This document shows positions 1 through 64,000 of a stretch of 64,000 bases of DNA, piece after piece (the stretch's first letter is position 1; each line of letters opens with the position of its first letter). This DNA comes from Brachionus manjavacas. Taxonomy: Eukaryota > Rotifera > Eurotatoria > Ploima > Brachionidae. The notes under the pieces are model-generated. The model searched no databases. It was not told the origin of the DNA and saw only the letters and a list, made by a program, of their open reading frames with translations. The stretch lies in NCBI GenBank assembly GCA_019054805.1, contig JAHQIY010000025.1:186001-250000 (forward strand). The letters are read 5' to 3'. The position numbers were made by a program, and so were the translations under genes.

Positions 1-94
1 AAAGATCGCCAAAATTTTTTCCTTTTTCTGTATCTGAATTATATATCTCGCCATCTTTAAATAGTGAAGGGTTTAGTCTTGTAAGTAGTAACTT

Positions 95-172
95 TATAAT
101 AATAATAAAATAAGTTACAACAAGCTAGACAGTAGGATCCCATCTATGCTAACTGTGGTATGTAATAATAAC
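95..172 (-). repeat. 3' tail of CR1/L2-like LINE, 5'-truncated copy
   Basis: On the minus strand this reads as the 3' end of the same LINE family found at 14299-15435 and 63111-63231. The shared parts are a 'CCACAGTTAGCATAGATGGG' block, a 'TAGCTTGTTGTAA' block and an (ATT)n-like end. Only the tail is present. Confidence 0.7.
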
Positions 173-429
173 AATAACAAAAAAAAAAAAATTTATATAC
201 TACTTCATATTTTCATATACTACATATGCTAGATCATGATTGCATTTTGAATTTTAAATTCATCTTTTTCCTTTTACCTTTTTTTCTTTTCTTCTTTTTT
301 TTTCTTTCTACTAGTTAGATTTTTAGACTGATCCAATCGAGCAAATTAACCAGATTAATCAAGCTTCATAAAGATCCCAATCAAGGTAACTCAAATTCTT
401 TTATTTTTTTTTTTTAATCCGATCTGGTG

Positions 430-510
430 GTATGGCTCATTCCTGTTCTAGTTGCCAAGCCTTCCCACCACTGTGTTTAGAGCACAGTCACTTCCAGCTC
501 TGTCTTTACA
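430..510 (-). repeat. internal 3'-UTR piece of the same CR1/L2-like LINE
   Basis: The core at about 469-510 is the reverse complement of the block at about 15300-15336. It holds a short perfect stem-loop (ACTGTG, 7-nt loop, CACAGT). It is separated from the tail at 95-172 by unrelated AT-rich DNA, so this is a broken or rearranged copy. Confidence 0.6.
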
Positions 511-927
511 AATTTCATTTTTTTTTAATTGACAGTTTTTTTATTGAATTTTAAAGATGCAGAAATTCAAAACTTAAATGCTTTTTTAATTTTTGACTTG
601 AAATTCGTAAGCTAAATTTCTCAATTTCATTTTTTTTTCAGTTTCAAAAAAACTAAAAATTTAGCATAACTAACCCTTTAAAAAGTTGTAGTTCGTTCGG
701 ACCTAGGAATTCATTTAAAAAAAAATGCATATCCGATAATTTCTTTCACGTTACTTTTTAAAAAAAAAGTTGACATATTTTAGATCGAAAATCAAAAGCT
801 GTTTATTCAAATATCGATAAAGATTTAATATTTTTAGGATGTTTTTTTTATTGAAATAAAGCCTGTTTTAAAAAAAATACGAATAAAAAAATACAAATTT
901 ATGATATCAAAAAAATTTATCTACATT

Positions 928-2637
928 TTATTTGACAATCATACTTTTGGCTTTTCGCACTGGTACACTTTTTGTTCTATTTAAATCCTCTTTCAAGCTA
1001 TTCTTGTATTTTTTCTGCTGGTAGCTTTTAAAATTGTTAGCATTACGAACTGAACAAGCCGGATTGTTGATATAAACATTTGACATGTCTTGATCTGTAC
1101 CGACCATCAAGCCCGAATAGCTGTTCTTTTTGGGACCACAACAACATTTACTCAGGCAAAATCTGGTCCGACTATACACTTTATACAATATTGACTTTTT
1201 GACTAAAATTTTGAGACAATTTTTGAATTTTTTATTACAAAAGCAATAAATTAGAAAATTTGCCATGCAATTGAAATAGATCAATATGATGGCGATTCTG
1301 TTTCCAATGGCCTTTATGATAAAGGGCCTAATGGCCTCTTGTGTCGCTGAGTCATGCGGACCAAAAATGAAATCAGCCAGCGACTCTTCGAACAAAAAAC
1401 TGGGCAAATAGCAGACCAACAGCAAGCACAAAATTATGACCAAAGTTATGGTCAGTTTTTTCTGGTTTCTCATTTCTCTGATGTTAGACGAGCGATGATA
1501 CAGTGACATTGTTTTAGAGGACTTGGATGCTCCAGACAGCCGAGTTGCGGTGTGGAAGCTGGCGTTGGTACATATGCTGTTAGACGTGTTCGAATGAGGA
1601 ATTAACTTGGAAGATTTGTTCTCTATTTGAAAACTTAGGGCCGATTTGCAGCTCAGCTTTTTTTTGCTCTCACCCACAGCTTCATACTCATCGCCATTTT
1701 TGGCACTAATGCTGCAAGCACTGTTCGACACCGGTATGCTCATCAGGTTGTTCTGCTTTTTCAGGCTAATTATCAACGATATGTTGGCTATGAAAATTAA
1801 TGTATAGGGAACAGCTAGGCTGATCAAGAATTCATACAGATCAAGAAGATTGTGCTTTTTTTGACTAAATCCACTCCAGCAATTCTGAGTGTACATCATT
1901 GGCAAATAGGACGATCTCAGGACAGAAAACAAAAAAATCAGACAGCAGACTTTGCGCGCAATCGACTTGCGGCATATGGTCATTGCTCTGAATGGGGAAT
2001 GCACAAATATAAAGCGTTCTATGGTCAACGCCAAAGTTACATACATGGAGCATGACAAAAAAATGTTGATCATCATCACAAAATAGATATGGACTATTGA
2101 TGAATTGTGAAATAATTGGCGAAATTTTTCTGCACCGACCATGGCAAGTGCGCCCAAATCACTCAAAGAAAGCATCGTCAAATAGCTGTAAGGACTTTCA
2201 TTTAGCTTGGACTTGAGGAGCACAATTAAATTTATTGTGTTGAAAAATATTCCGATTATTATTATTATGTAGTTGATTAAATTGAGGACATAGATGACCG
2301 GCTTGTAGTTTTTCTTGGCTTCAAAGTACATCTCGATGTTGGAGCAGTTTTGCCCATTGGGCAGAATGAATGATGTTGTGTCGGTCGAGCTGAACAGGGG
2401 GTCGGATGTGGTGGCGCTCAGAAACGTTTTGGTTAGCAATTCCAAGTCCAAGGATGCATGAGAATCATTTGTGGCAAAAAATTCGGGAGTTGTGCGAAAC
2501 GAGCTTATTTCTGAAAACCAATGGTCGTAGTATTGGAGAAAGCTTGTCTCTAAGTGCAGATTTCTCTTATTTTCTGAGTAGAAGAATGACGTGGTTTTCA
2601 TGATTTCAGTTCCATAAAATGCAAAATAGAATATCAT
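928..2637 (-). CDS. Rhodopsin-family (class A) GPCR, peptide-receptor type
   Basis: 569-residue single-exon plasma-membrane receptor with an N-glycosylated-looking extracellular N-terminus (about 1-110) and seven hydrophobic segments. TM1 is about 113-141 (N133), TM2 about 150-170 (D160 in LSLSD), TM3 about 183-210 with E207-R208-F209 in place of DRY, and TM6 about 393-417 (C409, P412). TM7 ends in N460-F-L-I-Y464, an NPxxY variant. Then come an amphipathic helix 8 and a C498-C499-C500 cluster that could be palmitoylated. The third intracellular loop (about 292-392) is long and serine-rich. The layout resembles invertebrate FMRFamide-type peptide receptors, but the ligand cannot be read from sequence. 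No cysteine sits at the usual TM3 disulfide position. Met13 is an alternative start. AATAAA signals on the minus strand lie over the stop (927-932) and at 847-852. Confidence 0.92.
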   Translation of the reverse strand: MIFYFAFYGTEIMKTTSFFYSENKRNLHLETSFLQYYDHWFSEISSFRTTPEFFATNDSHASLDLELLTKTFLSATTSDPLFSSTDTTSFILPNGQNCSNIEMYFEAKKNYKPVIYVLNLINYIIIIIGIFFNTINLIVLLKSKLNESPYSYLTMLSLSDLGALAMVGAEKFRQLFHNSSIVHIYFVMMINIFLSCSMYVTLALTIERFIFVHSPFRAMTICRKSIARKVCCLIFLFSVLRSSYLPMMYTQNCWSGFSQKKHNLLDLYEFLISLAVPYTLIFIANISLIISLKKQNNLMSIPVSNSACSISAKNGDEYEAVGESKKKLSCKSALSFQIENKSSKLIPHSNTSNSICTNASFHTATRLSGASKSSKTMSLYHRSSNIREMRNQKKLTITLVIILCLLLVCYLPSFLFEESLADFIFGPHDSATQEAIRPFIIKAIGNRIAIILIYFNCMANFLIYCFCNKKFKNCLKILVKKSILYKVYSRTRFCLSKCCCGPKKNSYSGLMVGTDQDMSNVYINNPACSVRNANNFKSYQQKKYKNSLKEDLNRTKSVPVRKAKSMIVK

Positions 2638-5294
2638 TGAATTGAAATTGATATAACATTATAAGACACCGACTTCAATAATTCAATTTGTACGCTAAAA
2701 ATCTAAAAAGAATAAAGGTTCCTTGCTAGAAAACAATTGCTTTTATTTTATTTTATTTAACTGGAAAATAATAAAGAAATTTATTCAAAAATTATTTATT
2801 CTTAAAATTAAAATAAGTTTTTTTAGACTCTCAAAAGCTGAACTTGAGAGAATTGATAATGTTTTGCTTAGAAAATGCTTATTGAAAGAGTATTGACTTT
2901 TGAAATTTATTTTGCCGAAAAAATCCGAGTGTAAGAACATTTTTTGAAAAATAACCTTTTTTAAATTTTTAAGAATTTAAAAAAAATACATGATCATTTT
3001 TAATAATTGACTGAGTATTCTTTTTTGCCAAGCTTAATTTAATTTTTAATATTTGAAAAGCGGAAATCTGAACTAAATCATAAATCTAAAAAAATTCATT
3101 AGCTTTTATATTGAATTGCTTCAATTTGTTCATGGTAACAAAAAATAAAATTAAATATTTTGGATCAACTTTTATTTCAAGAGTCTACAATTCAACTTAT
3201 AAATTTGATCAAAATTAAGAGCACCAAAATAAAAAAGATTCAAACATAATTAACTAAAAATAAAATTAAAAATTTTAAAATGAAGTAAAGATAAAAAACA
3301 ATTTTTTTTGCAGCAAATCACGCCAAATGTAATTATTTATTAAATTAATGTAATGCAATTCTTCTGTGAGTCTAGAAACAATTAAGAATGTGTTTTTAAT
3401 TTAAAAAAAAATCTTTGAAAAATTATATGCATATCTTTTTGAGTTGCTCAAACCAAATATAGAATCTTATCAATTTTAAAATTCACCTTGGCAAGACCGT
3501 GAAGTTTTAGGTTTCTTGGCCTATCTGTCTTATTAACTTAAATTTCGTCTTAATAAATTTGTTTTCAAAAAAGCATTCTAGACTAAATTTTAACTTAAGA
3601 TTTTGCGCAGCATGAATGAAAAATTAAATTTTTACAAGGAAAATATATTCAATTAATAAAATCGTAATCGAATTTGTCTTTAGTAAAATTTAAACATGAG
3701 AATTGAAAGGGTGTTGTTGTAAATCAAAATGCTTTTTGTCAATAATCTAAAATTTAATTAAAATCTGTTTTATTACGAATTTTTTTTATATTTTCAAAGA
3801 TACAAAAACAACATGTTTATTCATAAATATTTTCTTTTGATTGCAATTTTGATCTAGTTAATTATTAAATCAGGAAGCTTTGTCAATAATCTGGCAATAA
3901 AAATTTAAATAACGTAATTCTTTGAAAATGCCTGTCATAAAAATTAAAATAATAACAAACAAAAAATTTTAATCGTTTTTTCGTCAATTTAATTGAAATT
4001 CAATATTTTAAAAATTTTACTCCAGGATTCATCAATTGAAATTTCAAATATCGAAAAATTTAAAAAAAATTATCTTTTATTTCTTCTTTGATAATACATA
4101 AATGAATTTAATTGAATTTTTTCTTTAGTAAATTTGACAAGCTTAAAAGAAGAAAAATTTATTTTATTTTTTTTCCAAATATAAGAATTTCGAAATAAAA
4201 AATGTGATTTTTTTTCCATACTAAAAACAGATTTTAACTTGAATTATCAAATTTTAGACCTATTTAAAAAAAGATTCATCATTCCTTATGAAATTACAAC
4301 AAGTAATTAAAATAAGCTTTTATTTTAATCAAAAAGTTCCTAAAATTGCTTTAATTTTTTTCCTGAATTTTTCCTTTATATTTTCATTATCTTTAAAACT
4401 TTGATCTTTACTTTATAAACAAGTTTAATAATTATAAACAATTTATTTTTATCATTTTGAATTGTTGATAGAGTTGATTTTAATTTAAGTAAATAAATTA
4501 TTGTAGTCTTCCTTAAACAGGAAATCAGCATTTGAATTTACTATTGTTTTTCTCACTCAATGTCTGATTCAATTTGTTTACACCAGGATCAAAATTAAAT
4601 TTCTTATTTAGTTTTTCATGGTCGGTATGCATCAATCATGTAACTTGCTTGATTTAAAATTCTTTCGTCTGTTTGATGATTTAATTGTATTGATAGGTTT
4701 TTTAAAAATGATTTATTTGACTGCAAAAATGTAACAATAAAAATTTACTTAAATTATGATTGAACAATTATACCATAAAAGCATGGATATGGCTGATCTT
4801 GTCTAAATTATTTTTTCATTTTAATTTAGAAAAAAAATGAAAATATTTAGGAAATATTGTATCACCACAACTCAATTACTGATGAGCACTCAACTTGAAC
4901 CACACGTGGAATGTGTTATTAAGTTAAAAAAAAATTTAATTTTTTTACATACTTTATTGTGTGTTGATGAATTATTAAGTGATAATTTAAAATTTAATTT
5001 TCAATCGAAGCAAGAACATTTGCAATACAAATTTATATAAAAATCTTCAAATAAAATTTTAGTATTAGAGGTATTTTAATGGGTTTATTTATTTAAGGCA
5101 TTGATAGCTTTTAGGTTTAAGCAAACTTGTCTTCCATTTCAAACAATGCTTACAAGAACAACATTAATATTTCATGTTAACTAAATATTTGTCATTATAA
5201 TAATAAAATTTTAACTCTACTCAACTGATATTTTTATCCAAATTATATTAAAAATAAAGTGTGACTTTCAAGTAACGGACGTCACTAAACGTCA
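2638..5294. other. AT-rich intergenic DNA, no gene recognised
   Basis: Low-complexity A/T-rich sequence with stops in all frames. The small open frame at 4837-5040 has no recognisable motif and the composition of noise. Confidence 0.6.
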
Positions 5295-6233
5295 CCACAA
5301 ATTTAGAAAAAAATCACAAATTTAGTAAAAATATTACTTTTCATTAAAAAAAATCTAATTTGGTTTTTTATTCACAAAATCAATAAAAAGTATCTAATAG
5401 AGGGAAACTGTCACAAATTAATATATTGATTCACTAAATAGATAAAACTTGCACTAATTTGATAAATATATAACTAAAACAGAACTCAATTAACTTATAA
5501 TTAATTATTGACACAAATTAATTTTTAAAAATAACAGTACACGAGTAAACTGGAGTTAAAGCCATGGTCGAATTTTGATACAATGATCCTTGAAATGAAC
5601 CAAATTCGAAATATTAAAATCAACAAGGAAAATTGGAAATTAAGTTGATGTACATGTGCATTTTACTTAAAAAATTATTTTTGTAACCAAAAATAGGTTG
5701 TGCTTATAGATTGAAATTAATGAATTTTGATAAGATTGGGCTGGATATTCCTATAAGCAACAAGCGCAAAAGAGGAGCTCCTACCAAAACAAAATCTGCA
5801 CTAGAATTTCAACGTTCTTAGTTAGTCTCAAACAAAGAAATTGGCATTGGATCACTCGAAGACGATGACGAAGAAGATTATGTTTTCGAAACGACGAGCA
5901 AGAGAGCAATAACGGAGAAAACAAATGAAATCAAAAGCTCAAGCATTCAAATAAGTTGTGAGAAGTGTAACGCAAAAATGTTAAAAAAAGAGGTTTTTAT
6001 TGTCCAAATGGCTGTACAAAAAAAAAGGTATTTTTTTTTTACTTGAATAGTGAATAAAATTAAAATAAAGTTATGATTTAATTGAATTAGTGTTTTTCAT
6101 CTTTTTTTTGTAATATTTTTTTATTTTTTGTGTTCTTTTTCTGAAATAAATATTATAAACTGAATTAGTTAATTGTTTATTGATTGTGTTTTTTTTTTTA
6201 CTAAATTAGTGAAGATTTTTACTGGATTTGTGG
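5295..6233 (+). mobile_element. MULE-like DNA transposon with inverted ends beginning CCACAAAT
   Basis: The left end (5295-5335) and the reverse complement of the right end (6190-6233) match: both start CCACAAAT and run through AATTTAGTAAAAA. Many sub-terminal CACWAATT repeats lie inside both ends in opposite orientation (for example near 5316, 5411, 5431 and 5450; and 6087, 6202). The interior carries a decayed SWIM-type protein remnant. No clear target-site duplication was seen, so the outer limits are approximate. Confidence 0.5.
5719..6032 (+). pseudogene. Decayed C-terminal part of a SWIM/MULE-type transposase
   Basis: Starting at 5719 the frame reads MNFDKIGLDIP, then a basic stretch (NKRKRGAPTKTKSAL) like the GRP-rich tail that follows SWIM zinc fingers in MULE-derived proteins. 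A TAG stop breaks it at about 5818. Reading on gives an acidic stretch and, after a frameshift near 5990, a C..C....C..GC zinc-ribbon-like cluster. It sits in the middle of the inverted-repeat element 5295-6233. The family call rests on a short motif and is moderate to low. Confidence 0.4.
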
Positions 6234-7318
6234 ATAGATATTATTTATGCTCTCAAGTAACATGCTTTTAGCATCAGAAATTGAGTGGTGTCGGTCAGAC
6301 TCTTGTGTTTTTTTCCGAGATTCAAATTTGAAAATTGATAGAACTACAGGAGAAAGAATTGGTTTTTTAAACAAAAATATGAAACATGCTTTAAATAGCA
6401 TTTGAAAGACAAATTAAAGCTGATACATTCAAGATTTTTAAAAAAATTGAATTTCTTAATCAAATTCCATTATATCTAAATTAAAATGATCAAAGTGAAT
6501 GAAAAATCGAAATGGTTTTATTAAGATAAATTAAAAATTCATAAATTCATAGTTTCAGGTTCTTAAATTAAATGAAATAAATTTAAATATTTTGTTCTGA
6601 TTCAAGAGCAAGAATATAATTTTCCTAGTTTCAAAAATATTTAGTTTTTAATCTAAATTTGAATATAAAAAATTACAGTTTTATATATTTATAAAGAAAC
6701 ATTTATTTATACCCAGTTTCATATTGTAAATTTTGAAATTTTTACAAAGCAATTAATTAATCAATTTTCAATATTTAAAACTTAATGGTTTTTTAATTGA
6801 ATAGATTAAATTTTTTTGGATAATATCCTCCCTCATTTGCATTTTAATTAAACCGGATCCAAAAATAAAATTTCACTTATCTTTTTAAAAAAGCTATTAA
6901 AAAAAGTACCGTCAAAAGTAAATAATTTTTGAAAAATAAAATGTTTTAAATGGACTCTTTCATTAAATTATATGAACAAGACATTGTAAAAATATTGATT
7001 AGATAATTATTTGATTACTTCTTTGTATTTTAAAATCTCGTATGTAGCATAAAAAAGCCTTCATATCTTTCATAACAAAATCCATGTTTACAATACCAGG
7101 TACACAGTATGCTTTTTGTAAATTATTTTTTAAATGTCAATGTAAAATTCGAATGAAATTTTAAAATAAATAAAATTAGTAATTATTTAATTTTTTGCCT
7201 TTTAAATTTTACATGGTTGTATCTTTTTTAAACCAATTTTTATTTAAATTTGAGAATTGAAATTTTCTACTAGTTACTTTTTTGGCTTACTATTTATTAA
7301 CGAGAAATTTGGTTCGAG
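6234..7318. other. AT-rich DNA, no gene seen
   Basis: No coding signal, RNA gene or clear repeat. The short open frame ending at 6219 on the minus strand overlaps the transposon end and has no recognisable motif. Confidence 0.5.
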
Positions 7319-7320
7319 TA

Positions 7321-7664
7321 CCACAAACAATTTGAATAAAATACCCCATATTTTTTATTTTTTTCCCAATTATTAAGTTTATACATAAAAAAATTAATTA
7401 ACACTAAATAAAATACAAATCCACTATTTTTAACTTATTTACAATTTTTATTTAAAAATTTTAATTTTTTTAATTTAGGTACTTTTTCTTAAATTTGTTA
7501 TCATTTTTTAACAAAAAGTGTAAATAAGTTAAAAATAGTGGATTTGTATTTAAAGTAGGGTAAATAAATTTTTTTAAAATTAAAAACTAAATAATTGGGG
7601 AATTTATTTAATATTTTGGGAAAAAAAATTAAAAATTCGGGATATTTTTTTAAAAATTTTGTGG
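7321..7664. mobile_element. Foldback MITE flanked by TA dinucleotides
   Basis: The element begins CCACAAA and ends TTTGTGG, with TA on each side (7319-7320 and 7665-7666), as for a TA-targeting transposon. The inner arms are a perfect 32-bp inverted repeat (7412-7443 against 7519-7550), extendable to about 38 bp with one mismatch. The outer arms also match imperfectly, so nearly the whole element can fold back. There is no coding capacity. Confidence 0.7.
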
Positions 7665-8687
7665 TATCATTATTCCTTTTTAACTTTTTACGAAATATTT
7701 GTAAAATATCAATTTAATTTCCCAGTCATTGAAAAATTTTAAAAGATTTCTTTGAATTCTGAAGTTTCCCAATTTTAAAGGACATTTAGAGATCTTTTAA
7801 ACAAATGTTTTATTTAAAATTTTAAAGAAAAATTCTTTATTTTTCATCTAAAATATGTTAATTTTATATTATATTTTTTTTGCCATGTAAACTTTTAATC
7901 TTGTTTATAACCATATCACAAATTTTACTTAACGGTTTTATTTTTATAAATATGATGTCAAAAATTCTTATTCTATTTCAAAATATTAATTAATTTTAAA
8001 ATTTCAGATTTAGATCAATTCTCTTTATAAAAAATGTCTTAAAAAAAGTCTAATTATATTTATGCTTAACGAAGATCCTTTTTCCCAAATTGTTTCGGCT
8101 TATGACAAAAAAATTATACACTGAAATCAATATATGGTGAAATTTTAATTTGATTTCATAAATCATTTAAAAACTAAACTCGATTTATAGAAGGCTGAGA
8201 ATTTATCATGCAATAGAAAATTGAACACAAATAAAATGATAGGAAAAATAAGAAAAATAATTTTTTAGCTCCGTATTTTTAGGAGTGAAATCAGACATTT
8301 AGAAACAAAAAAATAAATCACCATTTTTTGGAGAAATGGCTAGAAATCTAATTCAAAATAAAAAATAAAAAATTTATCTTACTATTTACTTAGAATATTA
8401 AAATTATTTAAAAACTTAAAACACACTTGTTAACTCAATAATGCTTTTTATTTAAAAAAAATGGCACGGCTAGTTCATAAAAAACATAAAGAGTTCTTTT
8501 CAAAGAAGAAGCGTAGCCAAAGAAGAATTTAGTTTGCAACTTTATAATATTTTTTTAATTAGTTAGGTTGATACCTATTCCAAATAACCTGTAGATTGCC
8601 CCAAAGAATTTGAATAAATTAAAATAGGTTAAGGTAAAAGATTAAAACAATTTTCTCAAGGTCCCCTGGCCCCTATCTATCAAAATT

Positions 8688-8735
8688 AGTTTATTTTATT
8701 TGTGCCGAGGTAATGATCCTTCAGAAAAAAAATAT
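8688..8735 (-). repeat. LINE-A 3' tail fragment
   Basis: Reverse complement of the LINE-A tail core (CTGAAGGA...CTCGGCACA...AAATAAA), diverged in the hairpin loop. Only the last ~50 bp of the element is present. Confidence 0.6.
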
Positions 8736-9465
8736 AAAAAATAATTAAAATTAAAATTAATAAATAAAAAGAAAGGATAAATGAATCTAAGTAATTAAAA
8801 AAAAAAATTTAGCGATATTTTATCTTAAAAATAGATTTTCTGGTTTTTCAAACCAGATGAAGTTTGATAAATACACGTTTTTATGCGTGTTTTAATAAGA
8901 ATTTTAAAAATCAATTTGAATAATAAAATTTTATATTTTTATTTTTGCAAGTTTTTTAATCATGAGGATGTAAATATTTAAAATAAAAAATACATTTCAG
9001 TTTTTGTGTGTCTAAATTGATATCTTTGGGACTTATTCATTTTATAGAAAAATTTTATGTAGAAAATTTTATTTTATAAAAACTCATTTTATAGAAAAAT
9101 ATCATCGAAATTTACCTGTATTAATTAACCTTTAAAAAAAAATTTAACAATTTATTATTCAAAAGCAAGAAAAATTGTTCAACTTTTTTGAAATTTTTTC
9201 ATCTATTTAGAAATAAAGCTAATGTAATGACAAAAAATAAGAAAGAAAGAATAATTACATAGAAAATTTTAATATGGGCGAAGTAAGTAAATTTTGGGAT
9301 GAATCTATGTTCCCCAAAGTCAAACACAAAGGATGAAAAATTTTATTATTCTTTTATTTTTGTTATTTTATGCTGAAAGGCAAAGATTTAAGAAGAGAGC
9401 GCATTTAGGTATTTGGGATTTTGGAAAGAGTGATACCAAGTCGACCAGATCAGAGCAAATGCTAA

Positions 9466-9505
9466 CCTATTTTTAAAGCTCCTTCAAATTAAAAAAAAAA
9501 AAATT
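9466..9505 (-). repeat. Partial LINE-A 3' tail
   Basis: Contains the AAAGCTCCTTCA-type core followed by poly-A on the plus strand, as in other minus-strand LINE-A tails. Short and diverged. Confidence 0.4.
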
Positions 9506-12500
9506 TTAACTAATTTTTATATCAGTTTCGAGAATTAAGAATTCTATTAAATAGCTTTATTCAATTTGTTCTCTTAATTCTATTTTGATTCACCCTAATT
9601 CTATTTTGAACAAAAAAATTGGGTGAACCAATAGTTCACAAAATCTGAGAACAAGAATTTTCTGGATAATAAGTGAACTATGGTTTACCTAACCGACTAG
9701 ACCCAGTTTTTCAACAATTGAATAAGAACTTTATTCTAAGTGAATTATTTATCTTTTCTATTTTATATTATTTAACTTTATTTTTAGTTTTTTCATGTAT
9801 TTTTATTCTGAAGGATAAAATATAAAAATGAATTGTTTTAAATTTAAAATAGAATTTTTATTCAAATTTCCAAACAAAAATTAAACTCATTCTATTTCAC
9901 CAAAGAGTTTAATTTTCAAAATGAAAATTTTTGCAATATTAACTTAAAATTATTATTTTGAAACTGAAAATAATATTTGAAACATCGCACTTTTTCTATG
10001 TTATTTCAACATTGGATACATTTTGGAATTAAACCACAAAAAATAAAACCACATTTATTTCAATTTATTCTCCTCATCGTCAAAATTTTTTTTACTCCAA
10101 AATGATATCAGAATAAACTTTTTTGTTGAAATAAACTCATTACAAATTCAAAAATAATCAGTAATCAATAAAATAAATGAATTTAAAAATGCTGTAAATG
10201 ATGTCCAAATTTTTCTCAGTTGCCTCACAGTATTTAGAGAAGAAATCTATTTTATAAAAATTTTTGAATTTGAAAATGAGATATGCTTAAAAAAATTAAA
10301 GTTTAATTAATCAAAATCGAAAAAAAAATTGAAAAATTTTTTCAATTTTTAGAAATATTTGTTTTTAAAAACAATTTTTCTAACTAAACAAAAATTTTTA
10401 AGATCCTATCAATTCTTTAAAATTTTATTAATATTTTTTTTTTAATTAGATGATGGTTTTGTTATGAACTAATTAAAATAAATATATTCTTATTCTATCC
10501 ATTTGATTAGATTAGATATTGAAAGTAATAAAGCTGTCATTTTTAAGTTATTTATCTTTATTTACTTTTTTCTCTAAATGCACAACTACAAGTCATTGCA
10601 TTAACCTTTTTAATAAAATTTTAATCCAAAACTTATTTGAAAGTTTTACATTTATAAAATACTCAAAACTATATTTTATCCAACTTTTCACAATTAAATT
10701 TGTATCAACACAAACATGATGCATCCATTTTTAAAGGAAAGATTACAATTTGTTTTACCTAATTAATAAATTAAAGATAAATAAATATTAGGTAAAAAAT
10801 ATCAAAAAGAAAAAAAAAAATTTTTCTCAAGAAAATTATTTGTATAAGTTGAAATGATATTTTTTTATGATTCTTTATTTTATTCTTTTGATCTGCAACA
10901 TTTAATATCATATCTAATCAATTCTTTGAATTTCATTTAATTATTATTTTAAATCTACTATCAAGCTTGCTGTAATTTTTATAAAAATTTTATGCTTGAA
11001 AGAATCTAGACTAAAACAGATATACAAATAAAAAAATTTTATAATTTTTATGAATTTTCCTATTATTTTGTGAAGACTGTGTAGCTAAAACTTTATTTTT
11101 ATTCGCAAAAGTCTGATTTTAATTTATAAAAAAAATGTGTAATTTACAGAAAAAAATTATTTTAAATTATTAGATACTTCCTTTTTAATTGTACACTAGA
11201 TCACTTACAAATCAACAAATTAAAATTACGATCACAGGCCAGGTTTAATCACAATCATGAAAAATTAAATCTATTTAATATAATTTCAATGAATTGATGG
11301 TGTTTTTATACAGGACTAATGTAAATCATTAATCAGGAATTTTCAAATACGACATTAATGACGCTAGATTAATTGAATTATGATGCTAGATAATTATTTC
11401 CGTAAACAGCGCAGCGTCAAAATTTCAAAAAAGCAGCTCTTATTTCCGATTAGTAAAAAAGGTATTCTATGTATCCTTTTGAAAGCAACAACAATATAAT
11501 TTAACAAGACTTAAATCATAACTTCTGATTAAAGTCTTATACATTTTATGCAATTTACATTTAATTTTTAGCTTAATTAGTCTTCATTTGTGTGATTATT
11601 AATAAATTAAAGCTTCAGCACGTACTTTTATCTCTAGGAATTTTACCAAACAGGTTCAAAAAAATTGTTGCTTTTTTTAAATCCTGTGAGTGTAGAAAAT
11701 ATTTTGTCCTCTTATCCTACTAATATACATCATTAGAGCAGTGCCATGACAAACGATTTCTTCCTAATTTTACGCAAAAGATATTGTAATTAAAAAACTA
11801 CTTCGTCAATTCAAATGAAATTTTTTAAAAAGAAATTTTGATAAACAAAATTATTTAATAAAATAAAATAAAAAAACTACCTTTTTAATTTATCGATTTT
11901 AGAATGGTTACAGCAAGCTAAAAATAAAATCTTTTTTTGTTCTAATGAAATTACAATTTTTTACTAATTTTTCAAAATTAAAAAAAGGAAATTTAATTTC
12001 AAAAAATCTTTACTTTCCTTAAATTTTGCTTTAAGACGATAAAATTTTTAATAGAATTTTTTGATTTTTTCTAATCTTGTAATTTGATGCAAAAATATTT
12101 TAAAATGTTTAGTGTTTAATGATTAACTTAATTAAATTTGAATATTCTATTACGCAGCATTTTGTTTTTTGTAAGTAACTTTGATTACAATAATTAAACT
12201 TTAATTTTAAAATATGCTTATTTATTTTCATATCAAAGCAAAAACCAAATATTTGAGGTAATTTCGTTTTTTTCGGATGCATTTATTGTAAAGCCTAGTT
12301 CAGACTTATCTTATCTAATATCAATTAAATTGCTTTAATACAGTTATTTATGAATTTTGATAAGGAAAATCATAAATTAGATGAATACAATATAAAAAAA
12401 ACTACATTTGTTATCTAAATTTAATTTTCTATCTACTTTTAAATCAAATTATTATTTCTAGAGATGAGTTTTTAATATTTCGTAAAAATTACTTCTAAAT

Positions 12501-13039
12501 TTCTACAAATTGTTTTGTGGCAAAATTTACTATTTATCTTTTGTAACATTCATCTGTCTCATTTGATTAGGTTGACTATATATCTTGAACAAAAATACTT
12601 TTTTCTTAAACAAACTGTTTTGGGGTTGTTTCAATTCAGAAAATCTTGAATAACTTTTTTACTAAAAGAGATAATTCAGTTCTGTAAAAATTTTAATTTT
12701 AAGCAAATTTTCTTAACGCAGTAAAATAAGTCTAAAAAAACCTGAGCAATTTTCTGAATTTTGCACGCCATTACAAAGTATTCTAATCAACTGCGCGATT
12801 ACAATGCAGAGTTTTGCAAACATTTATTTACCAATTTTAGATATCATTATTAAATGGGTATTTTAATTAATTATTTGAATGTCAAAATAAAATTTTTATT
12901 GTCAAAACTTTTATAAAAGAAATTAAAAATAAAATTTTTTAATGAGTATTAGAAAAATTATTATTGAGTGTTAAAAAAAAATATTAAAGAATACCAAAAT
13001 ATTCAAAAAAAAAAAAAAAAAATAAAAAAAAAATTATTT

Positions 13040-13600
13040 TCTAATCGATGCTTTTGTTGCTAATGTAGATCTGTCTCTCTTTTTTTTGTCCGATGGGATC
13101 TGATTTAGCTATTAATGGAGGACTGACTTCCTTTAATCTAATAGCCATACCAACTAGATGCTTGCACATAAGCTTCTTTAGAAAGCAAGGACAAGTGCAT
13201 TTAGCTTTTTACCAATCTTGACAATTTTCTCTATCAAGACACCATATATTAAATGACTTCACAAAATGATCAGAAGTCTTGAATTTTCCAGATTAGTAAC
13301 GCTTAAACTCAGCAGCAGAAATCTTATATTTAAATCATCTGAAGGAATGTAAAACTATTCATCTATTATTTTAATTTCCTGTGATTCCATGGCCCATTGG
13401 TAGCAATTCGTCCACAAATTAAGGAAAATAGTTCTGGTTATTGCAATGGTTTAGAAGACACATCTTTGCACTGTATTGTTTGCATTTTTTTTCAGATTTA
13501 ATTGACAAGTTACTTTAAAACCTTCGCCTGTATCATATTTGGTGCATTTTGACCATTCCTTTGATATACTTTTTTTACATCATCGGCGTTGTCAAATATT
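13040..13600 (-). pseudogene. SWIM zinc-finger fragment of a MULE-like transposase
   Basis: The minus strand over 13040-13205 reads C-T-C-P-C-F-L-K-K-L-M-C-K-H followed by LVGMAIRLK, the CxC...CxH pattern of a SWIM zinc finger. It continues into a SDPIGQKK tail and an ...ATKAS-like stretch reached only by frame change. Upstream (13205-13600) the same strand keeps scattered readable pieces broken by stops. SWIM fingers of this type are typical of MULE transposases and relatives. The copy is dead. Confidence 0.55.
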
Positions 13601-14298
13601 TTATTTAATCAAGTCACCACTAAGATTAATTAATACTCTTAAAGAATTTCTATTTTTACAATTTTTTTATTTTACACATATTTGATTTTGTTTGTCTCAA
13701 TTAAATATTTAACTACTTGGTTATTTTAGGATTTTCAAGTAAACACATTGATTCATTCTTCAAATTTGTTTTGTCACTTCATTGATAATAATACTCATGA
13801 AAAAAAAATTTTAATAATTTTCTTTGATAAAAAATAAAAATAATCGAATTGATCAAATAGCTGTTTTTTTAATAGAACTTAAATATTAAATATTTCTGTC
13901 CATCATAAAAATAATTAAATAAATTGAAAAAAAAATTTGATACAAGACAAAAATATTCCATCATAATTGATTTGTATTCAACGGAAGGAGCTTACTTTTT
14001 GCTTAAAAAAATGATATTTTAAAAAACCATAAAAAAATAAAAATTAGATTGAATTTAAAAAACATACATCTTAAAGGTTCTTCTAATTTGAATTAAAAGC
14101 AATTTTTGATTTATGAAATGAAGGTTTTATTTAATAAAGATTTTTAAAGATTTTTTAATTAAAAAATATGGAAATTCAAAAATCCATAATTGCTAAAATC
14201 TAGCATTTTTCTGAAAAGCAATTTTTATTTTTTTAATTATAATTTAATCTTAACTCTTATATTTTTTTTAATACCAAAATTATTAGTTTAATTAAAAG

Positions 14299-15435
14299 TC
14301 CCTTAGGGGAGCGTCCTCGGACCTCTCCTCTTCGTCATCTTCATAGATGACATGCCGGCAGTTGTCAATCACATTATCAAGCTTTTTGCAGATGACAGCA
14401 AACTTATCGGGGTGATTTAAAATAGCGTTGACCTTGAGCTTGTCCAGAAAGACCTAGACGCCCTTGTCCACTGGGCCAATGAATGGCGTATGTTGTTCCA
14501 CTCGGATAAATGCAAAGTCATGGAAATAAGTAAGAAAAGCTGTACTAGACCACAACTCACCATGGAAAAGACAGATTCCTCAAACAGACACGTCCTGGAA
14601 ATATACTGAAGTGGAACGTGACCTTGGCATTATGTTATCCTCCAACTTGAAATCGGAGAACCAGATATCGAATGCGGTGTCAAAAGCAAGAAGTGCACTA
14701 AGTATCCTTAGAAAGACATTCAAATGCTGGACACCGACCATCTTCAGAACCCTCTACACCACCTTTGTCCGCCCACATCTAGAATACGCCGCTGTGGCCT
14801 GGTCACCACATCTAAGGAGAGACATCACCTCCATAGAGAATTTCTAAAGGAGAGCTACCAAACTGGTCAAACAGTTTAAAAGCTTTGACTACAGTGAGAG
14901 ACTGATGAAACTAAATCTAACCTCCCTGGAGGACAGGAGGACGAGAGGTGATCTTATTCAATTCTATAAATGTTACACAGGCACCAACATTGTAAACTGG
15001 CACATGCCCCGTCTGTCAAAGTCAACGGTAGAACAAGAAGAAGCTCCAACCAGCACAGCTTTGTCCGACCAGTCCCAGCCAACAGCCAACTGAGAGAGCA
15101 CTTTTTCACTTATAGAGTGACTATGCCATGGAATGCCCTACCCCAAGAGATCGTACAATCCATATCCGTCAACCAATTCAAGAACAGACTAGATAAGTAC
15201 AGACGTAAGGAGAAACCTACCATGGATGGAGTCCTGAGGCTCGGTAGAATCGATACGAGGGAATGGTGACCTAAGGAATAATCAAGCTTCAGTGTGATGA
15301 AGGCAGAGCTGGAAGTGACTGTGCTCTAAACACAGTGTACAAACCACAGTTACCATAGATGGGATACTACTGTTTCTCATCTTCGCAAGTCTAGCTTGCT
15401 AGCTTGTTGTTACTTATATTATTATTATTATTATT
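14299..15435 (+). mobile_element. 5'-truncated CR1/L2-like LINE with RT palm and C-terminal domain
   Basis: Starting at about 14301 the plus strand reads P-stop-GSVLGPLLFVIFIDDMP, the RT motif PQGSVLGPLLF with the Q codon turned to TAG, then LFADDSKL. Further on come a DLGIMLSSNLK segment, the RTLYTTFVRPHLEYA motif (about 14750-14800) and a LTSLEDRRTRGDLIQFYK segment (14905 on), spread over three frames (open parts 14611-14847, 14905-15093, 14970-15269). It ends with a 3' UTR stem-loop and (ATT)n at 15412-15440. The 8-mer attaaaag lies at 14291-14298 and 15436-15443, a likely target-site duplication partly shared with the tail. Dead copy. Confidence 0.85.
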
Positions 15436-15443
15436 ATTAAAAG

Positions 15444-16880
15444 CGCAAATTACTTTTTTTTTCAAGTCATTTCTGAATTTCAAAATAGAAATAACTTTTA
15501 AGAATTTATGTAATAAAAATAATAAAAATAAATATGGAATAATTAGGAAATAGGAAAATTACAGTTTTATTGAGAAAGTAAATCTGCAAACAAGTGATTT
15601 ACTTTTTTGATACTTTAATCAAATTTCTTACTAATTCTAAAAATTTCGAGTCAAAAGACGTAGACTTTTGATAAAAATAAAATTCAAATATTAATCAAAG
15701 AATTTTAAAATAATTTTAATATTTGAATCATAAATTTATTTTTGGTGATTTAAAAAAAAAAGTTAAATAAATTTCAATTAAAATCGATACCGCAAAGTTT
15801 GAATAAAATAAATCGGAAATTTTTTTTATTTATTTTTGTAAAAAATAGATAAAATTCCTTAATTTTTAAGATGATATATAAAATTTCAAAAATCATTAAA
15901 TTAAAAACAAGTCCAATATTTTGAACTTATTCACACTATGTCTTATAATTTTAATTAAAAAATAATTAAAGACAAAATACGCAAATTTTTTTTCTTTAAC
16001 AATTTTAAATTTATGTAAAAATCATAAAACGAAAATGGAATAATTTTTTTTTCAAGTTCATTTTATTTAGTTTTGTTTGAAAAAACTTTAAAATAAAGTT
16101 AAATAAAATATAGAAGAAAATTTAAATAAATAAAATTGAAATTTAAATGAAAAAAATAATATATATTAATTAAATTTTTTTCATGAATAATTTTCAATAA
16201 GTTAAAATAATGTCAGAAAATATTTTCTTAATTCGGAATTTTCATTATTCCGACATTTAATTGTCGAACCAAACAAACTGAATTAACTAGGGTATTCTCT
16301 TCCTAATTCAAAGATTTCAAAAAAAAAAAAATCGACTGATTTTTTATTACAATATTTTAATATTTTAAGTACTATATGATAAAATAATTTAAATAAACAA
16401 TAAAAAAACAACAAATAGATGAATAAGCATAGTAATTTATAATTTTATTAAAGTAAAAAAAAAACAAAGACAAATATTTCAGTAAAACAGATTATTCTAA
16501 AGTATAATATATTCTAGCACATTTATATTAAAAAAAAGGAAAAAAAATTCGAATTAATGTTTTTGAAATCGAACGTTCAATTCTGATAAATATTTTGGAA
16601 AATTTTCAACCAAAGCTTTTTTCGTAATTAAATATTTTACAAAAATTGAAAAAAAAAAAAAACTAATTTCGGCTCTTGAGAATCGAATTCATTCATTTCT
16701 GGATTCGGTTCACCCGATTCAGCCAAAAATCTAAATGCCCTGTCTGCACCCTCACCACCAAAACAAAAATGTCTTTATTTTTTTATCCAAAATATGGCAC
16801 TGCTTTGATGCAAAAATTTTCCAAATTACTCTCACAAAACCGACGGCAAATCGCGAAAATCTAACAACAAAAAAAAACAG
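15444..16880. other. AT-rich DNA and 3' flank of the egghead gene
   Basis: No coding signal apart from low-complexity frames. A minus-strand AATAAA (plus 16774-16779), about 100 bp past the egghead stop, is the best candidate cleavage signal for that gene. Confidence 0.5.
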
Positions 16881-18272
16881 CTACACCTGATAGGACTCGA
16901 CTGGTTTGTACTTCTGAACTATGTAAAAGCTATGCTTGTTGCCAAAGAGGCCCCACACGACCGCAATATTCTCGATGACAATCACAAATGGAATTGTGCA
17001 AAGCGCCCCAGCCACGCACAGAACAAACTTCATGTAGCCGTAGCGCGTAACACTGAAAGACTTGACTGCTCCGATAATGTACAAATAGAGATTGACAGCT
17101 CCGACAAAACAGGTCAGGAAGTCGAAGAGTTGGCCCACTGGAATAGGATAGAAAGCGGACAGGTAGACATTGGAGGTTGTGAGAGGCAGAGTGAGCCAAC
17201 TGTAGAGAGCCAGCGAGAGACAAATGCGAGAGCGTATGGGAAGGTTGGGGTCGTGGACGACCAGAAAAATGCCCTGCATCCATCTTTTTCGTTGTTGAAG
17301 AAAGTCCCAAAAGGAGAACGGTGACTTTTCCCACATTTCGCCATCGATCCATCCGAACGAATAGCCCTTGGTCATGGCGGACATGGCAAAGTAGGTGTCC
17401 TCTGCAATGCTGCCCGCAAAGCCGTTGTCGAACGAGACATCGCGCTCAAAGCCCGCATTGCACACCACAAATGAGCCCTTGAACAGAAACAATGGCTTGT
17501 TGAATTTGCGCAGACAAAATCTGAGCATGCCCATGTCGGCGCCGACCCGGAACGAATCGGCCAGTGTGGTCACCCAATTGACAATTTCCTCGTTGGCGTA
17601 TGTGATCAAGCCTTGGCCAATTTGGTGCTTGCCTTCGAACAAAAAGTTCAGGATGCCAGCCACTGAGCCCTCGGTGAGCAAAGTCTCTTCGTCCAAGTGC
17701 ACTATCCAAGCATCGTCATTCAGCAGGTTGACGCCGTCCTCTAGAGCATACTGCAAAGCCCTTGATTTGAACAGACTGTTCGACCTGGTGCTATAGTTGG
17801 CAGGCACCACTATTTCTCTAATGCGCGCATTTTTAGGAAGATTGAGCGCCTTATCAGTGACCACTTCGATGATAAAGTTGTCAAGTCCCAAGTCCAAGCA
17901 AGTGTTCATGTTTCTGAACACGTTGCGCTTCACCAGCTCCGAGTAGTCGCCTCGTGTGACCACGCGAATGCTGATGAAGGGCGCGAGAAGCGGTGATCCG
18001 CGGATTTGAGACTTTTCCGGAAAAACGTTGTAGATTATTAGTCCGAGTGCGTGGCAAATGCACAGTGGCAGTGGCAAAAAGCTCAAAAATCTGAGTGAGT
18101 AGAGGACAATTGTCCAAATCAGGCCATACTCTTTGACTGGTTCCACTGAATCTCGATCAAAATGAACTTCCCAAATTCGGATTCCGCCAGCGCTTATTTC
18201 AAAGCCGAACAAAAGTGTCAAAAAGGATATGACATGTAAAATGTGTCTTCTGTTCGATTTGGTTGCCAACAT
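16881..18272 (-). CDS. egh: Egghead/BRE-3 beta-1,4-mannosyltransferase (GT2)
   Basis: 463 residues in one exon, close to the length I recall for Drosophila Egghead (457). The family transfers mannose from GDP-mannose to glucosylceramide to make mactosylceramide, first committed step of arthro-series glycosphingolipids, in Golgi/ER membranes. Seen: an N-terminal membrane segment (about 11-30), a second hydrophobic stretch (51-80), then the GT2 catalytic domain. Likely catalytic elements are D140, the HLDEET motif (H192-T197, D194/E196), E291-D292 in SIAEDTYF, and QRKRW (Q327, R330, W331). The segments NKPLFLFKGSFVV and EMWEKSPFSFWDF are typical of Egghead. Several C-terminal hydrophobic helices (about 352-440) follow. 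Codons are GC-richer than the flanks, fitting a conserved gene. A single-enzyme locus; no pathway neighbours in the window. Confidence 0.95.
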   Translation of the reverse strand: MLATKSNRRHILHVISFLTLLFGFEISAGGIRIWEVHFDRDSVEPVKEYGLIWTIVLYSLRFLSFLPLPLCICHALGLIIYNVFPEKSQIRGSPLLAPFISIRVVTRGDYSELVKRNVFRNMNTCLDLGLDNFIIEVVTDKALNLPKNARIREIVVPANYSTRSNSLFKSRALQYALEDGVNLLNDDAWIVHLDEETLLTEGSVAGILNFLFEGKHQIGQGLITYANEEIVNWVTTLADSFRVGADMGMLRFCLRKFNKPLFLFKGSFVVCNAGFERDVSFDNGFAGSIAEDTYFAMSAMTKGYSFGWIDGEMWEKSPFSFWDFLQQRKRWMQGIFLVVHDPNLPIRSRICLSLALYSWLTLPLTTSNVYLSAFYPIPVGQLFDFLTCFVGAVNLYLYIIGAVKSFSVTRYGYMKFVLCVAGALCTIPFVIVIENIAVVWGLFGNKHSFYIVQKYKPVESYQV

Positions 18273-21200
18273 TTTCTAAAATAATAAAAAAAAAAATATA
18301 ATTTAATTCTACAAATATAAAATTTTTTTTTCTTAATTTTTAAATTTAGATAAAAACGAGTTTAGATAGATAATTCTGCTTTTTTAATCAAGTAACTTAT
18401 TTTCACGTGATTTTGATAGGAATTGCTCTTTTATTTTTTGAATATTTTTTCTTTTCGACTCACACATAAAATCTTAAAATCGGATTCTAATTAATTTAAA
18501 TTTATCTACAAAATTATTTTCTCCAATTTCGCTATTTTTACATTCTCATCGTCATCAGCAAGTTTCCTGCTTGTTTCGAGTTTGTTGGCACGGGCTTCAC
18601 TAGAAATGGTACAAGTCTGATAAAATTTATTTAACAAACTCATAATTTAGAATTTTTTATTTTTTCTAAAATTATTTCAATTAAAATCCTAAAAAAATAA
18701 TAAAGAAAATTCCTGGTAATAGAATGTTGGTAATGGTAGTTAATTATCCCAACACATAATAAAATATTAAAATATTAGAAAAATTTAGCTAATTTAAAAA
18801 AGTAAAAAACTAAATGTAAATTTTCGGACGATTATCAATAATTAAATTAAAGATTTTAATTCATAAAAAGTTTAATAATTAATTTAAATTTTAACTAATG
18901 GTCCTCTAATCTACAGCATACCGAATCCCTAAATCAGGGCTCTGCCCCGGAACCCGTTTAATTTTTATATGACAATCAGTTTTGTTTTTATATGACGGTG
19001 TAATAATTTTACAAAAATTAAAATGAAATAAGATTTGCTAAAAAAAGTATTCCTTACACAAATTATTTATTTACAAGATAATTCCAAACACTAGATTCAT
19101 TTAAAAAAAAAAAAAAATTGAAATTTCTGAGTTCAAAAATTTACTCTTTGGATTAGGGTTACTCTAATAATTTGATTATCTAATTAAACCAACTCATCAC
19201 TTAAAATTTATTTATTAGTATAATTAATTTTTTTTTAAATTTTCTATAAAAAATTGAAAAATTTGAATAGAATTTCCTGGTTATATCATGTAGGTACGGG
19301 CTATTGCACAAGGCTTAATTAGTCAATCAACTCAGCTCATAATATGTCCTATTTAATTGTAAAAAATTTTAATCAGGATTTGTTTTTTTATTTTCATTCA
19401 GTACAAATTATTTGAATTTGAAAAAACTTAATAAAAGAGGACTGATAAAAAATTTATTTTGGAATGGGAAATTTTGGTGAAATAAGAATTGGTAAGAAAT
19501 TTAAAATTCTTTCTTATTTGAAATTCTGATATGTTACCTAAATTCTTTCTGACTTTAAATAAAAAGTCATGTTTTGTGTCAAATCTTAACAATTCTTAAT
19601 TCATTAAAATTTCGAATTTTAAAAATTCACTTTAAAATATTTTTCTACTTTTAGTTTATAGTCACGTGTTGCACTAGCAATGGTGTAAGTCCTAATTATT
19701 TAACTAACCCAATTTATAAAATATTTATTAAAAAAAAATACAATAATAATTTTTTTTAATTATTTTCACAACTCAATTAAAATTCGGAAAAAAAAATTCT
19801 TTTGAAAGATTTTTTCTAATGTAAATAATCAAGCTATGTTCCTAAATATTGATCGATTATATCGAATTAAATTGAAACAAAATTTGATAATTTGAGCATT
19901 TTTTAGCTTCGACAAATTCAACAAATTTGAATAGCTTTTTACAATCTTAAGTGAGTAATTTTGCGTGCTAGAGTCCAGTTTAACCCAAATACTAAAGAAA
20001 AACTATTAGACCTATAGTTTGGTATATTCGAGTATTAATTATTAATAAGAAGCTGGTTTAACCTATATACTCGAAATGAAGTATTTTTCTAAAACATAAG
20101 TTTTCGGCAAAATGATAGCCTCAAAATTGTTTGAAAATTTTCTAGTTTGTTCATGGCAACATTTTTTAAAGTAACCCTTTCGGTCTTTACTTTTCATATT
20201 TATATTAAAATTAATTTAAAAATTTTTCTGAAATTATAAAATATTAAGAGTTCTAATTTAAAACATGTCTTGATATTGGGCGTCCAGCAAGAAAATTGGC
20301 AAAAAGAGCGATTTAACCCTTTTCTTGAAGCTTCAATGACCAAAATTATACCAAATGACATAATCAGAAGCATTTTTCCTTATATCTTTGTTTAATGGTG
20401 AAAAGACTCATTATTCCTCAGAGTCTATTGAAACTCAAATAAAATAAAAAAAATTCAAACTTCATTTGCGATCATAGCAAACTATTTTTTTGTCAAAGTG
20501 ATAACCAAGCACGTAAATAAAGATGAATAATACCGAGTCTAAAATTACACCTTAGCTAAGACCTCATTTTTAGTTTGTAGCTAATTTTAGTTGTCAATGC
20601 AAAACAAAAATCAAGTACTTCTTGGTCAACAAAAACACTTTTTTTTCTTGCTAAAGATGGATATCTTGAGCTGAACACTTAAGATGAATTTGAGCCAATT
20701 TGAATAAATTTAGAAACTCAGCTTTTTAATCTAAATTTTATGAAAGAATTATTTTTTCTTTATTTGTCAAATAAGATAATAGCTGGGGGATTTGTAAATT
20801 TGCTTTGGAAAATTAAAACAAAAATTATAAATTTAAATAATTAGATTTAATTAAACTTTTCAAAATACTTACCAACAAATGTGATAGTAATGGCACTAGA
20901 CTCATGACAGAACTGTTCGCAAGATCAAGCTACGTCTAAAACAAGTTAATCTAAATTATAAATTCCAAAAATAAAATTCAATTCAATTTGAATAATGAAA
21001 GAACAAAATAAAAAAAAATGAAAAAAAAAGCTAGAGATTAAACTTTGCTGTGTGTTACATCAATATGTTCAGAACCAGTTTTGCAAAATTAAAAAAATAT
21101 GAAATGCAAAATTTACAATGATAAACACTTCAAGACAAAATTTCTATTTGTTTAACATATTAAATTCACCTGTTTTGTACAAAATTTTAATAAAAATTAC

Positions 21201-23135
21201 TTTCGATAATTACTCTTTTCTTATCTTGAATAAAAAAATTATTAATCAAACTATTACTAATATAAGATTCACTCAATACTTTGATGCTTTAATTACATAA
21301 CTTTTTTGTCAACAATTTCAAAACCAAATAACATGCATCTTCATTGGGATCATTATTACTAGAAATAATTCCAGATTTTAATTTCTATTTGAATTCTTCA
21401 AGCATCTTAGTATAATGTTTTCCAGCGAATGTATAATAATCTAAAAAAATATTAATAATGGATGAAAGGAAAACAAAAAATTACCTTTTAAGCTGAGTTT
21501 AAAAATATTTTATTAACAAAATGATCGGAAGAATGTTTAAGGATGAATGTTGTAGCTTTACAAAACGATCAAAGTTTATTCTATGAGAGAATCTTGTTTA
21601 TAATCTTTTATGATAATAAAATGCAAAAAATATTAAATCCTGCTATTAGTTCTAACTTGTTGAGGAATATTGAAAATTAGAAACCAACAAAAAATGAGAC
21701 TTTACTTCGCTATTAGATAACTTCGATCTGTATAATTTTAAATTATGCCGAATATTTCATCTAAGGGTATTATTTGCTTTTAAAACATGCCAAACTAATA
21801 AAAAAAATATTTTTCTAAATATTGACAGAACAATTCAAAATTTAAAAATTGCCAAATGAGATGGGTTTTTATAGAATAAAAGCAAAAATTTATCTTTTTC
21901 TCCATGGAGACCATCATCGCTTTTTTGGTGACAAAAAATCTCTATTAACTTTAACATTTCAAATATTCTAAAAATTATGCCCTTATTCTCCCTTGGCTAC
22001 AAAGCACACTTTAGCGAGATTGAATTCATTTCAAAAATTTATGGTCTTCTTTATTTACTTTGCAAGCATAAAAATGAACTTGATTCTTGATTTTTTTTAA
22101 ATTATCATCAAAAAACAAGATTATTTTTATTATTAGAATCCTTGATTTCAATCAAGCGATTTACAAATTTACAAATTTTTTTGAAAAATTTTTTAAATTT
22201 TATTAAACATAGATTTTCCTTAAGAATTCAATGTTTTGTAATCGGAAAAATCGAATTAGTAATACTAATTTTAGAATAAAAATGAGATCGGAAAAAGATG
22301 CCTAGAAGAGTAAAATAGAAATTAATAATAAATGCTTTTTTATCTCGATAGAACTGAAAAAATTGTGAAACAAATTTTTTCTGAAGTACTGAACGTCATA
22401 AAGTGAAATGTTAAAAATCAATATTTCAGCAAAAATTCATGACAAGTCTAGGAAATCCGAAAAGAATTAAATAAAAAAAAATTGAATATTTTTTATTCAA
22501 TACAGATGCTTTTACATTATTTTACTGCTAATAAAATTTATCAAAAATTTTTTTCCTTTCATAGTTCAAGTGATTTATTCTAAAGCACGATAAACAAATA
22601 TTTTAAAAATGGTAAAAATACATTTATTAAATAAATTTATCATTTCATATATTGACAACAAAATTAATGAGTAAAAAATCGCTATCTTTTTTTCAAATTT
22701 TTAAATAACTTGATATCCCAAAATATTGAATTTCTTAACTTTTAAAATTATTTTATCTACCCCTTATTAAGTAAAATTAATACCAACATATGAGTTTGAA
22801 GATAGAGTTTTTTTTTGATTTTTTTAACTCGAAAACAAAACTCAATTATGGAAATAATCATCTTTGGTAAAAATGATCTTCTAGTAAATTTACTGTGCAA
22901 CTTTAATTAACTTTCTTTCATTTGGAATTTCGGTGATTTGACAATGCAAATTTTCAAATCATTGAAGAAGCCTCGTGTGTAATTATATCAAAAAAGCAGA
23001 TAAAAAAAGCGAAATTATAATTACATGATTGATTGAGCATAATTCAAAATAGTATATCTCATAATAACATAACAATAGATTAGTAAAGATTAAAAATAAT
23101 CATTTTTAAATTCAAAATAACATCATTTAATTGTT
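18273..23135. other. Intergenic AT-rich region with small diverged repeats
   Basis: No gene recognised. It holds three or four diverged copies of a ~65-bp motif (about 18585-18650, 19292-19350, 19657-19725 and weakly 20875-20925) and a GC-rich hairpin at 18905-18965. A GRPARKLAKRAI-like stretch near 20277-20312 could be a scrap of a Tc1 helix-turn-helix but is too short to call. Confidence 0.5.
18905..18965 (-). repeat. GC-rich hairpin repeat, also at 40808-40860
   Basis: Isolated GC-rich block in AT-rich DNA. Its reverse complement (AACGGGTTCCGGGGCAGAGC...) matches the plus strand at 40814-40850 over about 35 bp. Both copies can pair as CCGGG/CCCGG-type stems. Origin unknown; a transposon terminus is possible. 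Confidence 0.5.
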
Positions 23136-23139
23136 TATT

Positions 23140-23200
23140 ATTAATTCATTTATTCGTTTATCTGCGCCGAGCTAAAGCTCCTTCAGATTAAAAAATTAAA
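23140..23200 (-). repeat. LINE-A 3' tail fragment
   Basis: Well-kept tail: TTATTCGTTTATCTGCGCCG then AGCTAAAGCTCCTTCAGATT on the plus strand, the reverse complement of the LINE-A 3' end with its GAGC/GCTC stem. Confidence 0.7.
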
Positions 23201-23774
23201 TCAAAAAAGTCAAATGAAATTCTAAAACAATTTCACAGTAAAATTTTATGTTGAAAATCGAATATTGCAATTAATTTAGAATTTAAAAATTTTTTAATAA
23301 ATATTTTTAAAAAAAGCTTTTAGTTTTAAAATAATTGAATATTTATTCGTATTTGAATTTGAACAAAAAATCAACCTGATTCTGATAAAATTATCGAAAA
23401 TTGAGTATTAAAATTATTTAATTTTTTATTTTGAAAACAAAATTTGATAGTTTATTTGTTTGTCTTACATAAATCAAAAGGATTTTTTCTAAGAAAATTC
23501 CAAATTATATTTGTATATCTTTTTCAATTTTTTTTTAAGAAAATGTCAAAAATCTGGAGCCTGCTTCTTTTCTCATTATTTTGTGAAATAATATCTTGAG
23601 TTATGCGATAATTTTGCAACTCTAAAATTCAATTAAGAAAATTAACTAATCATTTAAAAATGATAATTAAAGTAAATTTATTTGGTCCTTAAATTTGAAT
23701 TTTAGATATAAAAAAACTCGAATTTAAAAAAAAAATTTTATAAAATTACATTTTATATGATGGAATATATAAAA

Positions 23775-24110
23775 TGTGTTTAAATTTATGACTAATAAAA
23801 AAAACAATGTATGTATAAATACAGCTTGCGCTTCATAAAATAAAAGAGATTCTAATTTTAAGAGTAATAAAGAAGCTTACTAAACAAAATTAGTTTCCAT
23901 TCTCCTCCTCCTCCATTGCCCCAAGTTTCACATTGGTGATAGCGATCGTGCTTTGAGACGATCAAAATCAGAAATAGTAGCGAGAGGAACGATCAAGACT
24001 AGGAAGCTAGCAAGCAAAAAGAGACTGTTTCTTAAATTTGTAAAGCCAGTCGCGAGAGAATTAGCAAGAAAAGATTGAGTTATAAAGCGTGTAAAGCCAA
24101 TTGAAATTAA
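23775..24110 (+). mobile_element. Possible LTR end and primer-binding site of an LTR retrotransposon
   Basis: A TATAAATA box (about 23814) is followed by AATAAA-like signals (23870), a C/T-rich stretch and TTTCACA. Immediately after comes TTGGTGATAGCGATCGTG, which starts like a tRNA primer-binding site (TGG...). This order (TATA, poly(A) signal, CA end, PBS) is that of an LTR and leader. The 5' LTR edge is not clear and no second LTR was found in the window. Confidence 0.35.
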
Positions 24111-24638
24111 GAATACAAGTCAGCTGAGTTTTTAAAACTGAATATTCGGAAATTTGGGAATGTTCCGAATAACAAAGACCTAATTCTTACCCTACTGAAA
24201 AGTAGGTGTAGGGAACTGGGGCTGTCGTTGCCCCTTTATGCCCACGTGGTCCAGTCCGCGGGACTACTGCCGTGCCACGGATACACATGCCTGGAGCGCA
24301 TTGACGACAACGAGGTGCTCCTGGACCAGCGTATGTATTTTGAAGAAAACCGACTTCTCTTCGAAGTACACCGGGTAGCTTTAATCGACCCGGAGTGCAT
24401 GGCCGGTTGGTTGCGAAGACGACGTCCTCAACTCTTGAGGAGTCAGGACGAATTGGCGCAGAACCCACCAGATCAAATGCTACCTGAGCAACAACAGCAA
24501 GAACGACAACAACAGAAAGAACGACAACAACAGCAAGAGCGACAACAACCGGAGCCCGAGCCAGAGCGAGCTCTCGTCCTTGCTCTATTTGGAGGCTCAA
24601 AAAAAATCTTACAAGAATTCAAAATTCTTTACTCTTAA
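24111..24638 (+). pseudogene. Q-rich gag-like open frame after the LTR-like leader
   Basis: Open frame of about 175 codons after a TAA at 24108, with no in-frame ATG near its start. It reads FGNVPNNKDLILTLLKSR, then ELGLSLPLYAHVVQSAGLL and a cysteine/tryptophan-containing stretch. It ends in QQQQERQQQKERQQQQERQQ-type repeats and PEPEPER. The GC content is far above the flanks. Position behind an LTR-like leader suggests a Gag remnant, but no capsid or zinc-knuckle motif is visible. A host exon is possible. Confidence 0.35.
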
Positions 24639-24639
24639 G

Positions 24640-25769
24640 ATATGTTTATAAATGGAAAATTATGAAAAAAAATAATTTATATAATATAGGGCTAAAATTC
24701 AAAACGGTAAAACAAAAGATTTTTTCTGAATTTAGTCTTATTTATTTAAAAAAAAAACGGTTTTAAATGATCCTTGTAAAAAAGTATTTTTTGACTGTTT
24801 TTTGAAAATTGAAACTCCTTTTTTAAATTAAAATTTATATCCAAGTGTATAAAAGTTTATACTCTTTCAGAATATATATAATTTTAAAGTATTTCAATTT
24901 TATCATTGAAAACCTGGGTTTTGAAGAACTCCAAATTTTTAAAGGGTTTGTTATTTTAAGACCCTTAGGTGTAAGATTTTTTTCAGGACTCTCATAAAAT
25001 TAGATTTTTAAAGGACGTGGTTAATGAATTTCAAGTCAAAAATTAAGAATTCAGAAATCATTTAAGTTTTGAATTTCTCGAACTTTGAAACATAAAAAAT
25101 TTAATAAAAAGAAATATTAATTTTGTAAAATGAATTTCTTCGTTTTTTAAAGAAAGAAAAACATTTTTATCAATTTACAGCTTCAGTGAATTTGCCTTAT
25201 CTTTGAAATCATAAGATTCTATATTACAAAATTACAAATTAATTTGTCTTTTCAAGTTGGATTGTTTTTCTATCGTTAGTGAAGAGCAAATATATGTTTT
25301 GATATTTTTTTTATTTAATTAAGTTTAAGTCCTATTAACGATTGAATCATTTGATCTAATCTTACCAAGCGGATAAAATGACATGGATGCCCAACGAAGA
25401 AAACGATAGTTATACTTGACCTGGACTTGATCACTGTTCACTTTTTTTGAGATTATTATGGTTGATTCATTTTTCTATTACACGAACATTTCATTCAAAG
25501 CGAAACAATTTATTTTGACTTCTCAGGTCAATTTATATTTCCAAAGCATTTGACTATCTTATTATAAATTACAAAAATTTCTTAGCAACTTGAGCAACAT
25601 TTTTTAACTGATGAGATTCATTTAATTTGTTGGAAATTTTGTACAAAAAGCAAAATTTAGCAAGATTAGATTAAAAATGTCGAGCATTTTTTAAAGGCAA
25701 ATTATTATTTTCTCACCAGTTTTACTGAATAAAAATAAAAATTATTAAAAAGAATTTTATCAAGGTAAA
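24640..25769. other. AT-rich DNA, nothing recognised
   Basis: No coding or repeat signal seen between the gag-like frame and LINE-A copy 1. Confidence 0.5.
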
Positions 25770-27044
25770 CAAAATTTCCTAGAGTCTAAAAAGGATCTAA
25801 TCCAGTTAGTCAAGTAATGAGGTGGATTCATTTTAATCAATTTAAAAAGTGAGCCTTCATGCCAAACCCTATCGAAGGCTTTAGAAATATCAAAAAAAGG
25901 CCACAAACTCTTTTTTTCTATTAAATGATTCCACAATTTTTTGAATTAAAAAGAATAGATTATCTGATGTTCGCCGGTGTTTCCTAAATTCAGATTGCTC
26001 CTGGATAAGGAGTGAATTATATTCCAGAAAATTTTATAATCTTGAATAAAAATTCGTTCCAGTAACTTTCCTTAACAACTCGTTATACTAATTGGTCTAT
26101 AATTTAAAGGATCTTGTAAAATACAGGTTTTTTTTTGAATCATAGTACCGAATTTCCTCAAATAAAAGAAAGTTCGGTCATCAAAGGATTTCTTCTATTC
26201 GAAAATTTTTCACTCCCAAATCAAAATGTGACTCAATTACAAGAAATTAAAAGCTATATTTTTCTTCAATTAAAAACTAGAAAAATGCAGTTTTACATGA
26301 GAGATGATTCATAAATTTTCTTTTAAACAAGACACATATTCTCTAGAAAAATAACTCAAATAAAGAAAAATTTTTGACTGAAATACAAGCAAGTTTCTTC
26401 TATTTGTGGTTACTTCTATTTGAGGAAATACGGTAATGTTCTAAGTTTTCCACGCTTTCGGGACTTTACCTTCTGTAAGAGATAAATTAAAAAGTTCTGT
26501 GATTTCTATTAATGAATTTCTAGGTAAGTTTTTTAACATTAAATTATGAATTTGGTCAGGTCTTGATGCCGCTTCATTTTTCAATCTTTTTAAAGCTATA
26601 ATTAATTCATTTAAGCAAATTGGATCATTAAAATAACACTGATCATAATTTCTAAAGAATTCAGAGTTAGAATTAAGTATTTCAAAATCTTTCTTAGTAT
26701 CAATTAAATCAGAATTAAGACTAAATATTGAAGATAAGAGTTCTCCGAAGCATTTTCCCATTTCTTTATTAGTTTTCTATTCCTTGTCATTTGAAATCAA
26801 ATTTGGGATCAAATTTGATCCTTTTTTTGTTCTAAATTTATTTATTTTTTTCCAAAAAGGTCTTCTTGTCAGTAAGTTTAGTTTTTTCCTATCTTCTTGA
26901 TAAAATAAAACCAATTTTGATTCCAGAATTTTTTTAAAGAGGCCTTTAACTCGAATGTAAGTTGATTAAATTTTTGCTTGAGCACTAGACACCGAGTTTT
27001 TCGGAAGTTTCTTCTTACTTTGCTACGCTCTTTTATCAGAAAAA

Positions 27045-27853
27045 AGTCAATCCTCCGTATAACGAGACCCTATATAACGAGAAACCCTCTATAACAAGCA
27101 ACTTGGCTAGAACCGATTACGAGCTATAGAAAAAGATTTAAAAATTAATTCGGTATAACGAGTTTCGATATAACGAAAACTTGATATAACAAGCTTATAG
27201 TGAAATACCGCTTAATCATTTTCTTAAGAATAAAAACTTCCTATAACGAGCTTGATCAAAAGAAATTTTTTCACACTTTTTATATAAAAAAAAACTAAAA
27301 AAAAAACAATTAACTTATCTTCATGAATAACTATAAATCACCAGAAAACATTTCCTATCTAATTGTTTATAAAAAATGTCCAATCTTAATCAAAAAAAAA
27401 GAAAGCGTATTTCACTTGAAACAAAAGTTGAAATAATAAAAAAACATTGCGAACAAAAAATCGCTACTTCAATTCTCGCAAAAGAGTATAGCGTCAACAC
27501 ATCGACCATTTCGACAATTCTCTCGTCTAAAGAAAAAATTTTAGAGCACTTTGAGAAGAACTTGTGCGGTACAGAAAAAAAAAGAATCAAATTATCGAGT
27601 TTCGATGATGTCGATAAAGCCGTTTTGTTTTGGTTCGAACAAGTTCAAAAGTATAGCAACGTAACTGTGAATGGAATCGAAATTCAACTACAAGCCTTAA
27701 AGTATGCGACAATGTTAGGCCATGACCAATAAACATTTTGAAAAAAAAAATTTTTTTGCCCATCTTTTTCAATGCAATTTTGATATAACGAGTTTCGATA
27801 TAACGAGCAACGAAATTTTCGCCCAACTTGCTCGTTATATCGAGGATTGACTG
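27045..27853 (+). mobile_element. Pogo/Tigger-like DNA transposon, internally deleted
   Basis: Terminal inverted repeats: the left starts AGTCAATCCTCCGTATAACG at 27045; the right end (27831-27853), reverse-complemented, starts CAGTCAATCCTCGATATAAC. TATAACGAG sub-terminal repeats fill both flanks (for example 27059, 27153, 27242, 27784, 27797). TA follows the right end (27854-27855), the usual target for this group; the left C and TA are not preserved. It carries only the N-terminal part of a transposase and is inserted into LINE-A copy 1. Confidence 0.85.
27376..27732 (+). pseudogene. Truncated Tigger/pogo transposase (CENP-B-type DNA-binding part)
   Basis: 118 residues. Positions about 9-60 (KRKRISLETKVEIIKKHCEQ onward to STISTILSSKEKI) form the Psq/CENP-B-type helix-turn-helix. 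From about 78 (DVDKAVLFWFEQVQ...ALKYATMLGHDQ) the second CENP-B/Tc5 helix-turn-helix begins and is cut by a stop. The DDE catalytic domain is absent, so it could bind ends but not cut. The frame is still open, suggesting a fairly young deletion derivative mobilised by a full-length relative. Confidence 0.8.
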
Positions 27854-29049
27854 TAACAATGTTCGGGGGAAGACTGGTTTTGTAGATTTTCTGATAAAGA
27901 TAAGGAATGCTTTTATGAGAAGCAGAAATGATTTTTTCTTTAATTTTATCATTTAGTTGATATTTAGTAATGGAAATTTCAGGGATAATAACTATTTGAG
28001 AATTTAAAAATCTCGCTAAATAACTTCCAGTTCGCTTTCTTAAAGTTAAATTTTTTAGCTGTTGATTTATATTCTAATTGATAGCCCATAGAAATTAATG
28101 CTTCGATTGGGAAATGGTCACTAGTCGTGTCTTGACTATTTAAGACATTGAAGTCGGTAATTTGGTCAATTAATAAAGATGAAACTAAAGGAGATCAAGA
28201 ATTTCAGAGAAATTCTTATTAAAAATATTGAAAGTAAGGCGCTTATCATTGATTACTGAAAAGTCTAACTCATTGATTTTTCTCTCTAACATTATACCGT
28301 TTTCATTTTCCCCAAAGCAGCCTATTTTCTTTTTTCTAGCGTTTAGATCACAACCTAAAATTTAGTTTCTACATGTTTTATTAAATGTTTTAAAAAGCTC
28401 AATGTTCAGAGGCACATTGTTAGGATTATAAAGACTAAAGACAACTAATTCACTATTCTTTCCTAAATTTAATTTTATACAAAGAATTTCGGAATTGAAT
28501 TCCTCATAAGAAAAATCTTGTATAAATTCAATTCTTTCTTTAATGAATATGGCTACTTCTCCTCCATACTTGTTGAGTGGTTTTTTTACGAACTGATAAT
28601 TGTAAAAATCAAGATAAATATTTACCTCACTCAAATCTATCTTTAATTCATTGAGCAAAATAATTTCGGTACATTTTTGCTAAAAAAATTTCCTAAGAGG
28701 TGAACCTTACTAGGTAATTGAGGACAACTCCAGGGTTTAATTACGAACCTTTTCTTAGAGAAAAGTTGACTTGAAAGATTTTTCTTCTTTGTATATATGA
28801 GTTGGACTGTTTTTGTATAAAATCGATGTTGTTTTTATTTGAAGTGAAGTAATTCCAATATTTTTGTCTTGAAATACGTCATTTAGTTCACGGTATTCAT
28901 AAATATTAGCTTGATCTTTTAGTTTTTTCGATTCTTCTGTTTGTGAATCGTTGGATTCTAAAACGCGCTTGATTTGCATTTGTTAAATCGTTATTTGGGA
29001 AATCTAAAGTTTTGTTAATCATGTACATGCTGAGAGTGGTCGGACAAAG

Positions 29050-29090
29050 CTGTTCTGGTTGTACCGTGCTAAAGATGCTTCAGAATAAAA
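29050..29090 (-). repeat. Diverged LINE-A 3' tail
   Basis: GTACCGTGCTAAAGATGCTT followed by CAGAATAAAA on the plus strand: the LINE-A tail core in reverse, just upstream of copy 1, so a separate short insertion. Confidence 0.5.
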
Positions 29091-29299
29091 TTTAAAATAA
29101 AAAATCAAGTTAAAAAGAAAAAAAATCTCTGATTATTGCAAATTTGACATTTGGCTTAGCAACTTGATCTTAATTTATACCGTCATCACTTGATTTAAAA
29201 GCTAAATTTACAGTGGAAAGTTTGCTTACTAACTCAAGCGAAATTCAACGTTGTAAATTAAGATAAATTTAAGAATTCAGTCAAATTGAATCTTAAAAA

Positions 29300-31140
29300 A
29301 AAGGAGAAACCTGTTAATCACAAAACAATTTTTAAGCGATTCAAATGTGTACTGAGAGACTCGGAATTAAAAGAAATTGCAGCTATTTAAAATTTCTTTT
29401 CGAACAAAATATGGATTACAAAGTTCCAACAAGTCTTTACCGCTTCGGAAGTTTTGAACGTTCAATCGAAATAAATTGTGATTATTTTAAGATTGAAGAT
29501 GCAAATAAATTGCCGAAGACAAGAAAATACTCGATCTGTTCTCATAGTTGAATAAAAAATCCTTTTTTTTGTAATAGTGAAGGTCACAACATTGCTAGAT
29601 GTCCTGTTTAGAACCATGCATTCGAAAAATTTAATTAAAAAGGACATTTAACTCAGAAATTCTCATAAACTGAGTGACTTAAATCGATTGAACGAGCTAA
29701 AATTGTCAAAGGCAGACTAGCTATTCAGATCGAAGAAGAAAAAATTTCTCAAAAAGAGACATGAGGAATCTTTCTTGTCGTCAAAGTCCACTCAAAAAAG
29801 TATGCATTCTCCAGTTCTAGCAATTTCTCTTAATAAAGATTCTGACCGCTTAAATTTGGTAAAATTAAGGGATCAATCTTAAAAGTCATTATAATTGTTT
29901 TTTATCGAATTCCAAAAAGTAATCAAATCAAGAGCGTTTCAGAATCTGACGTATCACAAAAAGCAAAATCGAAAAAAATATAGGATCAAGCTAAAGATTA
30001 AGAAAATAGTGAATCTCTTTTGTTTAAAACTGAATTTAAGAAAGATTATTGAATTATTTCTATTTTAGCCTTATAATCTAACAGCTAATTTTAAAAAATG
30101 TAGAAACTTTATTCTAGGTGGTGACCTAAGTATTTGAAAAAAGCTAAAAGGCTGCGTAGGAGATAATAAAAAATTTGGCTTGAAGGTTAATTCTTTAAAT
30201 TGAATAAAATCAATCCACCTCATTACATAACTAATTGGATTAGATCCTTTCTAGACTTTTGGACTTAAAAGGTAAATGAGGATGAACAACTGAACAAAGA
30301 ATACCAAATAATTGCAGGTGTCCCACAAGTTCTATCAATTAGTTCTCTTTTATTTAGTATATTAATGGCATTCTCAAAAGAAACAAAACAAATAATGAAT
30401 ACTCTCTGCTTTTCGCAGATGATCTAGTGACATTCTTCATTTATAACAAAAAGGGGAACCTTGAAAAAAAGATAAATAAGTACACCAACGAACTAGAACA
30501 ATGGCTTATTAAATGGAAAATGAAGATATCAGTTGAAAAGTCGTATTCATTAGTCTTTTCTAAGAACAAAAAATAAAGTGATAATATTACCTTAAAAATT
30601 AATGTAAACAGAATACTGAGACAAAAAGAAATCAAGTTTCTTGGTTTTAAATTTGATTCTGAGTTAAACTTTAATATACTGGTAGACAAAATTAAATAAT
30701 GCTGTAATCAAAGCCAAAATATTATTAAGATATTGTCAAACAATAAATGGGGTCTCAATCAAAATACATTAGGAAATTTATATAAATCTTTAGTCGTTCT
30801 TTTCCTTGCTTGAATTCATTTTCAGAAAATTATACCAAATAACTACAAGCAATTCAGAATACAGCAGTCAGATATGAATCGAGATATATTGAATACCCAA
30901 CTCCATTGTGTAGTTGCTACCTTACTACTTCCTATTTTTTCCATGAAGCTTCTACTATGTAAACATGTGTCACATGTAACAACCTATTTCAATATTTGTC
31001 TTTTTAAACTTTCTTTACATTTTTTTTATTTTTATTATTAATTTACTTTATTTTTATTTTTTTAAAATTTATTCTGAAGGAGCTCTTGCTACGTACAGAA
31101 AACAAATAAATAACAATTAATAAAATAAAATAAAATCACA
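29300..31140 (+). mobile_element. LINE-A copy 2: ORF1, endonuclease scrap, RT palm and 3' tail
   Basis: Plus strand. From 29345 the first-protein region runs on, broken by stops. Around 29519-29700 are two decayed CCHC zinc knuckles (FFCNSEGHNIARC, then KGHLTQKFS). 29930-29990 aligns with the start of copy 1 (QIKSVSESDVSQ). A GGDLSI...KLKGCVGDNK scrap of the endonuclease is at 30118-30170, followed directly by RT sequence equivalent to 25830 of copy 1, so roughly 1.7 kb of endonuclease/RT is deleted. Then come SLLFADDLVTFF (about 30403-30437), GNLEKKINKYTNELEQWLIK, and the 3' UTR and hairpin tail at 31068-31140. Dead. Confidence 0.8.
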
Positions 31141-32260
31141 TCTTTTATTTATTTTATAAATATTTTAAACATTATATCAATTTTTTATATTTTTTTTCCT
31201 AATAGGAATCTATTTTAAATAATGAATTAAAAATAGCAAAATTCGAATATTAATTAAGTAGTACCTTAATAGCTAATTTTGTTACCGCTTAAAAAAAAAG
31301 GCTTTTTTAAGATGACATTTTTAGAAGTAAAATTTAGTAATAAAATCAGAAAATAGAGTAATTAGAAATAAATTTTTGTAAAAAACTTTTCCTAATTTTG
31401 AAAAATTTTTATAAGAAATTATTTTTTTTGTGTGAAAGAAAAAAATTAAGGCTATAAGCCCTATTTGTTTCTTAAGTCCCATTAAATTTTGATTTACGGT
31501 ATTTCCGTGCTTAAGAACACATGTCCTGAAACCCAAAGAAATACGTTAGGATATAAACTTTTTCCATGTTAAAAAAATTAAACACAAGTCCGACTTTACA
31601 AGGCATTAATAAAAGGATTTTGAAAAAGGGGTTAAAAGCCAAAGATCAAAGCTTAAGTTTAGGGCGTCGTTTGAATCAATGTTTAAAAAAAATTTTTTTT
31701 TAGATATTTACCAATAACCTTGGTACTGTTGCTGCACATAAAAATGTTGAAAAAAAATTAATTTTTATAAATAATATCCTTTTCATAACTTCAAATAGTG
31801 AAACTCTAGTAATTTATAATAAGAATGGAAGTGTGAGAAAACCATTTGGCAGAAAGAAGCGCTCAAAAAAATAAACAATAAAAATCATGATTTTCATTAA
31901 AATTAAGATCGGACCGAAATTTTTTTTATGCATTTTTATTTTAATTTATTTTTTTTTCTATCTTCAAATAAAATATATTTTTATATTTTTAAAATTGTAA
32001 ATTTTTTTTTAACATAGAAGAAGTTCAAGCGTTTGCATGCGCTAAACATATTTCTTTGAGTCTTGGTTAACTCTAGCTTTGTTTTTTTCTGAAATGTCAA
32101 TTTAAAATGTCTAAATTGATTTAAAATGAAAAAAGTGATTCAATTTCAAAACAATTTTTATTTTCTTCAATAATTTTAATTTAAAAAATAATAACGGAGG
32201 AGGCTTTTTACTAAACAATATGTAAAATTCAAAAAAAAAAAGTGAATATAATAAATTTCT
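31141..32260. other. AT-rich DNA between LINE-A copy 2 and the RAG1-like gene
   Basis: No gene recognised. The 31321-31536 frame is noise. A minus-strand AATAAA at plus 32157-32162, about 100 bp past the RAG1-like stop, is a candidate cleavage signal. No terminal inverted repeat was recognised here. Confidence 0.5.
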
Positions 32261-34231
32261 TCAATTAATGGCTAAATATCCCAAGTATTCCATTCTATTT
32301 CTCTTGTCCATCATTTGCCGCAGAGCGGAGCTTCTTTTGTTCGTACCCTTGAAGTACTGGTTGGTCGAAATGTCGTTTAGCTTTTCCAAACCTTGACAAT
32401 TGAATGCATTGATATCCTGATACAAAAAAACAAATTCGTGTAGGTGCGCCACAAACGCGTGCATGTAAGGTGTTACTGTGGTGCGCGGATAAATCTTGAG
32501 CAGATCGGTGAGCCAGTCGCGGGTATTTTGCTTCAGTTGGTCTGCATTGAGCTCATTGTTGCGCACCAGTTTAATAATCGAATAGAAGTCGTCCCAGATT
32601 TTTTGCAGCAGCACCAAATTTGGATAGTTGGGAATCACTTCTTCCAATCTCAAATTTTCGAAAAGCCTGTTCTTCTCAGGGCCTACTAGGTCGCGCCAGT
32701 TCAGCTTTTTGGTCTCCGGCACCCACTGGAACATCAGTCTAATGTTGCACTTGCTTCTCAAGGTGTTCTGAAGAGCATTCAAATGTTTGTAGTGGGTCAA
32801 GTCGAATTTGGAGATGGCGTTCATGTCGAACTTGTCAGCTTCGCAGCATTCTTTGATCAGCAAATTGAGCAGGTTGTCCGATATGCGCAAATACAAGTGG
32901 AGCATGTCGATTATGTATCTATTGATTGGTATGATATCTTTGAATATGGGCTCCCTGTAGTAGCCGAACTTTGGTTCTTTGGCATCTTGGCACAGCACTT
33001 TTTGATGTTCTTGGTAGGTTCGGCAGCCTTTGGCCACATCTGTTATCGACCATTCTCTGGTCATGTCGTAGAAGTCGTCTTTGCAGCACTTGCACCATAC
33101 GCACGGGTACTTGGAGTTGGCGCTCTGCAGACCCAAACTCTGGGCCAACATTTTCCAATCGGCTGCAAAATAAAACACCAAATTGACCCTCTTGTCGTTC
33201 AGAGTCAAATGCTCGATTTGGCGCAGCTCGGCGATGATCTCCTTAAAGCACTTGGTCAGCGCCTCGTAATTTTCGCTCTCTATCTCAAAAATGCCAATTG
33301 TGTAATTTCCATTTGCTGTTTTGGCCTTGGCGCCTTCGTTTATAATTGTGAAAGTAAAGTTGAGCAGCTTCAAATTTCTTCCAATATTGGTTCCGTCTGC
33401 TCCCAGCTTGATGTGCAGCGTTTTCTCCGCACCACCGAACTCAGCCTGGTTGCAGTCATAGTAATTCTGCAATCGGATAATTATCTTGTCTTTGAGGGAC
33501 ACATAGACGCCCATTTCATTTTCGAAAATTTCGAACATTGAGTTGATTTCGCCGCGCCGCTGCTTCAGCTTAAAAATCGAAGGTATTTCGAGATGGCACA
33601 TTTTTTTCAGATCATCATAGGCAACGTCCGAAATGGAGTGCTTGTCCTTGTAGTAGAGCAAATTGTTCACATTTGGCTCGAGCTTATCAGCCGCCTCGTT
33701 GGTTGGCGCCCGAATTTTGAGCTGGAAGTCGCACTCGTCCAACTCAATCGGGTTGAGCTCAATGCCGCTGATGCACAAGCCTATGCTGCGCAGGAAATGG
33801 TTGCTCTCGGCAAATATCTCCTTGATGGTGTGCTGCAGGCGCACCTTTTGTCTCTGGCACACTTGGTAGTAGTTTTTTCGCTTTACTATTTTGGCCAGCT
33901 TGCTAAATGTGCATTCCTGCTTTATCTTGGTCTGGCCCTCGGTTTTCTTCTCCAAGTCCTTGGCCTTGTCGGACTCGATGCGGGCCTCCAGAATTTTGGT
34001 CGTGATCTCCACAGACTTGCCCAAGTCGAAGCCGGTGTCGCTGGACGAGCGCGGCATCAAAGCGCTGCTCGGATTCAGAATTCTGGTGATGCTCTTTTTG
34101 GTCAGGTTGGCTTCGCCTGGGCTGTCATCCTTTAGCAGCGACTTGATGGTCTTTGGTTTGGAAGTGATGCTTGGCGATGATGACGAGGGCTCCTGGCTCG
34201 AAATAAATGAGGATATTTTTTTTACTTTCAT
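32261..34231 (-). CDS. RAG1/Transib-like DDE recombinase core protein
   Basis: 656 residues, uninterrupted. Positions 1-115 are a Ser/Lys-rich, probably disordered leader. From about 270 the protein fits the RAG1 catalytic core. Candidate catalytic residues: D279 (LGADGTNIG), D358 (YFAADWKML), E616 (GLEKLND). Zinc ligands: C377-x-x-C380 and H591-xxxx-H596. SIT at 395-397 and D442-x-L-H445 also recur in RAG1. Compared with mouse RAG1 (D600, D708, C727, C730, D792, H795, H937, H942, E962, from memory), spacings are identical for D-C (19), C-C (3), C-D (62), H-H (5) and H-E (20). The protein ends 40 residues after the glutamate, near the RAG1 core end. No N-terminal RING and no GGRPR nonamer motif are seen. 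Codon use is host-like. I recall uncharacterised relatives in cnidarians. Active transposase, immobile relic or domesticated gene cannot be decided here. Confidence 0.85.
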   Translation of the reverse strand: MKVKKISSFISSQEPSSSSPSITSKPKTIKSLLKDDSPGEANLTKKSITRILNPSSALMPRSSSDTGFDLGKSVEITTKILEARIESDKAKDLEKKTEGQTKIKQECTFSKLAKIVKRKNYYQVCQRQKVRLQHTIKEIFAESNHFLRSIGLCISGIELNPIELDECDFQLKIRAPTNEAADKLEPNVNNLLYYKDKHSISDVAYDDLKKMCHLEIPSIFKLKQRRGEINSMFEIFENEMGVYVSLKDKIIIRLQNYYDCNQAEFGGAEKTLHIKLGADGTNIGRNLKLLNFTFTIINEGAKAKTANGNYTIGIFEIESENYEALTKCFKEIIAELRQIEHLTLNDKRVNLVFYFAADWKMLAQSLGLQSANSKYPCVWCKCCKDDFYDMTREWSITDVAKGCRTYQEHQKVLCQDAKEPKFGYYREPIFKDIIPINRYIIDMLHLYLRISDNLLNLLIKECCEADKFDMNAISKFDLTHYKHLNALQNTLRSKCNIRLMFQWVPETKKLNWRDLVGPEKNRLFENLRLEEVIPNYPNLVLLQKIWDDFYSIIKLVRNNELNADQLKQNTRDWLTDLLKIYPRTTVTPYMHAFVAHLHEFVFLYQDINAFNCQGLEKLNDISTNQYFKGTNKRSSALRQMMDKRNRMEYLGYLAIN

Positions 34232-36609
34232 TTTTTTCAGATTTTTGGCTAAGCTTTTTGGCTTTTTTTGCTTTTTTTTTTTTCGCTTTGTGGAGACTTA
34301 TGCTTAGTTTAATTCATTATAAATTATTTTTAGCAAAGAATTTAAATAAACTGGGTCGAAATACTTCAATATCGATCTAAATCGTTTATTTGCTTGCGAT
34401 TGCAAATCTTGTAAATACGAAAATAGTTTTTAGCATGCTAAAAACATAAATTATAAAAATTTTATCGCTGAAATTGTTGAAATCTTTAAAAACCTAGGCC
34501 TTTTAAATTATAATTTCTAATAATTCGAAATAAATTAAGCTTTATAAATAAGTCGGCGGATTTAGGCCGCAGATAGGACTGCTTTGAAAAATTTGGATTT
34601 TAATAGAAAATTCTAGATTGATAAAAAGGGGGCTCGAAAAAAATTATTTCGTGGATAACATGTGCTCTTTAGATATTTTTAAAATTTAAGGATTTTTAAT
34701 TTTCAACAAAAAAAGTGAAACTGAGCTCAAATTGAAAAAAAACTGATCTAGACTCATGACTTCATTTTGTCTATTTATTTACAAAAAGTAAATTTTTGAA
34801 TCAGATAAAATTTAAATATATCTTAATTGAACTGAATTTTAAAATTGAACAAAAATCTGAATTTTTTTTGCCTTAACTAAAGACAAGTCTAAAGATAAAT
34901 GATCAGACATTGAATACGAGTTTGAATTTAATATTACTTTAAAATTGGAAACAATACTGATCTATACAATTTAAAAAAATCTAGATAAATCAAAAGGTTT
35001 ATGCTGGAAAAAATTAGTTTTCGGATTCACAACCCAAATAATCAGATTATGAGCATTAAGCTTTATAAATTATTTGTTATTTAAAAAAAAGCGACAAAAT
35101 TTTAAATTTTAAATAATTTTTTCTTTTAAATGGACTTGAAATTAAATTCAAAGATAATTTGATTTAAACCAAAAAATGATCACAAAATTTGATTATAAAA
35201 TTTTGTTTTTTGAACATTAAATTTTATTAAGTTCAATTAGTTTTTCTTTTTTTTTATGTTGGACTTTTTAATTATTTTAGTGAACTTAGAGCAACAAAAA
35301 CGAAAAGATTAATAAAATATTTAAAGCTATACAATTAATTTAATAATTTTCAATTTATTTTTATTTGAAAATAAAAGTGAATTTCAGTTTCAATGAATTC
35401 AATTATTGCATCTTTAAATTAATAAATTATCTTTTTGTAAAAATTCCAAGCTACTGAATATTAAGGATACGAGCGGTAGAAACTTAGTTTAAAATTGTAA
35501 AATCTTATTTTTTATTAATAGATTTATAGGTAATATGATTGCCGTATCAAACTTACAAGTGAACCCAACTATGAGAGTAGTAAGCCACGGTTTCGAACAC
35601 AGATTTATGTTATTATAGCCAAAAAAGGTACTCATCATTTTTTTGAATAATTCAGTGAAATTTCTTTTAAAAATTAAATAAAGAAAATAATTTAAAAAAA
35701 CTCAACAAATAAGTTTTTTATAATTAGATTTTTTTCTAATTTTTAAATGAAAATATTAAGCATTCAAAGGTTTTATTATAATATTTTATTTTGAAAAATT
35801 CTCTTAAACAATTAAAATCCAGAATAAATTAATAAAAAACAAAAAAATAATTCATAAATTATAAAAGAAATATAGGTGCACCGAGCCAAACCTACTTATC
35901 ATTTGATAAAAATCTTTGTTTTAGGACGCATAGTTTTAGATTTAATATTTAAAACAAGGTGCAACTTAAAATAAGTATTTTCGTCAATTTTTAATAATTC
36001 TAATACTTTTGAAAAATGGATTCGTTTTATCAATATTATTTTTTCAGGCACAGCTTTCGTTTAATTGCAAATAAAAGAAATTTGGTAAAAATAAAATATT
36101 AAATTCTCATGTTTAGTAAAAAAAATTTACAAAAAATTAAATTAATTTATTAGAGAAAAAAAGTCTTTCAAAAAAAAATTGATAAACAAATTTAAGTAAA
36201 ACTACTCAATTTTTAAAACAACGATAATTATCGAAAAATTTTGTCAAATTACGGAAATGAACTTAAATCATTGTTCAAACCACCTTTATAATTAAAAAAA
36301 ATGCGATCGAGTCAATAATATTAAATTATTTATTTATTCCAAAAAACACCTTTTATTAGTAGAAAATAAAAAATTGAAGAAGTTGTAAAACAATGTTATA
36401 CATAAATATATTTATTAATTTAATAAAAAAATATATTTGAGTTCAAAAAATAATAAAGATATTATTATAAAATTATTGATATTTTTAGAGTTTTTTTTTC
36501 ACTAGATTTTAAAAAAAAAATGATTCTTATTTGATGAGTTATTTATCAACAAATACTATAAAAAATGTTGCAACTTGGTTTAAAAATTTTCATCTATTTA
36601 TACTGTAAA
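34232..36609. other. AT-rich intergenic DNA upstream of the RAG1-like gene
   Basis: The reading frame upstream of 34231 stays open into an A-rich, lysine-coding stretch, so the first ATG used here is the sensible start. No terminal repeat, promoter motif or other gene recognised. Confidence 0.5.
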
Positions 36610-36929
36610 GTCTCGATTTTGGACTAAAGGGATTTAAGCCAAAAATTTATTTAATGGAATCCGAAGTTATAAAAATAATGTATAGATCAAAAGCATTCCG
36701 AATACATGTCAAGTATTTTCGACAAAAAAATTAAAAAAATTTTTCCAAAAATAACTATTCTGATGTCACTTTTTAATAGTCGTAGGTTAATTATTTATAT
36801 AGAGAGCTGTTTCTTATTATTGAATACCACTAAATACCAGAATTTGAAACTTGACTTGTCCACTTGGAGAATGTCATACAATAGCAACAAGAAATTTGCA
36901 TTTATGGATATTCATCATGATCAATTTTA

Positions 36930-37060
36930 AATTTTTTTCCATTTTTTACCTTTTTGCATTTCTAAATTTTTTTTTATTATCAAAAAAGGTTTTACATCGC
37001 CGAATGTGGCGTAATTTATTCGAAATAAATAAATAATAATTAATCAATAAAATAAATTTA
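36930..37060 (+). repeat. LINE-like 3' tail with CGCC/GGCG stem-loop
   Basis: A short hairpin (stem 36998-37001 with 37008-37011, 6-nt loop) is followed by an AATAAATAAATAATAATT-type simple tail. The layout is the same as other LINE tails in the window but the sequence is different, so this is a separate family. Coding sequence upstream (36706-36930) is not recognisable. Confidence 0.45.
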
Positions 37061-37699
37061 AAAAAATTAATTTTTTGACAACCCCATCTCAAAGATTAAA
37101 TTTGTGTAAAAATAAAAAACTTTGACCATTATAATTGAAATTTTTTTATAATTTTTCAAAGTTTTTAGTCAAGTGATCAACTTTTTTGATTTTTCTACTC
37201 ATCAATAAATTTATTTATCAAAAATCAAAAAAGACAAATTGAATATTCTTGTCAAAATTTATAATTTTTATGACACATACTTTTATAGTATATTTAAATG
37301 GTATATTTGACACGGGACTGGTTTTGCATGTTTTTCCATAGCCAATGCTTTTTTTTTTTGGCTTCATCCCAAGCAACATGCTACTCCATAGCTAAATTAT
37401 GATATTATTAAATTTATCTTTTTCATGTGAGAATCTGATCGCTTGCAGATCCTCTCTTAATGAACTACTTCATCAATCGTTATCTGTACTTGAGTCTAAA
37501 TCGATCTTTTTCGGCACACGTGACATCTTTACATCATGCAAAGTTAGTGCAAAAAATTAGAATTATTTTAAGCTATCAAAAACTAGTCTCCAGGTTTAGT
37601 TTTTTGATCCAAGAGGCAATGATTGGTAAGATTACTGTAATAAGATTACTCATTAAGAAAAGTTAAAAGCGATGTTAACAGAGACTTAATTGTATGGTC

Positions 37700-38100
37700 A
37701 ATGAGTGGTAAAGAGTTATTTTCAGTGACGAATCCAATTTTGAAGTCTTAAATCGTAAGCCAAGAGTAAAAACTAAAAGGTTTAAGATTGAAAATTTTCA
37801 TTAGAATTTCTTTAAAAAAAGGTTAAAAAACTGTAAAAAAATCAGCTGGCATTTGAAAATGGATTTTTTATTACGGCACAGATACGTTTAGCATTTAGAC
37901 TGAATAAATTTATAAATTTGCCTACATCATTACCTTGGTAAGCGATCTTTCAGCATTTGTTGAGCTAATATTTGAGCCAAATGGCTCCTGAATTTGGCAC
38001 ATCACCTCACCGACTTTTTAATAGAATGCAAATGAAAAATTAGAACTCTCCAAACGAGTTGTTCAATCTAAAAACTGCTTAAGTTTCTTTTACCAAATTG
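37700..38100 (+). pseudogene. Tc1/mariner transposase remnant
   Basis: From 37712 the frame reads RVIFSDESNFEVLNRKPRVK, the Tc1-type block around the first catalytic aspartate (FSDES). Across frameshifts it continues with GIWKW...YYGTDTFSI-like and NGS.IWHITSP-like pieces, corresponding to the region up to the second aspartate, which is lost. Terminal repeats were not found. Confidence 0.6.
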
Positions 38101-39019
38101 ACTTTTTACAATTTTTAATTATATGTTAGCTACTGAAACAAAATCATTATTTATTTTGAATTTTTTAAAATTTTACATTCAACTCTCATTAATAGTAATC
38201 AAATAGCCCCATAGTATCATATAATCGATTGTTTTAACAATTAAACGAATAATTATATTTTTATTTAATTTGAAATATTTTCTAATTTATTTTTAAATTT
38301 AAAAAAAGCACTAATCAACTTAAAAAGTCTATGGGTCTAATACAAAAAATTAACCTTTAATACCCGTCAATTGAATTATTCTAATAAACGATGAAAACTA
38401 AAGTTAACTTCTTCTATCATATTTTATTAATCAACAATTAGAAATATTTTAAGGTCATCTTATAAAATATCAAGGCTTTGAATAATTTTTTTCATTGGGA
38501 AAATGTTAAAAATTTAATTTAAGATTCTAATAAATAAAGATTTTTTCAATTTTTAAAGAAATAATAGAAGAAATTTATGTATCATGATTTATTTTTTACT
38601 TATTAAAAAGTCAATGATTTGTTTCATGATTTTAAATGTATCGTGAACTATTTCTTTTTAAGATCTTATAAAGCAAGAAAGTCCAAATTCTTACCAAATT
38701 TTATAAGATTCATACAAGATCAGATACCGAACTTGAATATCTAATTTTCCCGAAATTGTACAATTTTATATAAGAAACTTTACGACAGGTTGCCTCTGAT
38801 TTTACCAGTTTCTTCCTCAAGTTTTCAATCCAATTTATCTCCTGGGTCACCCGTCAGTAGAAGAAATCGGAGAATGTTTGAGAGCAATAATTAAAAAAAC
38901 AAAATTATATAACAAAAAAAAATTCCATTTATCTGGTGATATCAGACAAGTCCAAATCTAGGACATCAATTTTCCATTTGCAATTTCCTTCTTAACTTTT
39001 TTATTTAATTTTTCATGGT
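38101..39019. other. AT-rich DNA, nothing recognised
   Basis: No gene, RNA or clear repeat seen. Confidence 0.5.
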
Positions 39020-39695
39020 TATGTAGTAGTAGTAGTAGTTCTTGCTGTGAAATCCTAACAAGTAGGAAATCTGAGCTCATCACCGCTTAAAGGCGTATGA
39101 AGCTTTAGCAGCCAATTCTGTTACACCTATCTAATGCTACTTTGAAGACATTAACTGTCTTAGCTTTAACCACCTCCTCAGGAAGTCTATTCCAGTGCGG
39201 AGCTACTCTTTTCGAGAAAAAAACGTGTCTAGCACTCACTGCGGCAGAAAAATCATTTCTTTTTTGTGCTGGAAAACTATCTCTTTGAACTTTTGCGCTG
39301 TTTCCTCTTAACCTAGGTATCGGTCCATTCCTGCCAACAGGATTCAGAAGTTCTCTGGTAAACGACACTTTTTCATGACCGTTAATCACTTTAAAAACCT
39401 CAATCAAATCACCTCTCACCCTTCTCTCACTAAGTTTTGTTAAACCCAATCTGGCAAGCCTTTCCTCCTATGAAATTTCTCTTAGTGACCAAAGAATTTT
39501 CGTTGCACGCTCTTGTACTTTTTCTAACGCTTTTTCGTCGGATTCCAAACTTGAACTGCATAGTCGAGGTGAGGTCCAACCAAAGACATATAAAGTTTCA
39601 ACCAAAGAGTTTCTTCTCTACTTAAAAATGTTCTTTTAAGAATTCCGAGTGCTTTATTGTGGTAGAACATTGTATGATTGTGGAGATACTTGTAG
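39020..39695 (-). mobile_element. CR1/L2-like LINE C-terminal fragment with (CTA)n tail
   Basis: Minus strand. About 39640-39460 encodes LGILKRTF...LYMSLVGPHLDYAVQVWNP and a KVQERATKILWSL piece. 39449-39105 is an open 114-residue stretch: LTKLSERRVRGDLIEVFKVI, then ...HVFFSKRVAPHWNRLPEEVV...VFKVALDR, the conserved C-terminus of CR1/L2-group ORF2 proteins. The 3' UTR ends in a TAG/CTA microsatellite at 39026-39040. A MITE is inserted at its upstream edge (39704-39952). Confidence 0.85.
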
Positions 39696-39703
39696 GCTGG
39701 GTT

Positions 39704-39952
39704 CAGACTTGTTTTTAAGTCACAGTTTTAAGTCTAAGTCAGAAAAATTTAAGTCAAAGTCTTAAAAATTTTTTTCATTTTTTTAGTGAAGTTTAGTCGA
39801 GTCAACTAATTTTCTGATTTTAAAACTAAACTTTTTTTGGATTAAAATAAAAAATCATATTTATTTTTTAGTTTAAAAATCAGATAATTAATTGACTTGA
39901 CTAAACTTCACTAAAAAAAAAATATAAGTCTTGTGACTTAAAAACAAGTCTG
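39704..39952. mobile_element. hAT-type palindromic MITE with 8-bp target duplication
   Basis: Terminal inverted repeats start CAGACTTGTTTTTAAGTCAC on both ends, and long inner arms also pair (about 39785-39835 against 39865-39915), so the 249-bp element folds almost completely. It is flanked by direct repeats GCTGGGTT at 39696-39703 and 39953-39960. An 8-bp duplication and a CAG start are hallmarks of hAT elements. It has no coding capacity. Confidence 0.8.
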
Positions 39953-40074
39953 GCTGGGTTTTAGCAGCTCTAATAACAGGTGCATCGATGTTGGAATTGT
40001 TACCAGGTTTAATCCATCGGTTAAGTAACCAAATAGTAGGCTTGAGTTATTTCCTCTTCACCGGTTATACAATT

Positions 40075-40710
40075 CGCGTCCGCTTTATGGTTATCATGGA
40101 TTCAATTAAGAACTTTAACACATCTCGATTGTGTTCTTGAATCCGTCGTGTCGACTCGTTGCTTTTGATCACTTTGATTTCGAAAAAGTATCCCAACAAG
40201 TTGAATATAGACCAACTCTCTCTTTAGTCGTCTCGTGTGTTCCAAGTCAGTTGAAACACACAAGCAAGCTCTTTGTCGATGATCTAAAAAAATAAAAGCA
40301 CTGGTGGAATCCGAGGCGGATGCGATTAGTCTTTAAGCTGATTTAGACAGAGTGGCCTAATTGTGTTGGACATGGTTGATGGAAGCAAACGAGAGCAAGG
40401 TAATGAATATCGATAGCAACGAGCTTATAAAAAGAACCAGGTCATAAACGCTAAAAAAGAAGGATGGCTCAGCTTCAAAACACCTCCGAAGAACGTGACC
40501 AGGGCATCAGGGCATTCTCACGCCTGGTTTTAAGTACAGTTCACAGTCGGCTCATGGCGCATCAAAAGCTCACCAAGTTATAGGAATGCAAAGTAATATA
40601 TTCAAGTCTAGAGATGTGGAAATATGAGCCTCACTATATTGTACCTACATTCGTCTGCATCTGGAGTTTTCAGTGTCGGCTTGGAACCAGTCATGGACAA
40701 AATTAAGTTA
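40075..40710 (+). mobile_element. Highly decayed CR1/L2-like LINE fragment
   Basis: Plus-strand pieces in changing frames: a KLFVDDLK palm motif (about 40258), EADAISLQADLDRVA (about 40312-40355), W.MEANESKVMNIDSN (about 40375-40415), ERDQGIRAFSRL.LSTVHS (about 40490-40545) and a RPHLEF-like piece near 40650. The order matches the RT palm to C-terminus of L2/CR1 elements. Many stops. Confidence 0.6.
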
Positions 40711-40807
40711 AAACCAATTTTTCGATTATTCGATTATTCGAAAGCAATTATTTTATAAATTCAATGAACAAAAAATATGATCGTTTAATTTATAAATAAT
40801 TTATAAA

Positions 40808-40860
40808 CTGTTGAGTTAACGGGGTCCGGGACACAGCCCCGGTTTAAGGACTCCTTAGTT
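40808..40860 (+). repeat. GC-rich hairpin repeat, second copy
   Basis: GTTAACGGGGTCCGGGACAC followed by AGCCCCGGTTTAAGGACTCC. Matches the reverse complement of 18905-18965 and can fold as a CCGGG/CCCGG stem. Function unknown. Confidence 0.5.
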
Positions 40861-40917
40861 TAATATATCTAAATTATCTCTGAATTATTGAATAATTGTA
40901 TTTAATAAAATATTGTC

Positions 40918-41850
40918 AATACCTCATCATTCAAAATGTTTTAGACCAGTTAATATCAATTTTGTCATGAAAACACCAATTATTTGGATTTTGAATTTTT
41001 TTTTGAATACAGTTTTTAAGTACTGTTTCTAGATACTTATCTGGATGACTAATTGTCGTGTCATCAGCAAACATTTTTATACCAGGATTATTTAACATAA
41101 ATGGCAAGTCATTTACAGATACAAGAAAAAATAGTGAACCTAACACTGATACTTGTGGAACTCCTAATTTTAGAGATATTAGTTTAGATTTATCATTTCC
41201 AAAACGAACTTTTGTGATCTTTTAGTAAATTAGTTCGAAAGAAGACCTAAAGAATGATTAAACCCATAATGCAATAAATTTAATAGTAGAAGATTTGAAT
41301 CAATTAAATCGAATGTTTTTCTAAAATCAATAAATAATGATAAAGTTATAAGCTTTTTGTCACTATCTAAGTTTAAATCACTATTATTATAAATAATAAT
41401 TTAAGGAGCATGATTCGACTCTAAATAGTTTGAGGTTTGATTATCTTAGAGATTTTCAAGCATTAAAAGAAAGAACCGAAATAACTCTATAATTATTAAT
41501 GTCTGATATATTACATTTATTTTAGTAAAAAGGAATTACAACTGCTAATTTCCAATATTGTGGGATAACTTTTAACTTTATTCGCTCATTAAAAAGTTGA
41601 TGAAAAAAAAAATACAATAATATCAGGGAGCCCTTTCCTGAATAAATTCCAATAGATCCAGATGAACTAAAAGACGGAAAATCATTAAGAGCATTTTTAA
41701 ATTAATCTAAAAATAATTCAATAAATAAAAGACCTGGACTGTTAAAATTGAATTTTTGAGGAACGGATACTTTGGCAAAGCATTTTTGATGAAATTCCCT
41801 ATAAAAAAAATAGGTAACAATCGATTTGTCCAAAAGAGATCGACTTTATG
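40918..41850 (-). mobile_element. LINE RT remnant of another family
   Basis: Minus strand. The upstream part (41850-41230) keeps scattered RT pieces such as SLFIDFRKTFDLIDSNLLL in shifted frames. 41146-40931 is an open 71-residue stretch reading LGSLFFLVSVNDLPFMLNNP and IKMFADDTTISHPD, the RT motifs GSxLGxLxFxxxxNDLP and FADDTT. Clade not resolved (Jockey/CR1 group likely). Confidence 0.75.
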
Positions 41851-41859
41851 GATTGGTGA

Positions 41860-42770
41860 TTATTTAGCTACGCTAGATCATTTTCAAGTCAAACTATTAT
41901 ATTTATTTAAAAGATTAATATTTATTTAAAATCAATTTTTTGTTAATTTAATACAAAAAAAGAGATTAAAATTTGATTCTGATAAAAATTAGATAAAACT
42001 TCATTCTTCTGATCGGAAAAATGCAATCTTGTTTAAAAAATATAAACTATACTTGTCTACAAATATTTAAAGTCATTTAAAGGAGTAACAGAGTTTGATA
42101 TATGAAAGACTTCATCGGATCTTTCTCAAATCTACTTAAATGTCTGAAAAAGTCACATGTTGTAAAAATTTTAAACAAAAAAATAAAAATTTGATGTATT
42201 AAATGCTACATTTGGATTAACTAATGTCATAAATGGCCTGTATGGTACTATTGTTCATGTTGTAGTCGAATCAAAGCCAAGTATGTTGAATTTAGTAGAA
42301 AATCGCACAGCTAAACTGCCGAGAGTTAGACCCCGCAAAAACCGAATCAATGATCAAAGTTAACCTGCAAGCAAAAAATCTAGAAACAACTAATTTTTTT
42401 CTTGTTTTTATTTTTTCGTGTTTTTTAATAACATAAATGAAAATTGATATCATTTTTTTGTAATATGTATCAATTAATTTTTTTTTGTTACCATAAAAAT
42501 ACAGAAAAAAAATTAAATTTGTATTTTTTTGTAGCAATTCTTTTTAGTTTTTATAAGTTTAGTGTCACGTAAAATACATGCCTTAACTAATCAAGAAAAT
42601 TTGGAATAAATAATTGTTCTCAAAACCTTGTTAATCTTTTTTTTTTTTAGAGTTTAGTTAAGTGAAAATAAAATAATTTTTTTGTAAAACTTAAACGCAT
42701 CTTAAGGATAAACGTTCATAATAGAGTAAAAAATTTTTAGAGAATTTTTATTATAGAGAAAAAAATAGCG
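41860..42770. other. AT-rich DNA between two LINE remnants
   Basis: No gene recognised. The 42292-42537 frame is low complexity. Confidence 0.4.
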
Positions 42771-42774
42771 ACAA

Positions 42775-44425
42775 AAATTAATCAATTAACTATACCAAAG
42801 AAGGGTGTAACTACTTCGGTCTCTGATTATAGACCTATTTCAGTCTCAAATCCTTTCAGCACAATCTTTGAATCACTTTTGATATCGAAGATGCGTTCTA
42901 ATCTCGAAATTCACCCAAAATCAATTCGGTTATAAGTGTAAGACTTCGAGCAAAAGTGCTTTTGTGTAGTTAAAGAGACAATAAAATTTTTTAAAAATCG
43001 AAATACAAAATTTTATGTAATCAGCTTGGATGCTACAAAAGCATTCGACAAATTATGGCGTGATGGTCTGTTTTTCAAACTCAAAAATGTAATTGATGCA
43101 AGTTCATGGAGAATTCTTTACAAAAATGATAGTCTTTCAGAAAAATGCGTGAAATCTAATGGTAATGAAGGTGTAAATTTTAGTGTCGGTGAAGGTGTTA
43201 AGCAAGGAGGAATTCTCTCTCCATATCTTTTTAATTTTTCAATTAATGATTTGATCAAAAGCTGTATTGAGTCGAATCTTGGTGCTAAAATTGGAGATAT
43301 CAATGCTTCAGCATATTTTGATGATATTGCAATACTATCACCACTCGCTTCTCATTTACAAAAAATTTTAGATAGAATCTATCAGTATTCGTTATTATGG
43401 AAAATTGAATTCAACACCAAAAAGTCTTCTTATCTTCTTTTTAGGAAAAAACAGAATGATGACGGTGCTAAGAATTTCAAACTTAGGGAGCTTGATATAC
43501 CTCTCCAAAAAGGAATAATTTATCTTGGACTTCCATCGGGCGATCCAAACTTTATTAATTCATTTATTGATGCTAAAATGAAAGATGCGGAAAAAAGTAT
43601 GTTCTCTCTGTATTCAATTGGCTCCAAGCCGAGAACTATGAACCCTAAAACAGTCGCCTTTATCTATAAACAATTTTGTCAATCAATCCTCAGATACTCA
43701 ATGGGTATAGTTTATTTAACAGACAATAAATTGAAAGAACTTGATACTTGGCAAAATATCCTAATTAAAAACAAGATCGGTATTAGTAAATACTCACAGA
43801 CAAGACCATTGTATAGTGCTATCAATCTGGAATTTGTTTCTCAAATTTACATGAAACATAAATTATTTTTTCTAGGACAAATTTTTGAACAATGATTTGA
43901 GCAGGAAACTCTGTATGGACATTAAGAAAATGCCTGTAATTACTTCGAGAAATGATGCTTCGTTTGGCAGACAATTAAGAACATTGGAACAAAAGATTAG
44001 TGTTGAAAGTCTAGAATATAATATAAATGAGCTGTTCACGTGCCAAATTAGAGGCTTAGTTGACTCAGCTAAGTTTTTGTTAATAAAATTAGAATTGCAT
44101 TAGATAGTAATTTAACTTTTTACTTTTATTTTGACTACTTGAATCTTTTACTTAAGCCTGCCATTTCTTAATTATTTAGATTTTTTTCTCTTTTTACCAC
44201 TCTTTTATGTAATCTGACTTTAAAATTTTTATAAATATTTTTATTAAATGGATTAATTATTTATGAAACTTAATGTGATTTTCTAATCAGATTTTTTTAT
44301 ATTTTTTTTTATTTTTTTCTTTTCTTTGTAAAATTGTAATTTGTATTTTTGTGTTTCCTTTTCAACTTGCCTTTTAGACTATTTTTTTTTTAAATAAATA
44401 AATAAATAAATAAAATTAGCAAAGT
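42775..44425 (+). mobile_element. LINE-B: RT-bearing non-LTR retrotransposon, partly open
   Basis: RT starts near 42790 (INQLTIPKKG...SDYRPISVSNPF) with a frame break near 42930. A 289-residue open part at 43026-43895 carries LDATKAFDKLW, GVKQGGILSPYLFNFSINDL and AYFDDIAILSP, where the usual YADD is YFDD, and continues through the thumb (PLQKGIIYLGLPSG). It overlaps a further frame at 43885-44103. The 3' UTR ends with a CAACTTGCCTTTTAGAC block and an (AAATA)n tail at 44393-44415. It is the best-preserved RT frame in the window, but truncated at the 5' end and frameshifted. Confidence 0.85.
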
Positions 44426-44559
44426 CACGAATAAATAATTCTAAATTTTTATTCGAATTTAGCTTATTTATTTTATTTTGTTTTTGTTTTTTTCATAATT
44501 TATTCTGAACATAAAACAAATAAAATAAGAAAACAAATATTATAATCCAAAAATTGTCT

Positions 44560-44730
44560 TTTTATCTTTGGTTCTTTTTTTTTTAATTTCGATGACTCGA
44601 ATTGAAATTTTAAATGGATTAATTATTAATGCAATTTTCATATTTTTTTTTTAATTGTAATTTGTATTTTTATGTTTCTTTTTGAATTTGCCTATGAGGC
44701 TTTACATTTTTAAATCAATAAATCAATATA
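44560..44730 (+). repeat. Second LINE-B 3' tail, 5'-truncated copy
   Basis: Repeats the 3' UTR of the element just upstream (AAATGGATTAATTATT..., TGTAATTTGTATTTT...), ending TGCCTATGAGGCTTTAC then ATCAATAAATCAATATAATG. The GCCT-ATG-AGGC hairpin is intact here. Confidence 0.7.
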
Positions 44731-45220
44731 ATGACAGTTCACCCATCTTAAGTGTTACTATTTCCTATTTATATTCAGGTAACTTACCTGAAAAAAAAAA
44801 TTTTTCTTCTTTAAGATTTTAAAAATGGTTTATTTTTGGTTGAATTTCACCAATTATTTATCAAAAAAAATCAATCGATAATTATTAAAAATTCTTCTCT
44901 TTTGGAATGTTAATAGAAAAAAAATAAACTTTTGTAAATAATTAAATTACCATTAATTCCTTCGTTGATTGCTTGTCCTTAAGCCAAGATTCTGAATTCT
45001 TTAAAAGCTTCAAAGCCGGTTAAAAAAAAAATGTTTCAAAATGATTTTTTTTACAATTTTATAGAAAAATTTTATTTTATTTAGAAAAAAAGAAAAAACA
45101 CAAATTTAAATCCATTTCAATTTGACTATATGAATTGTTGAATAAAAAAAATGTCATTTGATCAAAAATTGATGAAATCTTAAATATCTATTCAAAAGTT
45201 TTGACAAGTGCCACAAAGTG
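44731..45220. other. 3' flank of Axin
   Basis: AT-rich; minus-strand AATAAA-type signals occur around 45070-45080. No other feature seen. Confidence 0.4.
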
Positions 45221-46822
45221 CTAATTGGTAGGAAGATTAATTTTCTCAATTTTGGCAATCACTTTGTTGTTGTACATGGGCACATGAGCCAAGTCGTCAG
45301 TAGCCTCCTGGAAAACAACACACTCTTCGTCCAACAAGTCACTTTTGGTCTTAAAAAAGTACCTAAAGTTTCCTTTCTTGGTGATCAACTGTTTGAACTG
45401 GGCAAGTGTCAAGTTCGGCCCATTAAAAGTGGAGATGTAGGCCAGGTCCTCTCCAGGCAAGTAGTAAGCGACAGTTGTTTTGACGTGCGTCTCTTCCTCC
45501 TCGATCTTCTTCGCTTTGGCGGCTTCGGCATTTTTGTGCGCCGAGCTGACCAGCCAGTCGTTGACCCTTTCGATGGAGGCCACGCTGCGCGTCGACACAC
45601 CACTGTCCACCGAGCTCTGCACCTGGTTGTGCTGACTGTCGATGTCAACTTCTTTTGACGTCGAAGTCAACTGATAAAAGTGATGGCTTTTCTGGTCTTT
45701 GACGCCTTGGCTAAGTGACACATTCTTCATTTTCACCGACACACTCGGCTTGACATGGGACTTTTTGACGCACATCTTGGGACTCTGCATCACATGGTAC
45801 ACTCGGTCCAAATGCTCGTCCAGCTGGTCGTTGGCTTCGTCGTTGCCATTGTGCAAGTTACTGTTCGACAGCGACCTCTTTTTCAGCTTGTGCTCTCCGT
45901 TGAGGCCGAGCAAATAGGCCTCGAGCTTCGAGGCCACGAGATCGAAGAACTTTTTCGGGTCCGCTTCCGACATCGGAATTTGGGCTTTTTTGGCCATGCT
46001 GGTCTTGAGCATGACAGTTGGCTGGTGGGCCGCGTCGGCCTCGAACTCGGGCAAGTTCATGGTCACGTTTTTGTTCGCCATCAAATTTTTCTTGATGCTC
46101 TTGTCGAATTTGGAGTGGCGATCGTCGTGCGAGACCACTGACTGAATCTCGCTGTCCTGGCAGCTGACTGTGACCGGTTTGGTGATGACGCTGTAGGGGT
46201 TGGGCGGCAGGAAGGCGCGCGAGGGCCTCACGTTGAGAGACAGTGTCGAGTCGTTCAGGTGATTGATGGACCGGGTGCTGGTGGACAGGTGGGCCGAGTT
46301 TTTGTAGAGTTTTTTGTGGTGGCCTATGGACGCGGACGACGCGGTCTTGCTGGTTTTGGCGTGCTGACCACACTTGGCCTGGTCGCCTAGAAACTCTTCG
46401 AATTGGTAGGTCTTTTTGTCCGAGCCGTTCATTCCGCTTGCCAAATTGTCGAGGTAAATTTTGGACCTCAAAAACAAAGGAAAGTATTCGCGTTCGAGTA
46501 TTTTCTTGATCTCATTCTTGACCGCTTTGAACACGCTCTCGTTGTAGGTGCTTTTTTTGAGGCTGTCGCACAGCTTTTGCTTGAGCTCTTCGTTCAGATA
46601 GGGCAGCTGGTTTTTGACGAAGCACGCCTGGTAGGTTTTTTCCAGTATTTGCTTTATTCGGTGCCGGTCATCCACGCGCTGATTGTGGAAGCACGAACAG
46701 ATCAGGTAAAGAGTGAGCAGGTTGTCGCTGGAGTTGTTGAAGTCTTTGAGAAAGAGGGCGAAGAGCTTTCGGCCCGAGTCGTTCTGCAGAAGTGTGTCCA
46801 AGTCGTTGTGTTGTTGTGACAT
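45221..46822 (-). CDS. axin: Axin, scaffold of the beta-catenin destruction complex
   Basis: 533 residues, single exon. Axin holds APC, GSK3, CK1 and beta-catenin together so that beta-catenin is phosphorylated and destroyed; its DIX domain polymerises with Dishevelled. Seen in order: RGS domain (APC-binding), about 8-126; a PPNPYSV...SCQDSEI motif at 206-226, as in the Axin linker; GSK3-binding helix about 287-302 (DPKKFFDLVASKLEAY); beta-catenin-binding helix about 332-346 (DQLDEHLDRVYHV); DIX domain 447-528 (VAYYLPGEDLAYISTFNGPN, FKQLITKKGNFRYFFK). No N-terminal tankyrase-binding region: the protein starts almost at the RGS domain. It is shorter than vertebrate Axin (about 860). GC-rich codons suggest strong constraint. 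Confidence 0.96.
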   Translation of the reverse strand: MSQQHNDLDTLLQNDSGRKLFALFLKDFNNSSDNLLTLYLICSCFHNQRVDDRHRIKQILEKTYQACFVKNQLPYLNEELKQKLCDSLKKSTYNESVFKAVKNEIKKILEREYFPLFLRSKIYLDNLASGMNGSDKKTYQFEEFLGDQAKCGQHAKTSKTASSASIGHHKKLYKNSAHLSTSTRSINHLNDSTLSLNVRPSRAFLPPNPYSVITKPVTVSCQDSEIQSVVSHDDRHSKFDKSIKKNLMANKNVTMNLPEFEADAAHQPTVMLKTSMAKKAQIPMSEADPKKFFDLVASKLEAYLLGLNGEHKLKKRSLSNSNLHNGNDEANDQLDEHLDRVYHVMQSPKMCVKKSHVKPSVSVKMKNVSLSQGVKDQKSHHFYQLTSTSKEVDIDSQHNQVQSSVDSGVSTRSVASIERVNDWLVSSAHKNAEAAKAKKIEEEETHVKTTVAYYLPGEDLAYISTFNGPNLTLAQFKQLITKKGNFRYFFKTKSDLLDEECVVFQEATDDLAHVPMYNNKVIAKIEKINLPTN

Positions 46823-47060
46823 TTTGTGCTGAGCAATTGGCTTCTAAAACATTTTTGTTCAATTAGCAATTTTTGATTTAATTGTGTGTAACATGTCCGA
46901 TTGTGAACAATTATTCGTTTAAGACGGCTTTTTGTGCACGCATTAATTCTATGCTGTGCTAGTCGTTAGTAGACTGCACGAGAACAATTTGATTTTGTCT
47001 TAATGTTGCCAAAATCCAAAGATCGATCGATTGCATCCAAAACTTCTATTATTCTTCTAT
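46823..47060. promoter_or_regulatory. Upstream flank of Axin (probable promoter region)
   Basis: Less AT-rich than the surroundings and free of repeats until 47062. No TATA box or initiator can be assigned with confidence; the role follows only from position upstream of the Axin start. Confidence 0.25.
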
Positions 47061-47061
47061 A

Positions 47062-47118
47062 TTTATTCTATTTATTTGTTTTTCTGTACCGAGCAAAAGC
47101 TTGAGCTCCCTCAGAATT
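47062..47118 (-). repeat. LINE-A 3' tail fragment
   Basis: TTTATTTGTTTTTCTGTACC then GAGCAAAAGCTTGAGCTCCC on the plus strand: the LINE-A tail with a small duplication in the hairpin. Confidence 0.65.
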
Positions 47119-47175
47119 TATTATTATTATTATTATTTATTGATTTAAGCCTCATAGGCAAAAAAAAAAATTTAA
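47119..47175 (-). repeat. LINE-B 3' tail fragment
   Basis: The reverse complement reads GCCTATGAGGCTTAAATCAA followed by TAAATAATAATAATAATAAA, the LINE-B tail with its GCCT/AGGC hairpin (47149-47159). It abuts the LINE-A tail. Confidence 0.65.
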
Positions 47176-47756
47176 AAAAAAAAAAAAATTAAAAAAAAAA
47201 GGAAAAAAGTTGCTTCTTCGAATCCTACAAAATTTGAAAATAAAAATAAGCAATTCACAGATTTGAAAAAAATTAAAATCATTTATAATTTAAATTGGGA
47301 ATAATCTAAATGGGCTCATCTATTACTGAAACGGCCTCATAATTATTTTGGACTCGATAATTGATTAATTATCAGATACATAATTACTACGTTGGACTCA
47401 TCTATTAATAATTTTTGGCCTCTAAAATTACTAAATAAGAGCTACGAAATGACCTAAACGTTAACAATTTTTTTTTAATATTTATTTATTTTTTAAATGA
47501 AATAAAAAAATTACATTTTGAGAAAAATATTAAAGAAATTTATAAACAAAGTAAAAAGAAATTTTTGGGTAAAATTAAGAAGACAAAATGCAATAACTAT
47601 ATAGCAGTTTTCTTTGGTCCACCTCTTACTAAATATTTCATCAGAAATACATCAGAAATCGACATTAATCTTGTAGTGGATATGAAAATTCGGAAAGAGA
47701 GCGAACGAATACTGATATTGTTATCCTCTGGAAATTGAATTGTATAATCTTATTTT

Positions 47757-50340
47757 TTTATTTATTTGTTTTATATGTGCCGAGCAAAAGCTCCTTCAGA
47801 TCAAGAAAAAAATAAAATAAAAATGTAAAGAAAAAATAAGAAAAATTAAAAATAAGTTTAAATATAATAAAAAGACAATTAAAAATTGATAAATTGAAAG
47901 AGGTGACACGTGAAAAGTATTTAAGTATTGAACAGTTCAGGAAAGAAAGAAGAAATAGTAAGATAGCAATTACACAATTGAGTCGGGTACTCAACATATC
48001 TTGATTTCAAAACCCGCTTTATATTCATCAACCAGCTTGACAATCAACAGAATGACGCTACATATCTTTCGCTCAATTCAAAAAGTCGATTCAAGACAGT
48101 TAAGAATTTAAGTTTATTAAAGACCTCATCATGCAAAATATTTGAAGGAGAATCATATTTTAGTTTAAGAATAAAACGAACTGCTGAGTTTTGTAACACT
48201 TGAATTTTTTTTATTTTTGTCTCCGAAAATGAATTTAGATAAGGAAAAGAGTAATCAATTATAGATCCGATTAAAGATTTAAATAGGTATATATAGTGTG
48301 TTAGTGTGTTATATAGTGTATTAATTTTAAGTCATTATTTTTCTTATCATATTTAGTGAAAACATTGAAGCAAGACTTTTCAACAGATATTTTAGTCTTC
48401 CACTTAAAGAGCCATTTTTCTAGTTTGTCAAAGTATTTGTTTATCTTATTTTTTAGATTTCCTTTTTTCTTAAAAATATAAAATGTGACCAAGTGATCAG
48501 CAAAAATAAGAGAATATTCACTATTTGTTCTATTTCTTTTAGGGATATCATTGATAAAAATACTAAAAAGTAATGGACTATTTACCGAGCCTTAAGGAAC
48601 ACCCGCAGTAATGAGGTATTCATCACTTATGTGACTATTTACATTTACTTTAAATGGTCTTGAGCCTAAAAAAGAATTAATCCAATTTATTAGGTAAGAG
48701 GGAAGATTCATTTTTGATAGTTTATAAATAAGACCATCATGCTAAACCCTATCGAATGTTTTGGAGATATCAAAAAATAGGGAACAAACCTTCTTCTTTC
48801 TAGTAAATGATTCTACAATTTTTTGAATAAGGAAGAAGAGATTATCAGAGGCTCGTCGATTTTTTCTAAAACCTGATTGCTCCTGAATTAGTAAAGAGTT
48901 TTGTTCTAAATAACTATATAATCTAGAGCAGACGATACGTTCTATAAGTTTTCCTAGACAGCTTGTCATACTGATTTGTCGGTAGTTAGCTGGGTCTTGT
49001 GTTAAAATTGACTTTTTAAGTATCATAGTTAGCAGTTAATAATGTTAGCATATTTCCATGCATTCGGTATTTTACTTTCTCAGACTTAAACTAAAAAGAT
49101 ACATTATATCTTCCAGAAAATTTTGAGGTTCATTTTTTAACATAAAGTTATGAATTTGATGTGGTCCCGAAGCTGCTTCGTCTTTTAACCTTTTTATCGC
49201 TGATGTAGATCTTTAGTGCGAACGAGCTCGTCAAATTTAAATTGATTTTCCTTTTTAATAAACTCGAGATTATTATCAATTATTTCTTTTTCTTTTTGGG
49301 GATTAATTAGATCATTATTCTGACTAAAATTTTTCTAAAGAAATTCACCAAAAAAGGTAACCTTTTCTTCATCAGCTCTAAGTTCATTATTATTAAAGAT
49401 TAAAGTAGGTATTAATCCAGATTTTTCTTTGATCGAAACTTATCAATTTTTTTCCTGTATGGTCTACTTGAAAGCGGATTTTTCCCAATTTTTTTAATAA
49501 AATCAGACCAGTTTTGATTCCAAAAATTTTTCAAACTGATTCTTAATTCTGAAGTCATTTGGTTGAATATTTTTTTAGTATTTTGTTCGTCAATTGATGC
49601 TGAATTTAAAACTGAGTTTTTTTTAGATTTCACGGAATAAAAACCAATTTGCTTTTTTATAGTTAAGCTTCTTTGGTTGTGTTTGAGGGATAACTGAGTA
49701 GTCAAAATATATGTATGCCTCAATTGGGAAATTATCACTGGTTATATCTTGATTATTTAGAACCCTAAAATCAGTGATTTTATCGACCAATGAAGATGTT
49801 AAAGCTTGGAAACTTATTATTGATTACTGTGAAAGTAAGCTCGTTAAAAATGATTTCTAAAAAAATTCCATCTTCGTTTTCTCCTTTGCATCCTATTTGT
49901 TTTGTTCTGGCTTTTAAGTCACTCCCGAGAACATAATTTTTACAATACCTATTTATATTTTCGAATATCCTAAAATTTAGATGTTTATTAGGTGGATTAT
50001 ATAAACTGAAAATGTATAATTGATCTTTCCTGGATTAATTTTGATACAAAGAAATTCAGAAAAAAATTCTTCATACGAAAAATTTTGGACAAACTTTAAT
50101 TCTTCCTTTTCTAAAATTGCTCCTCCTCCACCATGCTTATAGCATGGTTTACTTAATGATCTATAATTATTAAAATCTAAGAAAATGTTTGATTCACTCG
50201 AATCAATTTTTATTTCATTAAGTTAAACAATATCTGGGGAAAATTGAGTCAAAAAAATTCCTTAGAGGCTGATTTTTCTGGGAGATGAGAACAATTCCAA
50301 TTTGTAATTACTAACCTTGTTTTATTAAGAGGTTTTGTTC
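47757..50340 (-). mobile_element. LINE-A copy 3, endonuclease to 3' tail
   Basis: Minus strand, 5' to 3': endonuclease remnants (about 50340-49850, with an ARTKQIGCKGENEDG-like piece), a pre-RT region (49738-49412), RT fingers/palm (49026-48742: PANYRQISMTSCLGKLIERI, QSGFRKNRRASDNLFFLI, SLFFDISKTFDRV), further palm pieces near 48600-48480 (FADHLVTFYIFKKK), thumb (48492-48301) and the tail with the GAGC-loop-GCTC hairpin at 47757-47800. Better preserved than copy 1 but frameshifted and stopped throughout. Inserted inside the 47297-50870 transposon. Confidence 0.8.
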
Positions 50341-50341
50341 T

Positions 50342-50480
50342 TAAAATTGATTTATTTATTATTTATTTGTTTAATCTTTGCCGAGCTAAAGCTTTTTGTC
50401 TTCTTGTCAATTAATCTATATTTCTATCTTATTATTATTTATTTGTATATCTGTACCGAGCTAGAGCTCCTTCAGATTAA
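50342..50480 (-). repeat. Two further LINE-A 3' tails in tandem
   Basis: Cores at about 50362-50395 (GCCGAGCTAAAGCTTTTTG) and 50452-50478 (ACCGAGCTAGAGCTCCTTCA), each preceded by (TTTAT)n. They show repeated insertion of very short copies at one spot. Confidence 0.65.
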
Positions 50481-50521
50481 AAAAAAAAAAAAAAAATAAA
50501 TAAAAAATTAAAATTATTTAT

Positions 50522-50728
50522 TTATTTATTTATTATATTTTTATTAACATTTTTGTTGCTTTGACACCATTCATTTAATTGAGCAAAATTCGAACCTTTC
50601 TTTTGATATTGTAGGTAATTGTATAACTGTTTATTAGTGGGAACATTTATTTCTTGATTTGATTTAGTCAATTCGGCCAATGTTGTTAGTATAACTTTTG
50701 GAGTTATTAGAAAATGAGTTGAGGACAT
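50522..50728 (-). pseudogene. Possible MULE transposase N-terminal scrap
   Basis: 68-residue open frame with LTTLAELTKSNQEINVPTNK followed by QLYNYLQYQKKGSNFAQLNE, resembling the PTxxQLxNYL region of SWIM-MULE-type transposases. It lies just inside the right inverted repeat of the large element, which supports the call. Weak similarity only. Confidence 0.35.
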
Positions 50729-50929
50729 GAATAGTAATCATTTATAACGAAAAAATAAAAAGTGATTCATTTTAATTATGAGACCAAATTAGTAATTATT
50801 GATAATTAGTAATGAGCCCATTTCAGTAACTGGATGAGCCCGAATAAATATGACCCATTTAAATTATCCAAAGAAGAAAAAATTTTACTATTATAAAAAA
50901 ACTATTTTACTATTATACTTGAACTATTT

Positions 50930-51135
50930 AAACATATGCCACATGTAACAATATTTTTCAATTTATGTCTTTTCAACTTTCATTTTTTTAGCTTATTTAC
51001 TCTATATTATGATTCTTTTTTTTTTATCTCATTTTATTAACTTTAATTTTATTTTTATTTAATTTTTTTTTATTTTTAACTTATTCTGAAGGAGCTTTAG
51101 CTCGGTAAAGAAAACAAATAAATAAATAATATTAT
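50930..51135 (+). repeat. Short LINE-A copy (3' UTR only), plus strand
   Basis: Matches 30955-31140 of copy 2 (CATATGCCACATGTAACAAT, TTATTCTGAAGGAGCTTTAG, CTCGG). It ends ACAAATAAATAAATAATA. Confidence 0.75.
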
Positions 51136-51449
51136 GTAAAGAAATCTACCTTTAGTAAGTCGTTTAAAATTTTAAATAAATTAAAAAAATTTGGATCATT
51201 TTCTAACTCTTTTTTGATTTTATACATGACCGAGGAACGAGTATTTTTTGTTCGGAATAATTAATATATAATTGAACGAATTGATCTGTATTAAACACAT
51301 TAATAGACTTGGGTAAATTTTGTTTAATACATGGTAATTTATTAATTTAATTGTACCAAAAAAATTATCTAAAATGATATCAACTGAAATCAGATCATAT
51401 CAGATGATATGATGTGACAAGTTAATTTCCAGCACTGTAGATTTTCAAT

Positions 51450-51715
51450 GTTTGTTTATTTTATTCCAGAATGGTTAACTAGATTATAAATTTTTACATA
51501 TTTTATCAATAAAATTTGAGCAAGTTTTGTTTCTTTGATTACTGAAAAATTAATCTCATTGATTATCCTTTCCAACATAAAACCTTTTTCATTTTCCCCT
51601 ACGCAGCCTATTTTCTTTGTCCTAGCGTTTAGAATAAAGATTCTGCAATTTTTATCAATAATTTTAAAAAATTCAAAGTTCATAAATTTATTGGGTGGAT
51701 TTTATAGATTGTGGG
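51450..51715 (-). pseudogene. LINE-A endonuclease fragment
   Basis: Minus strand 51683-51456 reads NFEFFKIIDKNCRIFILNAR then TKKIGCVGENEKG and RIINEINFSVI. It corresponds to the endonuclease C-terminal part of LINE-A copy 1 (around 28390-28250). The aspartate of the GGDLN motif is lost here. Confidence 0.6.
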
Positions 51716-51829
51716 AATGTTTAGGGCAATACGGTGCCACTGATGGTACGGCCCAAATTAAATTTTTTGGAAAATTTAATCCTAATTTAGATATTTTCCT
51801 TCCAAAAAGCTCGGATAATCTCAAATAGA

Positions 51830-52204
51830 CTGTAAAATACTTTCCGTTTTTTATTTTACCACATTTTAGAGAAATTCTTAATTTTATTTCTGTTTTATTT
51901 TATCGAGTTTTTTGTTTTACAACTTCAGTAAGCGGAGGTACTATATTTTCAGCCGAGTTAATTTACCTTGTAAGACTGGTAGACTCATTAATAAATAAAA
52001 ATTAATATTAAATTTTTTATTAAGTATTTTTTTTAATTTAAAGATGAATTTTATGAACATAGATAAATCTGCAAACAATTTCATTTATTTGAGTCAAAAA
52101 ATATGAAGCTAAAATTTGTAAAATTTAAATTCTTTGATTAAAATTGAATGAGTTGAATCAATTTTCTACTTTTTTATATAAAATTTATTCTCTTGATAAC
52201 CCAG
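51830..52204. other. AT-rich DNA 3' of the last recognised CEP290 exon
   Basis: No further CEP290 coding block was found downstream of 52205, although vertebrate CEP290 continues for roughly 300 residues after this point. Confidence 0.4.
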
Positions 52205-52927
52205 TTAACTTTTGTTCTTCAGAGAGTCATTTTCTTTTTGGAGTTTTTGAATTATTTTTTTCATTAAAGCTATGGTTTTTTCCAATTCTATTGTCGTTTT
52301 CCCTGACTCACCGATCTAAAATTAAATCACTAGAAATTATTTTAAAATTGTCATTTTGTTATAAGATACCTTTTTGACGCTAGATGCAGTTGTAGAAGAT
52401 GAACTATTTAAATCATCATTTTTAGACTTTTCATTTCTAAGGTAATTGACCAAATTTTCCAATTCATCTATTCTAGTACACTTTCTTAAAAAAAAATTCA
52501 TTTTAAAAAAACTGACCATAACCAAAAAAAAGATGTCAACTTTTTTAACGAGTTATTTTCTTCCTTCAATTTCTGCAACTCCACATTAAGCTGAGATTTG
52601 TTCTCACTTCTTACATTAGATGAATGTGAGTTGTTTTTAGTTCTTGCTGATTTGAGTCTATCAATTTCGTTTTGTAGGTTTTTATTTTCGTTCAAAATGT
52701 CATCATTAACAAGCCGATTTAATCTAGCTATCTATAAATTGATTTGAGTAGAAATCGAGTAAGAAAATTTAAAAATTTTTACTTCGATTTCAAGATCGTT
52801 TTTCTGGCGCATTAGCACTGAATTTTCACTAAGAACATAGTTGTATCTTGTTTTCCAATGCTCTAACTCTTTTTTAACTAAGTGAAGATTTTCTGAGTTG
52901 TGTTTTTCATCAACGCTTTGAACAGTC
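52205..52927 (-). CDS. CEP290: CEP290 3' exon group (four short exons)
   Basis: Exons 52927-52783, 52731-52541, 52484-52370 and 52315-52205, with introns of about 51-56 bp. They read TVQSVDEKHNSENLHLVKKE, then IARLNRLVNDD, then CTRIDELENLVNYLRNEK, then IGESGKTTIELEKTIALMKK. The last block is the most conserved landmark near the CEP290 C-terminus. Confidence 0.88.
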
Positions 52928-55900
52928 CTTCAATATTTTTTTTTATTTAAAAGGTTTTTTTATTAAATTTTATTAAAAATAGGAAAAAAATTTAAAACTT
53001 TTTTTTAATTGTATCCTGGATATTATTTTTTTCCAATTATAGGAGTAAAGTTTTCTGTTGCATCTTTAAGAGATATTTTTAGAGTTTATCCAAAAAAATC
53101 AATGAAACTTCAACTGAACTAGAAAGCTTACAGTATTGATAATGGTCGAAGGTAAAAATGGTCTATTGCATCAATTAGAGGAGATTTTGTAAGCCAAAAT
53201 TCCAAAGTAAAAGCCACCAATTTTCAATTATTAACCAATTTCTGGTATCTTAGCAGAATTTAAAATTTAATATATTCTATAGTAGTGCATCTTGCAGAGA
53301 TTATGCACAGCATCAGCAGACTTGGACAATTAATAAAATTGGGTATTAAGAAAAATATTTAATAATTGAGATGGAAATAAATAAATTTTTTTATAAAATT
53401 GAATTAACCTCTAGTTTTGAGAAGTAGATGTAAAAAAGTGAAAAAAAAAATTTAAGTAATTAAAAAAAGAATGGAAAAAAATAGGCAAATGAAGAATATA
53501 GGAGCTTGGATAAATCAAATGAATTTAAAAAAAAAATTTTAAAATTAAAAATTCACTAAAGATGTTAATTAATTATAGTATTGACTAAACTAAATTAAAA
53601 GAAGAAGGCAAGAACAACAAACCATTCAAACTTTTGACAATGCCGAAAAAAGAATGGTCATAATGCACCAAATATCAAAATGCAACAAAAAAGCGGAGAT
53701 AAAATTTGAGTTTTGCACCTTGCTAAGCTTAAATTTAAGACACAAAAAAAAACCACCCGAAAAGTCATTTCTACACTATCGTGCCTTGGGGTCCATCCAT
53801 ATACTATATTAAAATAAATAAACAATATCGAATCTCGATAGTAAAAAAAGTATTATTTTGAAATATAATCAAATGACTTCGATTCACATGATTCCGAAAT
53901 TTTTTTTAGTAAATCATCAAATATTACATGTCAATTTAAAAAATTCCTGGTCAAACTAAAAATAAAGAAGAATTTAAATATTTGCCAAATCATTTGATAA
54001 ATTGACAGTAAAAAAAAATAATTAAAATAATTTTTTCTCTCAAAGAGTTAAAAATTTTTTCATAGTCGTCTATTTTATGATAATAAACCTGGGAACCTGA
54101 GGATTCAAAAAAGACTGATACTAAATTTCATTTATCTGCTACTATAAAAACAAGAGGAAAAAATCGAAACTATTTTTCGTTTTAACAAAATTTTTAGTTT
54201 TTGATTTATCAATTGTTTATCAATTTTTTAAATACTAAATTTTTAAACTTTATTAAACATGATTTGTTTAATCTTTAATTGGGAGGAAAATTGTATGAAT
54301 TTTTTTCTGAAGTAAAATAAAATCTAAATCAATATTTTTAAATTTTGCAATACAAAATTTAGCTTTGTTTCGTTGTAATATATTGTAACTAATATTGAAA
54401 TAATAGCTCAGGAGATCCAGGACTTTCTGCTTCAAAACTTTTCCAGAAACAATTTAAAGTACAAAACACCCTTTGATTCAATCATTAACACGCCAAACTC
54501 TTAGCAAAAATTTAATTTAACAATTTATATAAAATCTAGATTAATTTATTTATTATTAATTTTTCTACTATAATTATACACATATAATTAATACATATCT
54601 TAATCATATTGCAACCATGTGGGCTGAAAAGAAGGCTCTGCCATTCGGAACTTCCCTGGAAAAACTTTTCCTAAATTATTTTTTAAATAAATAAATAAAT
54701 AATATTGAATTATTATATTGTAACTATTATAATTTGAAGCCATTATGTGGATGCTTTAATATAGATTTTAGATTTGTCTTTAAAATTTTCAAATAAATAT
54801 TTTATAAAAATCAATTAAAGATCAATTGGAAAAAAAATTTTTTTTTTTAATTGTTTAAAATAGTAAACATTTTGTGTTTAATTAAAAAGTATTTAATAAA
54901 AGCTTTTTCCATCGTTTTTATTAACATTTTAATCTATTAAGTTTTGATCATGTGATCATGATCATGAACTTCAAGTTGCCAAAAAAATTTTTTGCTTTTT
55001 TAACTTAAAAACAATAAATTTTACTTTTCAAATAGTTTGTTGGAAGGTTTTAATAAAAAAATTAATACTGTTTGAATTCTTACTTTATTATTATTCTTTC
55101 GGTTTCGGATTTTTTAGGACTCTAAATAAAAAAAATCAACAAGCTTTAAAAAAAACTAAACCAAAAACTATTTACTTTGCTTCTAGATTTAAAATCTGTG
55201 CTTTCGGTCAGTTCCTGCCTTTGCTTACCGAGCTTATCCTCCAAATTTCGAATTTTTCGTCTTAAAGACTCAATTTCACTAGACTTATTTTCGTGATGTT
55301 GCGCAATTTTATTTGTCGAATAAATCTTGACATCATCAGATAATTTTTGGTTATCATCTAGAATTTTTTTTATCTTGTCATCTTTAGACTCTTAAAACAC
55401 AAATTTAAAAAAATTTTTCGCAAAAAATTAACCCTTTGTCTAATTACTAATTTGTGATTGCAAGAAATTCAACTCTAAACTCAATTCTTCGTTATGCTTG
55501 GTTTTTTCTTTCAGGTCTTTTTTCAATTTTACCATTTCTTCACCAATTGAGTACAATTTTTCCTGGTATTCACCAGTGGTCTTTTCAATCAGACTGCGAA
55601 TTTTTTTTTCATTAGTTTGGTCGTGAGATCGTGAAATCAAATGAGTCTCAGTTAACTCGAGCATGTTAGCCCTTAAATCATTCAGCGCCTTGTTCAGTCC
55701 TCTGTGCTGCTCTTCTTTTTCAGCTAGTTGCTTTTTTAGTTTGTCCACCAGCTGTCTGACTTCGGTGGAAGGAGATTGATTGTTTAATTGCTTCTGATCT
55801 GCCAAATCGTTCAGAACTTTGTTTATTTCGGACTCTTTTTCCGCAATTCGAGTTCTAGACTCTTCAATCTGAGTGTTCAATCGGTCAATCAACTCAACAT

Positions 55901-58900
55901 GCTCTTGCTTGCATTTTGCCAATTCGTCATTGCTTTTTTGCTTCAAAAATTCATGCCTTGTTTTCCAAGTTTCTATTTCCGAGTTTAATTTTCTGACATT
56001 TTGTTTCAACGCACTAATTGTGTTGTCCTGCTCGACAGTGATCTCTTCGAGTTCATTTAGCCTGCTCAATTGGTTTCTGTTCATTGCATTTGGCAAATTT
56101 CCACCATTAAAATTCAATTCTTGTCTTAACTTTTTCAAATTGCTCTCTCTGGTCAAATTTAGCTTATCGAGTAGATTATTGATCTCGAGTTCATGTTGCT
56201 TGTTGATATTTGTAATCTCGTCTCGGGCCAGCTTGAGCATATCTTGGTATTTGGCAATACTTTCCTCTCTTTGTTTGAGTAAACTTTGAAGACTTTCGAT
56301 TGTAGTCTGGGCAGCTTTAACTGGAGTTTCGCAAGGGTCCGAATTGGCATCTGCAGCTTTGTTCATTGAACTTTTGATCAATTGATCTCTATCAATTGAG
56401 GAGGGAAGTCTCAATCTCAGTTCGGTTATTGCCTTGTCTCTAATATTCACTTCATTTTCCAGTTTTCTATTCGATTCCTCCAAGTCCTGAATGCGTTTTT
56501 TACTCAATTCAGATTGTATTTTGGCCTCGGCCAAAATTTTTATGTGAGAGCGTATGATGTTCATTGCTTGTTCTAGTTGATTAGATATTGGAAGAGTCTG
56601 GTCTGGCATGTTACCACTAATTTCTTCAAACTAATTTTTTTAAATTTTAAGTCAATAGTGCTCGGATGAATTGATAGAATTTAATTGGCAATGCTAAGTT
56701 TTGGATCAAATATAAGGATAAAAAATTCAAAGACCCCATGACATCTTTGGATTTTTGTTCCGTAAAGGCTGATGTTTGAACCCAGACAGAACATAAATTT
56801 TACGTAAGATATTGTAAATTTACACAAGTAAAAAATACCAGTAAATATAGTAAATTTACCAGATTTCACGTTAAATTTGGTAAATTTCGAACATTTTACG
56901 TAAATTTATGTAAAAAAATTAGCGTGCCAAAAAATTGAAATAATTTGGCACTTTTTAAAAAAAAATGAATTTTTTTTATCCTTCAATATTTATTTTCAAA
57001 ATTATGTAAAAAAAAAATTTACCAAATTTTACGTGAAATCTGGTAAATTTACAATATCTCTGTTCAATTTCTAGTGAATTTTCTACGATCTCAAAATTAT
57101 GGAAATTTTGGCAAAAATTTATTTTTTTTGCTATTTAACATTTGGTTCAAATTTACTTAAAATCAATTGCCTAAAATTCAAAAATTTTGTCAAATAATGC
57201 AAATTTTCTGAAAATCCATGAAGCAAATCACCTCTTCAAATCTATCTTAAAATTGGGCTATATTCTTTTATAAAATTGTAGGAAAATTTGTTAGAAAAGA
57301 GCGGAACTAAAATCTTTTTTTTTGAAATAAAGAAATTTTGAATTTTTCAGAGATTTTGCTTTTGACTAGCAGAATTTTACAATTGCTGGACATTAATACA
57401 TAAAAAGTGTTTCAGCTTTTTTTTAGCAAAACAATTTTATTCACGATAAAAACTTTTAACTCTAAAAGCAGATATACCTAAAATGTTAGGCATAAAAAGA
57501 CTTTTATGGTAATAATTAAATGATTTTTAAGTTGAGAAAAATTTTAAATATATGTATAAATTTTCTGATACAAACACAATTTTAAAAATTTTCTGACGAA
57601 AGAAATAAAGGCTTTGATGCATTAACCAAATTGATTTTTTGACATCAAAACAAATTTTGATTTGTACTAAGTTGTGGATTAAAATGTAAAAAAATGAATT
57701 CAAGATTTCAATACTGGTTGTGTAAATTTTTTCAGCTGATTCATTTAGTTTTACTCCTAGTTATAGTCTTTCAAAAATATTCTATAAAATATTGATACAT
57801 CACATTAAATGAAAGCTAAAATGCAAACCATTTGTGAGGGCTGAAAATAGGATAAAAAAATTGAATGAATAAGCTGATACAATTTACAAGACAAATTTTG
57901 AAATCGTTGATAAAAGCTTCAATTCATTTTTTTATATATTTTAATATATAAAACTTTATAAATGAACTATTTAGGATTTTATAAAATTTATAATTTTACT
58001 CTGCTGTTCGCTTAAGATCTTTGAACTAGAAAAATTGATCGATCTTCAATAATAGACAAAAAATGTTTTGAGAGTTCTTTTTAGAAAATTCCTTGTTCAT
58101 TTTTACAATACAAATGGAAAAAATTAAAAAAATTGCATCACTGCCTAGAAAAGCTCTGCAAATTATATCTTTATTCCGAAAAGAACATCTTCTTTTATTT
58201 TGCTAATATTTCTTAAAAAGATAAATGTGGCGAATGCTCTTCAACGGGAGCAAATGCAAAACGATGGAATTCAGCAGGTCCGGCAAGTACTTCTACGCCC
58301 AATCCGAAATACTGATGGGGAAAGACTAGTCCGGGAATGCACTTGCTTTCGTCGACACAAAAAAGGATCTGGGAGTCACTTTTTCACGTAACTTGAAATT
58401 TTCTATTCATATTAAAAATCAAGTGAACAGAGCTACAGGAATACTCGGCCAGTTGAAAAGATCATTTAGAAATTGGACCATAGATACCTGCAGGACTCTT
58501 TATTGCGCCTTCGTAAGACCCCACCTGGAACATGCTGCTTTTTCCCCGGTTCTCGCAAGTTCACTATCCCAACCCGGACCCGCCGGAGGAATTAGAGGTC
58601 ATTTAAGAAGACTGTCCGGCCAGGCCTCCACAAAATGCCTTCAAAGGGCAAACACATTCACCAACAAGATAGTCAAAGAGTGGAACGCCTTGTCAGCTAC
58701 AGTCATAGACGCCGACTCGGTCAGTTCAAGTTCAAGAACCGATACGATGCCTTCCGGTCCAGTCAAAAATCGTGAAAAGGAACATTTATTTAGAATATTT
58801 TTCTTTTTACAGCTTTTTCTATATGTAATCTTAACTCTTATTTTGACCCAAAAATATTAAGCGGTATTTCTTTTTTCAGTACTTTTCTAAATTTAATGTG

Positions 58901-61550
58901 CAAGGAGCTACCATAGGTAACCTCCTTGTAGGCCACCTCTGCAAGCTAGTCTTGCTGTAGCTTGTATATATTATTATAATGAAAAAAATATTTTACTAGT
59001 TTATCTAACGGTTTTTTTAGACTAAAATCTTTTTTTTTTAAATTAAAAATTATTTCATAAAAATTATGGTTGCAAAAATTCAAATTTTATTAAAAAGAAC
59101 GGAAGTTTTTTAAACCTCTACTCGGCTTTAACAGTTAAAAAAATCGAGTCTTCAAAAAGCTAACAGAGTCAATATTAGCATTATCTTTTATTTTAAGATA
59201 ATAGTAAAAATTTAACAATGAATAGATTATCAGTGTTTATGGGACAATTGCAAATTTCTGAACTAGTCAAATTGTGAAAATAAGAGTTATTTACATATTT
59301 TTGCAGGAGCTAAAACAAAAGTGATTAGCGGACTATTAGAGTTTGAAATTTTTCATGAAATTTAATGGCATTATAAATTTTCATACAAACCTTCCAAAAA
59401 TTCCAAAAAAAAAAATTCTTTTTCATTAATTTAAATTCACAAAACTCAGCTTTTTGAGCTCTAAAGATGAAACAACATGTTTTTTTTTATCAATTTATAA
59501 ATTTGCTTTATTAAAATGTTAAAATTCTGTCATCGCTATTTAGATAATTTTGAATTAGGTAGGTGGTTAATTTTTGTATAAAAATTCACAATGCCAAATT
59601 TGATTTAAGTAGCATCAATCCAATTTAGTGTCAGTAGTAATAAAATTTCCCAAAAACGCATGGAGCAAACCACTTGTTTTTCAAAAAATAAAATTTTCTT
59701 TTAAAAGTGTCATTATTTGGATAATTTAATTCCTAGCTTAGCACTGCCATGAAAATATTTACGTTTATGGCCAAATTTTCAATCATCTGATGCTGTTTCC
59801 TTAAGTGTTCAACAGTTCGCTCTAGATCGGCTTCTCTGTGCTCCCAAATGATCATCTTTTGGTCAAATTCGCTCTCAATTTTTAGATTCTCCTCTTCTAG
59901 AGCAATTATGTCCATTTCATGCTTGCGATTTATTTCTTCAAGAAATTTTATCTTAAATTGAAAATAAAAAAAAATAAAAAACTTTTCCAAAAGCCCCATT
60001 AATCATCGCAAACTAACCTCATCTTTATATCTCTGATTAGCTCGTTCTAATTTCAGATTCATCATTTTAACACTTTCCATTTTTTTGAAAGAATCCAAAA
60101 ATTTCTCATTAAACCGCACACTACCATCTTTGCCAGTGAGAGCTGATTTTTTCAATAAGTCAATTTCTTTCAGACGCGCCTCATATTCCACCAAACGATC
60201 CCCAACCTCATGCTTTTCTGCATTTATGCTTCTCAGCTTTTCATTTAGCTCTTTTTGTATGCTGGCCATTTTGTCTTTGGCCTGGTTGAACTTTTCCTGC
60301 TGCTTGAGCGGAATCGAGCCTGCGTACTTGTGCCTCAAATCCTGAACAGTCGATCTCAAGTAGAATATTTTGGAAATGTACTCCTTTTTAGAGGTGAAAA
60401 AATCGTAGTTGTCTCTGTCATATTTTTGCTCTGTTCGGATCAATTGGGCTTCCAATTTCTTGCATTTTGATTCTGCGTACTGCAACTTTCGGATGGCAGT
60501 TGCTTCCGATATCTGCATCAAAATTAATTGTCGATGCAGCCTTCCGACATTGTTAGAATCGTCATTTACAGACTGGATGTCAATTAGATCAAGGTTGTCG
60601 GCTTGAACCTTGCTGATGTCGTTGATAAACTTTGTTGAGGCAGCTTGGTAAAGAGTTATTTCGGTGAGCTCGCGCAGCCTCGATATTTCCAGCTTGAACA
60701 TGGTTTCTTGTTTTTCCAAATCTTTGATTCTGGCCTTGTCCTGGTCGTTTATTATTTTCGGAACGTACTGGGACAACTTTTCTCTCAGCTGTTGCTCGCT
60801 TTTTTCCAACTGCAAATACTTTTTGGACAATTGAGAGAAATTTTGCTCCAACTCGATATTTCTGTTTTCCACATCCCTCAATAGAACTCTCTGCTGGTCA
60901 TACATTCGCTGGGCATGGTCTGCTTTTTGACGTTCGTTCAGCTCTTTCATTTCCAGCGCGGTCAAACGCTTGGCCAGCGATATCAATGATGAGCTGGTGT
61001 CCGAAGCTTTGGAAGAAGCTTGTCCTGGAATGGAAAAGCTTTTCATTCTCTCCAATGTTTCTTCCATTGTATTTGCTTTTTCTTTGGCTGTTTCTAGCTC
61101 CTGCTTTAAAAAGCCAATCTCGTCTGAATACTGTTTATTTTGTTCTTCAGTTTGCTGCAAGGAAACGCTTAGCTGTTCGCTCCGGTTCCGATTGTCCAAA
61201 ATTTGCCGGTAATTTTCTACCACTGAGTTGTACTCTTTGTTGACTTTGTCGAGCTTTGAAGTCGGCACACACTCTTCCAATTGAGCCTGCAAACTGGTTA
61301 TTTTAAAGTTTGCCAAATCTTTGTATCTATCTAGATAGCCGAGCCGCTGTTGCACCGCAATCTCGGCTTCGACCAACTGTACTTTCAGTTTTTTGTTTTC
61401 TTTGGTTATGCTTGAGTGCAATTCCTCTAAAGCTAGACATTTTCTTTGAAGAGTTCTTTCGTTTGAACGAACCACAAACATTTGCCGTGAGTTTTCGGCA
61501 ATTCGTTGGCGAATTTCGGGCTCTTCTTTTTGCAGAGTTTCCAGAAGTCT
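52205..61550 (-). CDS. CEP290: CEP290, C-terminal half (nine exons)
   Basis: Coiled-coil protein of the ciliary transition zone, linking membrane to axoneme and gating ciliary entry. Exons on the minus strand, 5' to 3': 61550-60018, 59951-59763, 56630-55448, 55390-55176, 55121-55084, 52927-52783, 52731-52541, 52484-52370, 52315-52205. All junctions are GT-AG, all phases agree, and the sum is 3720 nt (1239 codons plus stop). Hallmarks: LGYLDRYKDLANFKI, MKELNERQKADHAQRMY, AGSIPLKQQEKF, PDQTLPISNQLEQAM, ITELRLRLP, and SGKTTIELEKTIALMKK in the last exon, each with a clear counterpart in human CEP290 (2479 residues, from memory). The N-terminal half must lie beyond 64000, since no exon was seen at 61551-64000. 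The TAA at 52205 may be a real early end, or AA|GTTAAC may be a donor to an exon I could not find. Confidence 0.93.
52928..55083. other. CEP290 intron of ~2.15 kb
   Basis: AT-rich. A LINE-like tail ending (AAATA)n lies near 54625-54705 (GGCTCTGCCATTCGGAACTT block). Otherwise no feature recognised; a missing short exon cannot be ruled out. Confidence 0.5.
55084..55390 (-). CDS. CEP290: CEP290 exons D and E
   Basis: Exon 55390-55176 (SKDDKIKKILDDNQKLSDD..., ending SRSK) and a 38-nt micro-exon 55121-55084 (SPKKSETERIII plus two bases). Phases 1, 0 and 2 fit both neighbours exactly, which is the main support for the micro-exon. Confidence 0.8.
55448..56630 (-). CDS. CEP290: CEP290 exon C
   Basis: Acceptor ATTAG before TTTGAAGAA (FEEISGNMPDQTLP), so coding starts upstream of the first ATG of the open frame. 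Ends in phase 1 at ATT A|GTAATT. Contains ITELRLRLP and LVDKLKKQLAEKEEQHRGLN, both CEP290 landmarks. Confidence 0.93.
56806..57060. repeat. Foldback repeat (MITE-like) in CEP290 intron
   Basis: AGATATTGTAAATTTAC and ACCAGATTTCACGT-type blocks at 56806-56890 recur inverted at 57013-57060. A related sequence occurs at about 62480-62600. Confidence 0.5.
58195..58985 (+). mobile_element. CR1/L2-like LINE fragment inside CEP290 intron
   Basis: Antisense to CEP290. Reads W-RMLFNGSKCKTMEF-like, then AFVDTKKDLGVTFSRNLKFS across a frame shift near 58390, then the open frame 58393-58860 (RATGILGQLKRSFRNWTIDT, CRTLYCAFVRPHLEHAA). An internal deletion joins this to NKIVKEWNALSATVIDADSV. The tail at 58905-58980 (GCAAGCTAGTCTTGCTGTAG block, AT-rich end) resembles, but differs from, the 15435 and 63231 tails. 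Dead copy. Confidence 0.8.
59763..59951 (-). CDS. CEP290: CEP290 exon B (63 codons)
   Basis: Starts IKFLEEINRKHEMD after TTTAAG and ends ENLAIN before GTAAAT. It contains the WEHREADLERTVEHL stretch typical of this part of CEP290. Followed by a ~3.1-kb intron. Confidence 0.9.
60018..61550 (-). CDS. CEP290: CEP290 exon A (511 codons)
   Basis: Largest exon. Acceptor TTAG before AGACTTCTGG at 61550; donor GAG|GTTAGT after 60018. Continuous coiled coil with the MKELNERQKADH and LKQQEKF landmarks. It reads YKDE into IKFLEE of the next exon across a 66-bp intron. Confidence 0.93.
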
Positions 61551-63110
61551 CTAATTTAAATTTATTTATTATTTATTTATTTTTCAAATTAAGAAATTTG
61601 GAGTGTCAAAATTAAAAGCAAAAGCTTTGTGCCAAAATATCAAATTGATTTTAATATCAATTTTCATCATTAAAGTTTATATTAATAAACTTTTCTTTAT
61701 TTTAATAAAATTACTTCTATTTCAATTAAACAAATATCCATCTTAATAAAATTGAAAAAAATCATTAATTTTTTGAGTTGCATCTTGGAAAAAAAGATGT
61801 CTTCTTTTAAGCATTGCAATTTGGGAACAATTTATTTGAGTACCATATAAAGTATGTTTGCAATGGTATTTGCTTTATTTTTCTTAATTAATTAATTTAT
61901 TTTTAGTTTTTGAATTTTTAGTTATAATTTATATTTAGCAAAAGCTGCTTCCGTGAGGCTCAAACACCTGGGAAATAAAACATCCCGTACAAATCCGTAC
62001 TTTTTTTTTTAGGCGAATTTGCATTCATGATATTTTTTAAATTATTTTTTTTTTTTAAAAACAAATTTATACTCTGTTTATTTTTCTCAAGTGGTACACT
62101 TTCTTGACAGTGAACCATATTGTGGCCGGTAAATCGGCTTTTGCTCAATTAAATAAATAAATTTATGTTTGTACCTGTAACCTTTTTTACTTTTTCTAAT
62201 TTTATTTTGTTAAATTTTCATTTAGATGTACTTTTAATTAATTTAGATTAAAATATCAAAATTTTTGTTTAAAATTCAAACCATAAAAAAAGAATATTCA
62301 AAGTTTGGCAGGTGAAAAATATGTTCTGACTGTTTTATTCTACATGTTTTATTTGTTTTGATTCACTTGAGGAAAAAGGCCAACTGGAACACTTTTACGT
62401 GTAAATGGCACTTTATTACACTCTATTACACTCTATTACTCTAGTACAAAATTTTTCAATATTTTGGATATTTTTATGTTTAAAACAATTTACGTAAAAT
62501 ATTAAAATTTAACCATATATTACGTAAAAAATGGTAGATTTTTAATTTTTTACTTTTGTAAGTTAACCAAAATTTACAATATTTTACGAACACCATTGTA
62601 TGTTTAATACTTTATCTTAAAGAGCAATAAACACCGAAATAATAATTTTTTTTTTCGAAAAATTTTTGAATTTGAAGTATTTTATTTTTTCAAAATCAAA
62701 TGGTCTGCCAATTAACCAGATTTAGGTGCTCGCAAATTTTATTTCCCAAGAAAAAAATAGCTCTATTGTAAAAGAAACAGAAAATGTAAAAGGACAAAAA
62801 AGAATGAAAATTTGTGATAAAGGGGTGAAATTTAACTAAACCCATTAATTCATTTTATTAAATGGGTGAGTAAAAAAAAAGTCAACTGAAAATTCCATGC
62901 AACAATATCGTATCTTAATGGAAAAAAAGCATTGTTATTTTATTTTTAACCAAATGAATATAAATGTCTTGATTTCAATAATTTTTTTTTCATCCCTGAA
63001 TAAAAATAAAATTAATAAATTATATATTCAAACTTTATTATCATCTTTTAATTAATAATACATAATCATTTAAACTAATTATAAACTAACAAAATGAATT
63101 CTACTGATTA
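61551..63110. other. Probable large CEP290 intron, no exon recognised
   Basis: AT-rich. A weak LINE-A-like scrap lies at about 61925-61965, a short CTCTATTACA tandem repeat at 62409-62445, and foldback-related sequence at 62480-62600. Confidence 0.4.
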
Positions 63111-63231
63111 AGTGTACATACCACAGTTACCATAGATGGGATCCTACTATTTCCCATCTTCGCAAGTCTAACTTGCTAGCTTGTTGTAATTTATATTATT
63201 ATTATTATTATATATTATTATTATTATTATA
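63111..63231 (+). repeat. CR1/L2-like LINE 3' tail, ~120-bp copy
   Basis: GTGTACATACCACAGTTACC, then CATAGATGGGATCCTACT..., then TCTAACTTGCTAGCTTGTTG and (ATT)n: near-identical to 15331-15435. Only the last 120 bp of the element was inserted. Confidence 0.8.
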
Positions 63232-63239
63232 TTTATGAG

Positions 63240-64000
63240 GAAAAGAAACCTTAAAAGTGAATTTATTTGGTCTGTAGTATATATTTATGTGAATTGTTGA
63301 ATTTTTTGTTTTAATAAAGAAAAATAAAAGAATTTTTTTATTGCAAAAAATCGTTTTTTTTCGTTCTATTAATATTCCACCATTTTTTACGCAAATTTAC
63401 GCATTTCATAAGTAACAAGGAAATAGGTAAAATCCCTAAGGAACAGCATCATTCATCAATATTGTGATAAAATAAAAACACTGGACATAAATCACGAAGA
63501 TTTTTATAAAAAACCAAATTTTTTTGGTGTATTTATTCTTAATTATCCGAATTTAAATTTACACGCTTTTTCATCTGAAAAAAAAATCATCGCCTTTAAA
63601 TTTTGAATGAAAAAAGAACAACATCAAGCTCCCAAAAAAATTTTCATAATTTTCCAGATAGACCCATTTACTTTAGAAGACCATTCCAGAGGCGTTGTAA
63701 ACATTTAACAAAATTTTAAATAAAAAACAAAAATTTACTAATTCAGATACTAGAAATCTAATCGTATTTTCAAATTCCTCAGAATTGATGACCTCTAAGG
63801 CCAATTTTGTTTTGTATAAAAAAAATAAAATGAGAAAAAATCAGGGTGCATTGTGGCAAAGCCTTAAAAGTTGTTTTTTCGATTTTTTAATGGCAAAATC
63901 ATATTATTTAATTTTTGAAAACTTCATTTTCTTGTAGATATCTATTTGCTCTTTTCAAAAATATAATCAGCTTTTGGGTTTTTTTTTCGAAATTTTAAGT
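63240..64000. other. AT-rich DNA to window edge
   Basis: No gene recognised; probably intron or flank of CEP290. Confidence 0.35.

Follow-up and report, generated by a model that had tools for sequence, protein, structure and literature searches.

The gene P0001, located in the 64-kb stretch of rotifer DNA analysed here (the window, C25:186001-250000), probably codes for a CMCT-clade recombinase of the DDE (RNase H-fold) type near RAG1L, derived from a two-gene transposon family resident in the same genome and now a stationary single-copy host gene with its active site kept. Its motifs keep the register of RAG1L and RAG1 between the second D and the last E. The mobile relatives bear repeats at their termini and a divergent accessory gene, and in one of their subfamilies the target duplications measure 1 bp; the P0001 copy itself is solitary, intact and host-like. 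P0001 is accordingly best read as a domesticated or long-resident gene of what appears to be a new CMCT lineage near RAG1L. A RAG1L-near lineage that has CAT ends, carries an accessory gene in divergent orientation and duplicates one target base, together with a probable domesticated member, would itself be new; in the literature searched on protostome, rotifer or domesticated RAG1-like genes, with most subscription papers and Repbase outside its scope, no such family was found.

Recombinase core and relationship to RAG1L

The frame of P0001 runs on the minus strand from an ATG at 34231 down to 32264, followed by the stop codon at 32263-32261, and upstream of the ATG it is open as far as 34297 (Table 1). 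Residues 1-110 are unlike the start of the mobile relatives and gave no convincing alignment to them; with one Cys and no His, this segment therefore carries no zinc-finger or RING pattern.

Table 1. Coordinates of P0001, its predicted functional residues and a neighbouring gene in the window
Feature	Position	Strand	Basis
P0001 (RAG1-like DDE recombinase core), intact 656-codon frame	32261..34231	-	frame and residue check
D279 codon, predicted first catalytic D (RAG1 D600 by motif)	33395..33397	-	residue checked
D358 codon, predicted second catalytic D (RAG1 D708)	33158..33160	-	residue check, profile, MAFFT
C377xxC380, predicted first zinc pair (RAG1 C727/C730)	33092..33103	-	residue check, profile, MAFFT
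D442xLH445 (RAG1 D792/H795)	32897..32908	-	residue check, MAFFT
H591xxxxH596, predicted second zinc pair (RAG1 H937/H942)	32444..32461	-	residue check, profile, MAFFT
E616 codon, predicted last catalytic acid (RAG1 E962), in FNCQGLEKLND	32384..32386	-	spacing, hhalign, MAFFT
N-terminal 110 codons, Ser/Lys-rich	33902..34231	-	read from translation and family alignment
AATAAA, possible polyadenylation signal, ~100 bp past the P0001 stop	32157..32162	-	read; function inferred
Axin (RGS plus DIX domain), one open frame	45221-46843	-	Pfam

A first-pass annotation had proposed a RAG1/Transib-like core in this frame, and every residue it named (D279, D358, C377/C380, SIT at 395-397, D442xLH445, H591, H596 and E616) was found as described, while the mouse RAG1 positions it gave (D600, D708, C727, SIT745, D792, H937 and E962) agree with the deposited chain. 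The spacings it gave as identical between P0001 and RAG1 hold, namely 19 residues from D to C, 3 from C to C, 15 from the second C to SIT, 62 from the second C to D, 5 from H to H and 20 from H to E, and so do its two exceptions, H445 to H591 with 146 residues versus 142 in RAG1 and D to D with 79 versus 108. The last of the identical distances, H596-E616 in P0001 and H942-E962 in RAG1, is 23 residues in amphioxus RAG1L. The register of D279 with RAG1 is given by the DG motif alone; hhalign starts after this residue and MAFFT leaves it unaligned.

Comparison of profiles placed this register well beyond chance, as had been claimed. The family profile scored 52.6 against a two-row alignment of RAG1L and RAG1 over 292 columns (P0001 residues 307-620), taking in D358 to E616 and leaving out D279, while all 30 column-shuffled controls stayed at or below 24.4 and one reversed control gave 15.6. 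The score was 52.9 against RAG1L alone (maximum of 40 shuffles 27.0) and 30.9 against RAG1 alone (control maximum 24.2); P0001 as a single sequence reached a weak 29.9 against RAG1L, a value without matched control, and the identity between these two is about 20%. With P0001 as query against all solved chains, phmmer retrieved amphioxus RAG1L (6b40), aligned over residues 341-604 with E 0.0029, with FlgM (E 1.4) as the sole other match to E 10. The 12-row family profile gave five matches in the PDB to E 10, of which RAG1L was the best (E 9.3e-5, 24.6 bits), the others being three RAG1 entries (E 0.39 for zebrafish RAG1, then 1.1 and 1.1) and a SEC2 coiled coil (E 1). In the opposite direction, the amphioxus RAG1L core found two matches to E 10 in the whole genome (114.2 Mb, 61 contigs), the better being the P0001 locus with a weak E of 0.0875 and the second a P0001-family member with E 0.55. 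Profile iteration with RAG1L added was driven by RAG1L itself and was not counted as independent.

The best solved relative is thus RAG1L, followed by RAG1, so that the RAG1 part of the earlier label was supported; its Transib part was not, as HzTransib, the one Transib compared, was unmatched by the P0001-family profiles at E <=10. The suggestion that the lineage might have gone unrecognised was borne out by the domain collections, in which P0001 had no Pfam match to E 10 and no NCBIfam family. Genome searches with Pfam RAG1 (PF12940) and RAG2 (PF03089) gave no match, and neither did control genomes for RAG1 or 14 control genomes for RAG2. In viral and prokaryote collections no relative was confirmed; two pattern searches there gave 44 and 551 matches, none of which was upheld by tblastn. 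Weak Pfam matches of the relatives, such as a SANT linker at E 0.0036, were dismissed as chance, occurring in one member each with the exception of DUF1258 (two of 12).

As set out in PMC12730594, the CMCT clade comprises CACTA, Mirage, Chapaev, Transib and RAG1, the motifs C(2)C and H(3-4)H, located between the second D and E, are common to the whole clade, and its transposons mostly have CA..TG ends and target duplications of 2-5 bp; the label RAG1/Transib was in this respect too narrow. In P0001, C377xxC380 and H591x4H596 are located between D358 and E616, and CA..TG termini were found in the mobile relatives, the duplications of which fall outside the 2-5 bp range in one subfamily (1 bp) with a long L002 copy fitting 2 bp. 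An older classification (PMC3985635) groups RAG1 with DUF1280 (Chapaev) and places DUF1258 (Mirage) elsewhere. The D-to-C spacing of 19 is not specific to RAG1, because it recurs, along with DxxH, in L090, a Mirage-type (DUF1258) frame found elsewhere in this genome (D283, C302). The SIT motif was present in four of the nine family rows covering it (P0001, L003, L005 and L010) and missing from L002, L004, L006, L008 and L011. Considering the clade-wide motifs, the spacing in L090 and the differing classifications, the safe label on sequence grounds is therefore a CMCT recombinase, nearest to RAG1L among what was compared.

It is very improbable that P0001 is instead a Mirage/CACTA-type (DUF1258/Transposase_21) transposase, with a RAG1 likeness that is only the shared clade motif. 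DUF1258 was matched weakly by two of the 12 family rows (best E 0.046; L008 at profile positions 173-240), and both the D-C spacing and DxxH of L090 and the sharing of motifs across the clade (PMC12730594) would suit such an assignment, but the family profile scored 18.8 against L090, under its shuffled maximum of 25.3, versus 52.9 against RAG1L. DUF1258 was rejected as the closest family; P0001 itself is unmatched by it to E 10, and all 11 DUF1258 matches in the genome to E 10 lie at other loci. Three places among these matches exceed the family cut-off and some lie in long open frames; the matches represent a separate CMCT transposon group (examples are C3:1299357-1299959, which is L090, C11:441579-442175 and C1:6944291-6944887). 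Chapaev (PF06918) was dropped, its five sub-threshold matches all lying at other loci.

Mobile relatives, their ends and target duplications

A tblastn search of the genome with P0001 returned at least 61 matches including the P0001 locus, at least 60 of them elsewhere with 24-61% identity, which were merged by hand into 39 places (40 if a match 4 kb from another stands apart). Many of the copies are disrupted by stops or frameshifts; L002 and L004 are open frames. An accessory frame of about 164-171 codons was detected at 18 of the 39 places (E <=1e-3, available flanks), in every case upstream of the transposase and on the opposite strand, in a divergent, head-to-head arrangement, with L012 showing one more accessory match, which lies downstream and shares the strand of the transposase. 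Four accessory proteins were scanned against Pfam, two of which gave no match to E 1 and two a single match each (E 0.016 and 0.02); in an alignment of four such proteins, TR and YxxGxY are conserved close to the N-terminus. In the 12-row tree, P0001 is sister to L003/L005/L010/L016 with support of 97/98 and occupies a branch by itself, 0.96 changes per site long, over which all motifs are kept.

All four copies of one subfamily, L004, L006, L007 and L008, carry, between the two divergent genes, a 138-150 bp duplicate of their own D358-CxxC coding stretch, 77-86% identical (L004:3434-3571, L006:3174-3325, L007:2989-3130 and L008:2908-3045). An inverted repeat at C3:477000-495999 (L040, L041) has 6.7-kb arms that are 99.5% identical, each with a transposase fragment, and two transposase/accessory copies in the same orientation, with partly equal match scores, lie 6.7 kb apart at C11:3214777-3216395 and 3221520-3222622.

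The transposase-side end CATAGTGAGTGAATCGTCCGAATTTT was found in four near-identical copies, one of which has a single mismatch, and the accessory-side end CATCTT(G/A)AGTGAATTCAATGTAAATCG in three copies; elements of the L002 and L005 types show the related ends CATATTGAAGG, CATAATGAAG and CATATTGAGTAGAAC. The mobile relatives thus end in CATAGTG and CATCTTG, and CAT..ATG is intact in 18 of the 20 short copies read, while one short L002-type element, read by eye, starts CACATTG. Searching the genome with the two end patterns at <=3 mismatches gave 36 and 31 places, respectively, compared with none for either reversed-pattern control. Pairing these ends by hand gave 27 short elements (320-337 bp) and three long ones, with 6 and 1 left unpaired. 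Three 330-bp element copies lie about 13.6 kb apart (C4:3805244, 3818795, 3832389), which suggests that a unit of 13.6 kb is repeated in tandem.

A 1-bp target duplication was read in 19 of the 20 short elements with both flanks read (20 of the 27), whereas 2000 shuffled pairings matched at one base in 7.9 elements on average and 16 at most (binomial about 2.6e-7). A 2-bp match was seen in 6 of the 20 (shuffled mean 3.1, maximum 8) and a duplication of 3-10 bp in none, and a 5-bp target duplication was rejected for these elements. All three long copies with both ends match at one base as well, bringing the subfamily to 22 of 23 copies. The result comes from the L004/L006/L007 subfamily; in the literature searched, phrases for 1-bp target duplications returned nothing relevant.

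Empty sites agree with this count. When the flanks of an element were joined with one copy of the duplicated base, four of five short elements with repeat-matching flanks aligned without gaps to uninterrupted repeat copies, with the same junction base. The matches were 55/59, 55/59, 51/54 and 46/54 for MITE 78, 55/59, 53/59 and 45/47 for MITE 80, 35/38 for MITE 82, and 34/37 and 32/37 for MITE 88, with L016 and L020 taken as one place. MITE 68 was not counted, its match being of low complexity and its junction base different, and flank alignments that were short or incomplete were left out. The window itself contains, at 30682-31130, a dispersed repeat common to many loci, a copy of which is interrupted elsewhere by MITE 78; the window copy aligns across the MITE 78 junction and represents an empty site.

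The 1-bp rule is established in a single subfamily, because the long L002-type copy, with c on the left and t on the right, does not fit 1 bp but does fit a 2-bp tc duplication; a short L002-type element, its ends read by eye, fits 1 bp. The subfamily nearest to P0001 (L003, L005, L010 and L016) is without a demonstrated 1-bp duplication, and the transposase-side end of L005 looks degraded.

The solitary, host-like state of P0001

P0001 stands apart from these relatives in copy number and surroundings. Among the tblastn matches listed, its long matches elsewhere in the genome reach at most 37-39% identity, with no second copy above 39% over >=300 residues. The 64-kb window contains no accessory frame, the best match having E 0.05 and lying more than 30 kb off, and between 30000 and 37000 no terminus motif was found apart from a single one within the frame and an overlapping pair at 36.9 kb. 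The sole DNA match to a transposase relative (E 1e-8, >=80 bp) lies inside the P0001 frame, and the matches of its flanks are dispersed repeats.

The neighbourhood also includes a rhodopsin-type receptor and a family-2 glycosyltransferase (Pfam) in addition to the Axin frame listed in Table 1; the RGS plus DIX architecture, which is not known outside animals, points to an animal host. At 42942-43895 on the plus strand lies a frame for a reverse transcriptase (RVT_1, E 5e-21), the GC3 of which, 0.25, is transposon-like.

Codon use was compared with a host reference made up of five presumed host frames of the window, two of them without a Pfam family. The GC3 of P0001 is 0.647, against 0.40-0.72 in these host frames and 0.20-0.35 in the transposon frames, and the log-ratio of host to transposon codon use is +0.387 per codon for P0001. 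Under leave-one-out, all five host frames were positive (one at +0.015), and all eight transposase and all three accessory frames were negative. Single codons followed the same division: TTA makes up 4% of TTA plus TTG in P0001, 3% in the two GC3-richest host frames and 65% in the transposons, TCG accounts for 44%, 44% and 16% of TCN, and CGT for 0, 0 and 24% of CGN. P0001 differs from the host pair in GTC (9% versus 43%), GTA (23% versus 0) and AGA (79% versus 50%).

P0001 thus combines four marks of domestication, being single-copy, intact, without detected termini and host-like in its codons. That 656 codons are open and every motif is kept over a branch of 0.96 indicates selection, whether P0001 was under it in the role of a transposon or of a host gene.

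The former case, in which P0001 would be the best-preserved copy of a recently mobile, low-copy transposon lineage with decayed or unrecognised termini, is unlikely. It draws on the dozens of copies in the family, on the well-supported sister relationship with a mobile subfamily and on the open frames of L002 and L004, and a transposon lineage that had been active for long and used codons unusually would be intact as well; moreover, because termini differ between subfamilies, those of P0001's own lineage could be missed. Against it stand the host-like codon use, which none of the eight transposase frames shares, the lack of a second copy above the 39% limit among the matches listed, the lack of an accessory frame in the window and, from 30000 to 36900, of any terminus motif beyond the P0001 frame, and the restriction of DNA matches with transposase relatives to the P0001 frame, where the flanks match dispersed repeats.

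Composition raises a further alternative, horizontal acquisition of P0001, as a gene or as an element, from a donor species whose genes are richer in GC, its intactness being due to youth. The GC content of P0001 is 0.46, compared with 0.26 and 0.20 in its 500-bp flanks, and the 37-39% ceiling on identity over long stretches, among the genome matches listed, would fit a foreign origin. The neighbouring host genes resemble P0001 in composition and share most of its codon preferences, however, and the sister group of P0001 is resident in the same genome, which makes such an origin extremely doubtful. A host gene descended from the resident transposons remains the preferred reading of P0001.

Proposed mechanism and comparison with known systems

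By homology with RAG1, P0001 would be a dimeric DDE recombinase in which D279, D358 and E616 hold two catalytic metals, C377, C380, H591 and H596 bind one zinc, and H445 acts like RAG1 H795. The ancestral or mobile enzyme is predicted to cut the CAT...ATG ends and to join them to target strands one base apart, and the divergent accessory partner of the mobile relatives may aid end recognition. The host protein may have kept DNA binding and, because the full catalytic triad is kept, perhaps still cuts DNA. A bolder version, on balance unlikely, is that P0001 is an active domesticated RAG1-like recombinase working on host DNA, perhaps at CATANTG-type ends left by its parent transposon, the parent family being a new CMCT lineage with one-base joins; if true, P0001 would be an invertebrate parallel to the RAG takeover.

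How a RAG-type transposase turns into a host recombinase is an old question, to which a single vertebrate case and some invertebrate RAG1L genes have so far given the answers. As a seemingly settled P0001 and recognisable parent transposons occur in one genome, the steps become directly comparable. The 1-bp duplication would widen the published CMCT range of 2-5 bp, and it bears on the possible distance between the two strand joins in RAG-type synapses.

RAG1L (ProtoRAG, amphioxus, 6b40) and vertebrate RAG1 have the second D, CxxC, (S/K)IT, DxxH, HxxxxH and E in the same order as P0001 and with near-equal spacing. They differ in the distance from the first to the second D (108-110 residues versus 79 in P0001) and in the N-terminus, where P0001 is without the RING/zinc-finger pattern of the RAG1L/RAG1 system; RING is also missing from nemertean and echinoderm RAG1L, as described in PMC7204232. 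The same paper reports that protostome RAG-like transposons 'invariably' make 5-bp duplications and start with CAC, in contrast to the CAT ends and 1-bp duplications of P0001's mobile relatives. RAG-like transposons have a convergent RAG2L (kelch) partner; the partner observed in the relatives of P0001 is a divergent frame without a Pfam family.

Transib, for which 5-bp duplications and CAC ends are likewise given in PMC7204232, was represented by HzTransib (6pqn), which a RAG1/RAG1L chimera query matched at 24.2 bits, comparable with the 24.6 bits between the P0001 family and RAG1L. ESTA, EnSpm, Mirage, Chapaev, Plavaka and Lanisha have C(2)C, H(3-4)H and CA..TG termini as found here (PMC12730594) and are distinguished by duplications of 2-5 bp versus 1 bp in the relatives of P0001. 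ESTA of fungi also resembles RAG1 by HHpred but makes TA duplications.

A parallel in state is offered by the domesticated sea urchin RAG1L genes. According to PMC9885083, these are called RAG1L and one is paired with RAG2L; P0001 is far more divergent, and no RAG2L partner was detected for it. Nevertheless, the sea urchin genes have a RAG1-type core without termini, as P0001 does, and provide a published precedent for a domesticated RAG1L in this condition.
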